The position numbers and the translations under genes were made by a program. A stretch of DNA of 43,195 nucleotides, from the IMG/VR virus record IMGVR_UViG_3300044639_000555, positions 1 to 43,195 of that record, one strand, 5' to 3'. This document shows, piece by piece, positions 1 to 43,195 of this stretch (positions within the stretch are counted from its first letter, which is position 1; each line of letters begins with the position of its first letter). The notes under the pieces are model-generated. The model searched no databases. It saw nothing but the letters and a program-made list of their open reading frames with translations, and was not told the origin of the DNA. This stretch comes from a virus.

Positions 1-25
1 AGTAAAATTTTAAAATTAGTCTTGT

Positions 26-373
26 TCATATAACTTTTATAAACATCCAAATACACCATATTGTCATTAGTACCCAACCTAGCATCATAATATAATCAAG
101 GATACCTATGTCGTATTCATACGGTTTAATATAGGGTTTATTATTGACTGGATATTTGATTTTAGGCTTGAGATAAGTTACCTTCCACTTTTCATTATAC
201 GGAACTGCTTCCCTGTCAAGCGGGTCAATCACTGTGCCATGATTATCGCCCTCGATTAGTTGTAATATAACTTCTTCACCTACTTTAAAACTCGTAGGAT
301 GTTCTGGTTCTGCCATTACCAAATAATTGGCAATGTAGATTTTAGAATCATACCCTTGAATTGTAACTTTCAC
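26..373 (-). CDS. Hypothetical protein with C-terminal membrane segment
   Basis: I do not recognise this 115-residue protein. The start is GTG, and it overlaps the TGA of the upstream 55-residue gene as GTGA, which is the usual coupling in this genome. The N-terminal two thirds is soluble and mixed, with GEEVILQLIEGDNHG suggesting a small beta-barrel. The last 25 residues (LDYIMMLGWVLMTIWCIWMFI) form one clear transmembrane helix. A tail-anchored topology with the N-terminus in the cytoplasm is inferred. It is the last gene visible at the left edge. Confidence 0.6.
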   Translation of the reverse strand: MKVTIQGYDSKIYIANYLVMAEPEHPTSFKVGEEVILQLIEGDNHGTVIDPLDREAVPYNEKWKVTYLKPKIKYPVNNKPYIKPYEYDIGILDYIMMLGWVLMTIWCIWMFIKVI

Positions 374-537
374 CTAGTAGTACCAGCGTTGATATCATTT
401 TTAATTTTTGCAATAACCTGTTTGGCTTCTTTATATTCACTTGATTCTAACATATCATTCATCAACTCGTCAATCTTTTCCTGCAAATCAGGGTAAACTT
501 GCGTCCAACGAATGGTATACAATTTTTTATCGTTCAT
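370..537 (-). CDS. Small hypothetical protein (55 aa)
   Basis: This is an intact ATG-to-TGA frame of 55 residues starting MNDKKLYTIRW. It fills the gap between its two neighbours exactly. Its ATG overlaps the TGA of the upstream gene (ATGA), and its own TGA overlaps the GTG of the downstream gene. The C-terminal half (DELMNDMLESSEYKEAKQVI) reads as an amphipathic helix. No function is recognised. The double translational coupling is the main argument that it is real. Confidence 0.65.
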   Translation of the reverse strand: MNDKKLYTIRWTQVYPDLQEKIDELMNDMLESSEYKEAKQVIAKIKNDINAGTTR

Positions 538-734
538 TTTTTAACTCCAAAATGTTTATTCATGTCATATATAATAGCAAAAGGCTTTGGTTCTGATTTC
601 CAAATTATACTTTCTACATCCTTCAAAATCAATTCAACAAACTTTTCTTTGTCAAAGTTCTGATAACTAACACCCCAACCATGTTCTTCAATTATGGTTG
701 CTTGTTCAATAAGTTCTTTAATTCGTTCGTTCAT
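534..734 (-). CDS. Small phage protein of the MNERI...HFGV family
   Basis: This 66-residue protein begins MNERIKELIEQA and ends near MNKHFGVKK. The same frame marks (MNERI at the start, a KF-x-EL segment in the middle, HFGV near the end) occur in the gene at 19000-19278, so the two are paralogues. I recall this as a common family of small proteins in T4-like aquatic phages with no known function. It is mostly helical and acidic. It is coupled to the downstream 55-residue gene by ATGA. Confidence 0.75.
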   Translation of the reverse strand: MNERIKELIEQATIIEEHGWGVSYQNFDKEKFVELILKDVESIIWKSEPKPFAIIYDMNKHFGVKK

Positions 735-735
735 C

Positions 736-918
736 TTATGAATCCTGTATACATTTCAATGCATTTGGACTAACATTTGTTTTTGCCATTAGTTCAATTC
801 TTCCTTTTTCAAGTGCAATTAAACATGCATCTTTGGTAGTGAACATACTTACCGGCACTAACACTTGCCCGTACTCAGCATTAATCAATGCAATAGTAAT
901 GTACACTAATGTCCACAT
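736..918 (-). CDS. Small hypothetical protein with hydrophobic N-terminus
   Basis: This is a 60-residue protein whose first 23 residues (MWTLVYITIALINAEYGQVL) are hydrophobic but lack the positive charge of a normal signal peptide. Two cysteines lie in the rest (DACLIALEKG and ALKCIQD). Its ATG overlaps the ligase TAA (TAATG), so it is probably translated by re-initiation. An export-signal or membrane-associated peptide is possible. No family is recognised. Confidence 0.6.
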   Translation of the reverse strand: MWTLVYITIALINAEYGQVLVPVSMFTTKDACLIALEKGRIELMAKTNVSPNALKCIQDS

Positions 919-2255
919 TATTTGTCATCCCTAAATCTAACAAAGCGTGGAAAGCGCAGGCTGTATGTGCCATCACGATTTTGTGTAATTACATCACACA
1001 AGATTTCAGCAGTCCGACCAATGATATGATTGCTACTATTCCAATAGTCATCTCTATCACTATCGCTAAACCCACTACCAACATTGACGGATATATGTTT
1101 TCCGTCATCGTGTCCCTCGCAAACCAAAGCTCCGAGACGACCTTTATTTCTTCCAGTACCTTCTTCAACACCGATGACCTCCAAGTCTACCGTAATAGTG
1201 GGCTTCCACTTCATCCAATCTGTACTGCGTTTGCAGATATATGGGGCATCTAAATTTTTAATCATAATGCCTTCGAATCCTGCATTAACTTGATCCTTAG
1301 CATATCGTTCTAATTGATCCTTACCTGCCGCTGTATCCAAGTCAACCATGATGTGTGGCAACAACTCAACATTTGGCATGTCATCAATAATACTACGCAT
1401 ATCTTCTAAGATAGTAATGCGTTTGTGTAGTTGTGCATTCCAATGACCTTCACGGAAGGCTGCTACTGGTATAATGTCAAATACATTGAACACACTATCC
1501 TCTGCTTGTACATCAGTCTTGCGGCGTGCTTGTCGCATAAGTTCTTGGAATGTATTACCAATCACTTCACCATCCATTACAAAGCCCATGCTTAAGTTAC
1601 TACTTGCGGCTTTATGTGTAAGTTTTACAAAGTTCTCACGCACTTGATTTTCAATATGACCAAAGTTGTCAAACTGTTTACCATTGCGACTGAAACAAAT
1701 AGTGACAATATTGCCATCTTCATCTGGGATAGCTGTCAACAATACACGTACACCGTCAAGTTTAGGCTCAAGACGTTTGATGCCCTTCATCTCAGGACGA
1801 CCTTCACTGTTAGTTGCTAGTTGACAACCAAAGATTGGTACTTCATATTCAGTACCTTTACAAATCTTGTTGATAGTTTTATCACTGATACCTGCTCGTA
1901 AGTCTCTACGCAACACCGGTGCTAAAAATGTGTTCCATTCTTCACTATCAAATCGTTCAGCCATGTTTTGTACAGCATCACGTGCCGCATGACCTGTCAA
2001 CTTGCGTCGGCTAAGTTGATACATCAACGTATTGAATTCATCCCACGGATTTTCTGCGTCAACAATACCTACAGTATCGGGCACTTGACGAATACCAAAT
2101 GTAACATAGGGATTATAACAGGCGTTAGTAAGGCCCAAGAAAATCTGACTAATGCGATTGCCTAGGACACTTGCCTCAAGCGCCTGTAAAATTACATCTT
2201 CTTTATGAAGGCGACTATCGCTCTCGTTTAATTTATTAATCCAACTTGCACTCAT
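918..2255 (-). CDS. ATP-dependent DNA ligase (T4 gp30-like)
   Basis: This 445-residue protein would seal nicks during phage replication and repair by the ligase-AMP pathway. Visible nucleotidyltransferase motifs, counted from the chosen start, are motif I KLDGVR with the adenylated lysine near K165, motif III FVMDGEVIG, motif IV EGIMIKN and motif V MKWKP. They are followed by an OB-fold-like tail (GRLGALVCEG). The N-terminal helical domain precedes them as in T4 gp30, and the length is slightly shorter than the roughly 490 residues of T4. The start MSASWINKL was chosen because GGAAGG lies just upstream. A longer frame to 2357 would overlap the small membrane-protein gene. It sits downstream of a strong promoter at 2447-2475. 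Confidence 0.95.
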   Translation of the reverse strand: MSASWINKLNESDSRLHKEDVILQALEASVLGNRISQIFLGLTNACYNPYVTFGIRQVPDTVGIVDAENPWDEFNTLMYQLSRRKLTGHAARDAVQNMAERFDSEEWNTFLAPVLRRDLRAGISDKTINKICKGTEYEVPIFGCQLATNSEGRPEMKGIKRLEPKLDGVRVLLTAIPDEDGNIVTICFSRNGKQFDNFGHIENQVRENFVKLTHKAASSNLSMGFVMDGEVIGNTFQELMRQARRKTDVQAEDSVFNVFDIIPVAAFREGHWNAQLHKRITILEDMRSIIDDMPNVELLPHIMVDLDTAAGKDQLERYAKDQVNAGFEGIMIKNLDAPYICKRSTDWMKWKPTITVDLEVIGVEEGTGRNKGRLGALVCEGHDDGKHISVNVGSGFSDSDRDDYWNSSNHIIGRTAEILCDVITQNRDGTYSLRFPRFVRFRDDK

Positions 2256-2292
2256 TCTTTTAATACCTTCCAAATAAATATTAAGTGGTACA

Positions 2293-2418
2293 TTACTTAA
2301 CCTGCTCTTGCACGATAAATTTTGTTTTCTCAACGCCGTTATCAAGCATTTTAGCAATGCCAGTAAAGCCTACTGTTGCTACTACAATACCGAAAACAAA
2401 TGCAATAAGATGGCTCAT
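2293..2418 (-). CDS. Small single-span membrane protein (41 aa)
   Basis: MSHLIAFVFGIVVATVGFTG forms one transmembrane helix, followed by a charged tail (DNGVEKTKFIVQEQVK). AGGAG lies five bases before the ATG, which decides the start over an upstream in-frame ATG-less extension. The pattern FGxVVATVGFxGIAxxxDNGV is familiar to me from small proteins in T4-like aquatic phages, whose function is unknown. It is the first gene after the promoter at 2447-2475 and is followed by DNA ligase. Confidence 0.7.
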   Translation of the reverse strand: MSHLIAFVFGIVVATVGFTGIAKMLDNGVEKTKFIVQEQVK

Positions 2419-2446
2419 AAAAACTCCTGTGTGAAAGAATGTATAT

Positions 2447-2475
2447 AGTATACTATAACTAGGATATAATGTCAA
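2447..2475 (-). promoter_or_regulatory. Sigma-70-type promoter for the membrane peptide and ligase
   Basis: On the minus strand TTGACA (2475-2470) is followed after exactly 17 nt by TATACT (2452-2447). The predicted leader to the ATG at 2418 is about 20 nt and contains the AGGAG ribosome site. The -35 box overlaps the end of the upstream gene. Confidence 0.8.
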
Positions 2476-3134
2476 ACAACCTTTACCCGATTCAATTGGG
2501 TTAAGTTGTCACGATGGGCATGGGCTTTGACAGTACCGAAAAATTTATATGTCTTTCCAATTTCAACATTGTTGATGTGGTTGTAAGCAAAAAATACTGC
2601 CTGATCGTCACTAGTAATACCGGTTACATAGTTAGTATTCCACTTTTGACTATACATGGTCTTCAAGATTTCGATAGTAACATTAACCTTATCACCAACT
2701 CTACCTATGAATCCACCAGTAGCAAATTTAACTCGCTGGTCAACACCATCACGCTTAACACCGCGCTCATAGCAACTTGGCAAACTTGCCATAACTGCTA
2801 CATCATAATTACTTTCAATGATATCACGATTGGCAATAAGCATTGCAGTGTTATCAAACTCACTCAATTTAATTCCTTTGAGAATTTTAAAAGTAAATGC
2901 TTGATAGTACTTGCGAACCGTTTTAGCCTGCTCACGATCCTCGTCAGTAATTTGTGTAGTGTCTGCCAACAATAACTCTACCAATTGGCGATTAGATTTT
3001 TGATCCATACTAGGATCAGATTCGGACAATATACTCAGTTTAACATACGCACCATTGACTCGTTGGGCCTGACAAGCCGCGGCCCAAACGTCATCGGCGT
3101 TAAAATTCAGTACAGGTTTCTGATATTTAGACAT
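2472..3134 (-). CDS. Conserved phage protein with OB-fold-like C-terminus
   Basis: This 220-residue protein starts MSKYQKPVLNFNADDVWAAA. The first half is helical, with NADDVWAAACQAQRVNG and an ITDEDREQAKTVRKYY segment. The second half alternates hydrophobic beta strands (GDKVNVTIEILKTMYSQKW, DDQAVFFAYN, GKTYKFFGTVKAH) in an order like an OB fold. A single-strand nucleic-acid-binding role would fit a place next to ligase, but this is inference from pattern only. The gene has no close named relative that I can state. The next promoter starts inside its 3' end. Confidence 0.6.
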   Translation of the reverse strand: MSKYQKPVLNFNADDVWAAACQAQRVNGAYVKLSILSESDPSMDQKSNRQLVELLLADTTQITDEDREQAKTVRKYYQAFTFKILKGIKLSEFDNTAMLIANRDIIESNYDVAVMASLPSCYERGVKRDGVDQRVKFATGGFIGRVGDKVNVTIEILKTMYSQKWNTNYVTGITSDDQAVFFAYNHINNVEIGKTYKFFGTVKAHAHRDNLTQLNRVKVV

Positions 3135-3136
3135 GT

Positions 3137-3466
3137 TTACTCCTTAAACCAAGCCAACTCTTTAGCAGGGTAGCGGATGGAACCTTCGTAGTCCAACTGG
3201 CTCTGCTCAAACTCTGTGAGGTAATCATCGGCTACGACACGGAAGTCGATGATGCTCTCGCGGAAATGATCGTTATAGCATTCAATCTGTCCACGTACAG
3301 CCATCATCACAGCAGTGGTATGGGCAGTGTTGCCACCTTTGAAATTCTTGACCACGTAGTCTGAGCCGCCTTTGGCTTTCCAGTATTGTGGGCACTCGTT
3401 CTTGCCGTCCCAATCATGGGCACCATAGTTCTCGTAAACCTGTGTAGTGATTAGTAGTTTAGCCAT
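3137..3466 (-). CDS. Conserved hypothetical protein (LITTQVYENYGAHDWDG family)
   Basis: This 109-residue protein starts MAKLLITTQVYENYGAHDWD. The conserved-looking block with ECPQYWKAKGG is one I recall from uncharacterised proteins in phages and bacteria. No catalytic motif is assigned. The start at 3466 is preferred over an ATG five codons upstream because GGAG lies 9 nt before it and the upstream ATG is buried in the previous gene. It begins just after the stop of its upstream neighbour. Confidence 0.65.
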   Translation of the reverse strand: MAKLLITTQVYENYGAHDWDGKNECPQYWKAKGGSDYVVKNFKGGNTAHTTAVMMAVRGQIECYNDHFRESIIDFRVVADDYLTEFEQSQLDYEGSIRYPAKELAWFKE

Positions 3467-3468
3467 GA

Positions 3469-3741
3469 TTACATGCTCCAAAAAGATTCGCTAGAGGGTG
3501 AACAGAAATACGGGGTGTCATACCGTTCCTTGTAAGTCTTACCAGTCATCATGTTGCGTTTGGTAACAAAAGTCTCATGGGGTTCTACAATAAAACCCAA
3601 CTTAGTTTTAGCATCAATCACAGCCTTGATGTAGGCCCTAGTGACTGGGGCAAATTCTTCTTTTGAAACAAGACGCTTACCGCCTTTGACACGTTTGTCA
3701 GATTTGTACAGTTCCAATGTGTATTCAACTAGTGCAGACAT
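3469..3741 (-). CDS. Hypothetical basic protein (90 aa)
   Basis: Begins MSALVEYTLELYKSDKRVKG, preceded by AAAGGAG at good spacing, which decides the start over an upstream in-frame ATG. It is rich in Lys and Arg (KSDKRVKGGKRL, TKRNMMTGKTYKERY), so nucleic-acid contact is possible but unproven. It is driven by the promoter at 3771-3799 with a leader of about 25 nt. Confidence 0.6.
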   Translation of the reverse strand: MSALVEYTLELYKSDKRVKGGKRLVSKEEFAPVTRAYIKAVIDAKTKLGFIVEPHETFVTKRNMMTGKTYKERYDTPYFCSPSSESFWSM

Positions 3742-3770
3742 TTCAGCTCCTTTAATCAATCAATACAAGT

Positions 3771-3799
3771 ATTATATACCCAAAGTGATTTATTGTCAA
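3771..3799 (-). promoter_or_regulatory. Sigma-70-type promoter, consensus boxes
   Basis: Minus strand TTGACA (3799-3794), 17-nt spacer, TATAAT (3776-3771). Both boxes match the bacterial consensus completely. It serves the gene starting at 3741. Confidence 0.88.
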
Positions 3800-3804
3800 C
3801 CTTT

Positions 3805-3984
3805 TTATTCAGTCTGTTGTTTGACAAAATCCATAAGTTCACCATAAAATTCTTCGTATGCTTGTGCAACCTCAGTATCGAGGTCATCGTAAGTATCTCC
3901 TAATACTTGCATACAACGTAAGAGACCCGGTTGACCCATTTCACGGTGTGCGTCAGCGATAATTTGAAATGCACTTCTTGCCAT
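3805..3984 (-). CDS. Small acidic hypothetical protein (59 aa)
   Basis: An intact frame MARSAFQIIADAHREMGQPG...KQQTE has AAGGAAAA just upstream of its ATG and its own promoter at 4017-4045. The middle (GDTYDDLDTEVAQAYEEFYG) is strongly acidic and helical. The gene fills the space between two promoters. No family is recognised. A small acidic early protein could be a nucleic-acid mimic or a host-takeover peptide, but that is speculation. Confidence 0.7.
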   Translation of the reverse strand: MARSAFQIIADAHREMGQPGLLRCMQVLGDTYDDLDTEVAQAYEEFYGELMDFVKQQTE

Positions 3985-4016
3985 TTGTTTTCCTTTTCTT
4001 TACTGTCTAAGACTCT

Positions 4017-4045
4017 ATTATATACCCAAACCGATTTATTGTCAA
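4017..4045 (-). promoter_or_regulatory. Sigma-70-type promoter, consensus boxes
   Basis: Minus strand TTGACA (4045-4040), 17-nt spacer, TATAAT-type -10 at 4022-4017. The core resembles the promoter at 3771-3799 over the stretch GTTGACAATAAATC, which suggests duplication. It serves the gene starting at 3984. Confidence 0.88.
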
Positions 4046-4070
4046 CCTTTGGGTAATGCAACATTAAGTA

Positions 4071-4343
4071 TTACCTTTTATCACAGTATTCAAACAGGAT
4101 CCACTTAGCACGATTCAGTGCTTGGCGAACATCTTCAATGACCATGAAATCATACGACCCGCCGTTGTCATAAGCAATCATTTCCTGACAATCGGACATG
4201 ATGCTAGCGGCCATCATAGCAGGACCTGAATGACGAAAAGTAAGACTTTGTTCTACAGCCTCTTTCATCTCGGCTTCGGTGACTCCGTACATGCGAATGT
4301 CACGTTTTTGGCTTTCGCTCAGTGCATCATAAACTTGGGTCAT
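4071..4343 (-). CDS. Hypothetical protein (90 aa)
   Basis: Begins MTQVYDALSESQKRDIRMYG and is preceded by AAAGGAGCTATCA. It is largely helical. A VTEAEMKEAVEQSL stretch followed by MMAASIMSDCQEMI suggests a helix-turn-helix-like or small bundle fold, but no motif is firm. It has its own consensus promoter at 4374-4402 and is separated by a further promoter from the next gene. Confidence 0.62.
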   Translation of the reverse strand: MTQVYDALSESQKRDIRMYGVTEAEMKEAVEQSLTFRHSGPAMMAASIMSDCQEMIAYDNGGSYDFMVIEDVRQALNRAKWILFEYCDKR

Positions 4344-4373
4344 TGATAGCTCCTTTAATGAATCAATACACGT

Positions 4374-4402
4374 AGTATAGCAGAGTATCCATTTATTGTC
4401 AA
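4374..4402 (-). promoter_or_regulatory. Sigma-70-type promoter
   Basis: Minus strand TTGACA (4402-4397), 17-nt spacer, TATACT (4379-4374). It serves the gene starting at 4343 with a leader of about 25 nt. It lies directly downstream of the terminator at 4412-4443. Confidence 0.85.
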
Positions 4403-4411
4403 GTTTTGGAC

Positions 4412-4443
4412 AAAAAAAAGCCCCGACTAGCGGAGCCTTTTTA
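4412..4443 (-). terminator. Rho-independent terminator
   Basis: Minus strand AAAGGCTCCG, loop CTAG, TCGGGGCTTTTTTTT. Seven stem pairs including two G-U pairs are extended by A-T pairs and followed by a run of eight T. It sits 13 nt after the stop of the gene at 4456-4728 and just before the next promoter, so it insulates two transcription units. Confidence 0.8.
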
Positions 4444-4455
4444 GAACTAAAAGTA

Positions 4456-4728
4456 TTACTTTTTCGTTGTAGTACTTTGATTTACAAAACTATACATTTT
4501 TTCCGCAGTTTCTAGGATTTGTTCTAGACCAGGAAAGACTGGCATTTCAACTGTATTGACTAGTTGACCTGTTTCAGAATCTTTTTTTGCACTTAGTTCC
4601 CAACCAGCAAATTTCATGCTGTACTCTTTTTCTACAAAATCTTTAGCCATTCCTAGGACATCGCTACGAATCTCGTACCCATTTTTGCTGAATTTTACTT
4701 CAGGCATTTTTGGTGTGTAATCTGACAT
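4456..4728 (-). CDS. Conserved T4-like aquatic phage protein (90 aa)
   Basis: MSDYTPKMPEVKFSKNGYEI at the start and EMPVFPGLEQILETAEKMYS near the end match my memory of a small conserved protein in T4-like cyanophages. Its function is unknown there. The gene is monocistronic: it has its own promoter at 4753-4781 and a hairpin terminator right after the stop. That suggests strong independent expression early in infection. Confidence 0.75.
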   Translation of the reverse strand: MSDYTPKMPEVKFSKNGYEIRSDVLGMAKDFVEKEYSMKFAGWELSAKKDSETGQLVNTVEMPVFPGLEQILETAEKMYSFVNQSTTTKK

Positions 4729-4752
4729 GTTGTCTCCTGTGTTTGTATGTGA

Positions 4753-4781
4753 ATTGTATAACTGTTAAGATTGAATGTCAA
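4753..4781 (-). promoter_or_regulatory. Sigma-70-type promoter
   Basis: Minus strand TTGACA (4781-4776), 17-nt spacer, TACAAT (4758-4753). It drives the monocistronic gene 4456-4728 with a leader of about 20 nt that contains AGGAG. Confidence 0.82.
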
Positions 4782-4793
4782 TCTAGTTTGGGT

Positions 4794-4880
4794 TTATCTA
4801 CCCTTGAGACCAGGATCGGATCTGTGTTTCTTAATAGCTTGAATGGCTTCTAAGATGCTGTTTAGTAGTTTTGCAAACAT
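4794..4880 (-). CDS. Possible 28-aa peptide
   Basis: The frame MFAKLLNSILEAIQAIKKHR...KGR starts two bases after the stop of the phasin-like gene. It forms an amphipathic helix with a basic C-terminus. No clear Shine-Dalgarno is visible, but re-initiation after the upstream stop is possible. The short length makes it uncertain. Confidence 0.35.
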   Translation of the reverse strand: MFAKLLNSILEAIQAIKKHRSDPGLKGR

Positions 4881-4882
4881 AA

Positions 4883-5158
4883 TTATTCTGCTTTCTTACT
4901 TGCGGCTTTTTTGGCTACAGTTGGAAACTTCACAGTTTTGGTAACTTCGTCAAAGAATTGCTTGCTTGTAACGATTAAGCCAACTGATGTAACAAAGGAC
5001 ATCATTGCATCAACATGACGCTTTGTGTAATCTGCTTGGGAATCAACGAATGCATTCATTGCTTTAGCAATTCCTTCGTGTTGTACGAAAGTTGTTACGA
5101 ATTGCTTTTTGGCTTCTTGGACCGCATCAATGGCGGCGTAATTGAAAGTGTTAAACAT
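4883..5158 (-). CDS. Phasin-like protein
   Basis: This 91-residue helical protein has the pattern of bacterial phasins, which coat polyhydroxyalkanoate granules. It shows AVQEAKKQFVTTFVQHEGI, a DSQADYTKRHVDAMMSF helix, a TSKQFFDEV segment and a Lys/Ala-rich tail (AKKAASKKAE). AGGAGATAAAA precedes the ATG. The family call is from pattern memory. The alternative is a generic coiled-coil DNA-binding protein, given the basic tail. The leader carries a T4-late-like GCATAAATATT motif, so late expression is possible. Confidence 0.55.
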   Translation of the reverse strand: MFNTFNYAAIDAVQEAKKQFVTTFVQHEGIAKAMNAFVDSQADYTKRHVDAMMSFVTSVGLIVTSKQFFDEVTKTVKFPTVAKKAASKKAE

Positions 5159-5216
5159 TTTTATCTCCTGTGTGTGTTTAAAAGTGAGTTTTTATACAGA
5201 ACTCATAACTGCATTA

Positions 5217-5226
5217 ATATTTATGC
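5217..5226 (-). promoter_or_regulatory. Late-promoter-like motif before the phasin-like gene
   Basis: Minus strand GCATAAATAT resembles the T4 late promoter core TATAAATA. It overlaps the TAA of the open frame at 5221-5535 and lies about 60 nt before the phasin-like ATG. Assignment is by similarity only. Confidence 0.4.
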
Positions 5227-5535
5227 CTGTTTATCTGATTTATAGATTTCTCTATACTTTTTTAGAGCAAGCACTCTAGCAATCAGTAATCTATTCTCTG
5301 CGTATTCGGATATCGTATCATCTATAACTTCTTCTTCAACCAGTTTAACTTTACGATATCTGGTACATAGAGCCTCATCATCAAACAGTAGGAGATTTGG
5401 ATCAGCCCCTTGTTTGATTAATGAGTATCTTATTGGATTACTTCTTAGGAGCTTCGGCTTTTTGATCCTTAGCGGGTGCGCTTTTGGGATCGGCTTTCTT
5501 TTCTGCCTCCTTGTCAGCTTTCTTCTTAGCCAATT
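5221..5535 (-). other. Open frame without a normal start codon
   Basis: From an in-frame TGA at 5538 down to the TAA at 5221 there are 104 open codons with no ATG, GTG or TTG in a convincing position. The last 70 residues look protein-like: NPIRYSLIKQGADPNLLLFD followed by an acidic segment EEEVIDDTISEYAENR and a basic tail. The first part overlaps the secreted Ala/Lys protein in another frame. Either the gene uses a rare start (ATA, ATC or CTG), is reached by a +1 shift near the end of the upstream gene, or is the remains of a gene that lost its start. Confidence 0.45.
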
Positions 5536-5668
5536 TCATTTCGCCAGCTGGCGCTGCCGGTGTAGCTGGGGCAGTTGCTGCCGGTGCGGCCGCAGGGGCT
5601 TTTGCTGGTTCAGCGGCGAAAGCAGATACTGCAACTAGGGTAGCAATTAGAGTAGTGATTAGTTTCAT
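5438..5668 (-). CDS. Secreted Ala/Lys/Pro-rich protein
   Basis: This 76-residue protein has a textbook signal peptide, MKLITTLIATLVAVSAFAAE, with a likely cut after AFA. The mature part is low complexity, first Ala/Pro-rich and then Lys/Ala-rich (KKKADKEAEKKADPKSAPAK). AAAGGAACACAAA precedes the ATG. Such small periplasmic Ala-Lys proteins are common in Betaproteobacteria, so the gene may have come from a host (inference). Its base composition is clearly more GC-rich than its neighbours. A periplasmic or envelope-binding role during infection is possible but unproven. Confidence 0.7.
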   Translation of the reverse strand: MKLITTLIATLVAVSAFAAEPAKAPAAAPAATAPATPAAPAGEMKLAKKKADKEAEKKADPKSAPAKDQKAEAPKK

Positions 5669-5749
5669 TTTGTGTTCCTTTGAAGTTAATGAATTCGTAG
5701 ATTTTTTGTCTACACATATATAACGCGGTAGCCTGTAAAAAAGTTTACA

Positions 5750-5926
5750 TCAACCACCACGACCGGTGCGTCTTTGCACACTACTTCCACCGAAACCTTT
5801 TGTGTTAGGTTTTGGCCCTTGTTTCTTTGGCGCCTTACCTAATCCCGGGTGAAGTTCATTGTTATTCTTTTTGGCTTCATTAGCCATATTAATAAACGGG
5901 TTCTTGCTTTTCTTTTCTTCTGTCAT
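5750..5926 (-). CDS. Small basic Gly-rich protein (58 aa)
   Basis: The frame MTEEKKSKNPFINMANEAKK...QRRTGRGG is intact, with ATG overlapping the upstream TGA as ATGA. The C-terminal half is basic and Gly-rich (KKQGPKPNTKGFGGSSVQRR), like a disordered nucleic-acid-binding tail. I recall similar small proteins in aquatic T4-like phages. The function is unknown. Confidence 0.68.
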   Translation of the reverse strand: MTEEKKSKNPFINMANEAKKNNNELHPGLGKAPKKQGPKPNTKGFGGSSVQRRTGRGG

Positions 5927-6309
5927 TTTTTTACCTTTATTGAATGTAAGTAACTATCTATATCACCGTACAATTTAAGTAGCATAGATATTCTGCTATC
6001 ATATAGCCTGATAAAAGGTTTGTGACCTTTATCACTTTTATTTACATCAATATAGTAGGGGCATTTGATTTTTTTGTCTAGGTCTAATATGAAGGCATAC
6101 CAACTATATTTTTTAGACACTTGAAAGTCATGGTCGTAGTATTCAATTTTGGCAAATCTAAATTCCAAATCGCCGACTTGAGTAAGTCTTAATCCACCTC
6201 TAGGATTAAACCACCATTTTTTTATCGCTTCTTCATATGACCAAGCATTGCCAGTTGAATGGTCTAGTACAATCCTAGTTAGTTGTTCTTTGTACTTTAC
6301 ATTATTCAT
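5923..6309 (-). CDS. Hypothetical protein (128 aa)
   Basis: Starts MNNVKYKEQLTRIVLDHSTG. It is rich in aromatic residues and Lys, with EEAIKKWWFNPRGGLRLTQ and an alternating FRFAKIEYYDHDFQ stretch. No family is recognised. It overlaps the upstream gene by 8 nt and is coupled downstream by ATGA. Confidence 0.55.
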   Translation of the reverse strand: MNNVKYKEQLTRIVLDHSTGNAWSYEEAIKKWWFNPRGGLRLTQVGDLEFRFAKIEYYDHDFQVSKKYSWYAFILDLDKKIKCPYYIDVNKSDKGHKPFIRLYDSRISMLLKLYGDIDSYLHSIKVKK

Positions 6310-6595
6310 CTGGATAAACGCGGGTGCCGTTGTTCATAAACACCACCGTAAATTTATCAGTTTTGAATTGTGTATTCAGTTTACGGCATAGATTTCTTGC
6401 ATGACCGGGGTTACTAAAACTTGTTTTTTTATATTTTGGAACAGCTTCACTATCTAAGTAATGTTGACTTTTTAAGTTGATAGGTTGGTTATCATAGAAT
6501 ACTGCCCATATACCTGCGGCTTCTACAATTTGGTCACATTTGTATGTTTCTTTATCAACTATTTCTAGTATTACTTTAGGTTGTGTTCTGCTCAT
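6302..6595 (-). CDS. Hypothetical protein (97 aa)
   Basis: Starts MSRTQPKVILEIVDKETYKC. Beta-rich first half, then a NPGHARNLCRKLNTQFKTDK helix and a final strand KFTVVFMNNGTRVYP. No family is recognised. It begins 3 nt after its upstream neighbour. Confidence 0.55.
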   Translation of the reverse strand: MSRTQPKVILEIVDKETYKCDQIVEAAGIWAVFYDNQPINLKSQHYLDSEAVPKYKKTSFSNPGHARNLCRKLNTQFKTDKFTVVFMNNGTRVYPDE

Positions 6596-6598
6596 TGT

Positions 6599-6787
6599 TT
6601 ACCATTTGCCACCGGCCATTACGATAGTAACATCCTCAGTCTTATTAGTTTGACCTCTTTGGTCTAAAAGTAATACCATAATTTCGTCACGCATTTCTTT
6701 AGCATCAGTGATCGGGATTAATAATTCACGGGATTGGCGTGCCTCTGCACTAGCCACTTTGTCTATGAATTTTTTAATTTGACTCAT
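6599..6787 (-). CDS. Small helical phage protein (62 aa)
   Basis: The start MSQIKKFIDKVASAEARQSR was chosen because it overlaps the upstream gene by only 14 nt. A longer frame would run further into that gene. The middle (PITDAKEMRDEIMVLLLDQR) resembles the corresponding part of the upstream gene at 6774-7061 (SPQDCANIRGEMVRMF), so the pair may be distant paralogues. The function is unknown. Confidence 0.55.
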   Translation of the reverse strand: MSQIKKFIDKVASAEARQSRELLIPITDAKEMRDEIMVLLLDQRGQTNKTEDVTIVMAGGKW

Positions 6788-7061
6788 CAACCGTATCACC
6801 CAATGGTAATGCAAACATCCTTACCATTTCACCACGGATATTAGCGCAATCCTGAGGGCTAATTGCTATGCCCGTAGATTTTAATTTACGTGCATTCTCT
6901 AATTTATTACGGAATTTAGCAAATGCACTGTTTTCTAAAACAGCAAGTACTTCTGCTTCTAATGCTGTGGCTTCATCTATAGTCATCATCATGGCCTCAG
7001 TTGTATTGCTCCCATTAAGTACTGCTACTTTATGGATAAAAGTAAGTGTATTTTCTAACAT
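6774..7061 (-). CDS. Small helical phage protein (95 aa)
   Basis: Starts MLENTLTFIHKVAVLNGSNT, preceded by AAAGGATATAAT. It is mainly helical, with two acidic helices (TIDEATALEAEVLAVLENS and DCANIRGEMVRMF). The second half aligns loosely with the downstream gene at 6599-6787. A GCATAAATATATATAA late-like motif lies just before the leader. Confidence 0.6.
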   Translation of the reverse strand: MLENTLTFIHKVAVLNGSNTTEAMMMTIDEATALEAEVLAVLENSAFAKFRNKLENARKLKSTGIAISPQDCANIRGEMVRMFALPLGDTVDESN

Positions 7062-7084
7062 ATTATATCCTTTGTATGTTATAT

Positions 7085-7094
7085 ATATTTATGC
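7085..7094 (-). promoter_or_regulatory. Late-promoter-like motif before 6774-7061
   Basis: Minus strand GCATAAATAT overlaps the TAA of the upstream gene and ends about 24 nt before the ATG at 7061. It resembles the T4 late core TATAAATA. This is a prediction by similarity only. Confidence 0.4.
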
Positions 7095-7535
7095 TAACAA
7101 AACCTCATCCTCTGTCTTAAAAGGACCTGTATAGTCATATCTTTGGACAAAAATGTACTTTGGACAGAAAATCTTTACATATTCCTCATTTTGTTTGATT
7201 CCGAACCATCCTGCAACATAATAACACTTGCTTTTTGGTGTTTTGGTAAATATATGTAGCTTCCGCTTTACATCATAAAAACTGTTGTAAATCCTATTAC
7301 CACTAGTAGGATAGATAGCAAACGGAGGAACTGATTGCTTTTCTTGCTTACCTACCTTTTCAAACTCAATTTGTTTTGACTTTTCAATTGCTTTGGTACT
7401 ACTGTACTTTTCAACAGTATTATCCATAATTACTTGATATTCACTTCCCTCTTGAATTACATTACCTACTTTTTTGTCACCATCGGTGACTACCCAATAT
7501 TGATTTTTAATAATTGGTTTAGCGACTAGATTCAT
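7089..7535 (-). CDS. Hypothetical protein (148 aa)
   Basis: Starts MNLVAKPIIKNQYWVVTDGD. It is beta-rich and basic, with GDKKVGNVIQEGSEYQVIM followed by EKYSSTKAIEKSKQIEFEK, then a segment rich in Tyr and Phe (RIYNSFYDVKRKLHIF, YYVAGWFGI). No family is recognised. It overlaps the upstream gene by 17 nt. Confidence 0.55.
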   Translation of the reverse strand: MNLVAKPIIKNQYWVVTDGDKKVGNVIQEGSEYQVIMDNTVEKYSSTKAIEKSKQIEFEKVGKQEKQSVPPFAIYPTSGNRIYNSFYDVKRKLHIFTKTPKSKCYYVAGWFGIKQNEEYVKIFCPKYIFVQRYDYTGPFKTEDEVLLA

Positions 7536-8001
7536 TGTTATGTTCCTTTGTTAATTCTGCTACAAACAAAAAATGTTCGTAGGCTTTTCTAACTGCTGGT
7601 ACAGCTAATAGTTTCTCAGCTTCCACTGACATTGCCTTGACTGCTTCCTCACAGGCCTCTCTAGCACTGGGCCACTGCAATGCATGCCTTTCATTTCCAA
7701 ATGCTTTGTTCAATGCTTTCCAGCAACGCAATTGTTCTTCTGTTAATTTTGTTTCTTTATTGGCAGCACGTATATCACTAGCCTTCATTAATGCCGAACT
7801 AATTGCATCTTCTGCTACACGACCAGCCGCAATCATTGGTGCATATGCAGGGTTTACATTGTACCGTGTGCTTTGCCCACCGGGATAGCATATTACAAGA
7901 TGTGCCCCTGCAGGAAACGCATCCATAAGTGTTCGGTCGTACTCATACACTGGTACGTATCTACGACCTACTTTTTTATAAAAAATTGTTTTCTCGCTCA
8001 T
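7519..8001 (-). CDS. Conserved hypothetical phage protein (160 aa)
   Basis: The N-terminus KKVGRRYVPVYEYDRTLMDA and the block GAHLVICYPGGQSTRYNV are followed by a helical region (EEQLRCWKALNKAFGNERHA). I recall relatives with this YxPGGxSxRY block in unrelated phages, with no assigned role. Its ATG overlaps the exonuclease TGA as ATGA, so it is translationally coupled to a DNA-metabolism gene. Confidence 0.65.
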   Translation of the reverse strand: MSEKTIFYKKVGRRYVPVYEYDRTLMDAFPAGAHLVICYPGGQSTRYNVNPAYAPMIAAGRVAEDAISSALMKASDIRAANKETKLTEEQLRCWKALNKAFGNERHALQWPSAREACEEAVKAMSVEAEKLLAVPAVRKAYEHFLFVAELTKEHNNESSR

Positions 8002-9008
8002 TTTGCTACCAAATTACCCTCGTATGGTTGATTCAACCAACGTGCATAGGTTTCAGCATTTTCTGAAAGTTTTATAAGTTCATACTTACCGCAGAACTTG
8101 AGAAAGTGTGCGCCCACTTGCGGAGTCATAGTTGTACGAACACCATTGCGAATACAATCGTCAACTGCTTGTTTAATATCATCGGGTTGTGCAGACAGAT
8201 CAATCAAGGTACGATTCCGTTCATAATCATCTCTAACACGATGCTCAACATTGTCATGGTCCAGCCAGCGGGTCAACATCATCGTGTTCCACGAAAATCC
8301 TTGCTTATGTCTATCAGCATACGCTTCCATGAGCCCTACTTTATTTTTGCTACCCTTTTCACGCACACCTGGATATGCTGAAAAAATATTGTCACTACTA
8401 TCACCCCGCATACATTTCAGGAATAATAAGTATTGCGGATCACCTAACAATTTAGGTTGTTTAGTTTTCTTATCTAGAACCGGCTTACCTGAATCTTTTA
8501 AATATCCGCCGAGTGTTACAAGTTCATTTGCAACACCCGAATATCTTGAAACTTTTTCGGTAATTAATTGATCAAAATCTGTATCTGTCGAAATTATATA
8601 GTGTGTATCTTCTGGATGCAGATGGATGAAGCGGGCAATCAAATCGTCAGCTTCTGCTTGTGGATACCTTAGCACGGACACATTAGTTTTTTCCTTGAAA
8701 AATGTTGTCAGAGATTCATACGTGCTCCAAAACATGGCTGATTCTTCAGCCTCAGCCTCAGTAACTGATTGTGCATCAACTACACGATTCTTTTTGTAAG
8801 GTGCATACAAATTTTTTCGAAACGATCTACCTTCTAAGCAGACCACAACGTGATCGATTCCGTATTTGCGGACAGCTTGATTGACACTGGTTAGTGTAAT
8901 GTGTAAGGCTTGTGCAACCTTTTCTTCTGAAGTAGTGCCACGTGATGCAACGTGTCTAGCACGGAAGAAGGTATTTGCGGTGTCGATGAGGGCGTAACGT
9001 TTTGTCAT
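7998..9008 (-). CDS. 5'-3' exonuclease, FEN/RNase H family
   Basis: This 336-residue protein would remove RNA primers or degrade 5' ends, like T4 RNase H or the T5/T7 exonucleases. The metal-binding acidic residues appear in order: ALIDTANTFF near the start, VVVCLEGRSFRK, AEADDLIARF, ISTDTDFDQL and RGDSSDNIFSAYPGV (the helix-hairpin-helix entry). The full FEN core is present, so the ATG at 9008 must be correct. There is no Shine-Dalgarno before it, and the -10 box of the promoter at 9015-9043 ends only six bases upstream. A leaderless message is therefore predicted. It is coupled to the downstream gene by ATGA. Confidence 0.93.
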   Translation of the reverse strand: MTKRYALIDTANTFFRARHVASRGTTSEEKVAQALHITLTSVNQAVRKYGIDHVVVCLEGRSFRKNLYAPYKKNRVVDAQSVTEAEAEESAMFWSTYESLTTFFKEKTNVSVLRYPQAEADDLIARFIHLHPEDTHYIISTDTDFDQLITEKVSRYSGVANELVTLGGYLKDSGKPVLDKKTKQPKLLGDPQYLLFLKCMRGDSSDNIFSAYPGVREKGSKNKVGLMEAYADRHKQGFSWNTMMLTRWLDHDNVEHRVRDDYERNRTLIDLSAQPDDIKQAVDDCIRNGVRTTMTPQVGAHFLKFCGKYELIKLSENAETYARWLNQPYEGNLVAK

Positions 9009-9014
9009 GTGTGT

Positions 9015-9043
9015 ATTATATGCTACTATTTAGATTTTGTCAA
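9015..9043 (-). promoter_or_regulatory. Sigma-70-type promoter, leaderless exonuclease message
   Basis: Minus strand TTGACA (9043-9038), 17-nt spacer, TATAAT (9020-9015). The -35 box lies in the last codons of the helicase gene. The transcription start expected 6-7 nt after the -10 box coincides with the A of the exonuclease ATG at 9008. Confidence 0.85.
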
Positions 9044-10838
9044 CAATAGGCTGCCCATTTACATATCTAGTCAAGTAGTCTTTGTGTAAAAAAGTTTTAA
9101 TACGATGTACGTTAGAACAAACCCCAACTCTATTTTCTACTGAGTTATTGTTGCGGTTACTATCTTTATGCTCACCGTCAATCATGTTACATTGTCCAGT
9201 TAAAAATGTCTCAAACTCTACATCACCGTAATTTTGACAATAAACTGCATAATGATTCATTAAACAATTAGGTAATCCATTTGTTCCAGTAGGACACCCT
9301 GTACAATACTCAGATTTAATATAGTCATCAAATTTGCGATTAGTACGAATACTACTTCCAAATTGCTCAGTCTTGTAATAACCTGTTTTCAAGTTATCCA
9401 AGAAATAACCAAGTCCTTTCTCAACAGTCCACTTACCGTCACTGTATGCCTTGACAACTTTTTCAGATAACAATGTACTTTCGGTCAATACAATACACAC
9501 AGCACTACTCATATAAACATAAAGCAAACACAAGAAATACTTTTGTTGATAATCAATAGGCAGACCGTAAATGTAGTTACGTGCATCTTCGTGATTACGG
9601 AAGTATGGCAAACGACTTGTACGTGCATAGAATTGAACCCAATTATTCTCAACTAATTGTTGACTAGGGTTACGAACAACACCTGAGACTGCCAAGCGAG
9701 GCAAGTTAGCACCCATTAAGAATTTGTTGAGAACAACAAACATAGTTGGACGATTTTCTTTTTCTGGACTGTTAGCCTTTTTAATAGCATCAAGTGTATT
9801 CTTGGTGTATACACCGTCATACTCTAGTGTATCAATCAAATCAACTAAGTCCCAATCTTCTGCTGTACAATCATTACGAACTGTAGTTTCCAAGTTATCC
9901 CAAGTCTTTGCTCGGTCCTCTTTGGCGTTAACTGCACCTACACGAATGGCAACTGCTGGCATCATCTTGCGAATAGGACTGTTTGAAGTAACTAGGTCCC
10001 ATGTTTCTTGTGTGATTGCATTTTGCAAATCTTTAATCACGCCTACGTGATTCTTATACCAAGAAAAAATAGTACTATAACTGTTGTCTAATGTTGATGG
10101 CAAGAAATGCACAAACGGCATCTTCAATGGGTCAACCTGCATCACTGGTAATCGATAGTACGTCATGCCACCATGATAGGTCACACCTGTTTGGCTGACA
10201 GTTGGTGTAGCGGTAAACTGAATCACCAACGAACCATCTTTACGCATTGCTTCAAGATTTTTGAATGTTGTCAGCTTTGCTTGATTGTTCTTCGCACCAG
10301 TAGAAATCTTCATGTCATCAGGATGAGGTACACCGGTTGCATAATGTGCTTCGTCATTAATGATACAATCAAACTTGATATTTAAATTTTTGTAAATCTT
10401 ATTGTGATTTTTGTTAAACCACGCATTAGTGACAACCAAAACGTTAACATCGCCTTTAAGGCTTTTCTTGCCATTTGTTACATCTAACAAATCTTTTTCT
10501 TCATAGACACAAACAGTAAGACCGTCGATAGTTTTATAGTCTAAGTTTTCTAACGTTTCCCAAATGTCATCACGCACCTCGCGAGGTGGTGCAATAATTA
10601 GATAGTTACGTAATGGCTTGACACCTGAAATTTGTAAACGAACAAGACTAGGAATCAAATAGTTACTAATCACAAAAGTCTTGCCTGCATTTGTGTTTGC
10701 AACATTCAACAGCATGTGAGGGTTGCCTGTAGTAAGCATCAACTCAGCATAATTCAAAATATTATCATGTAGAAATTCACGTTGGTCTTTATCCATCGGA
10801 TATTTACAAGTGAATTCGCGGTTAGTTTTCATAAGCAT
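9030..10838 (-). CDS. DEAH-box helicase with HNH-like C-terminal domain
   Basis: This 602-residue protein carries superfamily 2 helicase motifs: Walker A-like NTNAGKTF (residues about 49-55), motif II DEAH (162-165), motif III FTATPT (208-213), and motif V/VI-like FLMGANLPRL and QFYARTSR. The last 90 residues are different. They contain CTGC (512-515), further cysteines near 525 and 534, and a segment CNMIDGEHKDSNRNNN followed by VCSNVHRIKT that looks like an HNH nuclease zinc knuckle (DGxxxNNxxxNxxxxCxNxHxxKT). Such helicases unwind or remodel replication and recombination intermediates. A helicase-nuclease fusion is inferred. The start could also be the second ATG two codons on. Confidence 0.85.
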   Translation of the reverse strand: MLMKTNREFTCKYPMDKDQREFLHDNILNYAELMLTTGNPHMLLNVANTNAGKTFVISNYLIPSLVRLQISGVKPLRNYLIIAPPREVRDDIWETLENLDYKTIDGLTVCVYEEKDLLDVTNGKKSLKGDVNVLVVTNAWFNKNHNKIYKNLNIKFDCIINDEAHYATGVPHPDDMKISTGAKNNQAKLTTFKNLEAMRKDGSLVIQFTATPTVSQTGVTYHGGMTYYRLPVMQVDPLKMPFVHFLPSTLDNSYSTIFSWYKNHVGVIKDLQNAITQETWDLVTSNSPIRKMMPAVAIRVGAVNAKEDRAKTWDNLETTVRNDCTAEDWDLVDLIDTLEYDGVYTKNTLDAIKKANSPEKENRPTMFVVLNKFLMGANLPRLAVSGVVRNPSQQLVENNWVQFYARTSRLPYFRNHEDARNYIYGLPIDYQQKYFLCLLYVYMSSAVCIVLTESTLLSEKVVKAYSDGKWTVEKGLGYFLDNLKTGYYKTEQFGSSIRTNRKFDDYIKSEYCTGCPTGTNGLPNCLMNHYAVYCQNYGDVEFETFLTGQCNMIDGEHKDSNRNNNSVENRVGVCSNVHRIKTFLHKDYLTRYVNGQPIVDKI

Positions 10839-10871
10839 ATTGGCTCTTACTTAGTAGTCAAAGAAGTACGT

Positions 10872-10900
10872 AGTATACACGACTATGGATATATTGTCAA
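10872..10900 (-). promoter_or_regulatory. Sigma-70-type promoter for the helicase gene
   Basis: Minus strand TTGACA (10900-10895), 17-nt spacer, TATACT (10877-10872). Leader of about 30 nt to the helicase ATG. The spacer begins ATATATCC. Confidence 0.85.
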
Positions 10901-10925
10901 CCTTTTTAAAAAGAATACTTTTATA

Positions 10926-11432
10926 TTAAGATGCAATAACTTCGTCCCATGAACATTGATACTTGTCCCACCATCTACCGGTTGGTTGAAAAGTACTGAA
11001 CGTAATTTTTATATTTTGTCCTTTTACTTTAGAATGTGCCTTGTATGGTATTTTCATAAAAAATAATTTATGATATTTGTCACCTCGATAACACAAACAA
11101 ACTCGCAATGTTCCTATTTTGTTTTCAATTCCAATAGTAGCTTGTCGTTGGTCGGCTTTCTGATATCGACCAGCAAGTGCAAATTTAGCATCAGTTCCAT
11201 CTTTGAAGTCCATACCTTTTTGATTGCGTTTTTCGCAAATCATTGTATGTGACATGTGTTTAGCTAACACCTGTTCCCAAAAATAACCGGAACTGTTTTG
11301 GTCTTCAAATAGTTTCTTCATTTCATGTTCCTGTATTACAGGGATCTGATATAAATCATTCACTAATTCATGTAAAAATTTAGGATTGAATTTTGATTTT
11401 ACATCATCTGAAAAAAAATCAAGTTGTTCCAT
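10926..11432 (-). CDS. Possible PD-(D/E)XK-type nuclease
   Basis: This is a 168-residue protein. The segment KGMDFKDGTDAKFALAG, followed by IGIENKIGTLRV and a strand-rich LFFMKIPY, has the spacing of a PD-(D/E)XK nuclease core (acid, then E-x-K). The order of secondary structure, helix then three strands then helix, also fits. This is a motif-level inference only. A plain DNA-binding protein is the alternative. Its ATG overlaps the upstream stop by one base, and it ends just before the helicase promoter. Confidence 0.5.
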   Translation of the reverse strand: MEQLDFFSDDVKSKFNPKFLHELVNDLYQIPVIQEHEMKKLFEDQNSSGYFWEQVLAKHMSHTMICEKRNQKGMDFKDGTDAKFALAGRYQKADQRQATIGIENKIGTLRVCLCYRGDKYHKLFFMKIPYKAHSKVKGQNIKITFSTFQPTGRWWDKYQCSWDEVIAS

Positions 11433-11893
11433 TAACTTACTTCCGTTCGCCCGTTACCCAAATCACGTTTCTGAACTGGTCTAACATCACGGTTCAAGGG
11501 ATCTGCAACTACCTGCTCGTATACTTCTAAAGCAATATTCCTACAAATTTGACTAAACCAGCGATTGACCAAATCAATATCAGTATCAGAATCTTTGTAT
11601 TTGTAACCAGCACGAACCAAATTCAAAATGAACTTATCGTTCCAGTCTAATTCAAATGCACCACTGTTGATATCATTAGGATCAATATCCATGCTCAGTA
11701 TGTTGATGTAAGGTTCCCCTGCTTGTGTAGCTTTTTCTTTAGCAGACAATTCTTGTACTGGCTTCTTTACCTTAGGTTTGCGAGGTTTCTTTACCTTAGG
11801 TATTTTTGGAGTTGTCGTTGGCTCAGGTAAAGCCTGATCAGGCTCTACTACCTGTTCTACTGGCTTCTTTTTAAATCTATCAAATATACCCAT
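11432..11893 (-). CDS. Conserved T4-like phage protein, Lys/Pro-rich linker
   Basis: This 153-residue protein starts MGIFDRFKKKPVEQVVEPDQ. A Lys/Pro-rich linker (KIPKVKKPRKPKVKKPV) precedes a conserved-looking block GEPYINILSMDIDPNDINSG, then ELDWNDKFI and a helical C-terminus. I recall this block from a hypothetical protein conserved among T4-like cyanophages. The role is unknown. The start was chosen over a longer frame that would run deep into uvdE. The overlap with uvdE is 14 nt. Confidence 0.72.
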   Translation of the reverse strand: MGIFDRFKKKPVEQVVEPDQALPEPTTTPKIPKVKKPRKPKVKKPVQELSAKEKATQAGEPYINILSMDIDPNDINSGAFELDWNDKFILNLVRAGYKYKDSDTDIDLVNRWFSQICRNIALEVYEQVVADPLNRDVRPVQKRDLGNGRTEVS

Positions 11894-12905
11894 TTTCTTT
11901 TGCTTTCTCGTATAATTTAAAGCTGGCAAGATTCTTTGCCTTCGATTCGCACATTATATCAAAGTTATCTAAGAATGTCAATGCCCAATCGTTTACTGCG
12001 TCATTCCAATAGAAGTCACTATGGGCACGTAGTTTTTGTTTATTATGTCCACTCTCTATCAACGGAATAAGAGCGGGGCGACATGATCTGGAATGGCCTG
12101 TAAGTACATCATCACGACTGACGGAATAATGCATAGTAGGCCGATTCCCCCTCCAACTATCAATGACCATTTTAACGCGGTCATCGTTCGGGTCAATATA
12201 TTCTCCACTGTTAACCCAGTGATGATGGATGTCCAATACGATTGGAACCAAATCTGCAATTTCAAGAACTGTGTGTAAACCATGTGTAATTTCCTCGTTT
12301 TCGATTGTAAGTGTGTTTCTCGCTTCCGGCGAGAGTCTCTCATAGGCTTTTCTGATACCATCGGGCCCAGCACGACCAGAGATATGTACATTGATTTTAA
12401 TGTCTTGAAATTTCTGACCATATCCCATCCAGCGAGCCATGTCACAATGATATTCAAATTCTTCTATACTCTTATTTACTACTTCTGGACGATCACTTGC
12501 TAATACTACAAATTGATCTGGGTGAAAACTTAGTCGGACATTGTTCTCTCTAGCAGTCTTGCCCAATGGGGCAAACCAATGTTGAAGTTGATTTTGAACA
12601 TCAGTTGATTTCCAGAACTCAGTGTAATTTTCATGTGTGTAGAAACTTAGCATGTCACTAGTGACACGTAACATACGTAATGGTTCGGGTAGACTTGCTA
12701 CCTTTTTAATCAACGCATGAGTATTAAGAATGTTTTTCTTAGCAACATCGATAATCTTTTCTTCCACAAGATTACGCTTGTTGCGATTGGCCCATGCCAT
12801 AGTAGTACCACCAGTGTTAAGTCCTTCAACACTAGCAATCTCACCCTTCTTGTTGATTTCGGCGAATTTACACGCAAAGCCGATGCGTTTAGTAGGAGTA
12901 GTCAT
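11880..12905 (-). CDS. UV-damage endonuclease (UvdE/UVDE)
   Basis: This 341-residue TIM-barrel nuclease would nick DNA 5' to UV photoproducts and begin excision repair. Family marks are visible: RIGFACKF at the N-terminus, RLSFHPDQFVVL, NVHISGR, TIENEE and VLDIHHHW, which supply the metal-binding His, Glu and Asp residues. A phage copy would protect genomes in sunlit water. The start MTTPTKRIGF fits the family. A longer frame adds 12 residues not typical of it. There is no Shine-Dalgarno, and the -10 box at 12913-12918 ends seven bases before the ATG, so leaderless translation is predicted. Confidence 0.93.
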   Translation of the reverse strand: MTTPTKRIGFACKFAEINKKGEIASVEGLNTGGTTMAWANRNKRNLVEEKIIDVAKKNILNTHALIKKVASLPEPLRMLRVTSDMLSFYTHENYTEFWKSTDVQNQLQHWFAPLGKTARENNVRLSFHPDQFVVLASDRPEVVNKSIEEFEYHCDMARWMGYGQKFQDIKINVHISGRAGPDGIRKAYERLSPEARNTLTIENEEITHGLHTVLEIADLVPIVLDIHHHWVNSGEYIDPNDDRVKMVIDSWRGNRPTMHYSVSRDDVLTGHSRSCRPALIPLIESGHNKQKLRAHSDFYWNDAVNDWALTFLDNFDIMCESKAKNLASFKLYEKAKENGYI

Positions 12906-12912
12906 GTTTGAG

Positions 12913-12941
12913 AGTATATCAGACAATTGATTATTTGTCAA
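12913..12941 (-). promoter_or_regulatory. Sigma-70-type promoter, leaderless uvdE message
   Basis: Minus strand TTGACA (12941-12936), 17-nt spacer, TATACT (12918-12913). The -35 box lies in the 3' end of the epimerase gene. The predicted start of transcription falls at or within one base of the uvdE ATG. Confidence 0.84.
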
Positions 12942-13764
12942 CTTTCAGTAAATCCTCTAAATTATATATCTTTTTCATATAGGAACTAGGGTTGCCCAAA
13001 ACGCTTACGGGTAAATCACCCTGTCTACGTGGTCCTATTTTAGTCAACAAGTCAATATTTTGGATATTATTGACTTGTCTAAACATAGACACTATTTCAC
13101 CAACTGTATGTCCTACTCCATGTCCTAAGCATTCCATACTGTTAGCAGGTTTTTCAATCGCTAGTTTCAATGCTTCGCATATTTCCATAACATGAACATA
13201 GTCACGCACACAAGTACCATCTTTGGTATCATAGTCGTTACCAAATATAGTAAATTCTTTAGTACGCATAGCACGAATCAAATTGTAAAACAGTCCATCT
13301 GGATTTGTAGGTTCTACTACTGTACTCCCGATCACATTGTAGAATCTAAAAATAGTGTAGGGTACATTATTTTTTGTACAGTATTCACGTATACAATCTT
13401 CGGCTGCTTTCTTACTGGTGCCATATGCACTTTGACAATACTCTGCGGCACCAGTACTTGCAAATATAAAATTCTTTGTTTTGATTCCATTTAATACATT
13501 GAGAGTTCCTGTTAGATTGGTCATATAATAGTTACTAGGCATCTTCTCACTCTCACCCACATTTACTAATGCAGCCAAATGTATTACTGTATCATACTCT
13601 CCTTGAAGGTAATGCATAGTTCTGATATCACAATTAATAAAATGTTTAATATCTACTCTGGGGTTCATTGTGTCTAACCCATATAACTCATAAGTATCCT
13701 CTAACAATTTAGTTAGATGACTACCAATGTAGCCTGAGTTACCTGTGATTAAAATTTTCTTCAT
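12931..13764 (-). CDS. NAD-dependent sugar epimerase (GalE-like)
   Basis: This 277-residue protein is a short-chain dehydrogenase-type nucleotide-sugar epimerase. The NAD-binding GNSGYIGSHL is at residues 8-17, VIHLAALVNVGES follows, and the catalytic YGTSKKAAED (Tyr-x3-Lys) is present. RDYVHVMEICEAL near the C-terminus is the GalE-type substrate segment. It is shorter than the roughly 340 residues of GalE, so the substrate is uncertain. UDP-glucose/galactose is the family default. It is coupled by ATGA to the glycosyltransferase upstream, so the two likely make or attach a sugar together. Confidence 0.88.
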   Translation of the reverse strand: MKKILITGNSGYIGSHLTKLLEDTYELYGLDTMNPRVDIKHFINCDIRTMHYLQGEYDTVIHLAALVNVGESEKMPSNYYMTNLTGTLNVLNGIKTKNFIFASTGAAEYCQSAYGTSKKAAEDCIREYCTKNNVPYTIFRFYNVIGSTVVEPTNPDGLFYNLIRAMRTKEFTIFGNDYDTKDGTCVRDYVHVMEICEALKLAIEKPANSMECLGHGVGHTVGEIVSMFRQVNNIQNIDLLTKIGPRRQGDLPVSVLGNPSSYMKKIYNLEDLLKVDK

Positions 13765-15110
13765 ATAAATTCAAATAGACTTACGCCTACTTCCTCTTCT
13801 TTTGGTTTAAAACTTGGGTCTTTACTTAGATAAGAATTATCATCAGTATACCATACATTGATAAATTTGTACCTGTTTGCTAATACTGATTCAAAATCTT
13901 CACGTGCCAAGTGACTACGTTTTAACTCTTTGATGTAATCGCTATACTTAACAGTTTCGTATGTGTTAATTTTTGCGGCATTTGTGTTACTACGCTTACC
14001 ATTAAATTTATCTAAGAAATTGATCCATTGTTCTGCCACATCGTTATCTAATTTTTGTATATAAGCCATTGCATCTTTATGTTGCATAGTGCCATATAAT
14101 TCTTTAATTTTTGTAGCGGCATCTTTGATGTTAACTTTGTGGAAGAAACGACTATCAAAGTTATCTGACCAATCTTGTGTATCTAACACAACACATGGCA
14201 TGTGACTCACACATTCTAAGAATGCAAATGGATAGTTCTCTCGTAAACTTGGCATAAAAAATACACTAGAACTTCCTATAAACTCTACCTTTTCTTCACC
14301 TGTAATTCCTGCTTTGATTTCATAATCAGTAATTCCTGCGTCACTAAATGCTTTTTCAAATTTCTTAGCACCATTACTGTTAGTCATTACCTTACATGGT
14401 AATTTACATTCTTTCATTACACGAATATATGCTTCGGGATTCTTACCTTCTTCCCATCTACCGATAAACAATACTCCATTACCTGTGATAGGTACTTCTT
14501 CAAGTAAACCACGCTCACTCATTGGCATGGGCAATTGAACACAATTAGTTGCACCATGTTTAGTTAACTCGTTGATGTTCTTTTGACTTTGCGTACCGAT
14601 AATGATATCAGTAAACTCCATATGCTTATTATAGAAGTTATGATAACTATCCAAGAACACATCACTACCTTGGCTTTCACGGAAAATCATGCTATGTAAA
14701 TGCGTATAGAATACAACAGGAATATACTTGTTAACAGTCATAGCATACGCCGCAGTCATTGCTTCCTGCGTATTACACACAATCATATCATAGATATTTG
14801 TTTCAAATGCCTTTAACAATGATTTGCGAAAGTTTATAATCTTCTCAAAGTTGATTGTATCACTAAATGCAAATGTACCTGTATGGTCTGTATACTTAAG
14901 CGGATCAGTTGGGTAAATAATATTTGCACCTAACCCACTAATTAAATCGCTAAATAAATTAGTAGGTGCTTTGTCTAAGATGATATCAACTTTCCAATTG
15001 ATACGCCCGCACATCTCAGTGAAGCCTTTAGCAAATGAGCCAATGCCACCATGTGGGATAAAGTGTTGGTCGCTAATTAAAAATGCAATTCGTTTATTAT
15101 ATAATTTCAT
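13761..15110 (-). CDS. Glycosyltransferase, GT-B fold (GT4-like)
   Basis: This 449-residue protein opens with a Rossmann segment and a glycine-rich acceptor loop (DQHFIPHGGIGSFAKGF). The C-terminal half has the GT4 pattern: GVLFIGRWEEGKNPEAYI and later FFMPSLRENYPFAFLECV, the E-x7-E donor-binding region. It would move a sugar from a nucleotide donor to an unknown acceptor (phage DNA, virion glycan or host envelope). ATG at 15110 with GGAAAC upstream is preferred over a TTG five codons earlier. It pairs with the downstream epimerase. Confidence 0.87.
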   Translation of the reverse strand: MKLYNKRIAFLISDQHFIPHGGIGSFAKGFTEMCGRINWKVDIILDKAPTNLFSDLISGLGANIIYPTDPLKYTDHTGTFAFSDTINFEKIINFRKSLLKAFETNIYDMIVCNTQEAMTAAYAMTVNKYIPVVFYTHLHSMIFRESQGSDVFLDSYHNFYNKHMEFTDIIIGTQSQKNINELTKHGATNCVQLPMPMSERGLLEEVPITGNGVLFIGRWEEGKNPEAYIRVMKECKLPCKVMTNSNGAKKFEKAFSDAGITDYEIKAGITGEEKVEFIGSSSVFFMPSLRENYPFAFLECVSHMPCVVLDTQDWSDNFDSRFFHKVNIKDAATKIKELYGTMQHKDAMAYIQKLDNDVAEQWINFLDKFNGKRSNTNAAKINTYETVKYSDYIKELKRSHLAREDFESVLANRYKFINVWYTDDNSYLSKDPSFKPKEEEVGVSLFEFI

Positions 15111-15343
15111 TGTTTTAGTTTCCAAATTAAATGTTCATGTTTGTGATGCCAACGATGCTCTATAATTGAATCACCCGGCCCTGTTAATACACTAGTTCCT
15201 CGATAAGCATACTCTAGCCACATTTTTCTACCTGTTATATAGCACTGAGTTGGCCACCACACAAATTTAAATTCCCATCCAACGCAACGGCGATAAAACC
15301 AATCGTCTTTACCTATACTTGGATTTGAATATGTTATACCCAT
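15107..15343 (-). CDS. Hypothetical protein rich in Trp and aromatics (78 aa)
   Basis: Starts MGITYSNPSIGKDDWFYRRC, with its ATG overlapping the upstream TGA (TGATG). It has eight tryptophans in under 80 residues and a His-rich end (IIEHRWHHKHEHLIWK) that could bind metal. No family is recognised. It lies between the DUF2061-like gene and the glycosyltransferase. Confidence 0.6.
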   Translation of the reverse strand: MGITYSNPSIGKDDWFYRRCVGWEFKFVWWPTQCYITGRKMWLEYAYRGTSVLTGPGDSIIEHRWHHKHEHLIWKLKQ

Positions 15344-15543
15344 CAATTTAGACCCCACTTTACTTTCAACCAAATACGCTCATGTATGTAATAATCAATA
15401 CTGAGTAGTATATGAAGTGCTGTTGCAAATCCAGTAGCATTAGTAATGTCACCTGTAAACATATATGTCCATAATATAGTAAATAGCCATGCTGTGATCC
15501 TATACGTTAGCATTCTAACTAGTGTTCTTTTCTTTGTTTCCAT
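15343..15543 (-). CDS. DUF2061-like small membrane protein
   Basis: This 66-residue protein starts [20 protein letters not shown]. It has two hydrophobic helices, a TGDITNAT turn and the ending YYIHERIWLKVKW, which is the DUF2061 signature (R-x-iaTwRi ... TGd ... YY-HERiW). The family is an uncharacterised inner-membrane protein, often near nucleotide or sulfur metabolism. It is coupled to queE by TAATG. Confidence 0.78.
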   Translation of the reverse strand: METKKRTLVRMLTYRITAWLFTILWTYMFTGDITNATGFATALHILLSIDYYIHERIWLKVKWGLN

Positions 15544-16391
15544 TAAGTTCCCCATTCGTTTTTGAACAATGGGACTTGGAGTCTGTCACTGTATCGCCAG
15601 CCTTTTTGCATTGCGAGTTCCGCCACATTTCTATTATTAAGATTGTACACCCGCTCAACCCCACCGCATGGCATAAGATACACAGGACCACGAAAAGCCC
15701 TCTTACGATATTCATTGACTGCTTCCTCTGCCTCTTCGGCATCTTCTTTTGTAGCAATCACAAACTTAAGATATACAAATCCTACTTCACCGTAATCATG
15801 TATGACCTCTGACTTAATTGCATCTCCCCAACCCTCACCACTGATACTAAGTTTTGGACTTACACTAAATGTAATACAATTCTTTTCTCTGTTTCTTTTC
15901 CAATCACCTAGGTAGTTTTTAACTTCTGGGTATAACATTTGTGTACCGTTTGTCTCAAATGTTAGTTCTTTGAGTGGTCTCATTTTTTCGTGCGAAAGTA
16001 ATTCTGGATATGATTTTTGCCATCCGAGAAGAGGTTCGCCACCGGTGATAACAAGATGCTCATCCAACCAACGACCATGAGGGAGTACATCAATAATGCT
16101 ACTAATAATATCACTGGTAGTGCGATAAGGACTAAGATGCCTGAAACGAGGGTCCCAAGATGCATAACTATCGCATCCAGTGCTGACAAGTGGTAAGGAT
16201 TTATAATCCGTATAATCTTCTGCTTTAATCGCAATAATGTTTCTCTCATTAGTCTTTTCCCCCTTTGGCATACCAAAGCCGTCACATTTGAAGTTACACC
16301 CAAATGTTCTTAGAAAGACGCTAGGTACACCCATATAGCGACCTTCGCCCTGTATACTATAAAATAATTCTGATATTTTAATATCTGTCAT
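15543..16391 (-). CDS. queE: 7-carboxy-7-deazaguanine synthase (QueE)
   Basis: This 282-residue radical SAM enzyme converts 6-carboxytetrahydropterin to 7-carboxy-7-deazaguanine (CDG). [18 protein letters not shown] is the family N-terminus. Cysteines at 32 and 36 (GCNFKC) and at 73 ([11 protein letters not shown]) are the iron-sulfur ligands, and TGGEP at about 116-120 contacts SAM. The third cysteine is far from the first two because of an insertion of about 35 residues, a layout I recall from phage QueE. The start overlaps the DfrB gene by 14 nt. It acts downstream of FolE and QueD, both in this window. Confidence 0.94.
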
Positions 16392-16566
16392 GTTTCACCC
16401 AAAATTCAAGTGCCTTTGCAGGATAAATTTGTACAGACCCTTTTTCAGTATCACTTTCAACAGCATAACCCTCAGGAGTTAACTCAGTTGAATATGTACC
16501 AACAACAATACCGTGCCATTGTGACCCGGAAACTTTCTTAACTAAATCACCTAATTTAAATTTCAT
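16378..16566 (-). CDS. R67-type dihydrofolate reductase (DfrB-like)
   Basis: This 62-residue SH3-like protein matches the plasmid R67 (DfrB) dihydrofolate reductase. The block [18 protein letters not shown] is followed by [10 protein letters not shown] and [12 protein letters not shown]. The active-site tetrad elements are all visible: V45-Q46-I47-Y48 (R67 V66-Q67-I68-Y69) and K11 (R67 K32), with identical spacing of 35 residues between Lys and Gln. These enzymes work as homotetramers with one central pore and are naturally trimethoprim-insensitive. The start MKFKLGD was chosen at 16566. An upstream frame of 28 extra codons reads into the previous gene. It sits directly before queE in a pterin-related operon. 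Confidence 0.85.
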
Positions 16567-16571
16567 ATCTT

Positions 16572-16754
16572 TCACCAATGATGTATTACACCTGCAACAA
16601 TAAAAAAGTTTGTGATAACGTATATTAACACAATTAAAGTACGAATGCAAGCAATACGGTCAGCTTCCTGATCCGTATTACCTGCTTTCTCTCCCAGGGC
16701 TTTTGCCCATATCCGCCAAATATTAGTTACTACTCTTAACAATGTTTTCTTCAT
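16572..16754 (-). CDS. Small membrane protein with C-terminal helix (60 aa)
   Basis: Starts [20 protein letters not shown] and ends with one hydrophobic segment, [20 protein letters not shown]. The part [17 protein letters not shown] is one I recall from small phage proteins of unknown role. The gene overlaps the transporter gene by about 30 nt. A preceding GTG could be used instead of the ATG. Confidence 0.65.
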
Positions 16755-17361
16755 CACTTGCCAATTTCTTTTGCAACTGACTTAACAATAAACCATAAGC
16801 GGGTAGAATAACTAACAAACTTACAAGTACTTTACTAATTGAATTGTTGGTTGCAACAATGTGCCAGTTAGCAGCCATAAACTCATTTGCGCCGCCTGCA
16901 AATGCAGTACCAAAGAATACATAAGTATCAAGGAAAGTTGATACTACTGCACTAATAGCAGGAGCATACCACCACGTTGCGTATTTTTCTCTAATATATT
17001 GGAATACATAAACATCAAGTAAGTTACTTAACAAATAAGCAACGCCTGATCCTAAACCAATCCGAAACGCTACTGAATCAGGCGCACCGCCCATTTTAAC
17101 AACAATCATTGATACAATGATAGCTGGAATGAATGCTAATGCAATAACTGCACGGCCAGTTTGTTTACCTAGCAACCGAACAGTTAAGTCAGTAAGTACA
17201 ACTACTAATGGGAAAGTAAAAGCAGCCCATGCAAGTGGCGCGCCGAACACTTCAAATTTAAATTGTACAATATAATTGCTAATTGCAATAATAATAATGT
17301 GGGCTAGCATTAGCTTAACTGCTAATACTCTATCCACTCCGTTTAAAATTTTGTCTAACAT
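16723..17361 (-). CDS. Queuosine precursor transporter, YhhQ family
   Basis: This 212-residue integral membrane protein has about six hydrophobic helices. The YhhQ/QueT-family segment (FPLVVVLTDLTVRLLGKQTG) is followed by RIGLGSGVAYLLSNLLDVYV and a FLDTYVFFGTAFAG motif. The family imports 7-deazapurines such as preQ0 and preQ1 across the inner membrane. AAAAAGGAG precedes the ATG at 17361, which decides the start over a longer frame inside queD. It follows queD in one transcription unit, so the phage can both make and import base precursors. Confidence 0.9.
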   Translation of the reverse strand: MLDKILNGVDRVLAVKLMLAHIIIIAISNYIVQFKFEVFGAPLAWAAFTFPLVVVLTDLTVRLLGKQTGRAVIALAFIPAIIVSMIVVKMGGAPDSVAFRIGLGSGVAYLLSNLLDVYVFQYIREKYATWWYAPAISAVVSTFLDTYVFFGTAFAGGANEFMAANWHIVATNNSISKVLVSLLVILPAYGLLLSQLQKKLASDEENIVKSSN

Positions 17362-17374
17362 AATTTTCTCCTTT

Positions 17375-17914
17375 TTAATTAAACAAGTCCTCATTCCATT
17401 CACGATGTCCTTCACGACAAGCCATGTTACTTTGAGTTTCACGGACTTCTACACGATAACACCATAAACGCTCTGCCTCACCCGGTCCCCATAAGTCCGG
17501 TATGTAAACTCCATTAACATACTTGTAGAGCATGTCCGCTAAACCTTCACAACCTAATCTAGGAAGAATAGTAAGTTTAGCCATATTTCTTTGTTCTAGT
17601 AATTTGTATGTTTCTAGTTCAGGATCATCTTCTGCAACTAGTAATGTATGGTCAAATTGACTTTCTAAAGTTTTCTTTAATTCTTTTAGCCCACCGTAAT
17701 CTGCCGCCCAATTACGAACATCTAAGTGGTCTGTACCAAAATAAAATTTCATACTGAAACTATAACCATGAATCATATTGCAATGACTGTCTGCACGCCA
17801 TTGTCTGTATGCACACGGAAATGCATCGTGATACTCTTTAGTTGACGTATATTTGTATTGTTTCGATGAACGCCATGGGTTTGAGTCAAAACCAAGTTGA
17901 TTTAAGTTTGCCAT
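17375..17914 (-). CDS. queD: 6-carboxytetrahydropterin synthase (QueD), long form
   Basis: This 179-residue T-fold enzyme turns 7,8-dihydroneopterin triphosphate into 6-carboxytetrahydropterin. FPCAYRQWRADSHCNMIHGY carries the catalytic Cys (45) and zinc His (44, 49). ADYGGLKELK, QFDHTLLVAEDD and VEVRETQSNMA complete the family pattern. The extra length and the CAYRQWRADSHC variant match the long proteobacterial QueD-like form rather than the 120-residue E. coli type. AGGAGAAAAATATG gives the start. It is first in a transcription unit from the promoter at 17932-17960. Confidence 0.92.
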   Translation of the reverse strand: MANLNQLGFDSNPWRSSKQYKYTSTKEYHDAFPCAYRQWRADSHCNMIHGYSFSMKFYFGTDHLDVRNWAADYGGLKELKKTLESQFDHTLLVAEDDPELETYKLLEQRNMAKLTILPRLGCEGLADMLYKYVNGVYIPDLWGPGEAERLWCYRVEVRETQSNMACREGHREWNEDLFN

Positions 17915-17931
17915 ATTTTTCTCCTATGTTA

Positions 17932-17960
17932 ATTATAGCATAGGCAGCAGAATTTGTAAA
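17932..17960 (-). promoter_or_regulatory. Sigma-70-type promoter for the queD-yhhQ-dfrB-queE operon
   Basis: Minus strand TTTACA (17960-17955), 17-nt spacer, TATAAT (17937-17932). The leader of about 12-15 nt carries AGGAG before the queD ATG. Confidence 0.82.
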
Positions 17961-17988
17961 GCGGGATGATGACCGTAGACCGCTATTC

Positions 17989-18456
17989 TTATTTACCTTT
18001 TTTGGCTTCAGCCTCAAATACTCGTTTACGCAAACTAGTAGAACTGAAACTATGGTCACGACCATTAAAAACAATTCCTATTCCACGCTGGTAACATGCC
18101 GCATCACCCGAGAATTGTTTACCTTCATACTCAATACCCAGTATACGTACATTAAGAGGTAATATCAATAACAAATCAACTAAGTCTTGTTCAGTTTGAT
18201 AAACTACAACTTCATCTACATAACGACATGCACTTAATTGTATTTGTCGTTCTACAATACTTTGAATGGGCTTATTTTTTGTATCAGGTCTATCAATCGT
18301 TGGATCAGTTTGTAGGCCTGCAATTAGATAATCACAATGATTCTTTGCCTCACTAAGCATTGCAATATGTCCTGCATGTAGCATATCAAAGGTACTAAAG
18401 GTTATACCTATCTTTTTGCCATTTTTATTAAGTTTTTTAATTTTATTGAATATCAT
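17989..18456 (-). CDS. Cytidylyltransferase-like nucleotidyltransferase
   Basis: This 155-residue protein has the nucleotidyltransferase Rossmann pattern: GITFSTFDMLHAGHIAML contains the HxGH loop (HAGH), and FSSTSLRKRV near the C-terminus is the ISSTxLR nucleotide-binding motif. The length fits glycerol-3-phosphate cytidylyltransferase or the HldE-type domain. The substrate cannot be told from sequence. Its ATG overlaps the upstream TGA. With the epimerase and two glycosyltransferases it may supply an activated sugar or polyol. Confidence 0.88.
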   Translation of the reverse strand: MIFNKIKKLNKNGKKIGITFSTFDMLHAGHIAMLSEAKNHCDYLIAGLQTDPTIDRPDTKNKPIQSIVERQIQLSACRYVDEVVVYQTEQDLVDLLLILPLNVRILGIEYEGKQFSGDAACYQRGIGIVFNGRDHSFSSTSLRKRVFEAEAKKGK

Positions 18457-18689
18457 TTTTGCAATGTTCTCCACATAACTTTTTGCTCATGTTCTTTAAG
18501 AAACTCATCTTCACCTGAAAATGTAGGTGCATCTTTCATTATAGCATCTAACATCCATTTCAATTTATATAAATCTTTTTTAATTTCAAATGTGGTGAAT
18601 CCGTCATTGTACGGACTATTCAACTCTACCCCACTCATATAGATTTGATGACTAACACTATTATAATCCATTGGTTTTCTAAATCCCAT
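18453..18689 (-). CDS. Conserved small phage protein (78 aa)
   Basis: Starts MGFRKPMDYNSVSHQIYMSG. The pattern VSHQIYMSGVELNSPYNDGF followed by FEIKKDLYKLKWMLD is familiar from T4-like aquatic phages, without an assigned role. It is helical and charged at the C-terminus. It overlaps the 45-residue gene upstream and is coupled downstream by ATGA. Confidence 0.65.
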   Translation of the reverse strand: MGFRKPMDYNSVSHQIYMSGVELNSPYNDGFTTFEIKKDLYKLKWMLDAIMKDAPTFSGEDEFLKEHEQKVMWRTLQK

Positions 18690-18816
18690 TATTTAAACTC
18701 CTAATTCTACGCCATATAACATCAAATGTATTTGGATTCAACATAACTTCCCATCCTTTTGGAATTACTTCAGGAAAAAAATGTATCTTACCGTTGCTGT
18801 GTTTATACCATTTCAT
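18679..18816 (-). CDS. Small hypothetical protein (45 aa)
   Basis: The intact frame MKWYKHSNGKIHFFPEVIPK...LNNGI fills the gap between its neighbours. The ATG overlaps the upstream TGA (ATGA), and the stop lies 11 nt inside the downstream gene. It is rich in Trp and basic residues. The tight fit argues that it is real. Confidence 0.6.
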   Translation of the reverse strand: MKWYKHSNGKIHFFPEVIPKGWEVMLNPNTFDVIWRRIRSLNNGI

Positions 18817-19013
18817 TCTTGTTTCCTTTGCGGATAATAGTAGTGACAGTCACTCCGACTACCATACCAGTCTCCAGCCATTCCACCTAAGTATTGTAAA
18901 GTTGATTTGGCTCGTTCTTCACTGCCGGGACACATACCCACAACCCATGGTGTTATTTTCCTAGCACGAATATATTGTTTGAGGTAGTGTACGCTTTGTT
19001 CACGTGCCCACAT
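18813..19013 (-). CDS. Small hypothetical protein (66 aa)
   Basis: Starts MWAREQSVHYLKQYIRARKI, with GGAG seven bases before the ATG. The second half, GMCPGSEERAKSTLQYLGGM, ends in GDWYGSRSDCHYYY. No family is recognised. It overlaps the paralogue of the MNERI family upstream by 14 nt. Confidence 0.6.
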   Translation of the reverse strand: MWAREQSVHYLKQYIRARKITPWVVGMCPGSEERAKSTLQYLGGMAGDWYGSRSDCHYYYPQRKQE

Positions 19014-19278
19014 TATCAACTCCAAAGTGGTCTTTAGTCTTATCTATCATTCGGCGAAAATGCACTATCTTACCTTCATGCCACCTGCGGTCAAAATCAT
19101 TGCATGATGTAGTCTTATATTTCTCCAACATAGCAATCTCATATTCAAGTAAGCCAATGAATTCTGTTGTCATCAACTCGGCGAACTTTTTACATTCAGG
19201 CATATCCCAATGACCGATGCCAAACATATCTTTTTCATAGCCAGCCAGTTCAACAAGTTTTTGAATTCGTTCGTTCAT
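19000..19278 (-). CDS. Small phage protein of the MNERI...HFGV family
   Basis: This 92-residue protein begins MNERIQKLVELAGYEKDMFG and ends KTKDHFGVDNVGT. The core CKKFAELMTTEFIGLLEYEI aligns with the gene at 534-734, so the phage holds at least two copies about 18 kb apart. It is helical and acidic. Its ATG overlaps the folE stop by four bases. Confidence 0.75.
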   Translation of the reverse strand: MNERIQKLVELAGYEKDMFGIGHWDMPECKKFAELMTTEFIGLLEYEIAMLEKYKTTSCNDFDRRWHEGKIVHFRRMIDKTKDHFGVDNVGT

Positions 19279-19949
19279 TTTTGTCTTGCAATTTGATAGA
19301 ATTCTGCACGGGCTGCTGGATCAGTTTTAAATCCACCACCTAAACGTGTAGTAACTGTACTACTACCAGTATCTTCTACACCACGACTCTTAACACAATA
19401 ATGTTGTGCGTCAATCATAACTGCAACATCTTCCGTGTCCAGAATATATTGTAATGTATGAAAGATTTGTTCAGTCAATCGTTCTTGGATTTGTGGACGC
19501 TTACTAAAGTATTCTACAATGCGATTGATCTTGCTTAAACCAAGTACTCTGTCTTTGGGAACATATGCCACAGTAGCAAGCCCATCAATGATTACAAAGT
19601 GATGTTCACAATTACTCTGTACGTTAACATTACGTTCACATACCATTTCGTTGTATTTCATTTTATTGTCAACAGTAGTACATTTAGGGAATGCTTCGTA
19701 ATCTAAACCCCAGAAAATTTCGTTTACGGTCATTTTTGCCCAACGCTTAGGTGTTTCTTCTAAGCTATCATCAGATAAATCAAGACCCAAAGTCTCCATG
19801 ATAGCTTTAAAGTGATTTTCAATGATATCAATTTTATCTTTGCGGTCTATATTGTTAGGTTTAATAGGGGTTTCAACTCCCATTTTAACTAAATGTTCGT
19901 GTACTTTTAATCCTAATTCAGGATTTGTTTTTGTCTTATTGTAACTCAT
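19275..19949 (-). CDS. folE: GTP cyclohydrolase I (FolE)
   Basis: This 224-residue enzyme opens GTP to 7,8-dihydroneopterin triphosphate, the first step of both folate and 7-deazaguanine synthesis. LEETPKRWAKM, then SNCEHHFVIIDG with zinc ligands Cys and His, LGLSKINRIVEYFSKRPQIQ, and HYCVKSRGVEDTGSSTVTT are the family blocks. All catalytic residues appear present. The start at 19949 has GGAGG eight bases upstream. An ATG 12 codons earlier lacks this. It is preceded by a hairpin leader and a late-like promoter motif. Confidence 0.95.
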   Translation of the reverse strand: MSYNKTKTNPELGLKVHEHLVKMGVETPIKPNNIDRKDKIDIIENHFKAIMETLGLDLSDDSLEETPKRWAKMTVNEIFWGLDYEAFPKCTTVDNKMKYNEMVCERNVNVQSNCEHHFVIIDGLATVAYVPKDRVLGLSKINRIVEYFSKRPQIQERLTEQIFHTLQYILDTEDVAVMIDAQHYCVKSRGVEDTGSSTVTTRLGGGFKTDPAARAEFYQIARQK

Positions 19950-19986
19950 AGATAACCCTCCGTTGTGAGTGTTTTGTTTTGACATT

Positions 19987-20006
19987 GTGCAACCTTTATG
20001 TTGCAC
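19987..20006 (-). promoter_or_regulatory. Perfect hairpin in the folE leader
   Basis: Minus strand GTGCAAC-ATAAAG-GTTGCAC is a perfect 7-bp stem with a 6-nt loop. It is about 38 nt before the folE ATG and starts three bases after a late-promoter-like motif, so it would form the 5' end of the message. Confidence 0.6.
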
Positions 20007-20008
20007 AA

Positions 20009-20018
20009 GTATTTATGC
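20009..20018 (-). promoter_or_regulatory. Late-promoter-like motif before folE
   Basis: Minus strand GCATAAATAC matches seven of eight bases of the T4 late core TATAAATA. It overlaps the stop codon of the upstream 62-residue gene. Prediction by similarity only. Confidence 0.45.
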
Positions 20019-20201
20019 TTGAGTAGAAGTGTTTTGAATTTCTTCCAATGCATTATCATACCCACGCTGATAATCATCAGCGTCGGCCTCTGCATCTTCA
20101 ATATCAGAATATGGATTGACAAATTTTTCTTTTGCAATTGCAGAATCATATCCTTGTTTATAAGGAGCTTCTGCGTATAGTTCAATTTTCTTTTTTGCCA
20201 T
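20013..20201 (-). CDS. Small acidic phage protein (62 aa)
   Basis: Starts MAKKKIELYAEAPYKQGYDS. The middle (NPYSDIEDAEADADDYQRGY) is very acidic and the repeated pattern QGYDSA/RGYDNA is notable. Function unknown. It lies between the Hc1-like gene and folE, and its stop codon overlaps a late-like promoter motif. Confidence 0.65.
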   Translation of the reverse strand: MAKKKIELYAEAPYKQGYDSAIAKEKFVNPYSDIEDAEADADDYQRGYDNALEEIQNTSTQA

Positions 20202-20203
20202 GA

Positions 20204-20392
20204 TTAAGCCTTTGCTTCTTTACGTGCAGTCTTTTCAGCAGTAATTTCATTACGGCGTGCTTTAACTGCTTTAGCCAACTCTGCTAATGCTTTACGGGCA
20301 CGGGTGCCAGCGGCTGCATTACCTTTGTTAAACTTTTCATTCTCGGCATTGTATGCTGCCAAACTTGTTTCGATATCATTATGTGCGTTCAT
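20204..20392 (-). CDS. Histone H1-like (Hc1-like) protein
   Basis: This 62-residue basic helical protein has the Hc1-type core: EKFNKGNAAAGTRARKALAE followed by LAKAVKARRNEITAEK. The GNxAAGTRxRKxLxEL pattern is that of small bacterial histone H1-like proteins, which bind and compact DNA. A phage copy may condense host or phage DNA. The call is from memory of the family pattern. The ATG overlaps the upstream stop by four bases. Confidence 0.65.
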   Translation of the reverse strand: MNAHNDIETSLAAYNAENEKFNKGNAAAGTRARKALAELAKAVKARRNEITAEKTARKEAKA

Positions 20393-20622
20393 TTTTTCTT
20401 TCCTTTTTTGAGTTTAATTTCTACTGAGGCAATTGCCTCTTGCACTTCTTTCATCAAAGCATCATCATCCCACTCTAGTTTTGTAGAACCATTTGGGTAT
20501 TTTGTCACAGTTAGATGACTTCCTTTAATGACTACAGGTTCTAAATCGTAATATTCTTCCTTCATTACAACCTGGTCGTCAAACTGTTCTGCGTCAGTTT
20601 TTTTCTTTTTACGTGTTGCCAT
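20389..20622 (-). CDS. Small conserved phage protein (77 aa)
   Basis: Starts MATRKKKKTDAEQFDDQVVM. A basic N-terminus, an acidic middle (KEEYYDLEPVVIKGSHLTVT), a KYPNGSTKLEWDDD strand-turn and a Lys-rich end (KLKKGKKK) are visible. The start at 20622 keeps overlap with the glycosyltransferase to 14 nt. A longer frame would run 130 nt into it. Function unknown. Confidence 0.62.
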   Translation of the reverse strand: MATRKKKKTDAEQFDDQVVMKEEYYDLEPVVIKGSHLTVTKYPNGSTKLEWDDDALMKEVQEAIASVEIKLKKGKKK

Positions 20623-21796
20623 ATTTGCTTTCTCTAGTATGTTTGCGATAATCAGTTGACATACGCAACCAATGTTCACCTTTGCCTTCCATGATATCAC
20701 AAATCCTATCGATAGTACCATGAGTCCAATCACTGATCTTACCCATATTGTCACTTGGCTTATCCAATAGTTTTTCTAGCTTGTCTAGGGCATCTTCTAT
20801 TGACCAAGGAACATAAAGTCTGGTATGGTCATTAGAAAAAGTCTCAGGGAAAGACCTATAAGCAGGGTATAAAACATTACACCCAAGAGTATCTGCTTCA
20901 CTGACTGTGTTGGAAACCCAATCTTGAAGGGCGCAATTAAACACGACACGACTATCATTAACGATATCATAGTAAGCATTTTTATTCAAATCCTCATTAA
21001 TAATTAATAGACCCTTTGCTTGCAAGTCATATGTACGTTGCATATAGCTTTGATTGTTACTACGTAGTTTAGCACCACTGCATATACAAAACTCTACGGG
21101 GCTGCCCGGGTGACGTTTATGCCATGCTTCAATAACATCCATATAGAAATCAGGTTGTTTTTCTTGATCCCATCTTGCACTAAACACCACACGTGGCTTG
21201 CGCTTATTCCAAGATAAAATCTTATTACCAACTCGTTCTTTAACTTCTTCTTTACTAAACGCAAGACCTGATATATTATAAATTGGGGCTTCCCAGCCTG
21301 CAATCTTCATGTGCATTACCATTTCTTCGTTACTAGCTAGAACGCCGTCTACAAACGAATCAACCATTTTTTCATAATGACCCATAAATTTAGACATACC
21401 CCATACATGAACAAAATCATCAGGATCAATGGACTGAGCAAGACAGCGAACATAAATCCGAGGCCTGTTAGCTTTGTCGATTTGTTTAAGAATATAGGGT
21501 AAAGATTCAATGCCTGGCTGAAACATATCTTCAAAGTAGATAACATCTTCATCGTTAAGAAGTCCTTCTTTCATCCACTTGATTAGTGTCATTAGTTGTG
21601 ACATACCAAAGTATGTACGACCATGTGCATCTAATACTTGACCGGTTACAATAGATTGATCGGCAGTCAACGTATCACCAGGGACTACTGTATAGTCAAT
21701 TCCTCTACGTTTGAACACACGTTCATTCCACTCTGTTAATTGCAGAGTGTATCTTGCTTTATATGGCTCAAGGCCCATATAATATAAGGTTCTCAT
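20609..21796 (-). CDS. Glycosyltransferase-like protein, GT-B fold
   Basis: This 395-residue protein starts MRTLYYMGLEPYKARYTLQL. The C-terminal domain has RVVFSARWDQEKQPDFYMDV and later VSEADTLGCNVLYPAY (the donor-binding region), typical of GT4-like transferases, and PRIYVRCLAQSIDPDD lies in the first domain. I recall relatives in T4-like cyanophages next to replication genes. The acceptor is unknown. It could decorate DNA bases, given the DpdA gene two positions upstream, or virion glycans. It overlaps both neighbours by a few bases. Confidence 0.82.
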   Translation of the reverse strand: MRTLYYMGLEPYKARYTLQLTEWNERVFKRRGIDYTVVPGDTLTADQSIVTGQVLDAHGRTYFGMSQLMTLIKWMKEGLLNDEDVIYFEDMFQPGIESLPYILKQIDKANRPRIYVRCLAQSIDPDDFVHVWGMSKFMGHYEKMVDSFVDGVLASNEEMVMHMKIAGWEAPIYNISGLAFSKEEVKERVGNKILSWNKRKPRVVFSARWDQEKQPDFYMDVIEAWHKRHPGSPVEFCICSGAKLRSNNQSYMQRTYDLQAKGLLIINEDLNKNAYYDIVNDSRVVFNCALQDWVSNTVSEADTLGCNVLYPAYRSFPETFSNDHTRLYVPWSIEDALDKLEKLLDKPSDNMGKISDWTHGTIDRICDIMEGKGEHWLRMSTDYRKHTRESKYGNT

Positions 21797-21996
21797 TTGC
21801 TATCTTCTGACCAAGAATTCTTGGGATACTTTCCTGCTAGTTGTTTTTGATGTTGACGATATGCAAAACTACGCATATCATAGAGAGTTGCCTCATCAAA
21901 CTTATACCCGAAGTCTACACAGAATTCTTTGTATTTTTCCAAGTCATCAAAGATTTGATGTACACGGGGATTAGATTGAAATGTTGGTTTTGCCAT
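21793..21996 (-). CDS. Small conserved phage protein (67 aa)
   Basis: MAKPTFQSNPRVHQIFDDLE at the start and VDFGYKFDEATLYDMRSFAY then RQHQKQLAGK form a pattern I recall from T4-like cyanophages, where it is also near a glycosyltransferase. AAAGGAAAT precedes the ATG. Role unknown. It is coupled to the glycosyltransferase by ATGA. Confidence 0.7.
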   Translation of the reverse strand: MAKPTFQSNPRVHQIFDDLEKYKEFCVDFGYKFDEATLYDMRSFAYRQHQKQLAGKYPKNSWSEDSK

Positions 21997-22007
21997 TTTG
22001 ATTTCCT

Positions 22008-22463
22008 TTAAATAGCGGTTGAAAGATAAGGTCTAATTGTATTGTAATAAGTCGTAGCACCGTTCTCACCGTCTTCGGAGACTGTGATTTCAATGTTACG
22101 ATCTGGATATCTAGTAGCGATTTGCAAATACAAATCATCACTAATCATTTCACAACTTTTGTAATTCAATTCAAGTGTGCCGCCTTTATAGAGATTCTCT
22201 AACCAGCGTTTGAATTGAATAAACTCAATATCCCTGTCATCGTGAAATACTTCAATCGCCACATTAAAGTGAAAAATGTGACGATGTGGAGTTCCTAGAA
22301 AGCTAATATCATATTCATCACCCGTTGCGAGTGCTGGATCTGTTGCTGCCGCTGGGTATAAATGAATACCCTCTTTTTGAAATGTTACGAAAATCATACG
22401 TTTGGCATGATGTTTAATTCGTTGACGCTTTTCGAATTCTGCTTGTTCTCTTTGAATATCCAT
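22008..22463 (-). CDS. Possible T-fold (QueD-like) protein
   Basis: This is a 151-residue conserved phage protein. The order TPHRHIFHFNVAIEVFHDDR, then IEFIQFKRWLENL, LELNYKSCEMISDDL and ITVSEDGENGATTY, mirrors QueD: an HxH zinc site in a strand (here H60, H62), the mvxDFxxLK helix, a PTxE-type middle and a final E near ITVSED. I recall the protein from cyanophages as hypothetical. A T-fold role in deazaguanine chemistry or a structural relative is inferred. It begins 11 nt after the dpdA stop, with AAGGAA upstream. Confidence 0.6.
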   Translation of the reverse strand: MDIQREQAEFEKRQRIKHHAKRMIFVTFQKEGIHLYPAAATDPALATGDEYDISFLGTPHRHIFHFNVAIEVFHDDRDIEFIQFKRWLENLYKGGTLELNYKSCEMISDDLYLQIATRYPDRNIEITVSEDGENGATTYYNTIRPYLSTAI

Positions 22464-22474
22464 TTTAAAATTCC

Positions 22475-23956
22475 TTATGCAAATGAAAATAGTTCGTTAA
22501 ATTTAGTTAATGCATTTACAGTCTTTTTACCACTCATACCTTGACTACCTGATTGCATTTGCATCCAGAGGCTATTGTACTGTTCAATGACCCGATGACT
22601 GTCTTGCCTAGTTTTCTGCGAGAATACCTCGTTAACTACATCACGGAATGTAGTATTACTATTTTTTTGTATAATCATACTGGGCATAATACCTTGTTCA
22701 TATCTTCGATTAGCCTCTTGTACTGCCACAATATGTTGATATACATTGTGACTTTGTAATAATGTATAACTCAATGTATCCCAGCTAGTTTTTGTTTCTT
22801 TACCGTGTTGACCAATGAAGCCTTGTCCTCGATAGCACAAGTCCTTCATCAGTAGTTTATCAGTTACTGGACTGTCTGTAAAGACTTTATGGATGCCGTC
22901 AGCCAAAACACCATCGCTAAATTTGCGATTGTCTGTCGCATAGTCTTTATTCTCGGCAGTCTTTTCCATACTGTATGACCATTTTTTATTATGTTCAATA
23001 CTGTTATTAAAATATGCTAGACCTTTAGCCGCACTAAAGAATGGGCTTGCACAATCAAATGTGATTTGTAGTTTTGGATTGTGATACTTACGAATAGCTT
23101 TCTGGATATCAGTAAACAATACTGCATATTCTAAAATTGATACACCCAAACAGTGAATCAAGTCATGCTTACCTTCTTGTAGTAGTCCATCATAAATGAT
23201 ATCAACCATTCTACGCAACGTCAAATGAATATCAATCTTTGTTTGTCCCCCGAATGCCCAGCCATTAAAATGAGTGTCAGGATAGATGTTTGGATCGCAA
23301 TACTTTTTCATTTCGTCATACCATTTATCACTATCAGTATGAGTACGACCTTGTAATACATTTAGAAACTTACATTTACCAGAACGATTGTTAATAAAAT
23401 ATTCGTTATTGATATGAGTAGCAACAATAGCATCGTCAACATCTCTAATGCCGTGTACACTATTACCTTGCTTATCCTTAAGATGAAAGGTTGTTTCAGA
23501 TTGACTTGGTATATCTAAACACATGCCATAGTTCATGTATGTGTCCATCCACTTCAATACTATCTTACGTTTTTCCATTGCTTTAGGACAATTAGGATTC
23601 TTCCAGTCAGCAGGCCATTGACCTTTTAGAATCTGAAATCCACCTGAGTCACCCAACATGAATGTATGCGGGTCACGTTCACGAATAATACTTTCTGAGT
23701 TATCATTTACAGTTGTATCTAAGTTTGCATGACCAGCACTATACAAACCCCATTCATAATAATATAGACCTTCTTTTTTATTAAGAAAGTTAAGTTTCTC
23801 TACATCATTGTTAAATCCTGCGGGTATACGATTAGTGTCAAAGTAAGATTCACCCTTACGTTGTTTACCTAAGCCACTAATATAGAAACTACTAACTGCA
23901 GGTAAGAACAATGCCCACTCAGGGTTATGTTGATTAGATAAGTTTGATTGTTCCAT
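22475..23956 (-). CDS. DpdA-like DNA 7-deazaguanine transglycosylase
   Basis: This 493-residue protein belongs to the tRNA-guanine transglycosylase superfamily, which phages and bacteria use (as DpdA) to swap guanine in DNA for a 7-deazaguanine. The TGT signature GDSGGFQ is at about 102-108, with the active-site Asp at 103. MCLDIPSQ with Asp148, FLNVLQGRTHTD, NGWAFGGQTK, HCLGVS and QITFDCASP (candidate nucleophile Asp301) follow in TGT order. The CxCxxC zinc site of bacterial Tgt is not seen, as expected for phage DpdA forms. It sits next to the clamp and a T-fold gene, and upstream of folE, queD and queE. Confidence 0.88.
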   Translation of the reverse strand: MEQSNLSNQHNPEWALFLPAVSSFYISGLGKQRKGESYFDTNRIPAGFNNDVEKLNFLNKKEGLYYYEWGLYSAGHANLDTTVNDNSESIIRERDPHTFMLGDSGGFQILKGQWPADWKNPNCPKAMEKRKIVLKWMDTYMNYGMCLDIPSQSETTFHLKDKQGNSVHGIRDVDDAIVATHINNEYFINNRSGKCKFLNVLQGRTHTDSDKWYDEMKKYCDPNIYPDTHFNGWAFGGQTKIDIHLTLRRMVDIIYDGLLQEGKHDLIHCLGVSILEYAVLFTDIQKAIRKYHNPKLQITFDCASPFFSAAKGLAYFNNSIEHNKKWSYSMEKTAENKDYATDNRKFSDGVLADGIHKVFTDSPVTDKLLMKDLCYRGQGFIGQHGKETKTSWDTLSYTLLQSHNVYQHIVAVQEANRRYEQGIMPSMIIQKNSNTTFRDVVNEVFSQKTRQDSHRVIEQYNSLWMQMQSGSQGMSGKKTVNALTKFNELFSFA

Positions 23957-24318
23957 TAAACTGTTTCTTCTTTTTTGATAAGTGTTGCTATCATTTTAGC
24001 CTGATGTTGCTTTTCTTTGATTTGACTTACAAGGTCATTAATAGTAGGATTCGTTTTAGCAAGAGTTTCAAATTCTAATTCCTCGTCACGCTTCTTACGT
24101 GCCCAATGTATAATTTCCAGTATATCTTGATCTAAAGTCACTGTAGCGTAACTGCTGGGTAGCTGTTGCCAACCTGTGCCATTAAACACTTCTAGTTCTG
24201 CATTGTTAACACGTATCATACCCTGGATAGGATTATTAGCATTGGGATTAATATAAGGTAAGGCAGTATTACCCCCGCTTACCGTGACTCCGCATGTGCC
24301 TGTAAGTCCCTTAATCAT
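23956..24318 (-). CDS. Conserved phage protein with fibre-like N-terminus
   Basis: This 120-residue protein starts MIKGLTGTCGVTVSGGNTAL, overlapping the clamp stop as ATGA. The N-terminal half has the GMIRVNNAELEVFNGTGWQQ pattern seen in phage fibre or structural segments. The C-terminal half is a charged coiled coil (ILEIIHWARKKRDEELEFET, then VSQIKEKQHQAKMIATLIKK). I recall this two-part protein from T4-like phages, function unknown. A longer frame inside the clamp gene was rejected. Confidence 0.72.
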   Translation of the reverse strand: MIKGLTGTCGVTVSGGNTALPYINPNANNPIQGMIRVNNAELEVFNGTGWQQLPSSYATVTLDQDILEIIHWARKKRDEELEFETLAKTNPTINDLVSQIKEKQHQAKMIATLIKKEETV

Positions 24319-25049
24319 TTTTGTTGTGCAGGTAGCAAATATCTGTAATCGCAAAGACCACTATCAACTGTGATTTCCATTGCACCCTTGTTGCTTAAAC
24401 GCAAAGTTTTATCACCAGTGAGATTTAAGATGTTCAATACTTGTGCAATAGGCCATAGAAATTTATCATTAATTTTTCCAGTAATATTACTTGCAAACAC
24501 AAAGTTACCATTATGTGATGATGGGTCACCAAAATAAACTTTTAGATTATCATCCTCAACCATTGTTCTAAATTTAGTTTCTTCACTGTTAGCACTTTGT
24601 TGTTTCTTCAAACGTAGAATGCTAGCAACACTAGGCTGGATCTCAATATCCCAGCCAGTACCATGATAAGTTACTGCACGTACCTTGTCCTCAATAAAAC
24701 TCTGGGCCGTAAAACGATAGTCGTTAACGAAATCTCCACTCCCTGTTTCAAAGTGAATACTGCTCAATGCGTTAGGGTCATCACGGGTACCTCTAATTAC
24801 ATTGATTTTAGCCTTCTCATCATATTCATCATCAAAACTAAGAATAGTTTTAAGTTTACCTAGATTAGGCATACCAACTACACCGATAAACTCGGGATGC
24901 GGATTCTTAAATGTGCCACTAAGAATAACACTCTTATCTTCTGCAATAGCATTGATAGTTGTCTCTGTATCTGTACCAGTTACCTTAACTAGTTCAATAA
25001 ATCCCAATGCACTAGTATGTGCAATAATATCTTGTAAAATGTCTTTCAT
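24315..25049 (-). CDS. DNA polymerase sliding clamp (T4 gp45-like)
   Basis: This 244-residue protein has the size and layout of T4 gp45-type clamps, a trimeric ring that holds polymerase on DNA and, in T4, also activates late transcription. Segments such as EFIGVVGMPNLGKLKTILSF and the C-terminal GDKTLRLSNKGAMEITVDSG fit clamp repeats. The start MKDILQDI has AAAGGAAAG upstream. The eight extra codons of a longer frame are the ribosome site itself. It has its own promoter at 25096-25124 and lies just after polB. Confidence 0.88.
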   Translation of the reverse strand: MKDILQDIIAHTSALGFIELVKVTGTDTETTINAIAEDKSVILSGTFKNPHPEFIGVVGMPNLGKLKTILSFDDEYDEKAKINVIRGTRDDPNALSSIHFETGSGDFVNDYRFTAQSFIEDKVRAVTYHGTGWDIEIQPSVASILRLKKQQSANSEETKFRTMVEDDNLKVYFGDPSSHNGNFVFASNITGKINDKFLWPIAQVLNILNLTGDKTLRLSNKGAMEITVDSGLCDYRYLLPAQQK

Positions 25050-25095
25050 TTCTTTCCTTTGTATGTATAACACTATTTAGGTGTTGTATGTGTGC

Positions 25096-25124
25096 ATTAT
25101 AATGGAATATAATACGCAAGTCAA
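25096..25124 (-). promoter_or_regulatory. Sigma-70-type promoter for the clamp operon
   Basis: Minus strand TTGACT (25124-25119), 17-nt spacer, TATAAT (25101-25096). The leader is about 40 nt. It drives the clamp and the genes after it, including dpdA. Confidence 0.84.
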
Positions 25125-25131
25125 CACCAGT

Positions 25132-27849
25132 TTAACCGAATGAGAACAAATCATCAAATGTTGATTTAACATCTGTACTATCTCGTATATCCCAATCTAA
25201 TACACCTAATAGATTATCAATCTTTTCATCTACTAGAGTTTTTTCCATTTCTTCATCATCAAATGGCAATTCAGTAAACCATTGAGGTAATCGTAGTTCA
25301 TCTGTGGGATATGCTATGCTAGTGAAACCTAATGGATTTGATTTCAATTTACACACAATCACTTTCATACCATCAACAATTTTCATGCTATAGTTATCTG
25401 AATTAACTTTGCGTAGATAATTGTAGTTCAATGAACCTCTTACATGTCCGGGCATATTAGCACGACCAGTTTTACTATTAGCCTCTAGATTACCATACGT
25501 TGTTAGTTTGTTAACACCTTTTGGTGAGCCTTTAGTCCAGCTATCCTGCTTAGTAAGTACTCGTTTAAATTCTTTGATTTTATCAACTACTTCTGCACGA
25601 CCTTTACCGTCTTGAATTACCATGCACAATACATTCATTAAGAATTCTTGTACATATTTAGGAGTATCTGCTCGTTTCAAATCAAGACCCATAGCCTTAA
25701 CATCACCTGCTTTACCTTCCTTATCCTTACGCTTGCCCTCTTTATCAAAGATATTGATAGCGTAACGTTTCTTTGTAATAAAGATAGCACGATCACCGAT
25801 CAGTTCACGACCAGCTTTAATGATTTCACCATTCTTGCGTGGCGAATGAAATGCTTTCTCCATAAATGCTGGAAAACTTTCATTCGCCTGGTCAGCAATA
25901 TTATCATATAATGAAATGCATAGTTCTTTATCCCATTGCAATTCACCATTCTGTATTTGTGTTTGTAACACAGGATAAGCACTAAAATAACAACTGTCAG
26001 TATCACCATAAACAATTGCATGTCCTTCGTGATTATACTCGCCGGTCACACATTCATTGATTTGGCTCATCATATGACGCACAATCTGCCGACCACTCAA
26101 TGTTACTGATTGACCGATACGTTTATCATAGAATCTGCAATGCTCATTCAATAGTGCGCCATATGCAGAGTTAAGCAAAATCTTGCGTACCAGTTGTCGC
26201 TTATCCCAATACTCCCTGTCAGCTTGGGTCGTTGCTTCTTTTAGTTTCTTCTGCATTTCCTTACGATCACTATACCAACGAGTTAGCAATCCAGGTACAA
26301 CACCCTCTTTCTCGTATGTAAAGATTGTGCCATTCGCACTAAGCATCCAAGGCTTATTACTATCAAAGATTAGTTTCCATATCTCTGCCGCACTCATCTC
26401 CTCACTCCGACCATCTTCATAATCAAGTGTAAGCATAGTGCCACGTTCTTGATTCATAATTGCGGTATATTCTAGTGCGCCAAATAGATTTTCCCAAAGA
26501 ATACTACCAGTAACTGCATCATCGCCCTCTTTGTGGCGTTTCTTTTCAGATGCAAGTCGCTGACCTTTATCCGTCATAAATTTATCAGTTAGTGTTTGTC
26601 TGACTTGACCAATGATGGTTTCACCTGCCATGTTGAGGGCTCTAATAACCGAGGGGTAGAGCGAGTTGATATCAACTGCTCCGACGTATTCGTGCATACC
26701 TTTTTTGGGCGTAGCAACATAGGCACCTGCCGCTTGTTGGACATCTTCTGCATTTTCTTTCCTTCGTTTTTTATCTGGGACAACTAAACCTCGTTCATGC
26801 GCTTCATTGAAAATTGCCATTTCAATCATAGCTACAGAACCCATTACTGTTGGCAGTAATACTGTATTCTCATGTGCTAGTTGATTAGCTAATTCTAAGA
26901 ATTTTAGTTTGTTGTGAATCTTAACCAACAACATAGTATCTTGACGGTTGTACTCTAAGAACTTTTCCCAGTCTTTGTTGTACAATTGGTCAAGCGTACC
27001 TTCGTATTGTGTTTTGTTTTCACCAACTTCCATCTCACCAATAGCATCTAGTTTATAGCTATGGCGACTTTCGTAGTTGTACTTCTTGTAAAGTTGAAGA
27101 TAGTCCATGTGAATACGACCAACCAAATCATAAGTCTGTTCTGACTTACCAAATCGTTCATATTCTCTTGGCTTGGGTAGTTGACCCATTAAACAGAATT
27201 TCCGTGTATCGTCTTTACTCATTACACGGGTGACACGATTAACCATATATGGTATATCATACCCTTCTGAATTCCAGCCAGTCAATACATCTGCATCATC
27301 AATCAGTTCAAAGAATGTATCAAACATTTCCTTTTCATTTTTGAAAAGTAATGTATTCTCATATTTGCGTGTGATTTCCCATGCTGTTTCGTCACTCGTA
27401 TGCTTTGGGGCAATACACAATGTTATCAATGTGTCTTGCCAATCCAAATACATACTGATTGCAGTTACTGGATTGAATGGGTCAGTAGTAGGGCTGAAAC
27501 CTTTTTCTGGATCAAAGTCTACTTCAATGTCAAAGAAACAAGTATGTAACTTTGGCGCATCTACACCCAAATAATTTTCGCTTAAGCAACGAAATACAGG
27601 ATTAACATCACTTTCAAATAGTTCTTTGCCACCGTGTATTCTACGTTCTTTTTCAAACTCTGCACGTTTGCGTGTACTGAATCTAGATACAGGATTACCA
27701 TAGATACTACGATGCTTGCCTTTATTATCAGGATAATAGAGAACATAGTTGGCAGGATATTCAGTGTAATGACGCTTACCGTCATTACCTCGTTCAACTA
27801 CATAAATTCTATCTTCATCCCTAGAATGGATGGCATCTACATAACTCAA
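25132..27849 (-). CDS. Family B DNA polymerase (T4 gp43-like)
   Basis: This 905-residue replicative polymerase has 3'-5' exonuclease. Exo I CFFDIEVDFD has Asp107 and Glu109, Exo II is LTGWNSEGYDIPYMV, Exo III is YNRQDTMLL, Pol A is DINSLYPSVIRALN, Pol B is KILLNSAYGALLN and Pol C is YGDTDSCY. All catalytic residues appear intact. The length is close to T4 gp43 (898 residues). The gene is coupled to dsbA by ATGA and is followed at once by the clamp promoter. No clamp loader, primase or gp41 helicase gene is in this window. Confidence 0.97.
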   Translation of the reverse strand: MSYVDAIHSRDEDRIYVVERGNDGKRHYTEYPANYVLYYPDNKGKHRSIYGNPVSRFSTRKRAEFEKERRIHGGKELFESDVNPVFRCLSENYLGVDAPKLHTCFFDIEVDFDPEKGFSPTTDPFNPVTAISMYLDWQDTLITLCIAPKHTSDETAWEITRKYENTLLFKNEKEMFDTFFELIDDADVLTGWNSEGYDIPYMVNRVTRVMSKDDTRKFCLMGQLPKPREYERFGKSEQTYDLVGRIHMDYLQLYKKYNYESRHSYKLDAIGEMEVGENKTQYEGTLDQLYNKDWEKFLEYNRQDTMLLVKIHNKLKFLELANQLAHENTVLLPTVMGSVAMIEMAIFNEAHERGLVVPDKKRRKENAEDVQQAAGAYVATPKKGMHEYVGAVDINSLYPSVIRALNMAGETIIGQVRQTLTDKFMTDKGQRLASEKKRHKEGDDAVTGSILWENLFGALEYTAIMNQERGTMLTLDYEDGRSEEMSAAEIWKLIFDSNKPWMLSANGTIFTYEKEGVVPGLLTRWYSDRKEMQKKLKEATTQADREYWDKRQLVRKILLNSAYGALLNEHCRFYDKRIGQSVTLSGRQIVRHMMSQINECVTGEYNHEGHAIVYGDTDSCYFSAYPVLQTQIQNGELQWDKELCISLYDNIADQANESFPAFMEKAFHSPRKNGEIIKAGRELIGDRAIFITKKRYAINIFDKEGKRKDKEGKAGDVKAMGLDLKRADTPKYVQEFLMNVLCMVIQDGKGRAEVVDKIKEFKRVLTKQDSWTKGSPKGVNKLTTYGNLEANSKTGRANMPGHVRGSLNYNYLRKVNSDNYSMKIVDGMKVIVCKLKSNPLGFTSIAYPTDELRLPQWFTELPFDDEEMEKTLVDEKIDNLLGVLDWDIRDSTDVKSTFDDLFSFG

Positions 27850-28109
27850 ATTGTTTTACCCACTGTTTCCAAAATAGTGTTGAGTTGTTCGTGTTCTTGA
27901 TTTGATTGCGTTAGGCTCGCTTTATGAGCCACTCTGATTGCTTTTTTAAGTACACTAGGTTTAACTTCTAGTTCTTCTGCAATTGCTTTGATAGTGTCTG
28001 TAAGACCACCATTTAATGTGTCAATTTCGTGCATTACTGCCATACCCTCATTGACAAGTTGGGTAAGTTTAATCTTCTGATCGCCGTTGAATGTTTTCAC
28101 ATCACTCAT
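27846..28109 (-). CDS. DsbA-like dsDNA-binding protein
   Basis: This 87-residue helical protein resembles T4 DsbA, a small double-strand DNA-binding protein that stimulates late transcription. The shared part is the C-terminal region with TIKAIAEELEVKPSVLKKAI RVAHK, like the T4 segment around DELGVDGKMFNRLLALYHK. AAGGAGTATTT precedes the ATG. It is the first gene of the promoter at 28133-28160 and is coupled to polB. Confidence 0.75.
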   Translation of the reverse strand: MSDVKTFNGDQKIKLTQLVNEGMAVMHEIDTLNGGLTDTIKAIAEELEVKPSVLKKAIRVAHKASLTQSNQEHEQLNTILETVGKTI

Positions 28110-28132
28110 AAATACTCCTTGAGAAAGTACTT

Positions 28133-28160
28133 ATTATACATGAAATCGTAAAGAAGTCAA
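28133..28160 (-). promoter_or_regulatory. Sigma-70-type promoter for dsbA-polB
   Basis: Minus strand TTGACT (28160-28155), 16-nt spacer, TATAAT (28138-28133). Leader of about 20 nt with AAGGAG. Confidence 0.83.
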
Positions 28161-28183
28161 ACTTTTTGTGTAAAAATTTACCC

Positions 28184-29464
28184 TTATCTAATATAACTTA
28201 CTTGACCTGTTCTGCTAATAGATAAATGGCTGCGTACCCAGTCAACTATATCACCTTCTTGGCCCTTTAATGTGTTACCCCAACCTCTATCTCTATCTAG
28301 ACCAAAATAATCTTCCATAGCATAGGCATATATTGAATATAAGTCCCAATAGCTGAACGAGTCCTCTGTTTGTTCCATAAGGTCTACTGCTATTTCTTTT
28401 AGTGTTTGTGGGTAGATTTTTAATGAGCCTTTTACATCACGCACGAATCTTCTGGCTTCATCATTGTAATCTAGGTAATCATTTAGTTTATCGTGTTCGT
28501 GAATAGTATCCCATACTTCCATCTCACTCATTTCATCATTGATGATTCCTAATTTTGTTGCTTCTTCCATTTGCCATTCTTTAAAGCTATCATCTTCTGA
28601 TTCCCATTGATTTACTTTTTCCCAAACGTGGTCCATTACGTAATCAACTATTTGTGTACCGATCGACTCAAGTAATGAATCATCGGTAAAAGGAATCATT
28701 GATTTAATCTCAGGCTCTGCTTGAATAAAGTACTTGTATAAATTAGGAAATCTAGAAGTTAGTAGACTATACAAATTGGTGTTATCATCATTTTCATCCA
28801 TAAATTGATCTGTACCAAAATGTAATTGATATTTTTCTCCATCTGATCTAGGTTGAGTAGGTAACAAAATATACAAAGGACTCTTTGGAGAACTATATCT
28901 ACTAAAATAATTTGTTCCTTTTGTGGCCGCTGTGCACCAACGAGTACCTTGACCATAATAACAAGCGGCCTGTTCATTATCAGGTATCATAACTCTTACA
29001 TCACTATCTTTATAAACTTCCCTAGCCTGCCCTTTATCTTTTAGTGGCTCTGCAGGAGGCTCATAGTTACCCACTATAGTATAAAATTGACTATAACTTA
29101 AACGCATGATATCTTTAGCATCAGCAGGAAAATCATTACGCTTTTTATATTTGTCATACTCGGCAAGCATAGGACTAAGCACATGTGCATCTTCTAAACG
29201 TTTTATATTTTGTTTAGCATACTCACGTGCAAGCCATGGTGTATAAATTTTATTTTTAGTAGGATCCGCTTCTTCTAAGTTACGTAATACTTCTGCAAGT
29301 ATTGCTTCTGTATTTGGTTGACCATCAGGAAATACAAATGTTGTATCATAGAATTGATACTGTTGTTTGTCTCCGCCTGTTGCAAAGGCATTTATCAACT
29401 GCGGACCTACCATCTGTGCAGTTTTGGCTCTATTGTATTCAAGTAAAAACTCACGGGCTCTCAT
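28184..29464 (-). CDS. Virion-associated GTRWCTA-domain protein with CTS-like leader
   Basis: This 426-residue protein starts MRAREFLLEYNR, a leader shared with four other genes here and like the T4 capsid-targeting sequence. The middle (about 160-240) holds CYYGQGTRWCTAATKGTNYF, then SPLYILL and KYQLHFGTDQFMDENDDN. I recall this GTxWCTA domain from many phage proteins without known activity. The conserved Trp-Cys suggests a possible active cysteine. The C-terminal part is acidic and helical. It is coupled to the upstream gene by ATGA and is last in the cassette. Confidence 0.72.
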   Translation of the reverse strand: MRAREFLLEYNRAKTAQMVGPQLINAFATGGDKQQYQFYDTTFVFPDGQPNTEAILAEVLRNLEEADPTKNKIYTPWLAREYAKQNIKRLEDAHVLSPMLAEYDKYKKRNDFPADAKDIMRLSYSQFYTIVGNYEPPAEPLKDKGQAREVYKDSDVRVMIPDNEQAACYYGQGTRWCTAATKGTNYFSRYSSPKSPLYILLPTQPRSDGEKYQLHFGTDQFMDENDDNTNLYSLLTSRFPNLYKYFIQAEPEIKSMIPFTDDSLLESIGTQIVDYVMDHVWEKVNQWESEDDSFKEWQMEEATKLGIINDEMSEMEVWDTIHEHDKLNDYLDYNDEARRFVRDVKGSLKIYPQTLKEIAVDLMEQTEDSFSYWDLYSIYAYAMEDYFGLDRDRGWGNTLKGQEGDIVDWVRSHLSISRTGQVSYIR

Positions 29465-31389
29465 TGAAATATCTCAGAATGTTCCTTACCGTATATTTTA
29501 ATGTATTTTCCTGCCATCATATCAGCTAGTGCTTCAATAGGACTTCCAGGATAGCTATCACCATGTTTAATCATACCAAGCTGGTCTTGTCTATGATGTA
29601 CTAACTCATGGAATATAGTACGGAAAATATCAATTAGATTACGATTACCAATGTATACCCAAATTGTGTCGCCAGAGTGTACTCCAGTATGATGACCTTT
29701 TTGTGCCTTATCGGTATTTTTACTCAATATAAATTTAGGGTATGGCTTTTCTATATTCAATGTTTTTAACGACCAATTGATAAAATCTTTAATTCGTTGA
29801 ACATCATCTTTACCTTCAACTGATTCACGTAAATGACTATTCGTGCCTGCTGCCCAACCCTTAAAGTCATATGCATCATCCCTTGGTAATAGAACAGACT
29901 GTCCCGCTTTATTGGTAAGTAAGACGTTATCAACTTCCTCATCATCATCAATATTCCAACCACGTTGTTGTAGTTGTGCCGTGATAAATTGTAATTGATT
30001 TCTAGTACCAGAACCATATCCTTTTGGATCTAGTGCGGATGCAGAACCTCCATCGTCCATATCAGCCCAGAACCAATCGTTAGCTAATTTCAATACATCT
30101 TTGGGTAACTTCTTCCAAGTAATACCGGCTGGTTTTTTAGCAATTGGTACAACGTTCTGACTAGTTGTGCGTTGTGTTACTTGTTTTTTCTTTTGTAATG
30201 GACTTACGTTAGGTTTAGTAGGTTGTTGCTTGTTGGGGAATTGCACTACTACACCCTCGTAAAAAGCTGTTGAGGGGATAGCTTTTAAAACATAATTGAT
30301 TTTTGGATACTTTTCATGCAACATGTTTAAAAATTCCATTGCCGCATTTCTTGTTTTAAATTTAACTACAGGTTGACCATCTTGGTATATGGCAAAATCT
30401 TTATCTGACTCGCTTCTATCTGGCATAGAAACTACGTCACCCTCATTCATTCCTTTTTTTTTCTTAGCAATAGCAATGGCTGCTTGTTGTTTTAGATTTT
30501 TAGCTTCATTAATTTTTTGTTCTGCAAGCATTACTAATTCTTCTAGTTGTTCTATGCTTTCACAATTCCATCTGCGTAGTGCCAATGCTTTGGGAGTCGG
30601 CTTACCATTAGGCTTTTTCATAGGACCTTTGTTACCGCCCATTCTAGCACAGAAACTTTTACGACGGTTGGCAGCTTTGCTTCCTGGTTTTAATTTACTT
30701 GGCTTAGTTGTTACAGCAGTTTTTAACTTACTACCTGGATTTTCTCTACGATAAGCATTCACAGCCTTTTGACTCATTCCAGAAGTCTTATCTTTCTTGT
30801 TGACTTTGTTCCAGTCTTCTTCAACACTTTCAGCCGGTACACAGTTGTTTACTCTAGTGTCGCCCTTCATTTTAGTGCCTTGCTTTTTATAACCTGTCCA
30901 GCATTTAGGATCAAGACGTTGCTTTTCTTCCGCCACACCTTGTGTTGTATTATCTTGTGGCTGTCCGCTCATAGGAGATACTATGACATAATTTCCAATC
31001 TGAGTATAGTTTTGATGTGCTAATTGATTTTTTATATCTTGTGGGTTACCTAATTTATATTTTTGTACAGCCATTGATAGATTTACTTTATCTAAAATCT
31101 TACCTTTTAGGTCTTGTACTACTACCACAGGATTTGGAGTATTTGCTTCTAGTGAACCTTCCGCCACACCTTCCTCTCCTAATTTTTCTTTGTATTTCTT
31201 TATCCAGGTGTCTGGCGTATGACCGTATTTGCTTACAAATAAATCATGTAATTTTTTACCGGTGATCTTGTAACGCTTACTGATGCGTTGCATTAAATTG
31301 TCAATAGTACTGTAGTCTATCTTGCGTAGGCTAGGTAGTTTCTTTTTCAATTCATCGACTGCGGATTCGTAAAGTAGTTCTGCTCTCAT
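29461..31389 (-). CDS. Multi-domain protein with CTS-like leader and HExxH zincin end
   Basis: This 642-residue mosaic starts MRAELLYESA. In order it has a helical module (about 10-70), GVAEG, a small beta module, QGVAEEK, a Cys-containing basic module (DPKCWTGYKKQGTKMKG), a second basic module like DUF6321 (RRKSFCARMGGNKGPMKKPN ... ALRRWNC), coiled coils, and a C-terminal metallopeptidase-like domain with FHELVHHRQDQ (HExxH) and later a GSPIEALAD segment that supplies a third ligand. GVAE-type sites between modules look like prohead-protease cuts. No Shine-Dalgarno is present. The promoter motif at 31396-31405 lies directly before the ATG. It is probably head-packaged (inference). Confidence 0.75.
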   Translation of the reverse strand: MRAELLYESAVDELKKKLPSLRKIDYSTIDNLMQRISKRYKITGKKLHDLFVSKYGHTPDTWIKKYKEKLGEEGVAEGSLEANTPNPVVVVQDLKGKILDKVNLSMAVQKYKLGNPQDIKNQLAHQNYTQIGNYVIVSPMSGQPQDNTTQGVAEEKQRLDPKCWTGYKKQGTKMKGDTRVNNCVPAESVEEDWNKVNKKDKTSGMSQKAVNAYRRENPGSKLKTAVTTKPSKLKPGSKAANRRKSFCARMGGNKGPMKKPNGKPTPKALALRRWNCESIEQLEELVMLAEQKINEAKNLKQQAAIAIAKKKKGMNEGDVVSMPDRSESDKDFAIYQDGQPVVKFKTRNAAMEFLNMLHEKYPKINYVLKAIPSTAFYEGVVVQFPNKQQPTKPNVSPLQKKKQVTQRTTSQNVVPIAKKPAGITWKKLPKDVLKLANDWFWADMDDGGSASALDPKGYGSGTRNQLQFITAQLQQRGWNIDDDEEVDNVLLTNKAGQSVLLPRDDAYDFKGWAAGTNSHLRESVEGKDDVQRIKDFINWSLKTLNIEKPYPKFILSKNTDKAQKGHHTGVHSGDTIWVYIGNRNLIDIFRTIFHELVHHRQDQLGMIKHGDSYPGSPIEALADMMAGKYIKIYGKEHSEIFQ

Positions 31390-31395
31390 AGTATA

Positions 31396-31405
31396 GTATT
31401 TATGC
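31396..31405 (-). promoter_or_regulatory. Late-promoter-like motif, leaderless start
   Basis: Minus strand GCATAAATAC is followed by TATACT and then at once by the ATG at 31389. The motif resembles the T4 late core TATAAATA with about 6 nt to the start codon. No Shine-Dalgarno is present. Confidence 0.5.
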
Positions 31406-31475
31406 TCACTTCGATGAATTGGGTAGCGAATCCTATCATGCAGCCAGCAGCCGGCTACTCGGTCCTAAGGCGAGT

Positions 31476-31547
31476 TCATACAGGGCTATATGGGTTCAAA
31501 GGTCTGTCCCATTCCCCTTCTTGTTCTGGATATACTGGATATTGCAT
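31476..31547 (-). CDS. Possible 23-aa peptide
   Basis: The frame MQYPVYPEQEGEWDRPLNPY ends SPV and lies in the 160-nt space between two virion-cassette genes, starting just after the stop of the upstream gene. It is Pro/Tyr-rich with acidic residues. There is no clear ribosome site. The rest of this spacer holds a late-like motif and a weak GC-rich inverted repeat (GCCGGC region, about 31440-31455). Confidence 0.25.
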   Translation of the reverse strand: MQYPVYPEQEGEWDRPLNPYSPV

Positions 31548-31550
31548 ATG

Positions 31551-32375
31551 TCAATCCCACTCTAAAAATCTTATTTCAAAGGTATTAATCTCAGTTGGCC
31601 GAATTAATATAGGACGTGTTTTACTGATGCTATTAGTTAATAACCAATCTTTACTGTCGCTATCTCTATATTTTAATACAGGATTGTATCTTAATTTCAT
31701 AATCTGGTCATACCCGTGCAATACATCTCCGGTTACTCCTAAAAACCAATCAGATTGATCTCTACCTGAAGTTCTATCATATTTAGATGTATAACGAGAA
31801 AATTTACCTGTTAATTTATCTGTGTATGCTTCATATCCGTGTACTTGCAAATCAGTAACTGATTCTGCGGTATATTTCAACTTTTTACCACTACCATGTG
31901 CCAATATTATTCTATATGTAGTGTATTCTATTTCATTTGGATACATGATATCTAATAACATAGTATAAAAGAAATTAACTTTTTCGGGTTCATAACTATG
32001 ATCAGTTTGGTCTACTGATATAAACCCTGAATTTATGATGCCGCTATGTGATTTGGGGCCAAAGAATGTACATTCATTATCCCCTCGCCAAGCCGCGGCA
32101 AACTTCTTAGTAACATTTTCATCCCCGTTATTACAACAAACCCATAATACTGAGAAGTTACCGATATTTTTACCATGAACAAATGGTAAATTATTATTTG
32201 GATTTTGTCCTTGCGGGATATTTATGTTTTCCCGTAATACATCAAACGTAACATTATATTTTGATGTAGGAACGTTTTTGTCAAATTTAATATAAACAAA
32301 ATTATCTTGTTCTCGTTCATCTCGCAAACCTGTCATTTGCAGTAATTTATTAGCAAAGTTTCTAAATCCACCCAT
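31551..32375 (-). CDS. Hypothetical protein in the virion cassette (274 aa)
   Basis: Starts MGGFRNFANKLLQMTGLRDE. It lacks the shared leader of its neighbours. The rest is strand-rich with aromatic residues (FVYIKFDKNVPTSKYNVTF, FSVLWVCCNNGDENV, NFFYTMLLDIMYPNEIEYTT). A two-cysteine WVCCNN site is notable. No family is recognised. The position among CTS-leader genes suggests a structural or virion role. Confidence 0.6.
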   Translation of the reverse strand: MGGFRNFANKLLQMTGLRDEREQDNFVYIKFDKNVPTSKYNVTFDVLRENINIPQGQNPNNNLPFVHGKNIGNFSVLWVCCNNGDENVTKKFAAAWRGDNECTFFGPKSHSGIINSGFISVDQTDHSYEPEKVNFFYTMLLDIMYPNEIEYTTYRIILAHGSGKKLKYTAESVTDLQVHGYEAYTDKLTGKFSRYTSKYDRTSGRDQSDWFLGVTGDVLHGYDQIMKLRYNPVLKYRDSDSKDWLLTNSISKTRPILIRPTEINTFEIRFLEWD

Positions 32376-32432
32376 ATATATCCCGTTAATAACTTACTTA
32401 GTCTATGTATATAAGGGCTTCACTTTTTTAAA

Positions 32433-33062
32433 TCACAATATTCTATAGTAATCTATAAAGTTTTCATGTCTATCTTTGAGACCGCGTAGTGCTGGATTAA
32501 TAAATTTAGTAACTGTAGCAGTATCTTTAAAATTAGTTATATTAGGTCTAACTCTAGTTTTCCAATACCATATAGCAATTTTGGCAGCAATGTCAGGTCT
32601 GGCTGCATATTCAGGATGATTGATTAAATCAATATTCAATGCTCGACTAGCCATTTTATAATTATCACGACCAGTTAACTGAACAAACCCACGACCATGA
32701 TACTTTTCCCCATCACCTGGGCGAGTGTTTCCTAATATCTTTGCTGTCTTGGGAGCATATTGAACACCATAACGTTTTTCAAAATAGCCCTTGCCCATTG
32801 GTTTTTCTTTTAATCGTTCAAAGTTCCATGATTCATGTTTCATCTGAGCCAAGAACTGAGCCAGTTCTGGACCTTTTAATCCAGAACCTATTGCAACTTT
32901 TTGTAAAGTGATTTCATTTTGTGGATTATTGCTTAATACATTAAAATCTGTAGGCATCTTCAAGCCTAGTGAGGCTTGTGCTCCAGTGGCTGCACCAGCA
33001 CCCATTGCACCAAGAAATCCTCTGCGAGTTAAATCTTCAGCAATGATTTCTGATGCTCTCAT
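32433..33062 (-). CDS. GH19-type lysozyme with CTS-like leader and Tat-like signal
   Basis: This 209-residue protein starts MRASEIIAED, the capsid-leader pattern, then TRRGFLGAMGAGAATGAQA, a twin-arginine signal (T-R-R-x-F-L, hydrophobic stretch, A-x-A). The mature part is a GH19 chitinase/lysozyme-type domain: FLAQMKHESWNFERLKE with the candidate catalytic Glu, YHGRGFVQLTGRDNYKMA, then AIWYWKTRVRPN and GLKDRHENF. It would cut peptidoglycan. Its ATG overlaps the Dps stop (TAATG). Leader plus Tat signal in one protein is unusual. Confidence 0.8.
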   Translation of the reverse strand: MRASEIIAEDLTRRGFLGAMGAGAATGAQASLGLKMPTDFNVLSNNPQNEITLQKVAIGSGLKGPELAQFLAQMKHESWNFERLKEKPMGKGYFEKRYGVQYAPKTAKILGNTRPGDGEKYHGRGFVQLTGRDNYKMASRALNIDLINHPEYAARPDIAAKIAIWYWKTRVRPNITNFKDTATVTKFINPALRGLKDRHENFIDYYRIL

Positions 33063-33502
33063 TATGCACGTTCTTTTTTAAGTGTACTGCGAATCATCCA
33101 CTGATGTTTTTCATGTGCATCTAATCTCTCTGCAATGAAGTTAGCAATGCCTTGTTTGTTTTCTTCTGTCGCTGATTGAAAGCACATATTTAGAAAATCA
33201 ATCATTTTAGCGTTATCAGTTAGTAATTCAGCAAACATCAATTCAGCACGTGGAATCTTAATTTGGTCTGGGATAATACTAAGTTCAGCATAACGTGACA
33301 GACTACCTGGCGTATAGCTGTCTAATGTACGAATATATTCAGCAATTCTATCTACTGCACCATATACTTCTGTGTAGAAATTATCAAAGAAACTATGATA
33401 TTGCGGGAAGTCGGCACCTTCTACATTCCAATGAAAGTTCTGTGCTTTGATAGCAAGTGCATTTGTACTTGCTAATAATATCTTTAAATTATCTGTTAAC
33501 AT
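33062..33502 (-). CDS. dps: Dps-family ferritin
   Basis: This 146-residue protein matches Dps, a 12-subunit cage that oxidises iron and protects DNA. The ferroxidase ligands are all visible: H24, H36, D40, D51 and E55, each exactly 27 less than E. coli H51, H63, D67, D78 and E82 as I recall them, in AQNFHWNVEGADFPQYHSFF and AVDRIAEYI. The N-terminal DNA-binding Lys-rich tail of E. coli Dps is absent. The gene is in the cassette of head-leader genes, between the GP88-like protein and the lysozyme. Confidence 0.9.
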   Translation of the reverse strand: MLTDNLKILLASTNALAIKAQNFHWNVEGADFPQYHSFFDNFYTEVYGAVDRIAEYIRTLDSYTPGSLSRYAELSIIPDQIKIPRAELMFAELLTDNAKMIDFLNMCFQSATEENKQGIANFIAERLDAHEKHQWMIRSTLKKERA

Positions 33503-33503
33503 A

Positions 33504-33563
33504 TCATTTCCCCGGTGGGGTTCCTTTGTTCTTTAAGTAAAAATCAATTACGCCTCTGTCCAT
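33504..33563 (-). CDS. Possible 19-aa peptide before dps
   Basis: The frame MDRGVIDFYLKNKGTPPGK starts two bases after the GP88-like stop and its TGA is followed after one base by the dps ATG (ATGATATG). It exactly fills the space. It could be a leader peptide, a remnant of a longer gene, or chance. The RNA here holds a small CCCC-ACC-GGGG hairpin. Confidence 0.35.
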   Translation of the reverse strand: MDRGVIDFYLKNKGTPPGK

Positions 33564-33565
33564 AT

Positions 33566-35017
33566 TTAGTGCTTTAATAATAATGTACTTAATACGCCAG
33601 TGTCATTAGCAGTTAAATCTGGCTCACCTGGAGCAATGATAACATTCCATTTCATATTAGGAATCTTTTGACCTTTAGTTGCCCACTCATCATAACTTAA
33701 TATTGAGTTAGCACTCAATCCGTATTCTGTAGCTAAACGTTGTTTTAGTTCAGGTAATTTTTCAGGTATGATTTGCCATTGTCCTTCACTACCCTTATCT
33801 AAATTACCCTTAGCATCTTTAACTAGTAAATCTTGGAATAGTCCAGTTGGTACAATACGACTATTCTTAGTTGTCTTTAAATTAGGATCAGATGCCTTAA
33901 CTTGTTTCTCTTGGCTTGTATGAGCACCTTCACTCCAATTGATAATGAAGTTTGCTGGTTTTTGTGCTAGTGCGGCACCCGCCATTTTTGTATAAGCATA
34001 GAACTTAACATCAGGTAAACTATTTGCTAATTTGAATGCTAAGTCTAAATATTCTGGACTAAAGAAGTCACCGGCGTCATGCCAACGAATAGTTACACTA
34101 TATCCGCCCTTCTTACCCAGTTTTTCTTCTTTAGCAATCTCATTTGCTAGTTGTTCAAAGAAACCATCTGGATTGTTTAATAGATATGTAATGATACGCC
34201 CATCACTTAGCCAAGCCGCTTCAAACTGAATCTTGCCGCCTTTCATAGCAAAGCAATCTATTTTACAACTGCCGGCACCAGGACATGTGTTAACAACAAT
34301 TAAGTTGTTCGTACTTTCATCTAATGCAATACCAACTAATGCAGCAAAACCAATATTGAAGAACTGTTCTAAGTCTCCATTACTGTGTTTCATCTTTTCA
34401 TTTTGCTTTAGTAATTTCTTTGGACGTACTGCTAATGCTTGTTTAACATCTTCTTCACGGTATCTGTTGCCTGCAGGATCATAGTATTTGACTACACTAC
34501 TACGGTGAATATAAGGCATGCGATACTTGTCTTGTTTTGTTTTACCAGACACATATTTCTCTTTGCCTTTTTTATCTAACTTAACTTCACCTGTCTTTTT
34601 ATCAATATCAGGAGTGCCGGCAATTCGTGTCATATAGTCTTGAAATTCTTGCCCACCTATATCACGCTGATCAATGGGAAGTTTAGTTGCCTCAGGTATC
34701 ATACCTTTTCCGGCAAGTTTCTCTAGTTCTATATATTGTTGCTTTAACTTTTCCCAAGTTTCTGAGTCGCGCCTTTTATTGGCATCTAACATTTTACTAT
34801 GTAATACATCAGCTTTTGCCAAATAATCATTCATTCGCATCCTGTTGATTCTACTACTAATTGGCTCGGTAGTATTTTCATCAACTTCTTCATTACCATC
34901 TACAAAATCATCAGCTTCAGGATCAGCAACAAACTGATCTACTGACATAATTTTAATGCCACTAGGAGCTCCGGGTAATTTGGGTTCTGCACCTTCGTAT
35001 AATTCTGTTATTTTCAT
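33566..35017 (-). CDS. GP88-like protein with CTS-like leader
   Basis: This 483-residue protein starts MKITELYEGAEP, the shared leader. The C-terminal half matches the phage gene product 88 family as I recall it: NTCPGAGSCKIDCFAMKGGK with three cysteines, VTIRWHDAGDFFSPEYLDLA, then DVKFYAYTK. The cysteine cluster suggests an iron-sulfur or zinc site. No activity is known. The N-terminal half is acidic then helical, with a KGMIPEATK site resembling a prohead-protease cut. ATGA couples it to the upstream gene. Confidence 0.72.
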   Translation of the reverse strand: MKITELYEGAEPKLPGAPSGIKIMSVDQFVADPEADDFVDGNEEVDENTTEPISSRINRMRMNDYLAKADVLHSKMLDANKRRDSETWEKLKQQYIELEKLAGKGMIPEATKLPIDQRDIGGQEFQDYMTRIAGTPDIDKKTGEVKLDKKGKEKYVSGKTKQDKYRMPYIHRSSVVKYYDPAGNRYREEDVKQALAVRPKKLLKQNEKMKHSNGDLEQFFNIGFAALVGIALDESTNNLIVVNTCPGAGSCKIDCFAMKGGKIQFEAAWLSDGRIITYLLNNPDGFFEQLANEIAKEEKLGKKGGYSVTIRWHDAGDFFSPEYLDLAFKLANSLPDVKFYAYTKMAGAALAQKPANFIINWSEGAHTSQEKQVKASDPNLKTTKNSRIVPTGLFQDLLVKDAKGNLDKGSEGQWQIIPEKLPELKQRLATEYGLSANSILSYDEWATKGQKIPNMKWNVIIAPGEPDLTANDTGVLSTLLLKH

Positions 35018-36108
35018 TTTGCTGACTTTCTTAATGCATCGGCAGTTGGAGCTCCTTTACTACCTGGCTTACGCATACGTTCACCACTACCTTGTTTGAT
35101 ACGGTCACGTTTAGCATGTATGTTAGCCCATAAGCCTTTGCTTTCTTCCGCCACACCTTCAACTGTACCTTTGTTATGTGCTTTCCACGCAGTAGCATAA
35201 GCAATTGATTTTTCTTTAGGACTTAGATTACCATCTTTACTATAACTCTTTTTAATGTGCTTTACCATGCGTTCGGCTTTAGCGCCCGGTGGTGCAACTT
35301 CTGCCATACCCTGTCCGTCATCCAAACGCTTAATCAAATCTAATAATTTTTCGTAGCGCATACGATTATTATTCCATGTAGACCAAGAACCATAGTGGTC
35401 TGCATATTGGTCATGACTGTTCTGAGCCAACCATGCTTTTAATGCGTTTGCTTCCTGAGTGTACTCATCTCTCTTTGATCCAGGCCCTTCAATATTCTCA
35501 TCAACTGTATATACATTACCACGTTCATGCTGACTAATCATATAGTCCATAACAGTAACCATTACAGATTTGGCTACTGCAATTTTCTCTTGTACCCATT
35601 CTGGTAAATTCTCGTCTGCTTGTAATTCTTTTCCTAAATGAGTTGATACTCTAACAATCGTGTGTAGATTGTTTTGCACCATGTCTACTTCATCATTATA
35701 TTCCCCGCCACCGTCAAATTCTTCTTTTGCTATGATATCACGGTCTTCAGGTCTATTACCTATGTCACGGGCTTTTGATTTGTTAAAGAATTCTTCTCTT
35801 TTTGCTTTTGTTAGTAATTGTTCTTCGCTGATATCATCTTCACTTAATGCTTCTTCTTTAATACCAGCTTTTCTGCTGTTTGGAAACTTTTCGCTAGAAC
35901 TGATGCCCTGAAACATACTACCTTTCCCTCTACGTTGCATTCCACCAACGGGCTGTGCTACTGATGCAATAGAACCTGCAGTAGTTTCTTCAATCTTTTC
36001 ATCTTCTAACACATTTGGATCACGTCCAAATTTAGGTGCTTGTTGACTCTGTAGTCCTGAAGGACTACTAATTGTTGTTGTCATTTCAAAAAGAGAGGAT
36101 ATTTTCAT
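35014..36108 (-). CDS. Modular basic/acidic protein with CTS-like leader
   Basis: This 364-residue protein starts MKISSLFEMTTT. The middle is helical. The C-terminal part has KKSYSKDGNLSPKEKSIAYA, then TVEGVAEESKGLWANIHAKR and a basic Gly-rich end RMRKPGSKGAPTADALRKSA. GMAE and GVAE occur between modules. I recall these short basic modules from phage virion proteins of DUF5872/6321-like type. A head-packaged DNA-binding or injected protein is inferred. The promoter motif at 36130-36140 is close upstream. Confidence 0.65.
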   Translation of the reverse strand: MKISSLFEMTTTISSPSGLQSQQAPKFGRDPNVLEDEKIEETTAGSIASVAQPVGGMQRRGKGSMFQGISSSEKFPNSRKAGIKEEALSEDDISEEQLLTKAKREEFFNKSKARDIGNRPEDRDIIAKEEFDGGGEYNDEVDMVQNNLHTIVRVSTHLGKELQADENLPEWVQEKIAVAKSVMVTVMDYMISQHERGNVYTVDENIEGPGSKRDEYTQEANALKAWLAQNSHDQYADHYGSWSTWNNNRMRYEKLLDLIKRLDDGQGMAEVAPPGAKAERMVKHIKKSYSKDGNLSPKEKSIAYATAWKAHNKGTVEGVAEESKGLWANIHAKRDRIKQGSGERMRKPGSKGAPTADALRKSAK

Positions 36109-36129
36109 AATACAAATTCCATATATTAT

Positions 36130-36140
36130 GTATTTATCGC
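36130..36140 (-). promoter_or_regulatory. Late-promoter-like motif before the CTS cassette
   Basis: Minus strand GCGATAAATAC shares the ATAAATA core of the T4 late promoter. It is about 25 nt before the ATG at 36108. A TTGACA is also present 15-22 nt upstream but at poor spacing. Confidence 0.42.
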
Positions 36141-36153
36141 TTTTGGATAGTTG

Positions 36154-36837
36154 TCAAGGTAAATTAAAAAGTATTATTTCTGAGTCATCGGGGCTAGTTA
36201 TTTCTAATATGTTCTCTTGCTCAAACATATATCCGTCACCTTCAACTGATTCATTCCCGTTGATAGTAGCTTTACCTGTAATTACATACAAGTAATATTT
36301 ACGAGTAGGGTCTAGGTTTTCAGTATATGATTCTGTAAAAATACCAGCTTTTACTATAGCATCACTTTGTATAGTAACTGGACTGTCTTTTTGGCTAGCA
36401 ATATTTGCAAACTTGTTTAGTTTATCTTCTCTAGTAAACTGATATCCATCATATTTAGGGGGTATCCCCATCTTATTGGGGCGCAACCATATCTGCAAAT
36501 ATCGAATAGGTTTATCTGAATTATTACCCTCGATATGCCAAATGCCTGACCCCGCTGTCATGTGTTGAACTGAGCCTGTTGGCACTTGTAATATATTACG
36601 CAAGTTATCGTTGTGATAGCATGGGCCATCAATAACATATCCTAATATTTCCATATCCATGTGTTGATGAATAGGGACAAAATTATGCGGTTGAACTCTA
36701 TCATCATTAATTACTTCTAATATAGAGTAATTGACATAGTTAGGATCCCAATAACTGTTATTACTAAATGAACGATATGTCTCAATCCATCCTGCATCCA
36801 TGTGTTTACGTGTATTTGCTGGTCTATATTTAATCAT
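36154..36837 (-). CDS. Pirin-family cupin (YhhW-like)
   Basis: This 227-residue protein carries the pirin N-terminal pattern: RPANTRKHMDAGWIETYRSF, then WDPNYVNYSILEVINDDRV, PIHQHMDMEILGYVIDG with metal-binding His, His and Glu, and VQHMTAGSGIWHIEGNNSDK with a further His. These match quercetin-dioxygenase-like pirins such as E. coli YhhW. The C-terminal cupin is shorter. A phage copy is unexpected. It might bind flavonoid or iron-containing ligands, or act as a redox-dependent cofactor. It stands alone between fibre genes and the virion cassette. Confidence 0.85.
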   Translation of the reverse strand: MIKYRPANTRKHMDAGWIETYRSFSNNSYWDPNYVNYSILEVINDDRVQPHNFVPIHQHMDMEILGYVIDGPCYHNDNLRNILQVPTGSVQHMTAGSGIWHIEGNNSDKPIRYLQIWLRPNKMGIPPKYDGYQFTREDKLNKFANIASQKDSPVTIQSDAIVKAGIFTESYTENLDPTRKYYLYVITGKATINGNESVEGDGYMFEQENILEITSPDDSEIILFNLP

Positions 36838-36882
36838 ATAGATATTTAGATTGTTACTAGTTTGGTAATAATTTATACAATA

Positions 36883-38262
36883 TTATAATCCGTACACTGA
36901 CCTATTTGCATTGTAGTTCTGTAGTACTTGTTCGGCGGTGAGTGCTGTGTTGTATAGTCTAGTTATACCTATTCTGCCATCAAAATATTGCGGGTATTCC
37001 CCACCGTTGTATGATCCTATATACAAGTTTGTTGACGTATTGAGTATACTTGAAAAACTGTGTGCAGTTGATCCTATGCTTACGCCATTTATATAGGCTT
37101 CTAAACTGTTAGATGCTACATTTTTCCAAACATAAACTACTTGTACCCAAGTACTCAGTACAGTTTGGTAGTTTGGACTGTTTACAACTGTTGTGCCATT
37201 GCCAATTTGAGCATACACAATACCGGTGTTGTTAGTTCTAATACTATATGACACATCTTGTGACGCACCACCTGGATCAAATTTGCCTAATATTGTACCA
37301 GCACTGCCTGTTTTAAATGCAGTGGTATTGAACCATGCTTCCATGGTCCAGTCACCTGCACCGGGTTCTAGTAGTGCATTGTCAGCGATATTGACCTGGC
37401 TGCTTGTGCCGTTGTAGGTAAAGTAAGGATCAGTGTAAGTGATGTTGCTCATTGTGCCGTTTAGGTCGTTACCGGAAATATCAAATAGTGTGGTGCCTGA
37501 TCCTGGGTAACTGGTTGTTAAGTCGGGATTGTAGTAAGCAACCAAGTTAGTGGTCACCGCAGTATCAACTCTACCACGTAGTGTGTTGAAGTTTTGCGTG
37601 ATTTCATCAGCCGACAGGGCACGATTATAGATCACTGCTGTGGCTATCCTACCATTGAAATATCTACTAGCAAGATTATCTTGACCAATTCTTATAGCGT
37701 CCAGGGTGGTGCTGGTATGAGACACAGTATTGGTGGCAGATGTGATTCCACTGGATTGACACAAATATGCTGTTGCTGTTGTACTGGTAACGGAAACTGC
37801 AACCATACACCATGTCAAATCTGGTATTGTCAATCCACTATCCCAGGAATAGGTATTAACGGCATTGTTCCAGGTATATGAAATTTTATTAGTTATACCA
37901 AAAAACGATATTCCAGTAGCGGCAGTTATACTTCTAGAATATAAAATGCCATCATAATCGGCCTGGGGTCCGTTTCGTCTCATCCAAACTAAAAAAGTGG
38001 CTTCTGTTACTGTAAGTGATCCTGAACATTGAACGTAATCATTGGTTCCATCAAAAACAATAGAACCGCCATCTGCTCTGCTATAAGTTGGTCCACTTAT
38101 TAATGTTCCATTACGACCATTACCACTTAAATCAGTCCAGGTAGTGCCTGAACCTGGATAACTAGCGGTCTGTCCAGCATCTAAATATAACAATGCACCA
38201 TTAGAATTAAACGATGAGTCGTATACAATAGTGTTGCTGAGTGTTACTCCTTGTATAATCAT
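36883..38262 (-). CDS. Adhesin with two LamG/concanavalin-like domains
   Basis: This 459-residue protein starts MIIQGVTLSNTIVYDSSFNS. Two similar units each begin with a phrase like YPGSGTTWTDLSGNGRNGTL (about 35-55) and YPGSGTTLFDISGNDLNGTM (about 250-270), followed by a lectin-like jelly-roll (INGVSIG, RIGITRLYNTALTAEQVLQN). LamG/concanavalin domains bind glycans, so this is probably a tail adhesin that contacts the host surface. The ATG overlaps the stop of the giant fibre gene (ATGA). Confidence 0.85.
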   Translation of the reverse strand: MIIQGVTLSNTIVYDSSFNSNGALLYLDAGQTASYPGSGTTWTDLSGNGRNGTLISGPTYSRADGGSIVFDGTNDYVQCSGSLTVTEATFLVWMRRNGPQADYDGILYSRSITAATGISFFGITNKISYTWNNAVNTYSWDSGLTIPDLTWCMVAVSVTSTTATAYLCQSSGITSATNTVSHTSTTLDAIRIGQDNLASRYFNGRIATAVIYNRALSADEITQNFNTLRGRVDTAVTTNLVAYYNPDLTTSYPGSGTTLFDISGNDLNGTMSNITYTDPYFTYNGTSSQVNIADNALLEPGAGDWTMEAWFNTTAFKTGSAGTILGKFDPGGASQDVSYSIRTNNTGIVYAQIGNGTTVVNSPNYQTVLSTWVQVVYVWKNVASNSLEAYINGVSIGSTAHSFSSILNTSTNLYIGSYNGGEYPQYFDGRIGITRLYNTALTAEQVLQNYNANRSVYGL

Positions 38263-41200
38263 AATGTAACATATCCCCAGTATATTGTTTGACTTGATCC
38301 ACTAGAATTATTAATTATAAAATCAAATCTATTAGCTGTAGTAGTTGACACAACAGTAGTTGATATGGTGCCTTCGGCTCCTACAATCTGTGTTGGCATA
38401 GTTGTGATTAAAATTGGACTTCCGCCGCCGGTGTAGTTCCATGCTCGTTGAGTGCCTAGCACTGGCACATTGGTATTAGTAACACTCACAGTGGCTTGGT
38501 AAGCTATGATACCATTAGGAATGTTGCCCCTAACCCATAATTGATAATTGCCGTTTATGGGGACTGTGATGCTGTAGGTATTTATGCCAGTGGCCACAGT
38601 CCAAGTACCGGTTGTTCTAACAGCAACGCCGGTCAGAGCCGCACCGTTGCCCAAAAAGTTGCCTGAGATACTAACATTTCCGGGAAACGTAGCAACACCA
38701 GTATTGTCAAATATAGTAGAATAACTTCCAGCAACTAATGTGACATTAGCACTTGTACCAGTAACATTTCCTGTGATAGAAATATTACCACTAAAATTAG
38801 TTGCTGTTACATTACCAGTAACTGCAAGACCAGTATTACTTACAGTAGCAATAATAGAATTTGCATTTGCACCACCTGCAAAAATCTTAACTGACTTGCC
38901 GGCAACAGTAGTACCAATTGCTAAATTACCACCTGATTGACTTGTATTACTTACATTACCTTGAGCATACAAATAACTATCAGCCGCATATACAATATTA
39001 CCTAAACTATTTGTAGGTGTTCCGTTATCATAGCCTGAATTGATGATACCTAAATCTAAATAATTTACAGTATCCGTACCATTATCAGCAGTAGCAACAA
39101 AGTCTGTAGTAGCATCTGTTCCTGTACTCTTATTTTGAATAGTTAATTGTGTGTATGAATTAACATTAGATACAAACCCACTCATTGTATTAGCTAATGG
39201 AGTGAAGGTAGGACCTGCTAATATTGAATTAACACCCGTTACACTAGTACCACTAACTGTTAAATTAGCCAATGTGCCAAGTGATGTAATGTTTGGTTGA
39301 GCATTAGTATATACTGTTCCGGAAATTAAAGCATTACTTACTTGACCAGATACATTGCTACCGGTGATATATGTTAATGTTGCACCATTGCCAATTAAAT
39401 AGTTAGCACTTATATTTCCGGTAGCATTCATATTTCCAGAAGTTTTTACGTTGCCGGAACTTGGTTCAATTGTAGCATAGTTTACATATTTTATGTTACC
39501 ATCATAGGTCATTATACTCATATCACCGGTGGAGGTGATATCTTGTGCTACTGTCGGTGCCGGTAAACTAGTTAACTCACTACCGTTACCTAAAATATAA
39601 GCACCAGTCACATTACCAGTAACACTTAAATTACCGTTTGCAGTTAATGTGTTTGCCAATCGTATTGATTGGAAATCAATTGTAATGTTTGGATTTATAC
39701 CAACATTAGAGTTAGGCTTATCAAAATAGAAATCATCATATGCAAGTACTGTAGAAGGTCCAATGTTTAATCTAGCTGTTGTTTGATTTGGATTGATGGC
39801 TATAGAGTTTCTAACGTTAACTACACCACCTGTACCAACAATTGCGTTAGACCCTGAGTTGGCTAATGTATATAATACTGAATTAAAAATGTTCAATGAA
39901 CCAGCACTTATGTTGGCTTGTAATGATGTACTATCACTCAGCATAGAAACAGTTGCAGATGTATTACTTACAGACAACAATCCCAATGCCACGTTACTAA
40001 ATATAACATTCCCTGCACCAGAAATTGTAACAGGAGTGATATTACCACCTGAAACTAATGCCATTGAACAATTTTGTATAGCCAGACTACCGCTTCCTGT
40101 TTTACTTAGCGCACCCACAACATTGCCAGATCCCAAATTAAATTCTGATAAATATACAGTTCCACTTGAAGTGTGTGATATTCCTTGTTGAACACCTATG
40201 CCTTTAAAACAAAAAGAACTACTATTTCCACTAATTGTTAAATTACCTAATAATGCAGGACTAAATGGTTGTTTTCCGCCCGGTGTGTCACTTGATATTG
40301 TAATTGCAAATTTATTATCAATAGTAACATCTTCATCATACTCACCAGGATATACAATAACTACACCGCCATCACCAACCAAATCAACTGCCTTGCTAAT
40401 AGTTAGATAGGGATTGATTACCGTACCATTACCGGTTGTGTCGTTACCATTCATACCAACATATATTGTAGATTGATTTAATACTAAACCAGTAACGTTT
40501 GCAATGTTTACGCTATTTGCGCTATTGGCAAAGTTAGCATTGCCCGCATCAAGTGCAAATGTTGCATTTGCTACAGTACCAGATACGTTAGCACCAGTAA
40601 TAGATGTAAGTCCAGCACCGTTTGCCGTTATTTTATCTACTGTTAATACTTTAGTTGATTTGTCAAATGCGAAATTAGCACTTGCACCAAAATTACCACT
40701 GTCATTAAACTGAACTTGTGTATTAGAACCACCAGGTGTACCACTGCCTCCACCAATTGATACTTGTGTACCATTAGCGTAATTGATAGCAAACGCATTT
40801 GCAGGTAGTGTTAAGTTACCAGTACTATCAAACGTCCATAAGTTTGAATTAGCATTTACCGTAACATTTGAGTTACCGTTAGTTAATGTTGGTGCGCTTA
40901 ATGTTAATGCACTAATACTAGAGAAGCCACTGATATACGGAGCAGGACTTGCACCGCTGCTTGTAATAGAACCAGGTACAATCAGATTACCAACCAAATT
41001 GCCGCCAGCTGGTAATGTTAAGTTAATATCGTTGCCAAATATCCAATCAGTCGGAGCAGTATTGTCATTACCGGCATTGGCTGCAGTATTATATTTGGTT
41101 ATTACAAATGTTGCCCCGCCATTACCAGCAGTCATAGTCAATACATCACCATCTTGATAACCTGTGCCCGGATCAGTTACACCGACATTAACAACCTGAC

Positions 41201-43195
41201 CACTTAAACCATAACCGTAACCTACTATCATATCTGTACCTGAGCCTCCGGAAACAGCAGAAGAACTTCCGCCATCACCGTAACCACTGCCACCAGTTAA
41301 TAATGTACAGATATTATATTGACCTGTTACTCTTAGTGTCAAGTCGTTTACATTCGGTGCAATGATAGTAGCACTGTTGGGCAGTGTTAAGTTACCAGTG
41401 CTACCAAATGTCCATTGATTTGTACCAGTGTGCAAAGATATTACGCCAGGTGATGCTACCGCATTACCACTATATATTTCAACATTGCTACCATGATATG
41501 GTTGTGTAGAGTTTCCGCCTCTTAGTACAAGAGTACCGCCTATATTACCCCAACTTGGGTTGCCTATATCAGATCCAGCATCACCTGCAGTGATTGTTAG
41601 GTCACCGCCTTCTCCGGAATTCCAACCAGTTGCCGCAATGCCACCATCTCCAGCAGTGATTGTTAACGGAGCTCCGGCTGTACCAGTTGTATAGCCAATC
41701 ACAGCATTGGCGCCGTTAGGAGTTACAAGACTACCCGGTAATGTTAGAATACCATCTATGCCAAAAGCCCATGCATTAGCATTGACTGTGATATTAGTAC
41801 TAACATTAGCAGTCTCACTTATTTGGCTACCTCCTGGTAATGTTAATGCACCATTAGCATTAAAGTCCCATAGATTAGGACCAGGGCTACCATTTTGTCC
41901 TACTGCTATTCTAACAATACCTGATCCTGGAGTAGGATTAGCATATACTGCCGCAATATTACTAGTGCCGATGTTGCCGATATCTTCGGCCCAAATACTT
42001 GATGCACCACCGTTACTACCACTTGATACTGATAGTAATGGTAGATCAGGATTTGATTGTAATAATGCAACATTTGATCCAAATACATTTGTAAGACCAT
42101 TGATTACTAGATTGCCCGGCAATGTTAGATTACCATCTGTGCCAAATGTCCACATAGCATTACTACTATTACCATCATTACTGTTGATAACAACATTACC
42201 TGTGTTTGCTAACTTAACATAGAAGTTATCACTACCTAAGAACAACTCGGTTGTATACAAGTTTCCACTTGTCATATGTATATGGTCACCGTCAAACGCT
42301 GTTGGATATATTAATAACTGTTGATTGGCAGTAGTTCCACCTATTGGTTTTAAAGCAATAGCACTACCACTAAGTGATTGGTCTGGAATGTTGGTTTCAT
42401 AAACAATACTGCCTAATGGTAATATTAAATTACCGTCACTAGTAAATGACCAACTGTACTGATTATTAACATCATCAGTACCGATTACGACATTGCCTGC
42501 ATCACCTGCTTCTAATTTTACATACTTGCCGTCATCACCAAAGTATTGGTCATAATAGGCGTTATTGCCTGTGTCAAGGTGTATGTGTGTGGCAACATCA
42601 CCACCGCGCACTCTCAGGTATTGTAATGCACTATTAGCAATACTATTATTTCCAGGAGCCAAATACAATCCGCCACTGCCATCATTGCTGCCAGTGCCTA
42701 TTACAATTTGGTCGCTAAATGTCACATTTCCAGTATTTGCTCCGCCACCAGATGCGCCCTGAACGCCCTGGACACCTTGAACCCCAACTTCTCCTTTATC
42801 GCCAACAGCACCTTGTACACCTTGTGCTCCGACATCACCTTTTGTGCCTTTTTCTCCTTTATCGCCAACAGCACCTTGTGCGCCTTGCACTCCAACTTCA
42901 CCTTTATCGCCTTTTGTGCCAGCATCGCCTTGTGCGCCAGTCGAACCAGCAGAACCTTGCACTCCAACTTCACCTTTATCGCCTTTTGTGCCAATATCAC
43001 CTTGCACGCCTTGCGCGCCTGTTGCACCCTTGTCGCCAGCAACACCTTGTGCTCCTTGTGCACCTGATCCACCAACAGCAGGTTCACCTTTGTCGCCTTT
43101 AGTTCCTTTGTCGCCTTGCTCATACAATTCAACGAAATTATCGTTGATCTTATCAAAGGCTACGCGAAGTTTATCGCCTGTGCCGTCGTTTGCTG
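38259..43195 (-). CDS. Giant tail-fibre protein, collagen-like, cut by window edge
   Basis: At least 1645 residues are visible. The true start lies beyond the right edge: the frame reads on from 43127 through NDGTGDKLRVAFDKINDNFV, a segment typical of phage fibre N-terminal modules, so the apparent start at 43127 (a TTG) is inside the gene. Next come about 120 residues of Gly-x-y collagen-like repeats (GTKGDKGEVGVQG), then many GNLTLPGN/WTFGTDGNL repeats that likely form a beta structure. A later beta-helix entry YVGMNGNDTTGNGTVINPYL leads to VIVYPGEYDEDVTI, and the C-terminus is beta-rich. Host recognition is the likely role. Confidence 0.85.
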   Translation of the reverse strand, partial: ANDGTGDKLRVAFDKINDNFVELYEQGDKGTKGDKGEPAVGGSGAQGAQGVAGDKGATGAQGVQGDIGTKGDKGEVGVQGSAGSTGAQGDAGTKGDKGEVGVQGAQGAVGDKGEKGTKGDVGAQGVQGAVGDKGEVGVQGVQGVQGASGGGANTGNVTFSDQIVIGTGSNDGSGGLYLAPGNNSIANSALQYLRVRGGDVATHIHLDTGNNAYYDQYFGDDGKYVKLEAGDAGNVVIGTDDVNNQYSWSFTSDGNLILPLGSIVYETNIPDQSLSGSAIALKPIGGTTANQQLLIYPTAFDGDHIHMTSGNLYTTELFLGSDNFYVKLANTGNVVINSNDGNSSNAMWTFGTDGNLTLPGNLVINGLTNVFGSNVALLQSNPDLPLLSVSSGSNGGASSIWAEDIGNIGTSNIAAVYANPTPGSGIVRIAVGQNGSPGPNLWDFNANGALTLPGGSQISETANVSTNITVNANAWAFGIDGILTLPGSLVTPNGANAVIGYTTGTAGAPLTITAGDGGIAATGWNSGEGGDLTITAGDAGSDIGNPSWGNIGGTLVLRGGNSTQPYHGSNVEIYSGNAVASPGVISLHTGTNQWTFGSTGNLTLPNSATIIAPNVNDLTLRVTGQYNICTLLTGGSGYGDGGSSSAVSGGSGTDMIVGYGYGLSGQVVNVGVTDPGTGYQDGDVLTMTAGNGGATFVITKYNTAANAGNDNTAPTDWIFGNDINLTLPAGGNLVGNLIVPGSITSSGASPAPYISGFSSISALTLSAPTLTNGNSNVTVNANSNLWTFDSTGNLTLPANAFAINYANGTQVSIGGGSGTPGGSNTQVQFNDSGNFGASANFAFDKSTKVLTVDKITANGAGLTSITGANVSGTVANATFALDAGNANFANSANSVNIANVTGLVLNQSTIYVGMNGNDTTGNGTVINPYLTISKAVDLVGDGGVVIVYPGEYDEDVTIDNKFAITISSDTPGGKQPFSPALLGNLTISGNSSSFCFKGIGVQQGISHTSSGTVYLSEFNLGSGNVVGALSKTGSGSLAIQNCSMALVSGGNITPVTISGAGNVIFSNVALGLLSVSNTSATVSMLSDSTSLQANISAGSLNIFNSVLYTLANSGSNAIVGTGGVVNVRNSIAINPNQTTARLNIGPSTVLAYDDFYFDKPNSNVGINPNITIDFQSIRLANTLTANGNLSVTGNVTGAYILGNGSELTSLPAPTVAQDITSTGDMSIMTYDGNIKYVNYATIEPSSGNVKTSGNMNATGNISANYLIGNGATLTYITGSNVSGQVSNALISGTVYTNAQPNITSLGTLANLTVSGTSVTGVNSILAGPTFTPLANTMSGFVSNVNSYTQLTIQNKSTGTDATTDFVATADNGTDTVNYLDLGIINSGYDNGTPTNSLGNIVYAADSYLYAQGNVSNTSQSGGNLAIGTTVAGKSVKIFAGGANANSIIATVSNTGLAVTGNVTATNFSGNISITGNVTGTSANVTLVAGSYSTIFDNTGVATFPGNVSISGNFLGNGAALTGVAVRTTGTWTVATGINTYSITVPINGNYQLWVRGNIPNGIIAYQATVSVTNTNVPVLGTQRAWNYTGGGSPILITTMPTQIVGAEGTISTTVVSTTTANRFDFIINNSSGSSQTIYWGYVTL
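42745..43126 (-). repeat. Collagen-like Gly-x-y repeat region
   Basis: About 125 codons of GXY triplets in the fibre gene. At DNA level a core equivalent to TTATCGCCAACAGCACCTTG (plus strand) recurs several times between 42797 and 42890, and a second phrase CCAACTTCACCTTTATCGCC recurs near 42893 and 42964. Such near-identical repeats can change length by slippage or recombination and may vary host range. Confidence 0.8.

Follow-up and report, generated by a model that had tools for sequence, protein, structure and literature searches.

Five proteins with unrelated bodies, encoded within one strip of a phage genome fragment, begin with a common leader that is very probably a cleavable capsid-targeting propeptide of the phage T4 internal-protein type, packaging its cargo in the head. 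It is likely that the packaged cargo is also injected into the host. Presence of the cargo in virions is supported in homologues; cleavage in this phage, injection, expression timing and host effect are what we infer. The window analyzed, a whole IMG/VR record of 43,195 bases, is a piece of a large uncultivated freshwater phage, of jumbo type and belonging to the T4 superclade. The DNA polymerases of Sinorhizobium phage Phosso (469 kb) and Agrobacterium phage Atu_ph07 (490 kb) share 48% and 47% identity, respectively, with that of the window, and a megablast search with the window gave no match to any named phage. Eighty IMG/VR loci (L001-L080) match the window at 85-100% identity, among them contig L051 (hereafter G001; 524,565 bases), whose polymerase is 86% identical to the window's.

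Under the proposed mechanism, cargo would be made late in infection with an 8-9-residue tag mimicking the N-terminus of the phage's small head-core protein, so that, by this resemblance, it would co-assemble with the prohead scaffold core. An S77 (gp21-type) protease would then cleave behind the Glu in (L/I/V)-x-E, so that the cargo is free within the head before DNA filling, and the cargo would exit together with the DNA to act in the next host. The strip beside the polymerase would be an island of exchangeable cargo, with bodies replaced behind a constant tag.

A common leader on five proteins of one strip

A start of the form M(K/R)-x-hydrophobic-x-Glu is carried by exactly 5 of the 46 window ORFs of at least 80 aa, and all five genes lie on the minus strand within a single 8-kb strip adjoining the DNA polymerase (Table 1). 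The N-termini listed in the first-pass annotation (MRAREFLLEY, MRAELLYESA, MRASEIIAED, MKITELYEGA and MKISSLFEMT) were confirmed letter for letter, as was its view that the bodies, including a lysozyme, a zincin, a GTRWCTA and a GP88-like protein, are unrelated: they comprise GH19, DUF6321 with HELVHH, GTRWCTA, GP88 and one protein without a family. The pattern occurred at 5/46 ORF starts compared with 1-2/253 internal Met positions (p 0.0004-0.001). With residues 3-16 shuffled and the expectation counted among MK/MR starts, a stricter pattern was seen in four MK/MR starts against a shuffled mean of 0.30. All five leaders end in L/I-x-E; the following residue (P1') is small (S, G) in two of them and Y, D or M in three.

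Table 1. Features of the strip in window coordinates; a slash marks the proposed cut
Feature	Position	Strand	Length (aa)	Leader (position)	Remarks
Predicted cargo gene 1	28184..29464	-	426	MRAREFLLE/Y (29438-29464)	GTRWCTA protein
Predicted cargo gene 2	29461..31389	-	642	MRAELLYE/S (31366-31389)	DUF6321 plus C-terminal HExxH (HELVHHRQ) zincin-like domain
Gene without leader	31551..32375	-			No family match in Pfam or PHROG
Predicted cargo gene 3	32433..33062	-	209	MRASEIIAE/D (33036-33062)	GH19 lysozyme/chitinase
Putative twin-arginine-type signal DLTRRGFLGAMGAGAATGAQA of cargo gene 3	32973..33035	-			Directly after the proposed cut; by sequence
Dps/ferritin-like gene without leader	33062..33502	-			Pfam PF00210, E 5.5e-23
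Predicted cargo gene 4	33566..35017	-	483	MKITELYE/G (34994-35017)	GP88 family; Pfam PF17338, E 4e-23
Predicted cargo gene 5	35014..36108	-	364	MKISSLFE/M (36085-36108)	No family

Members of the GTRWCTA family as little as 57% identical still have M-R-A-x-E-F-(L/I)-(L/I/V)-E as their leader, with variation at position 4; a structure model of the GTRWCTA protein (pLDDT 66) gave no PDB match. Homologues of the zincin-like protein start with other leaders (MRANEFLRE, MRAIELYE, MRANDFTTE), and phmmer of this protein against PDB sequences found no match. The GH19 protein matched Pfam PF00182 (E 2.3e-13) and a PHROG endolysin (1.6e-36), and most homologues of the GP88 protein keep the leader. Cargo genes 1 and 2, as well as 4 and 5, overlap by four bases and are therefore probably co-translated. 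The Dps-like protein is not cargo by the leader criterion, and none of 25 homologues carries a leader. A Pirin/quercetinase-like cupin gene (window 36154-36837), also without a leader, adjoins the strip.

Inside the product of cargo gene 5 (window 35014-36108), the stretch IEETTAGSIASV, with the motif EETTAGSIASV, is similar to the start of the mature major capsid protein of G001 (E/SSVGTTTAGNIATL; G001 355449-356651) and also resembles an MS-detected PA5oct protein (EETASAGASSAGGIASV). Judged by this similarity, it is perhaps a second head motif in common.

The leader is in excess in related phages and heads many different bodies

The scan of related phages proposed in the first-pass annotation found the leader in excess in G001, a second relative (G002), Atu_ph07 and SCTP-2. 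In G001, it was present at 26/547 starts compared with 17/2473 internal Met positions (p 6e-10), and 18 leaders were seen against a shuffled mean of 3.4; examples are MRATEFITE, MRANEFLIE, MRAKEFISE and MKISQIIQE. Genome-wide counts were 26/806 starts versus 9/2257 internal Met in Atu_ph07 (p 3e-9) and 21/469 versus 6/1961 in SCTP-2 (p 6e-11). The strict pattern exceeded shuffled sequences in the window and in all four of these relatives. Phosso, the nearest named phage by polymerase, showed no leader excess. The strict pattern was at chance level in phiKZ (0/350), SPO1 and N4, three phages in which S77 was also not detected. Applied to T4, the same regular expression recovered IPII and IPIII (MKTYQEFIAE).

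Leader-bearing proteins of G001, G002 and L001-L080 fall into about 19 body groups without detectable similarity, a few of which may be chance matches; the set of five is real and part of a wider one. Bodies in relatives include an Fe/Mn superoxide dismutase (Sod_Fe_C, E 2.6e-25), an NT5C nucleotidase, Amidoligase_2, LRV repeats and a GNAT-LysM-GH19 fusion. The structure model of the MRANEFLIE family (mean pLDDT 68) matched DarT/Tpt1 in the PDB (Foldseek, prob 1.00), which predicts an ADP-ribosyltransferase fold; phmmer of this protein against PDB sequences found no match. Two close relatives, L002 and L003, keep the window's strip and carry extra leader genes flanked by the same genes as in the window (MRATEFITE, MRAKEFVSE and, in L003, MKITDVLVE), which marks the strip as an exchangeable island with a constant tag.

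Some loci in these relatives deserve separate mention. The superoxide dismutase of G001 (34804-35358; L083:16804-17358) starts with MRDLIQLLE/D, lies beside the GP88 homologue of that genome and is a candidate packaged antioxidant enzyme. A 544 aa ORF at L232:2501 onward, headed by MRAQDFLIE, seemingly contains two ADP-ribosyltransferase-like units with PVAEG and QGVAED linkers between them and, from its sequence, looks like a cargo polyprotein. In Atu_ph07, eleven leader genes (MRWEQLTE, MKWHQLTEA, MRLFQLLE and others) stand in tandem at 39484-50592 (L124:39484-50000, continuing into L131). Most of them have a YRGM motif after the leader, one has a zeta-toxin-like kinase domain, and a further gene like the members of this array lies at 304780; the YRGM body matched no Pfam family.

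Head genes, protease and cut site

The first-pass annotation had suggested looking for a gp21-like protease. Neither a head gene nor an S77 protease was found within the 43-kb window, the record being a fragment; S77 was, in turn, present in 7/7 named relatives tested and in all five tested contigs of at least 186 kb. The head genes of G001 are arranged as in T4, with portal, 74-aa core protein, 276-aa core protein, S77 protease (E 1.9e-27), scaffold and major capsid protein in this order. The 74-aa core protein, which adjoins the portal, itself starts with a leader (MKLFEMFDE). Portal-side proteins elsewhere start with MKINDIITE (PA5oct), MKLVELFE (Vibrio 2.275.O), MKLTELF (Atu_ph07) or MLFKDIFE (RaK2), and the window leaders MKITELYE and MKISSLFE are closely similar to these core-protein N-termini. 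A single PHROG (phrog_13986) includes the 73-74 aa core proteins of both G001 and PA5oct.

T4 gp21 cuts after L/I-X-E, and in the capsid-targeting sequence of T4 IPIII, residues 4 and 7 serve targeting and residues 8 and 10 processing (PMC9026906). Our search pattern left P1' free, as well as P3 in nine-residue leaders. Nevertheless, L/I occupies P3 in 26/34 nine-residue leaders (background 15%), and S/A/G occupies P1' in 32/54 distinct leaders (background 19%, p 5e-11), residues that agree with a predicted cut of T4 gp21 specificity. The capsid protein of G001, 63% identical to that of PA5oct over 215 residues, contains KKQLLAE/SSVG near its start, plausibly a site for the same S77 protease. 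Internal GVAE motifs were considered as extra cut sites and rejected, as they are not enriched in strict-leader proteins.

Leader-bearing proteins among annotated virion proteins of relatives

In PA5oct, the homologue of the GTRWCTA protein (EST35_0205), which starts with MKLFEVFTLYE/D, and the 73-aa core protein (MKINDIITE/G) both carry annotations as structural proteins detected by ESI-MS/MS. Strict leaders occurred in 4-5/90 MS-detected compared with 2-5/309 other PA5oct proteins, a borderline difference (p 0.03-0.12); the loose leader pattern is too noisy in this phage, and a few leader-like ORFs are not among its MS-detected proteins. In Atu_ph07, 13 of the 26 leaders lie in CDS 31-76 (13/48 versus 13/758 ORFs), but most belong to one tandem paralogue array, so these counts overstate independence. 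Virions of Atu_ph07 are reported to contain 29/46 products of CDS 31-76, only two of these 29 having been predicted as structural, a figure for the region as a whole (PMC6102473).

Together, the S77 protease, the head cluster, the leader-bearing core protein, the P3 and P1' residues and the PA5oct mass spectrometry argue well for the capsid targeting and prohead-protease cleavage put forward in the first-pass annotation. The leader could instead reflect ordinary N-terminal bias or common ancestry of gene starts, with no targeting role, and the loose pattern does often match by chance (in G002, 10 observed versus 6.8 shuffled). The strict pattern, however, exceeds shuffles in the window, G001, G002, Atu_ph07 and SCTP-2 and not in phiKZ, SPO1 or N4; positions left unconstrained follow gp21 specificity; and leader residues are conserved while position 4 drifts. 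This explanation, already disfavoured, is therefore highly improbable. A different question is whether the cargo, once packaged and cleaved, stays in the head as an assembly or DNA-condensing accessory rather than an injected effector. Head assembly is slower in T4 mutants of IPIII (PMC9026906), and the leader is common to cargo and true core protein, both of which speak for such a role. Enzyme bodies such as GH19 with an export signal, superoxide dismutase, Amidoligase_2, NT5C and the predicted ADP-ribosyltransferase fold are, in contrast, poorly suited as scaffold, and the replacement of bodies between close relatives fits host-directed cargo. We thus regard retention in the head as quite unlikely.

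A possible export signal behind the leader of the GH19 enzyme

The twin-arginine-type signal that directly follows the proposed cut in the GH19 protein is retained in the homologues L063, L197, L198 and L206. An (S/T)RRxFL motif, a weakly hydrophobic stretch and an A-x-A site are all present by sequence in the window, L063, L197 and L206; the Pfam TAT_signal match on L063 (E 0.017) is weak and below cut-off. In L206, leader and signal are joined as MRSYEFISE/IDRRGFLGALGAGAMAAAGVPAAQA. The proteins of L063, L197, L198 and G001 have the signal further in, at 70-390 residues, with VVE, IDE, VDE or IAD ahead of it; Asp in place of Glu, as in IAD, leaves targeting intact in T4 and blocks processing (PMC9026906). 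Counting these internal signals, (V/I)-x-E stands directly ahead of the RRGF segment in 5/6 distinct homologue contexts. This arrangement suggests that prohead cleavage may uncover an export signal of the enzyme. GH19 would then be a two-stage effector, packed by its leader, cut so that the Tat signal becomes the N-terminus, injected into the cytoplasm and sent on in folded form to the periplasm through the Tat system of the host, a scenario that we put forward only tentatively. If true, the exported enzyme might, for instance, attack the cell wall early in infection.

For this gene alone, the leader might alternatively be no more than a Tat signal peptide's n-region, and the enzyme would then be produced late in infection as a periplasmic endolysin; the N-terminus MRASEIIAEDLTRRGFLGAMGAGAATGAQA can be read as a single Tat signal ending in AQA. 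Against this, homologues begin with leaders of this kind (MRATEFITE and others) and have the RRGF segment 70-390 residues downstream, and G001 encodes a second GH19 without a leader alongside the leader-bearing one, which makes the endolysin reading unlikely.

Relation to known packaging systems

The T4 proteins IPI, IPII, IPIII and Alt likewise carry a short N-terminal tag, of 10-19 residues in the IPs, that is cut by gp21 (S77) after L/I-X-E, and at the exchangeable IP loci, too, one conserved tag precedes unrelated bodies (PMC9026906, PMC3012670, PMC12373910). In T4, the packaged proteins are few and, apart from the larger enzyme Alt, mostly small, whereas here about 20 candidates per genome are found, many with enzyme domains and 200-800 aa long. 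The leader consensus is MRAxEFxxE rather than MKTYQEFIAE, and the island adjoins the DNA polymerase. Cargo with a predicted ADP-ribosyltransferase fold in relatives parallels Alt, which belongs to the same enzyme class. Atu_ph07 also has its leader genes (MRWEQLTE and others) clustered in a strip of virion proteins, though mainly from one tandem family, whereas the bodies in the window all differ; no leader is described in the part of the Atu_ph07 paper used here (PMC6102473). In phiKZ and SPN3US, similar to our proposal, head proteins are packaged and cleaved behind a motif with Glu (S/A-X-E in phiKZ), several of them being ejected (PMC9026906), but their propeptides differ and the short leader was not found in phiKZ. 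Polyvalent and MuF-fused effectors, too, deliver enzymes such as ADP-ribosyltransferases with the DNA (PMC9503650); these are large multidomain proteins or MuF fusions, whereas the proteins here are mostly smaller and would bear a cleavable tag.

The literature searched describes neither the scale of the system nor its enzyme cargo nor its use in this clade, in line with the first-pass annotation's remark that the arrangement is not known to have been described for the group, while the principle is known in T4 and relatives (PMC3012670, PMC12373910). As the logic is that of IPI, IPII, IPIII and Alt, we are dealing with an expansion, not a new principle: the system is of the T4 internal-protein type, greatly expanded in jumbo phages. 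The function of most huge-phage genes is not known. If the leader marks head cargo, some 20 proteins per genome could be sorted as delivered at infection, making them candidates for counter-defence or take-over. The T4 system would be widened from chiefly small restriction inhibitors to a general code by which enzymes are loaded as cargo, and the leaders would offer natural tags for putting proteins into large heads.

Further observations in the window

The T4 late promoter TATAAATA has no copy in the whole window, compared with 6.2 expected by chance, and ATAAATA is rarer than expected (10 versus 23), as if avoided; SATAAATAC occurs just 5' of two cargo starts, which is not significant. Elsewhere in the window, genes for a 6-pyruvoyl tetrahydropterin synthase (QueD-like; 17375-17914), a GTP cyclohydrolase I (19275-20006) and a protein with QueE-like N-terminal sequence (15543-16391) possibly form a 7-deazaguanine DNA-modification or queuosine pathway.
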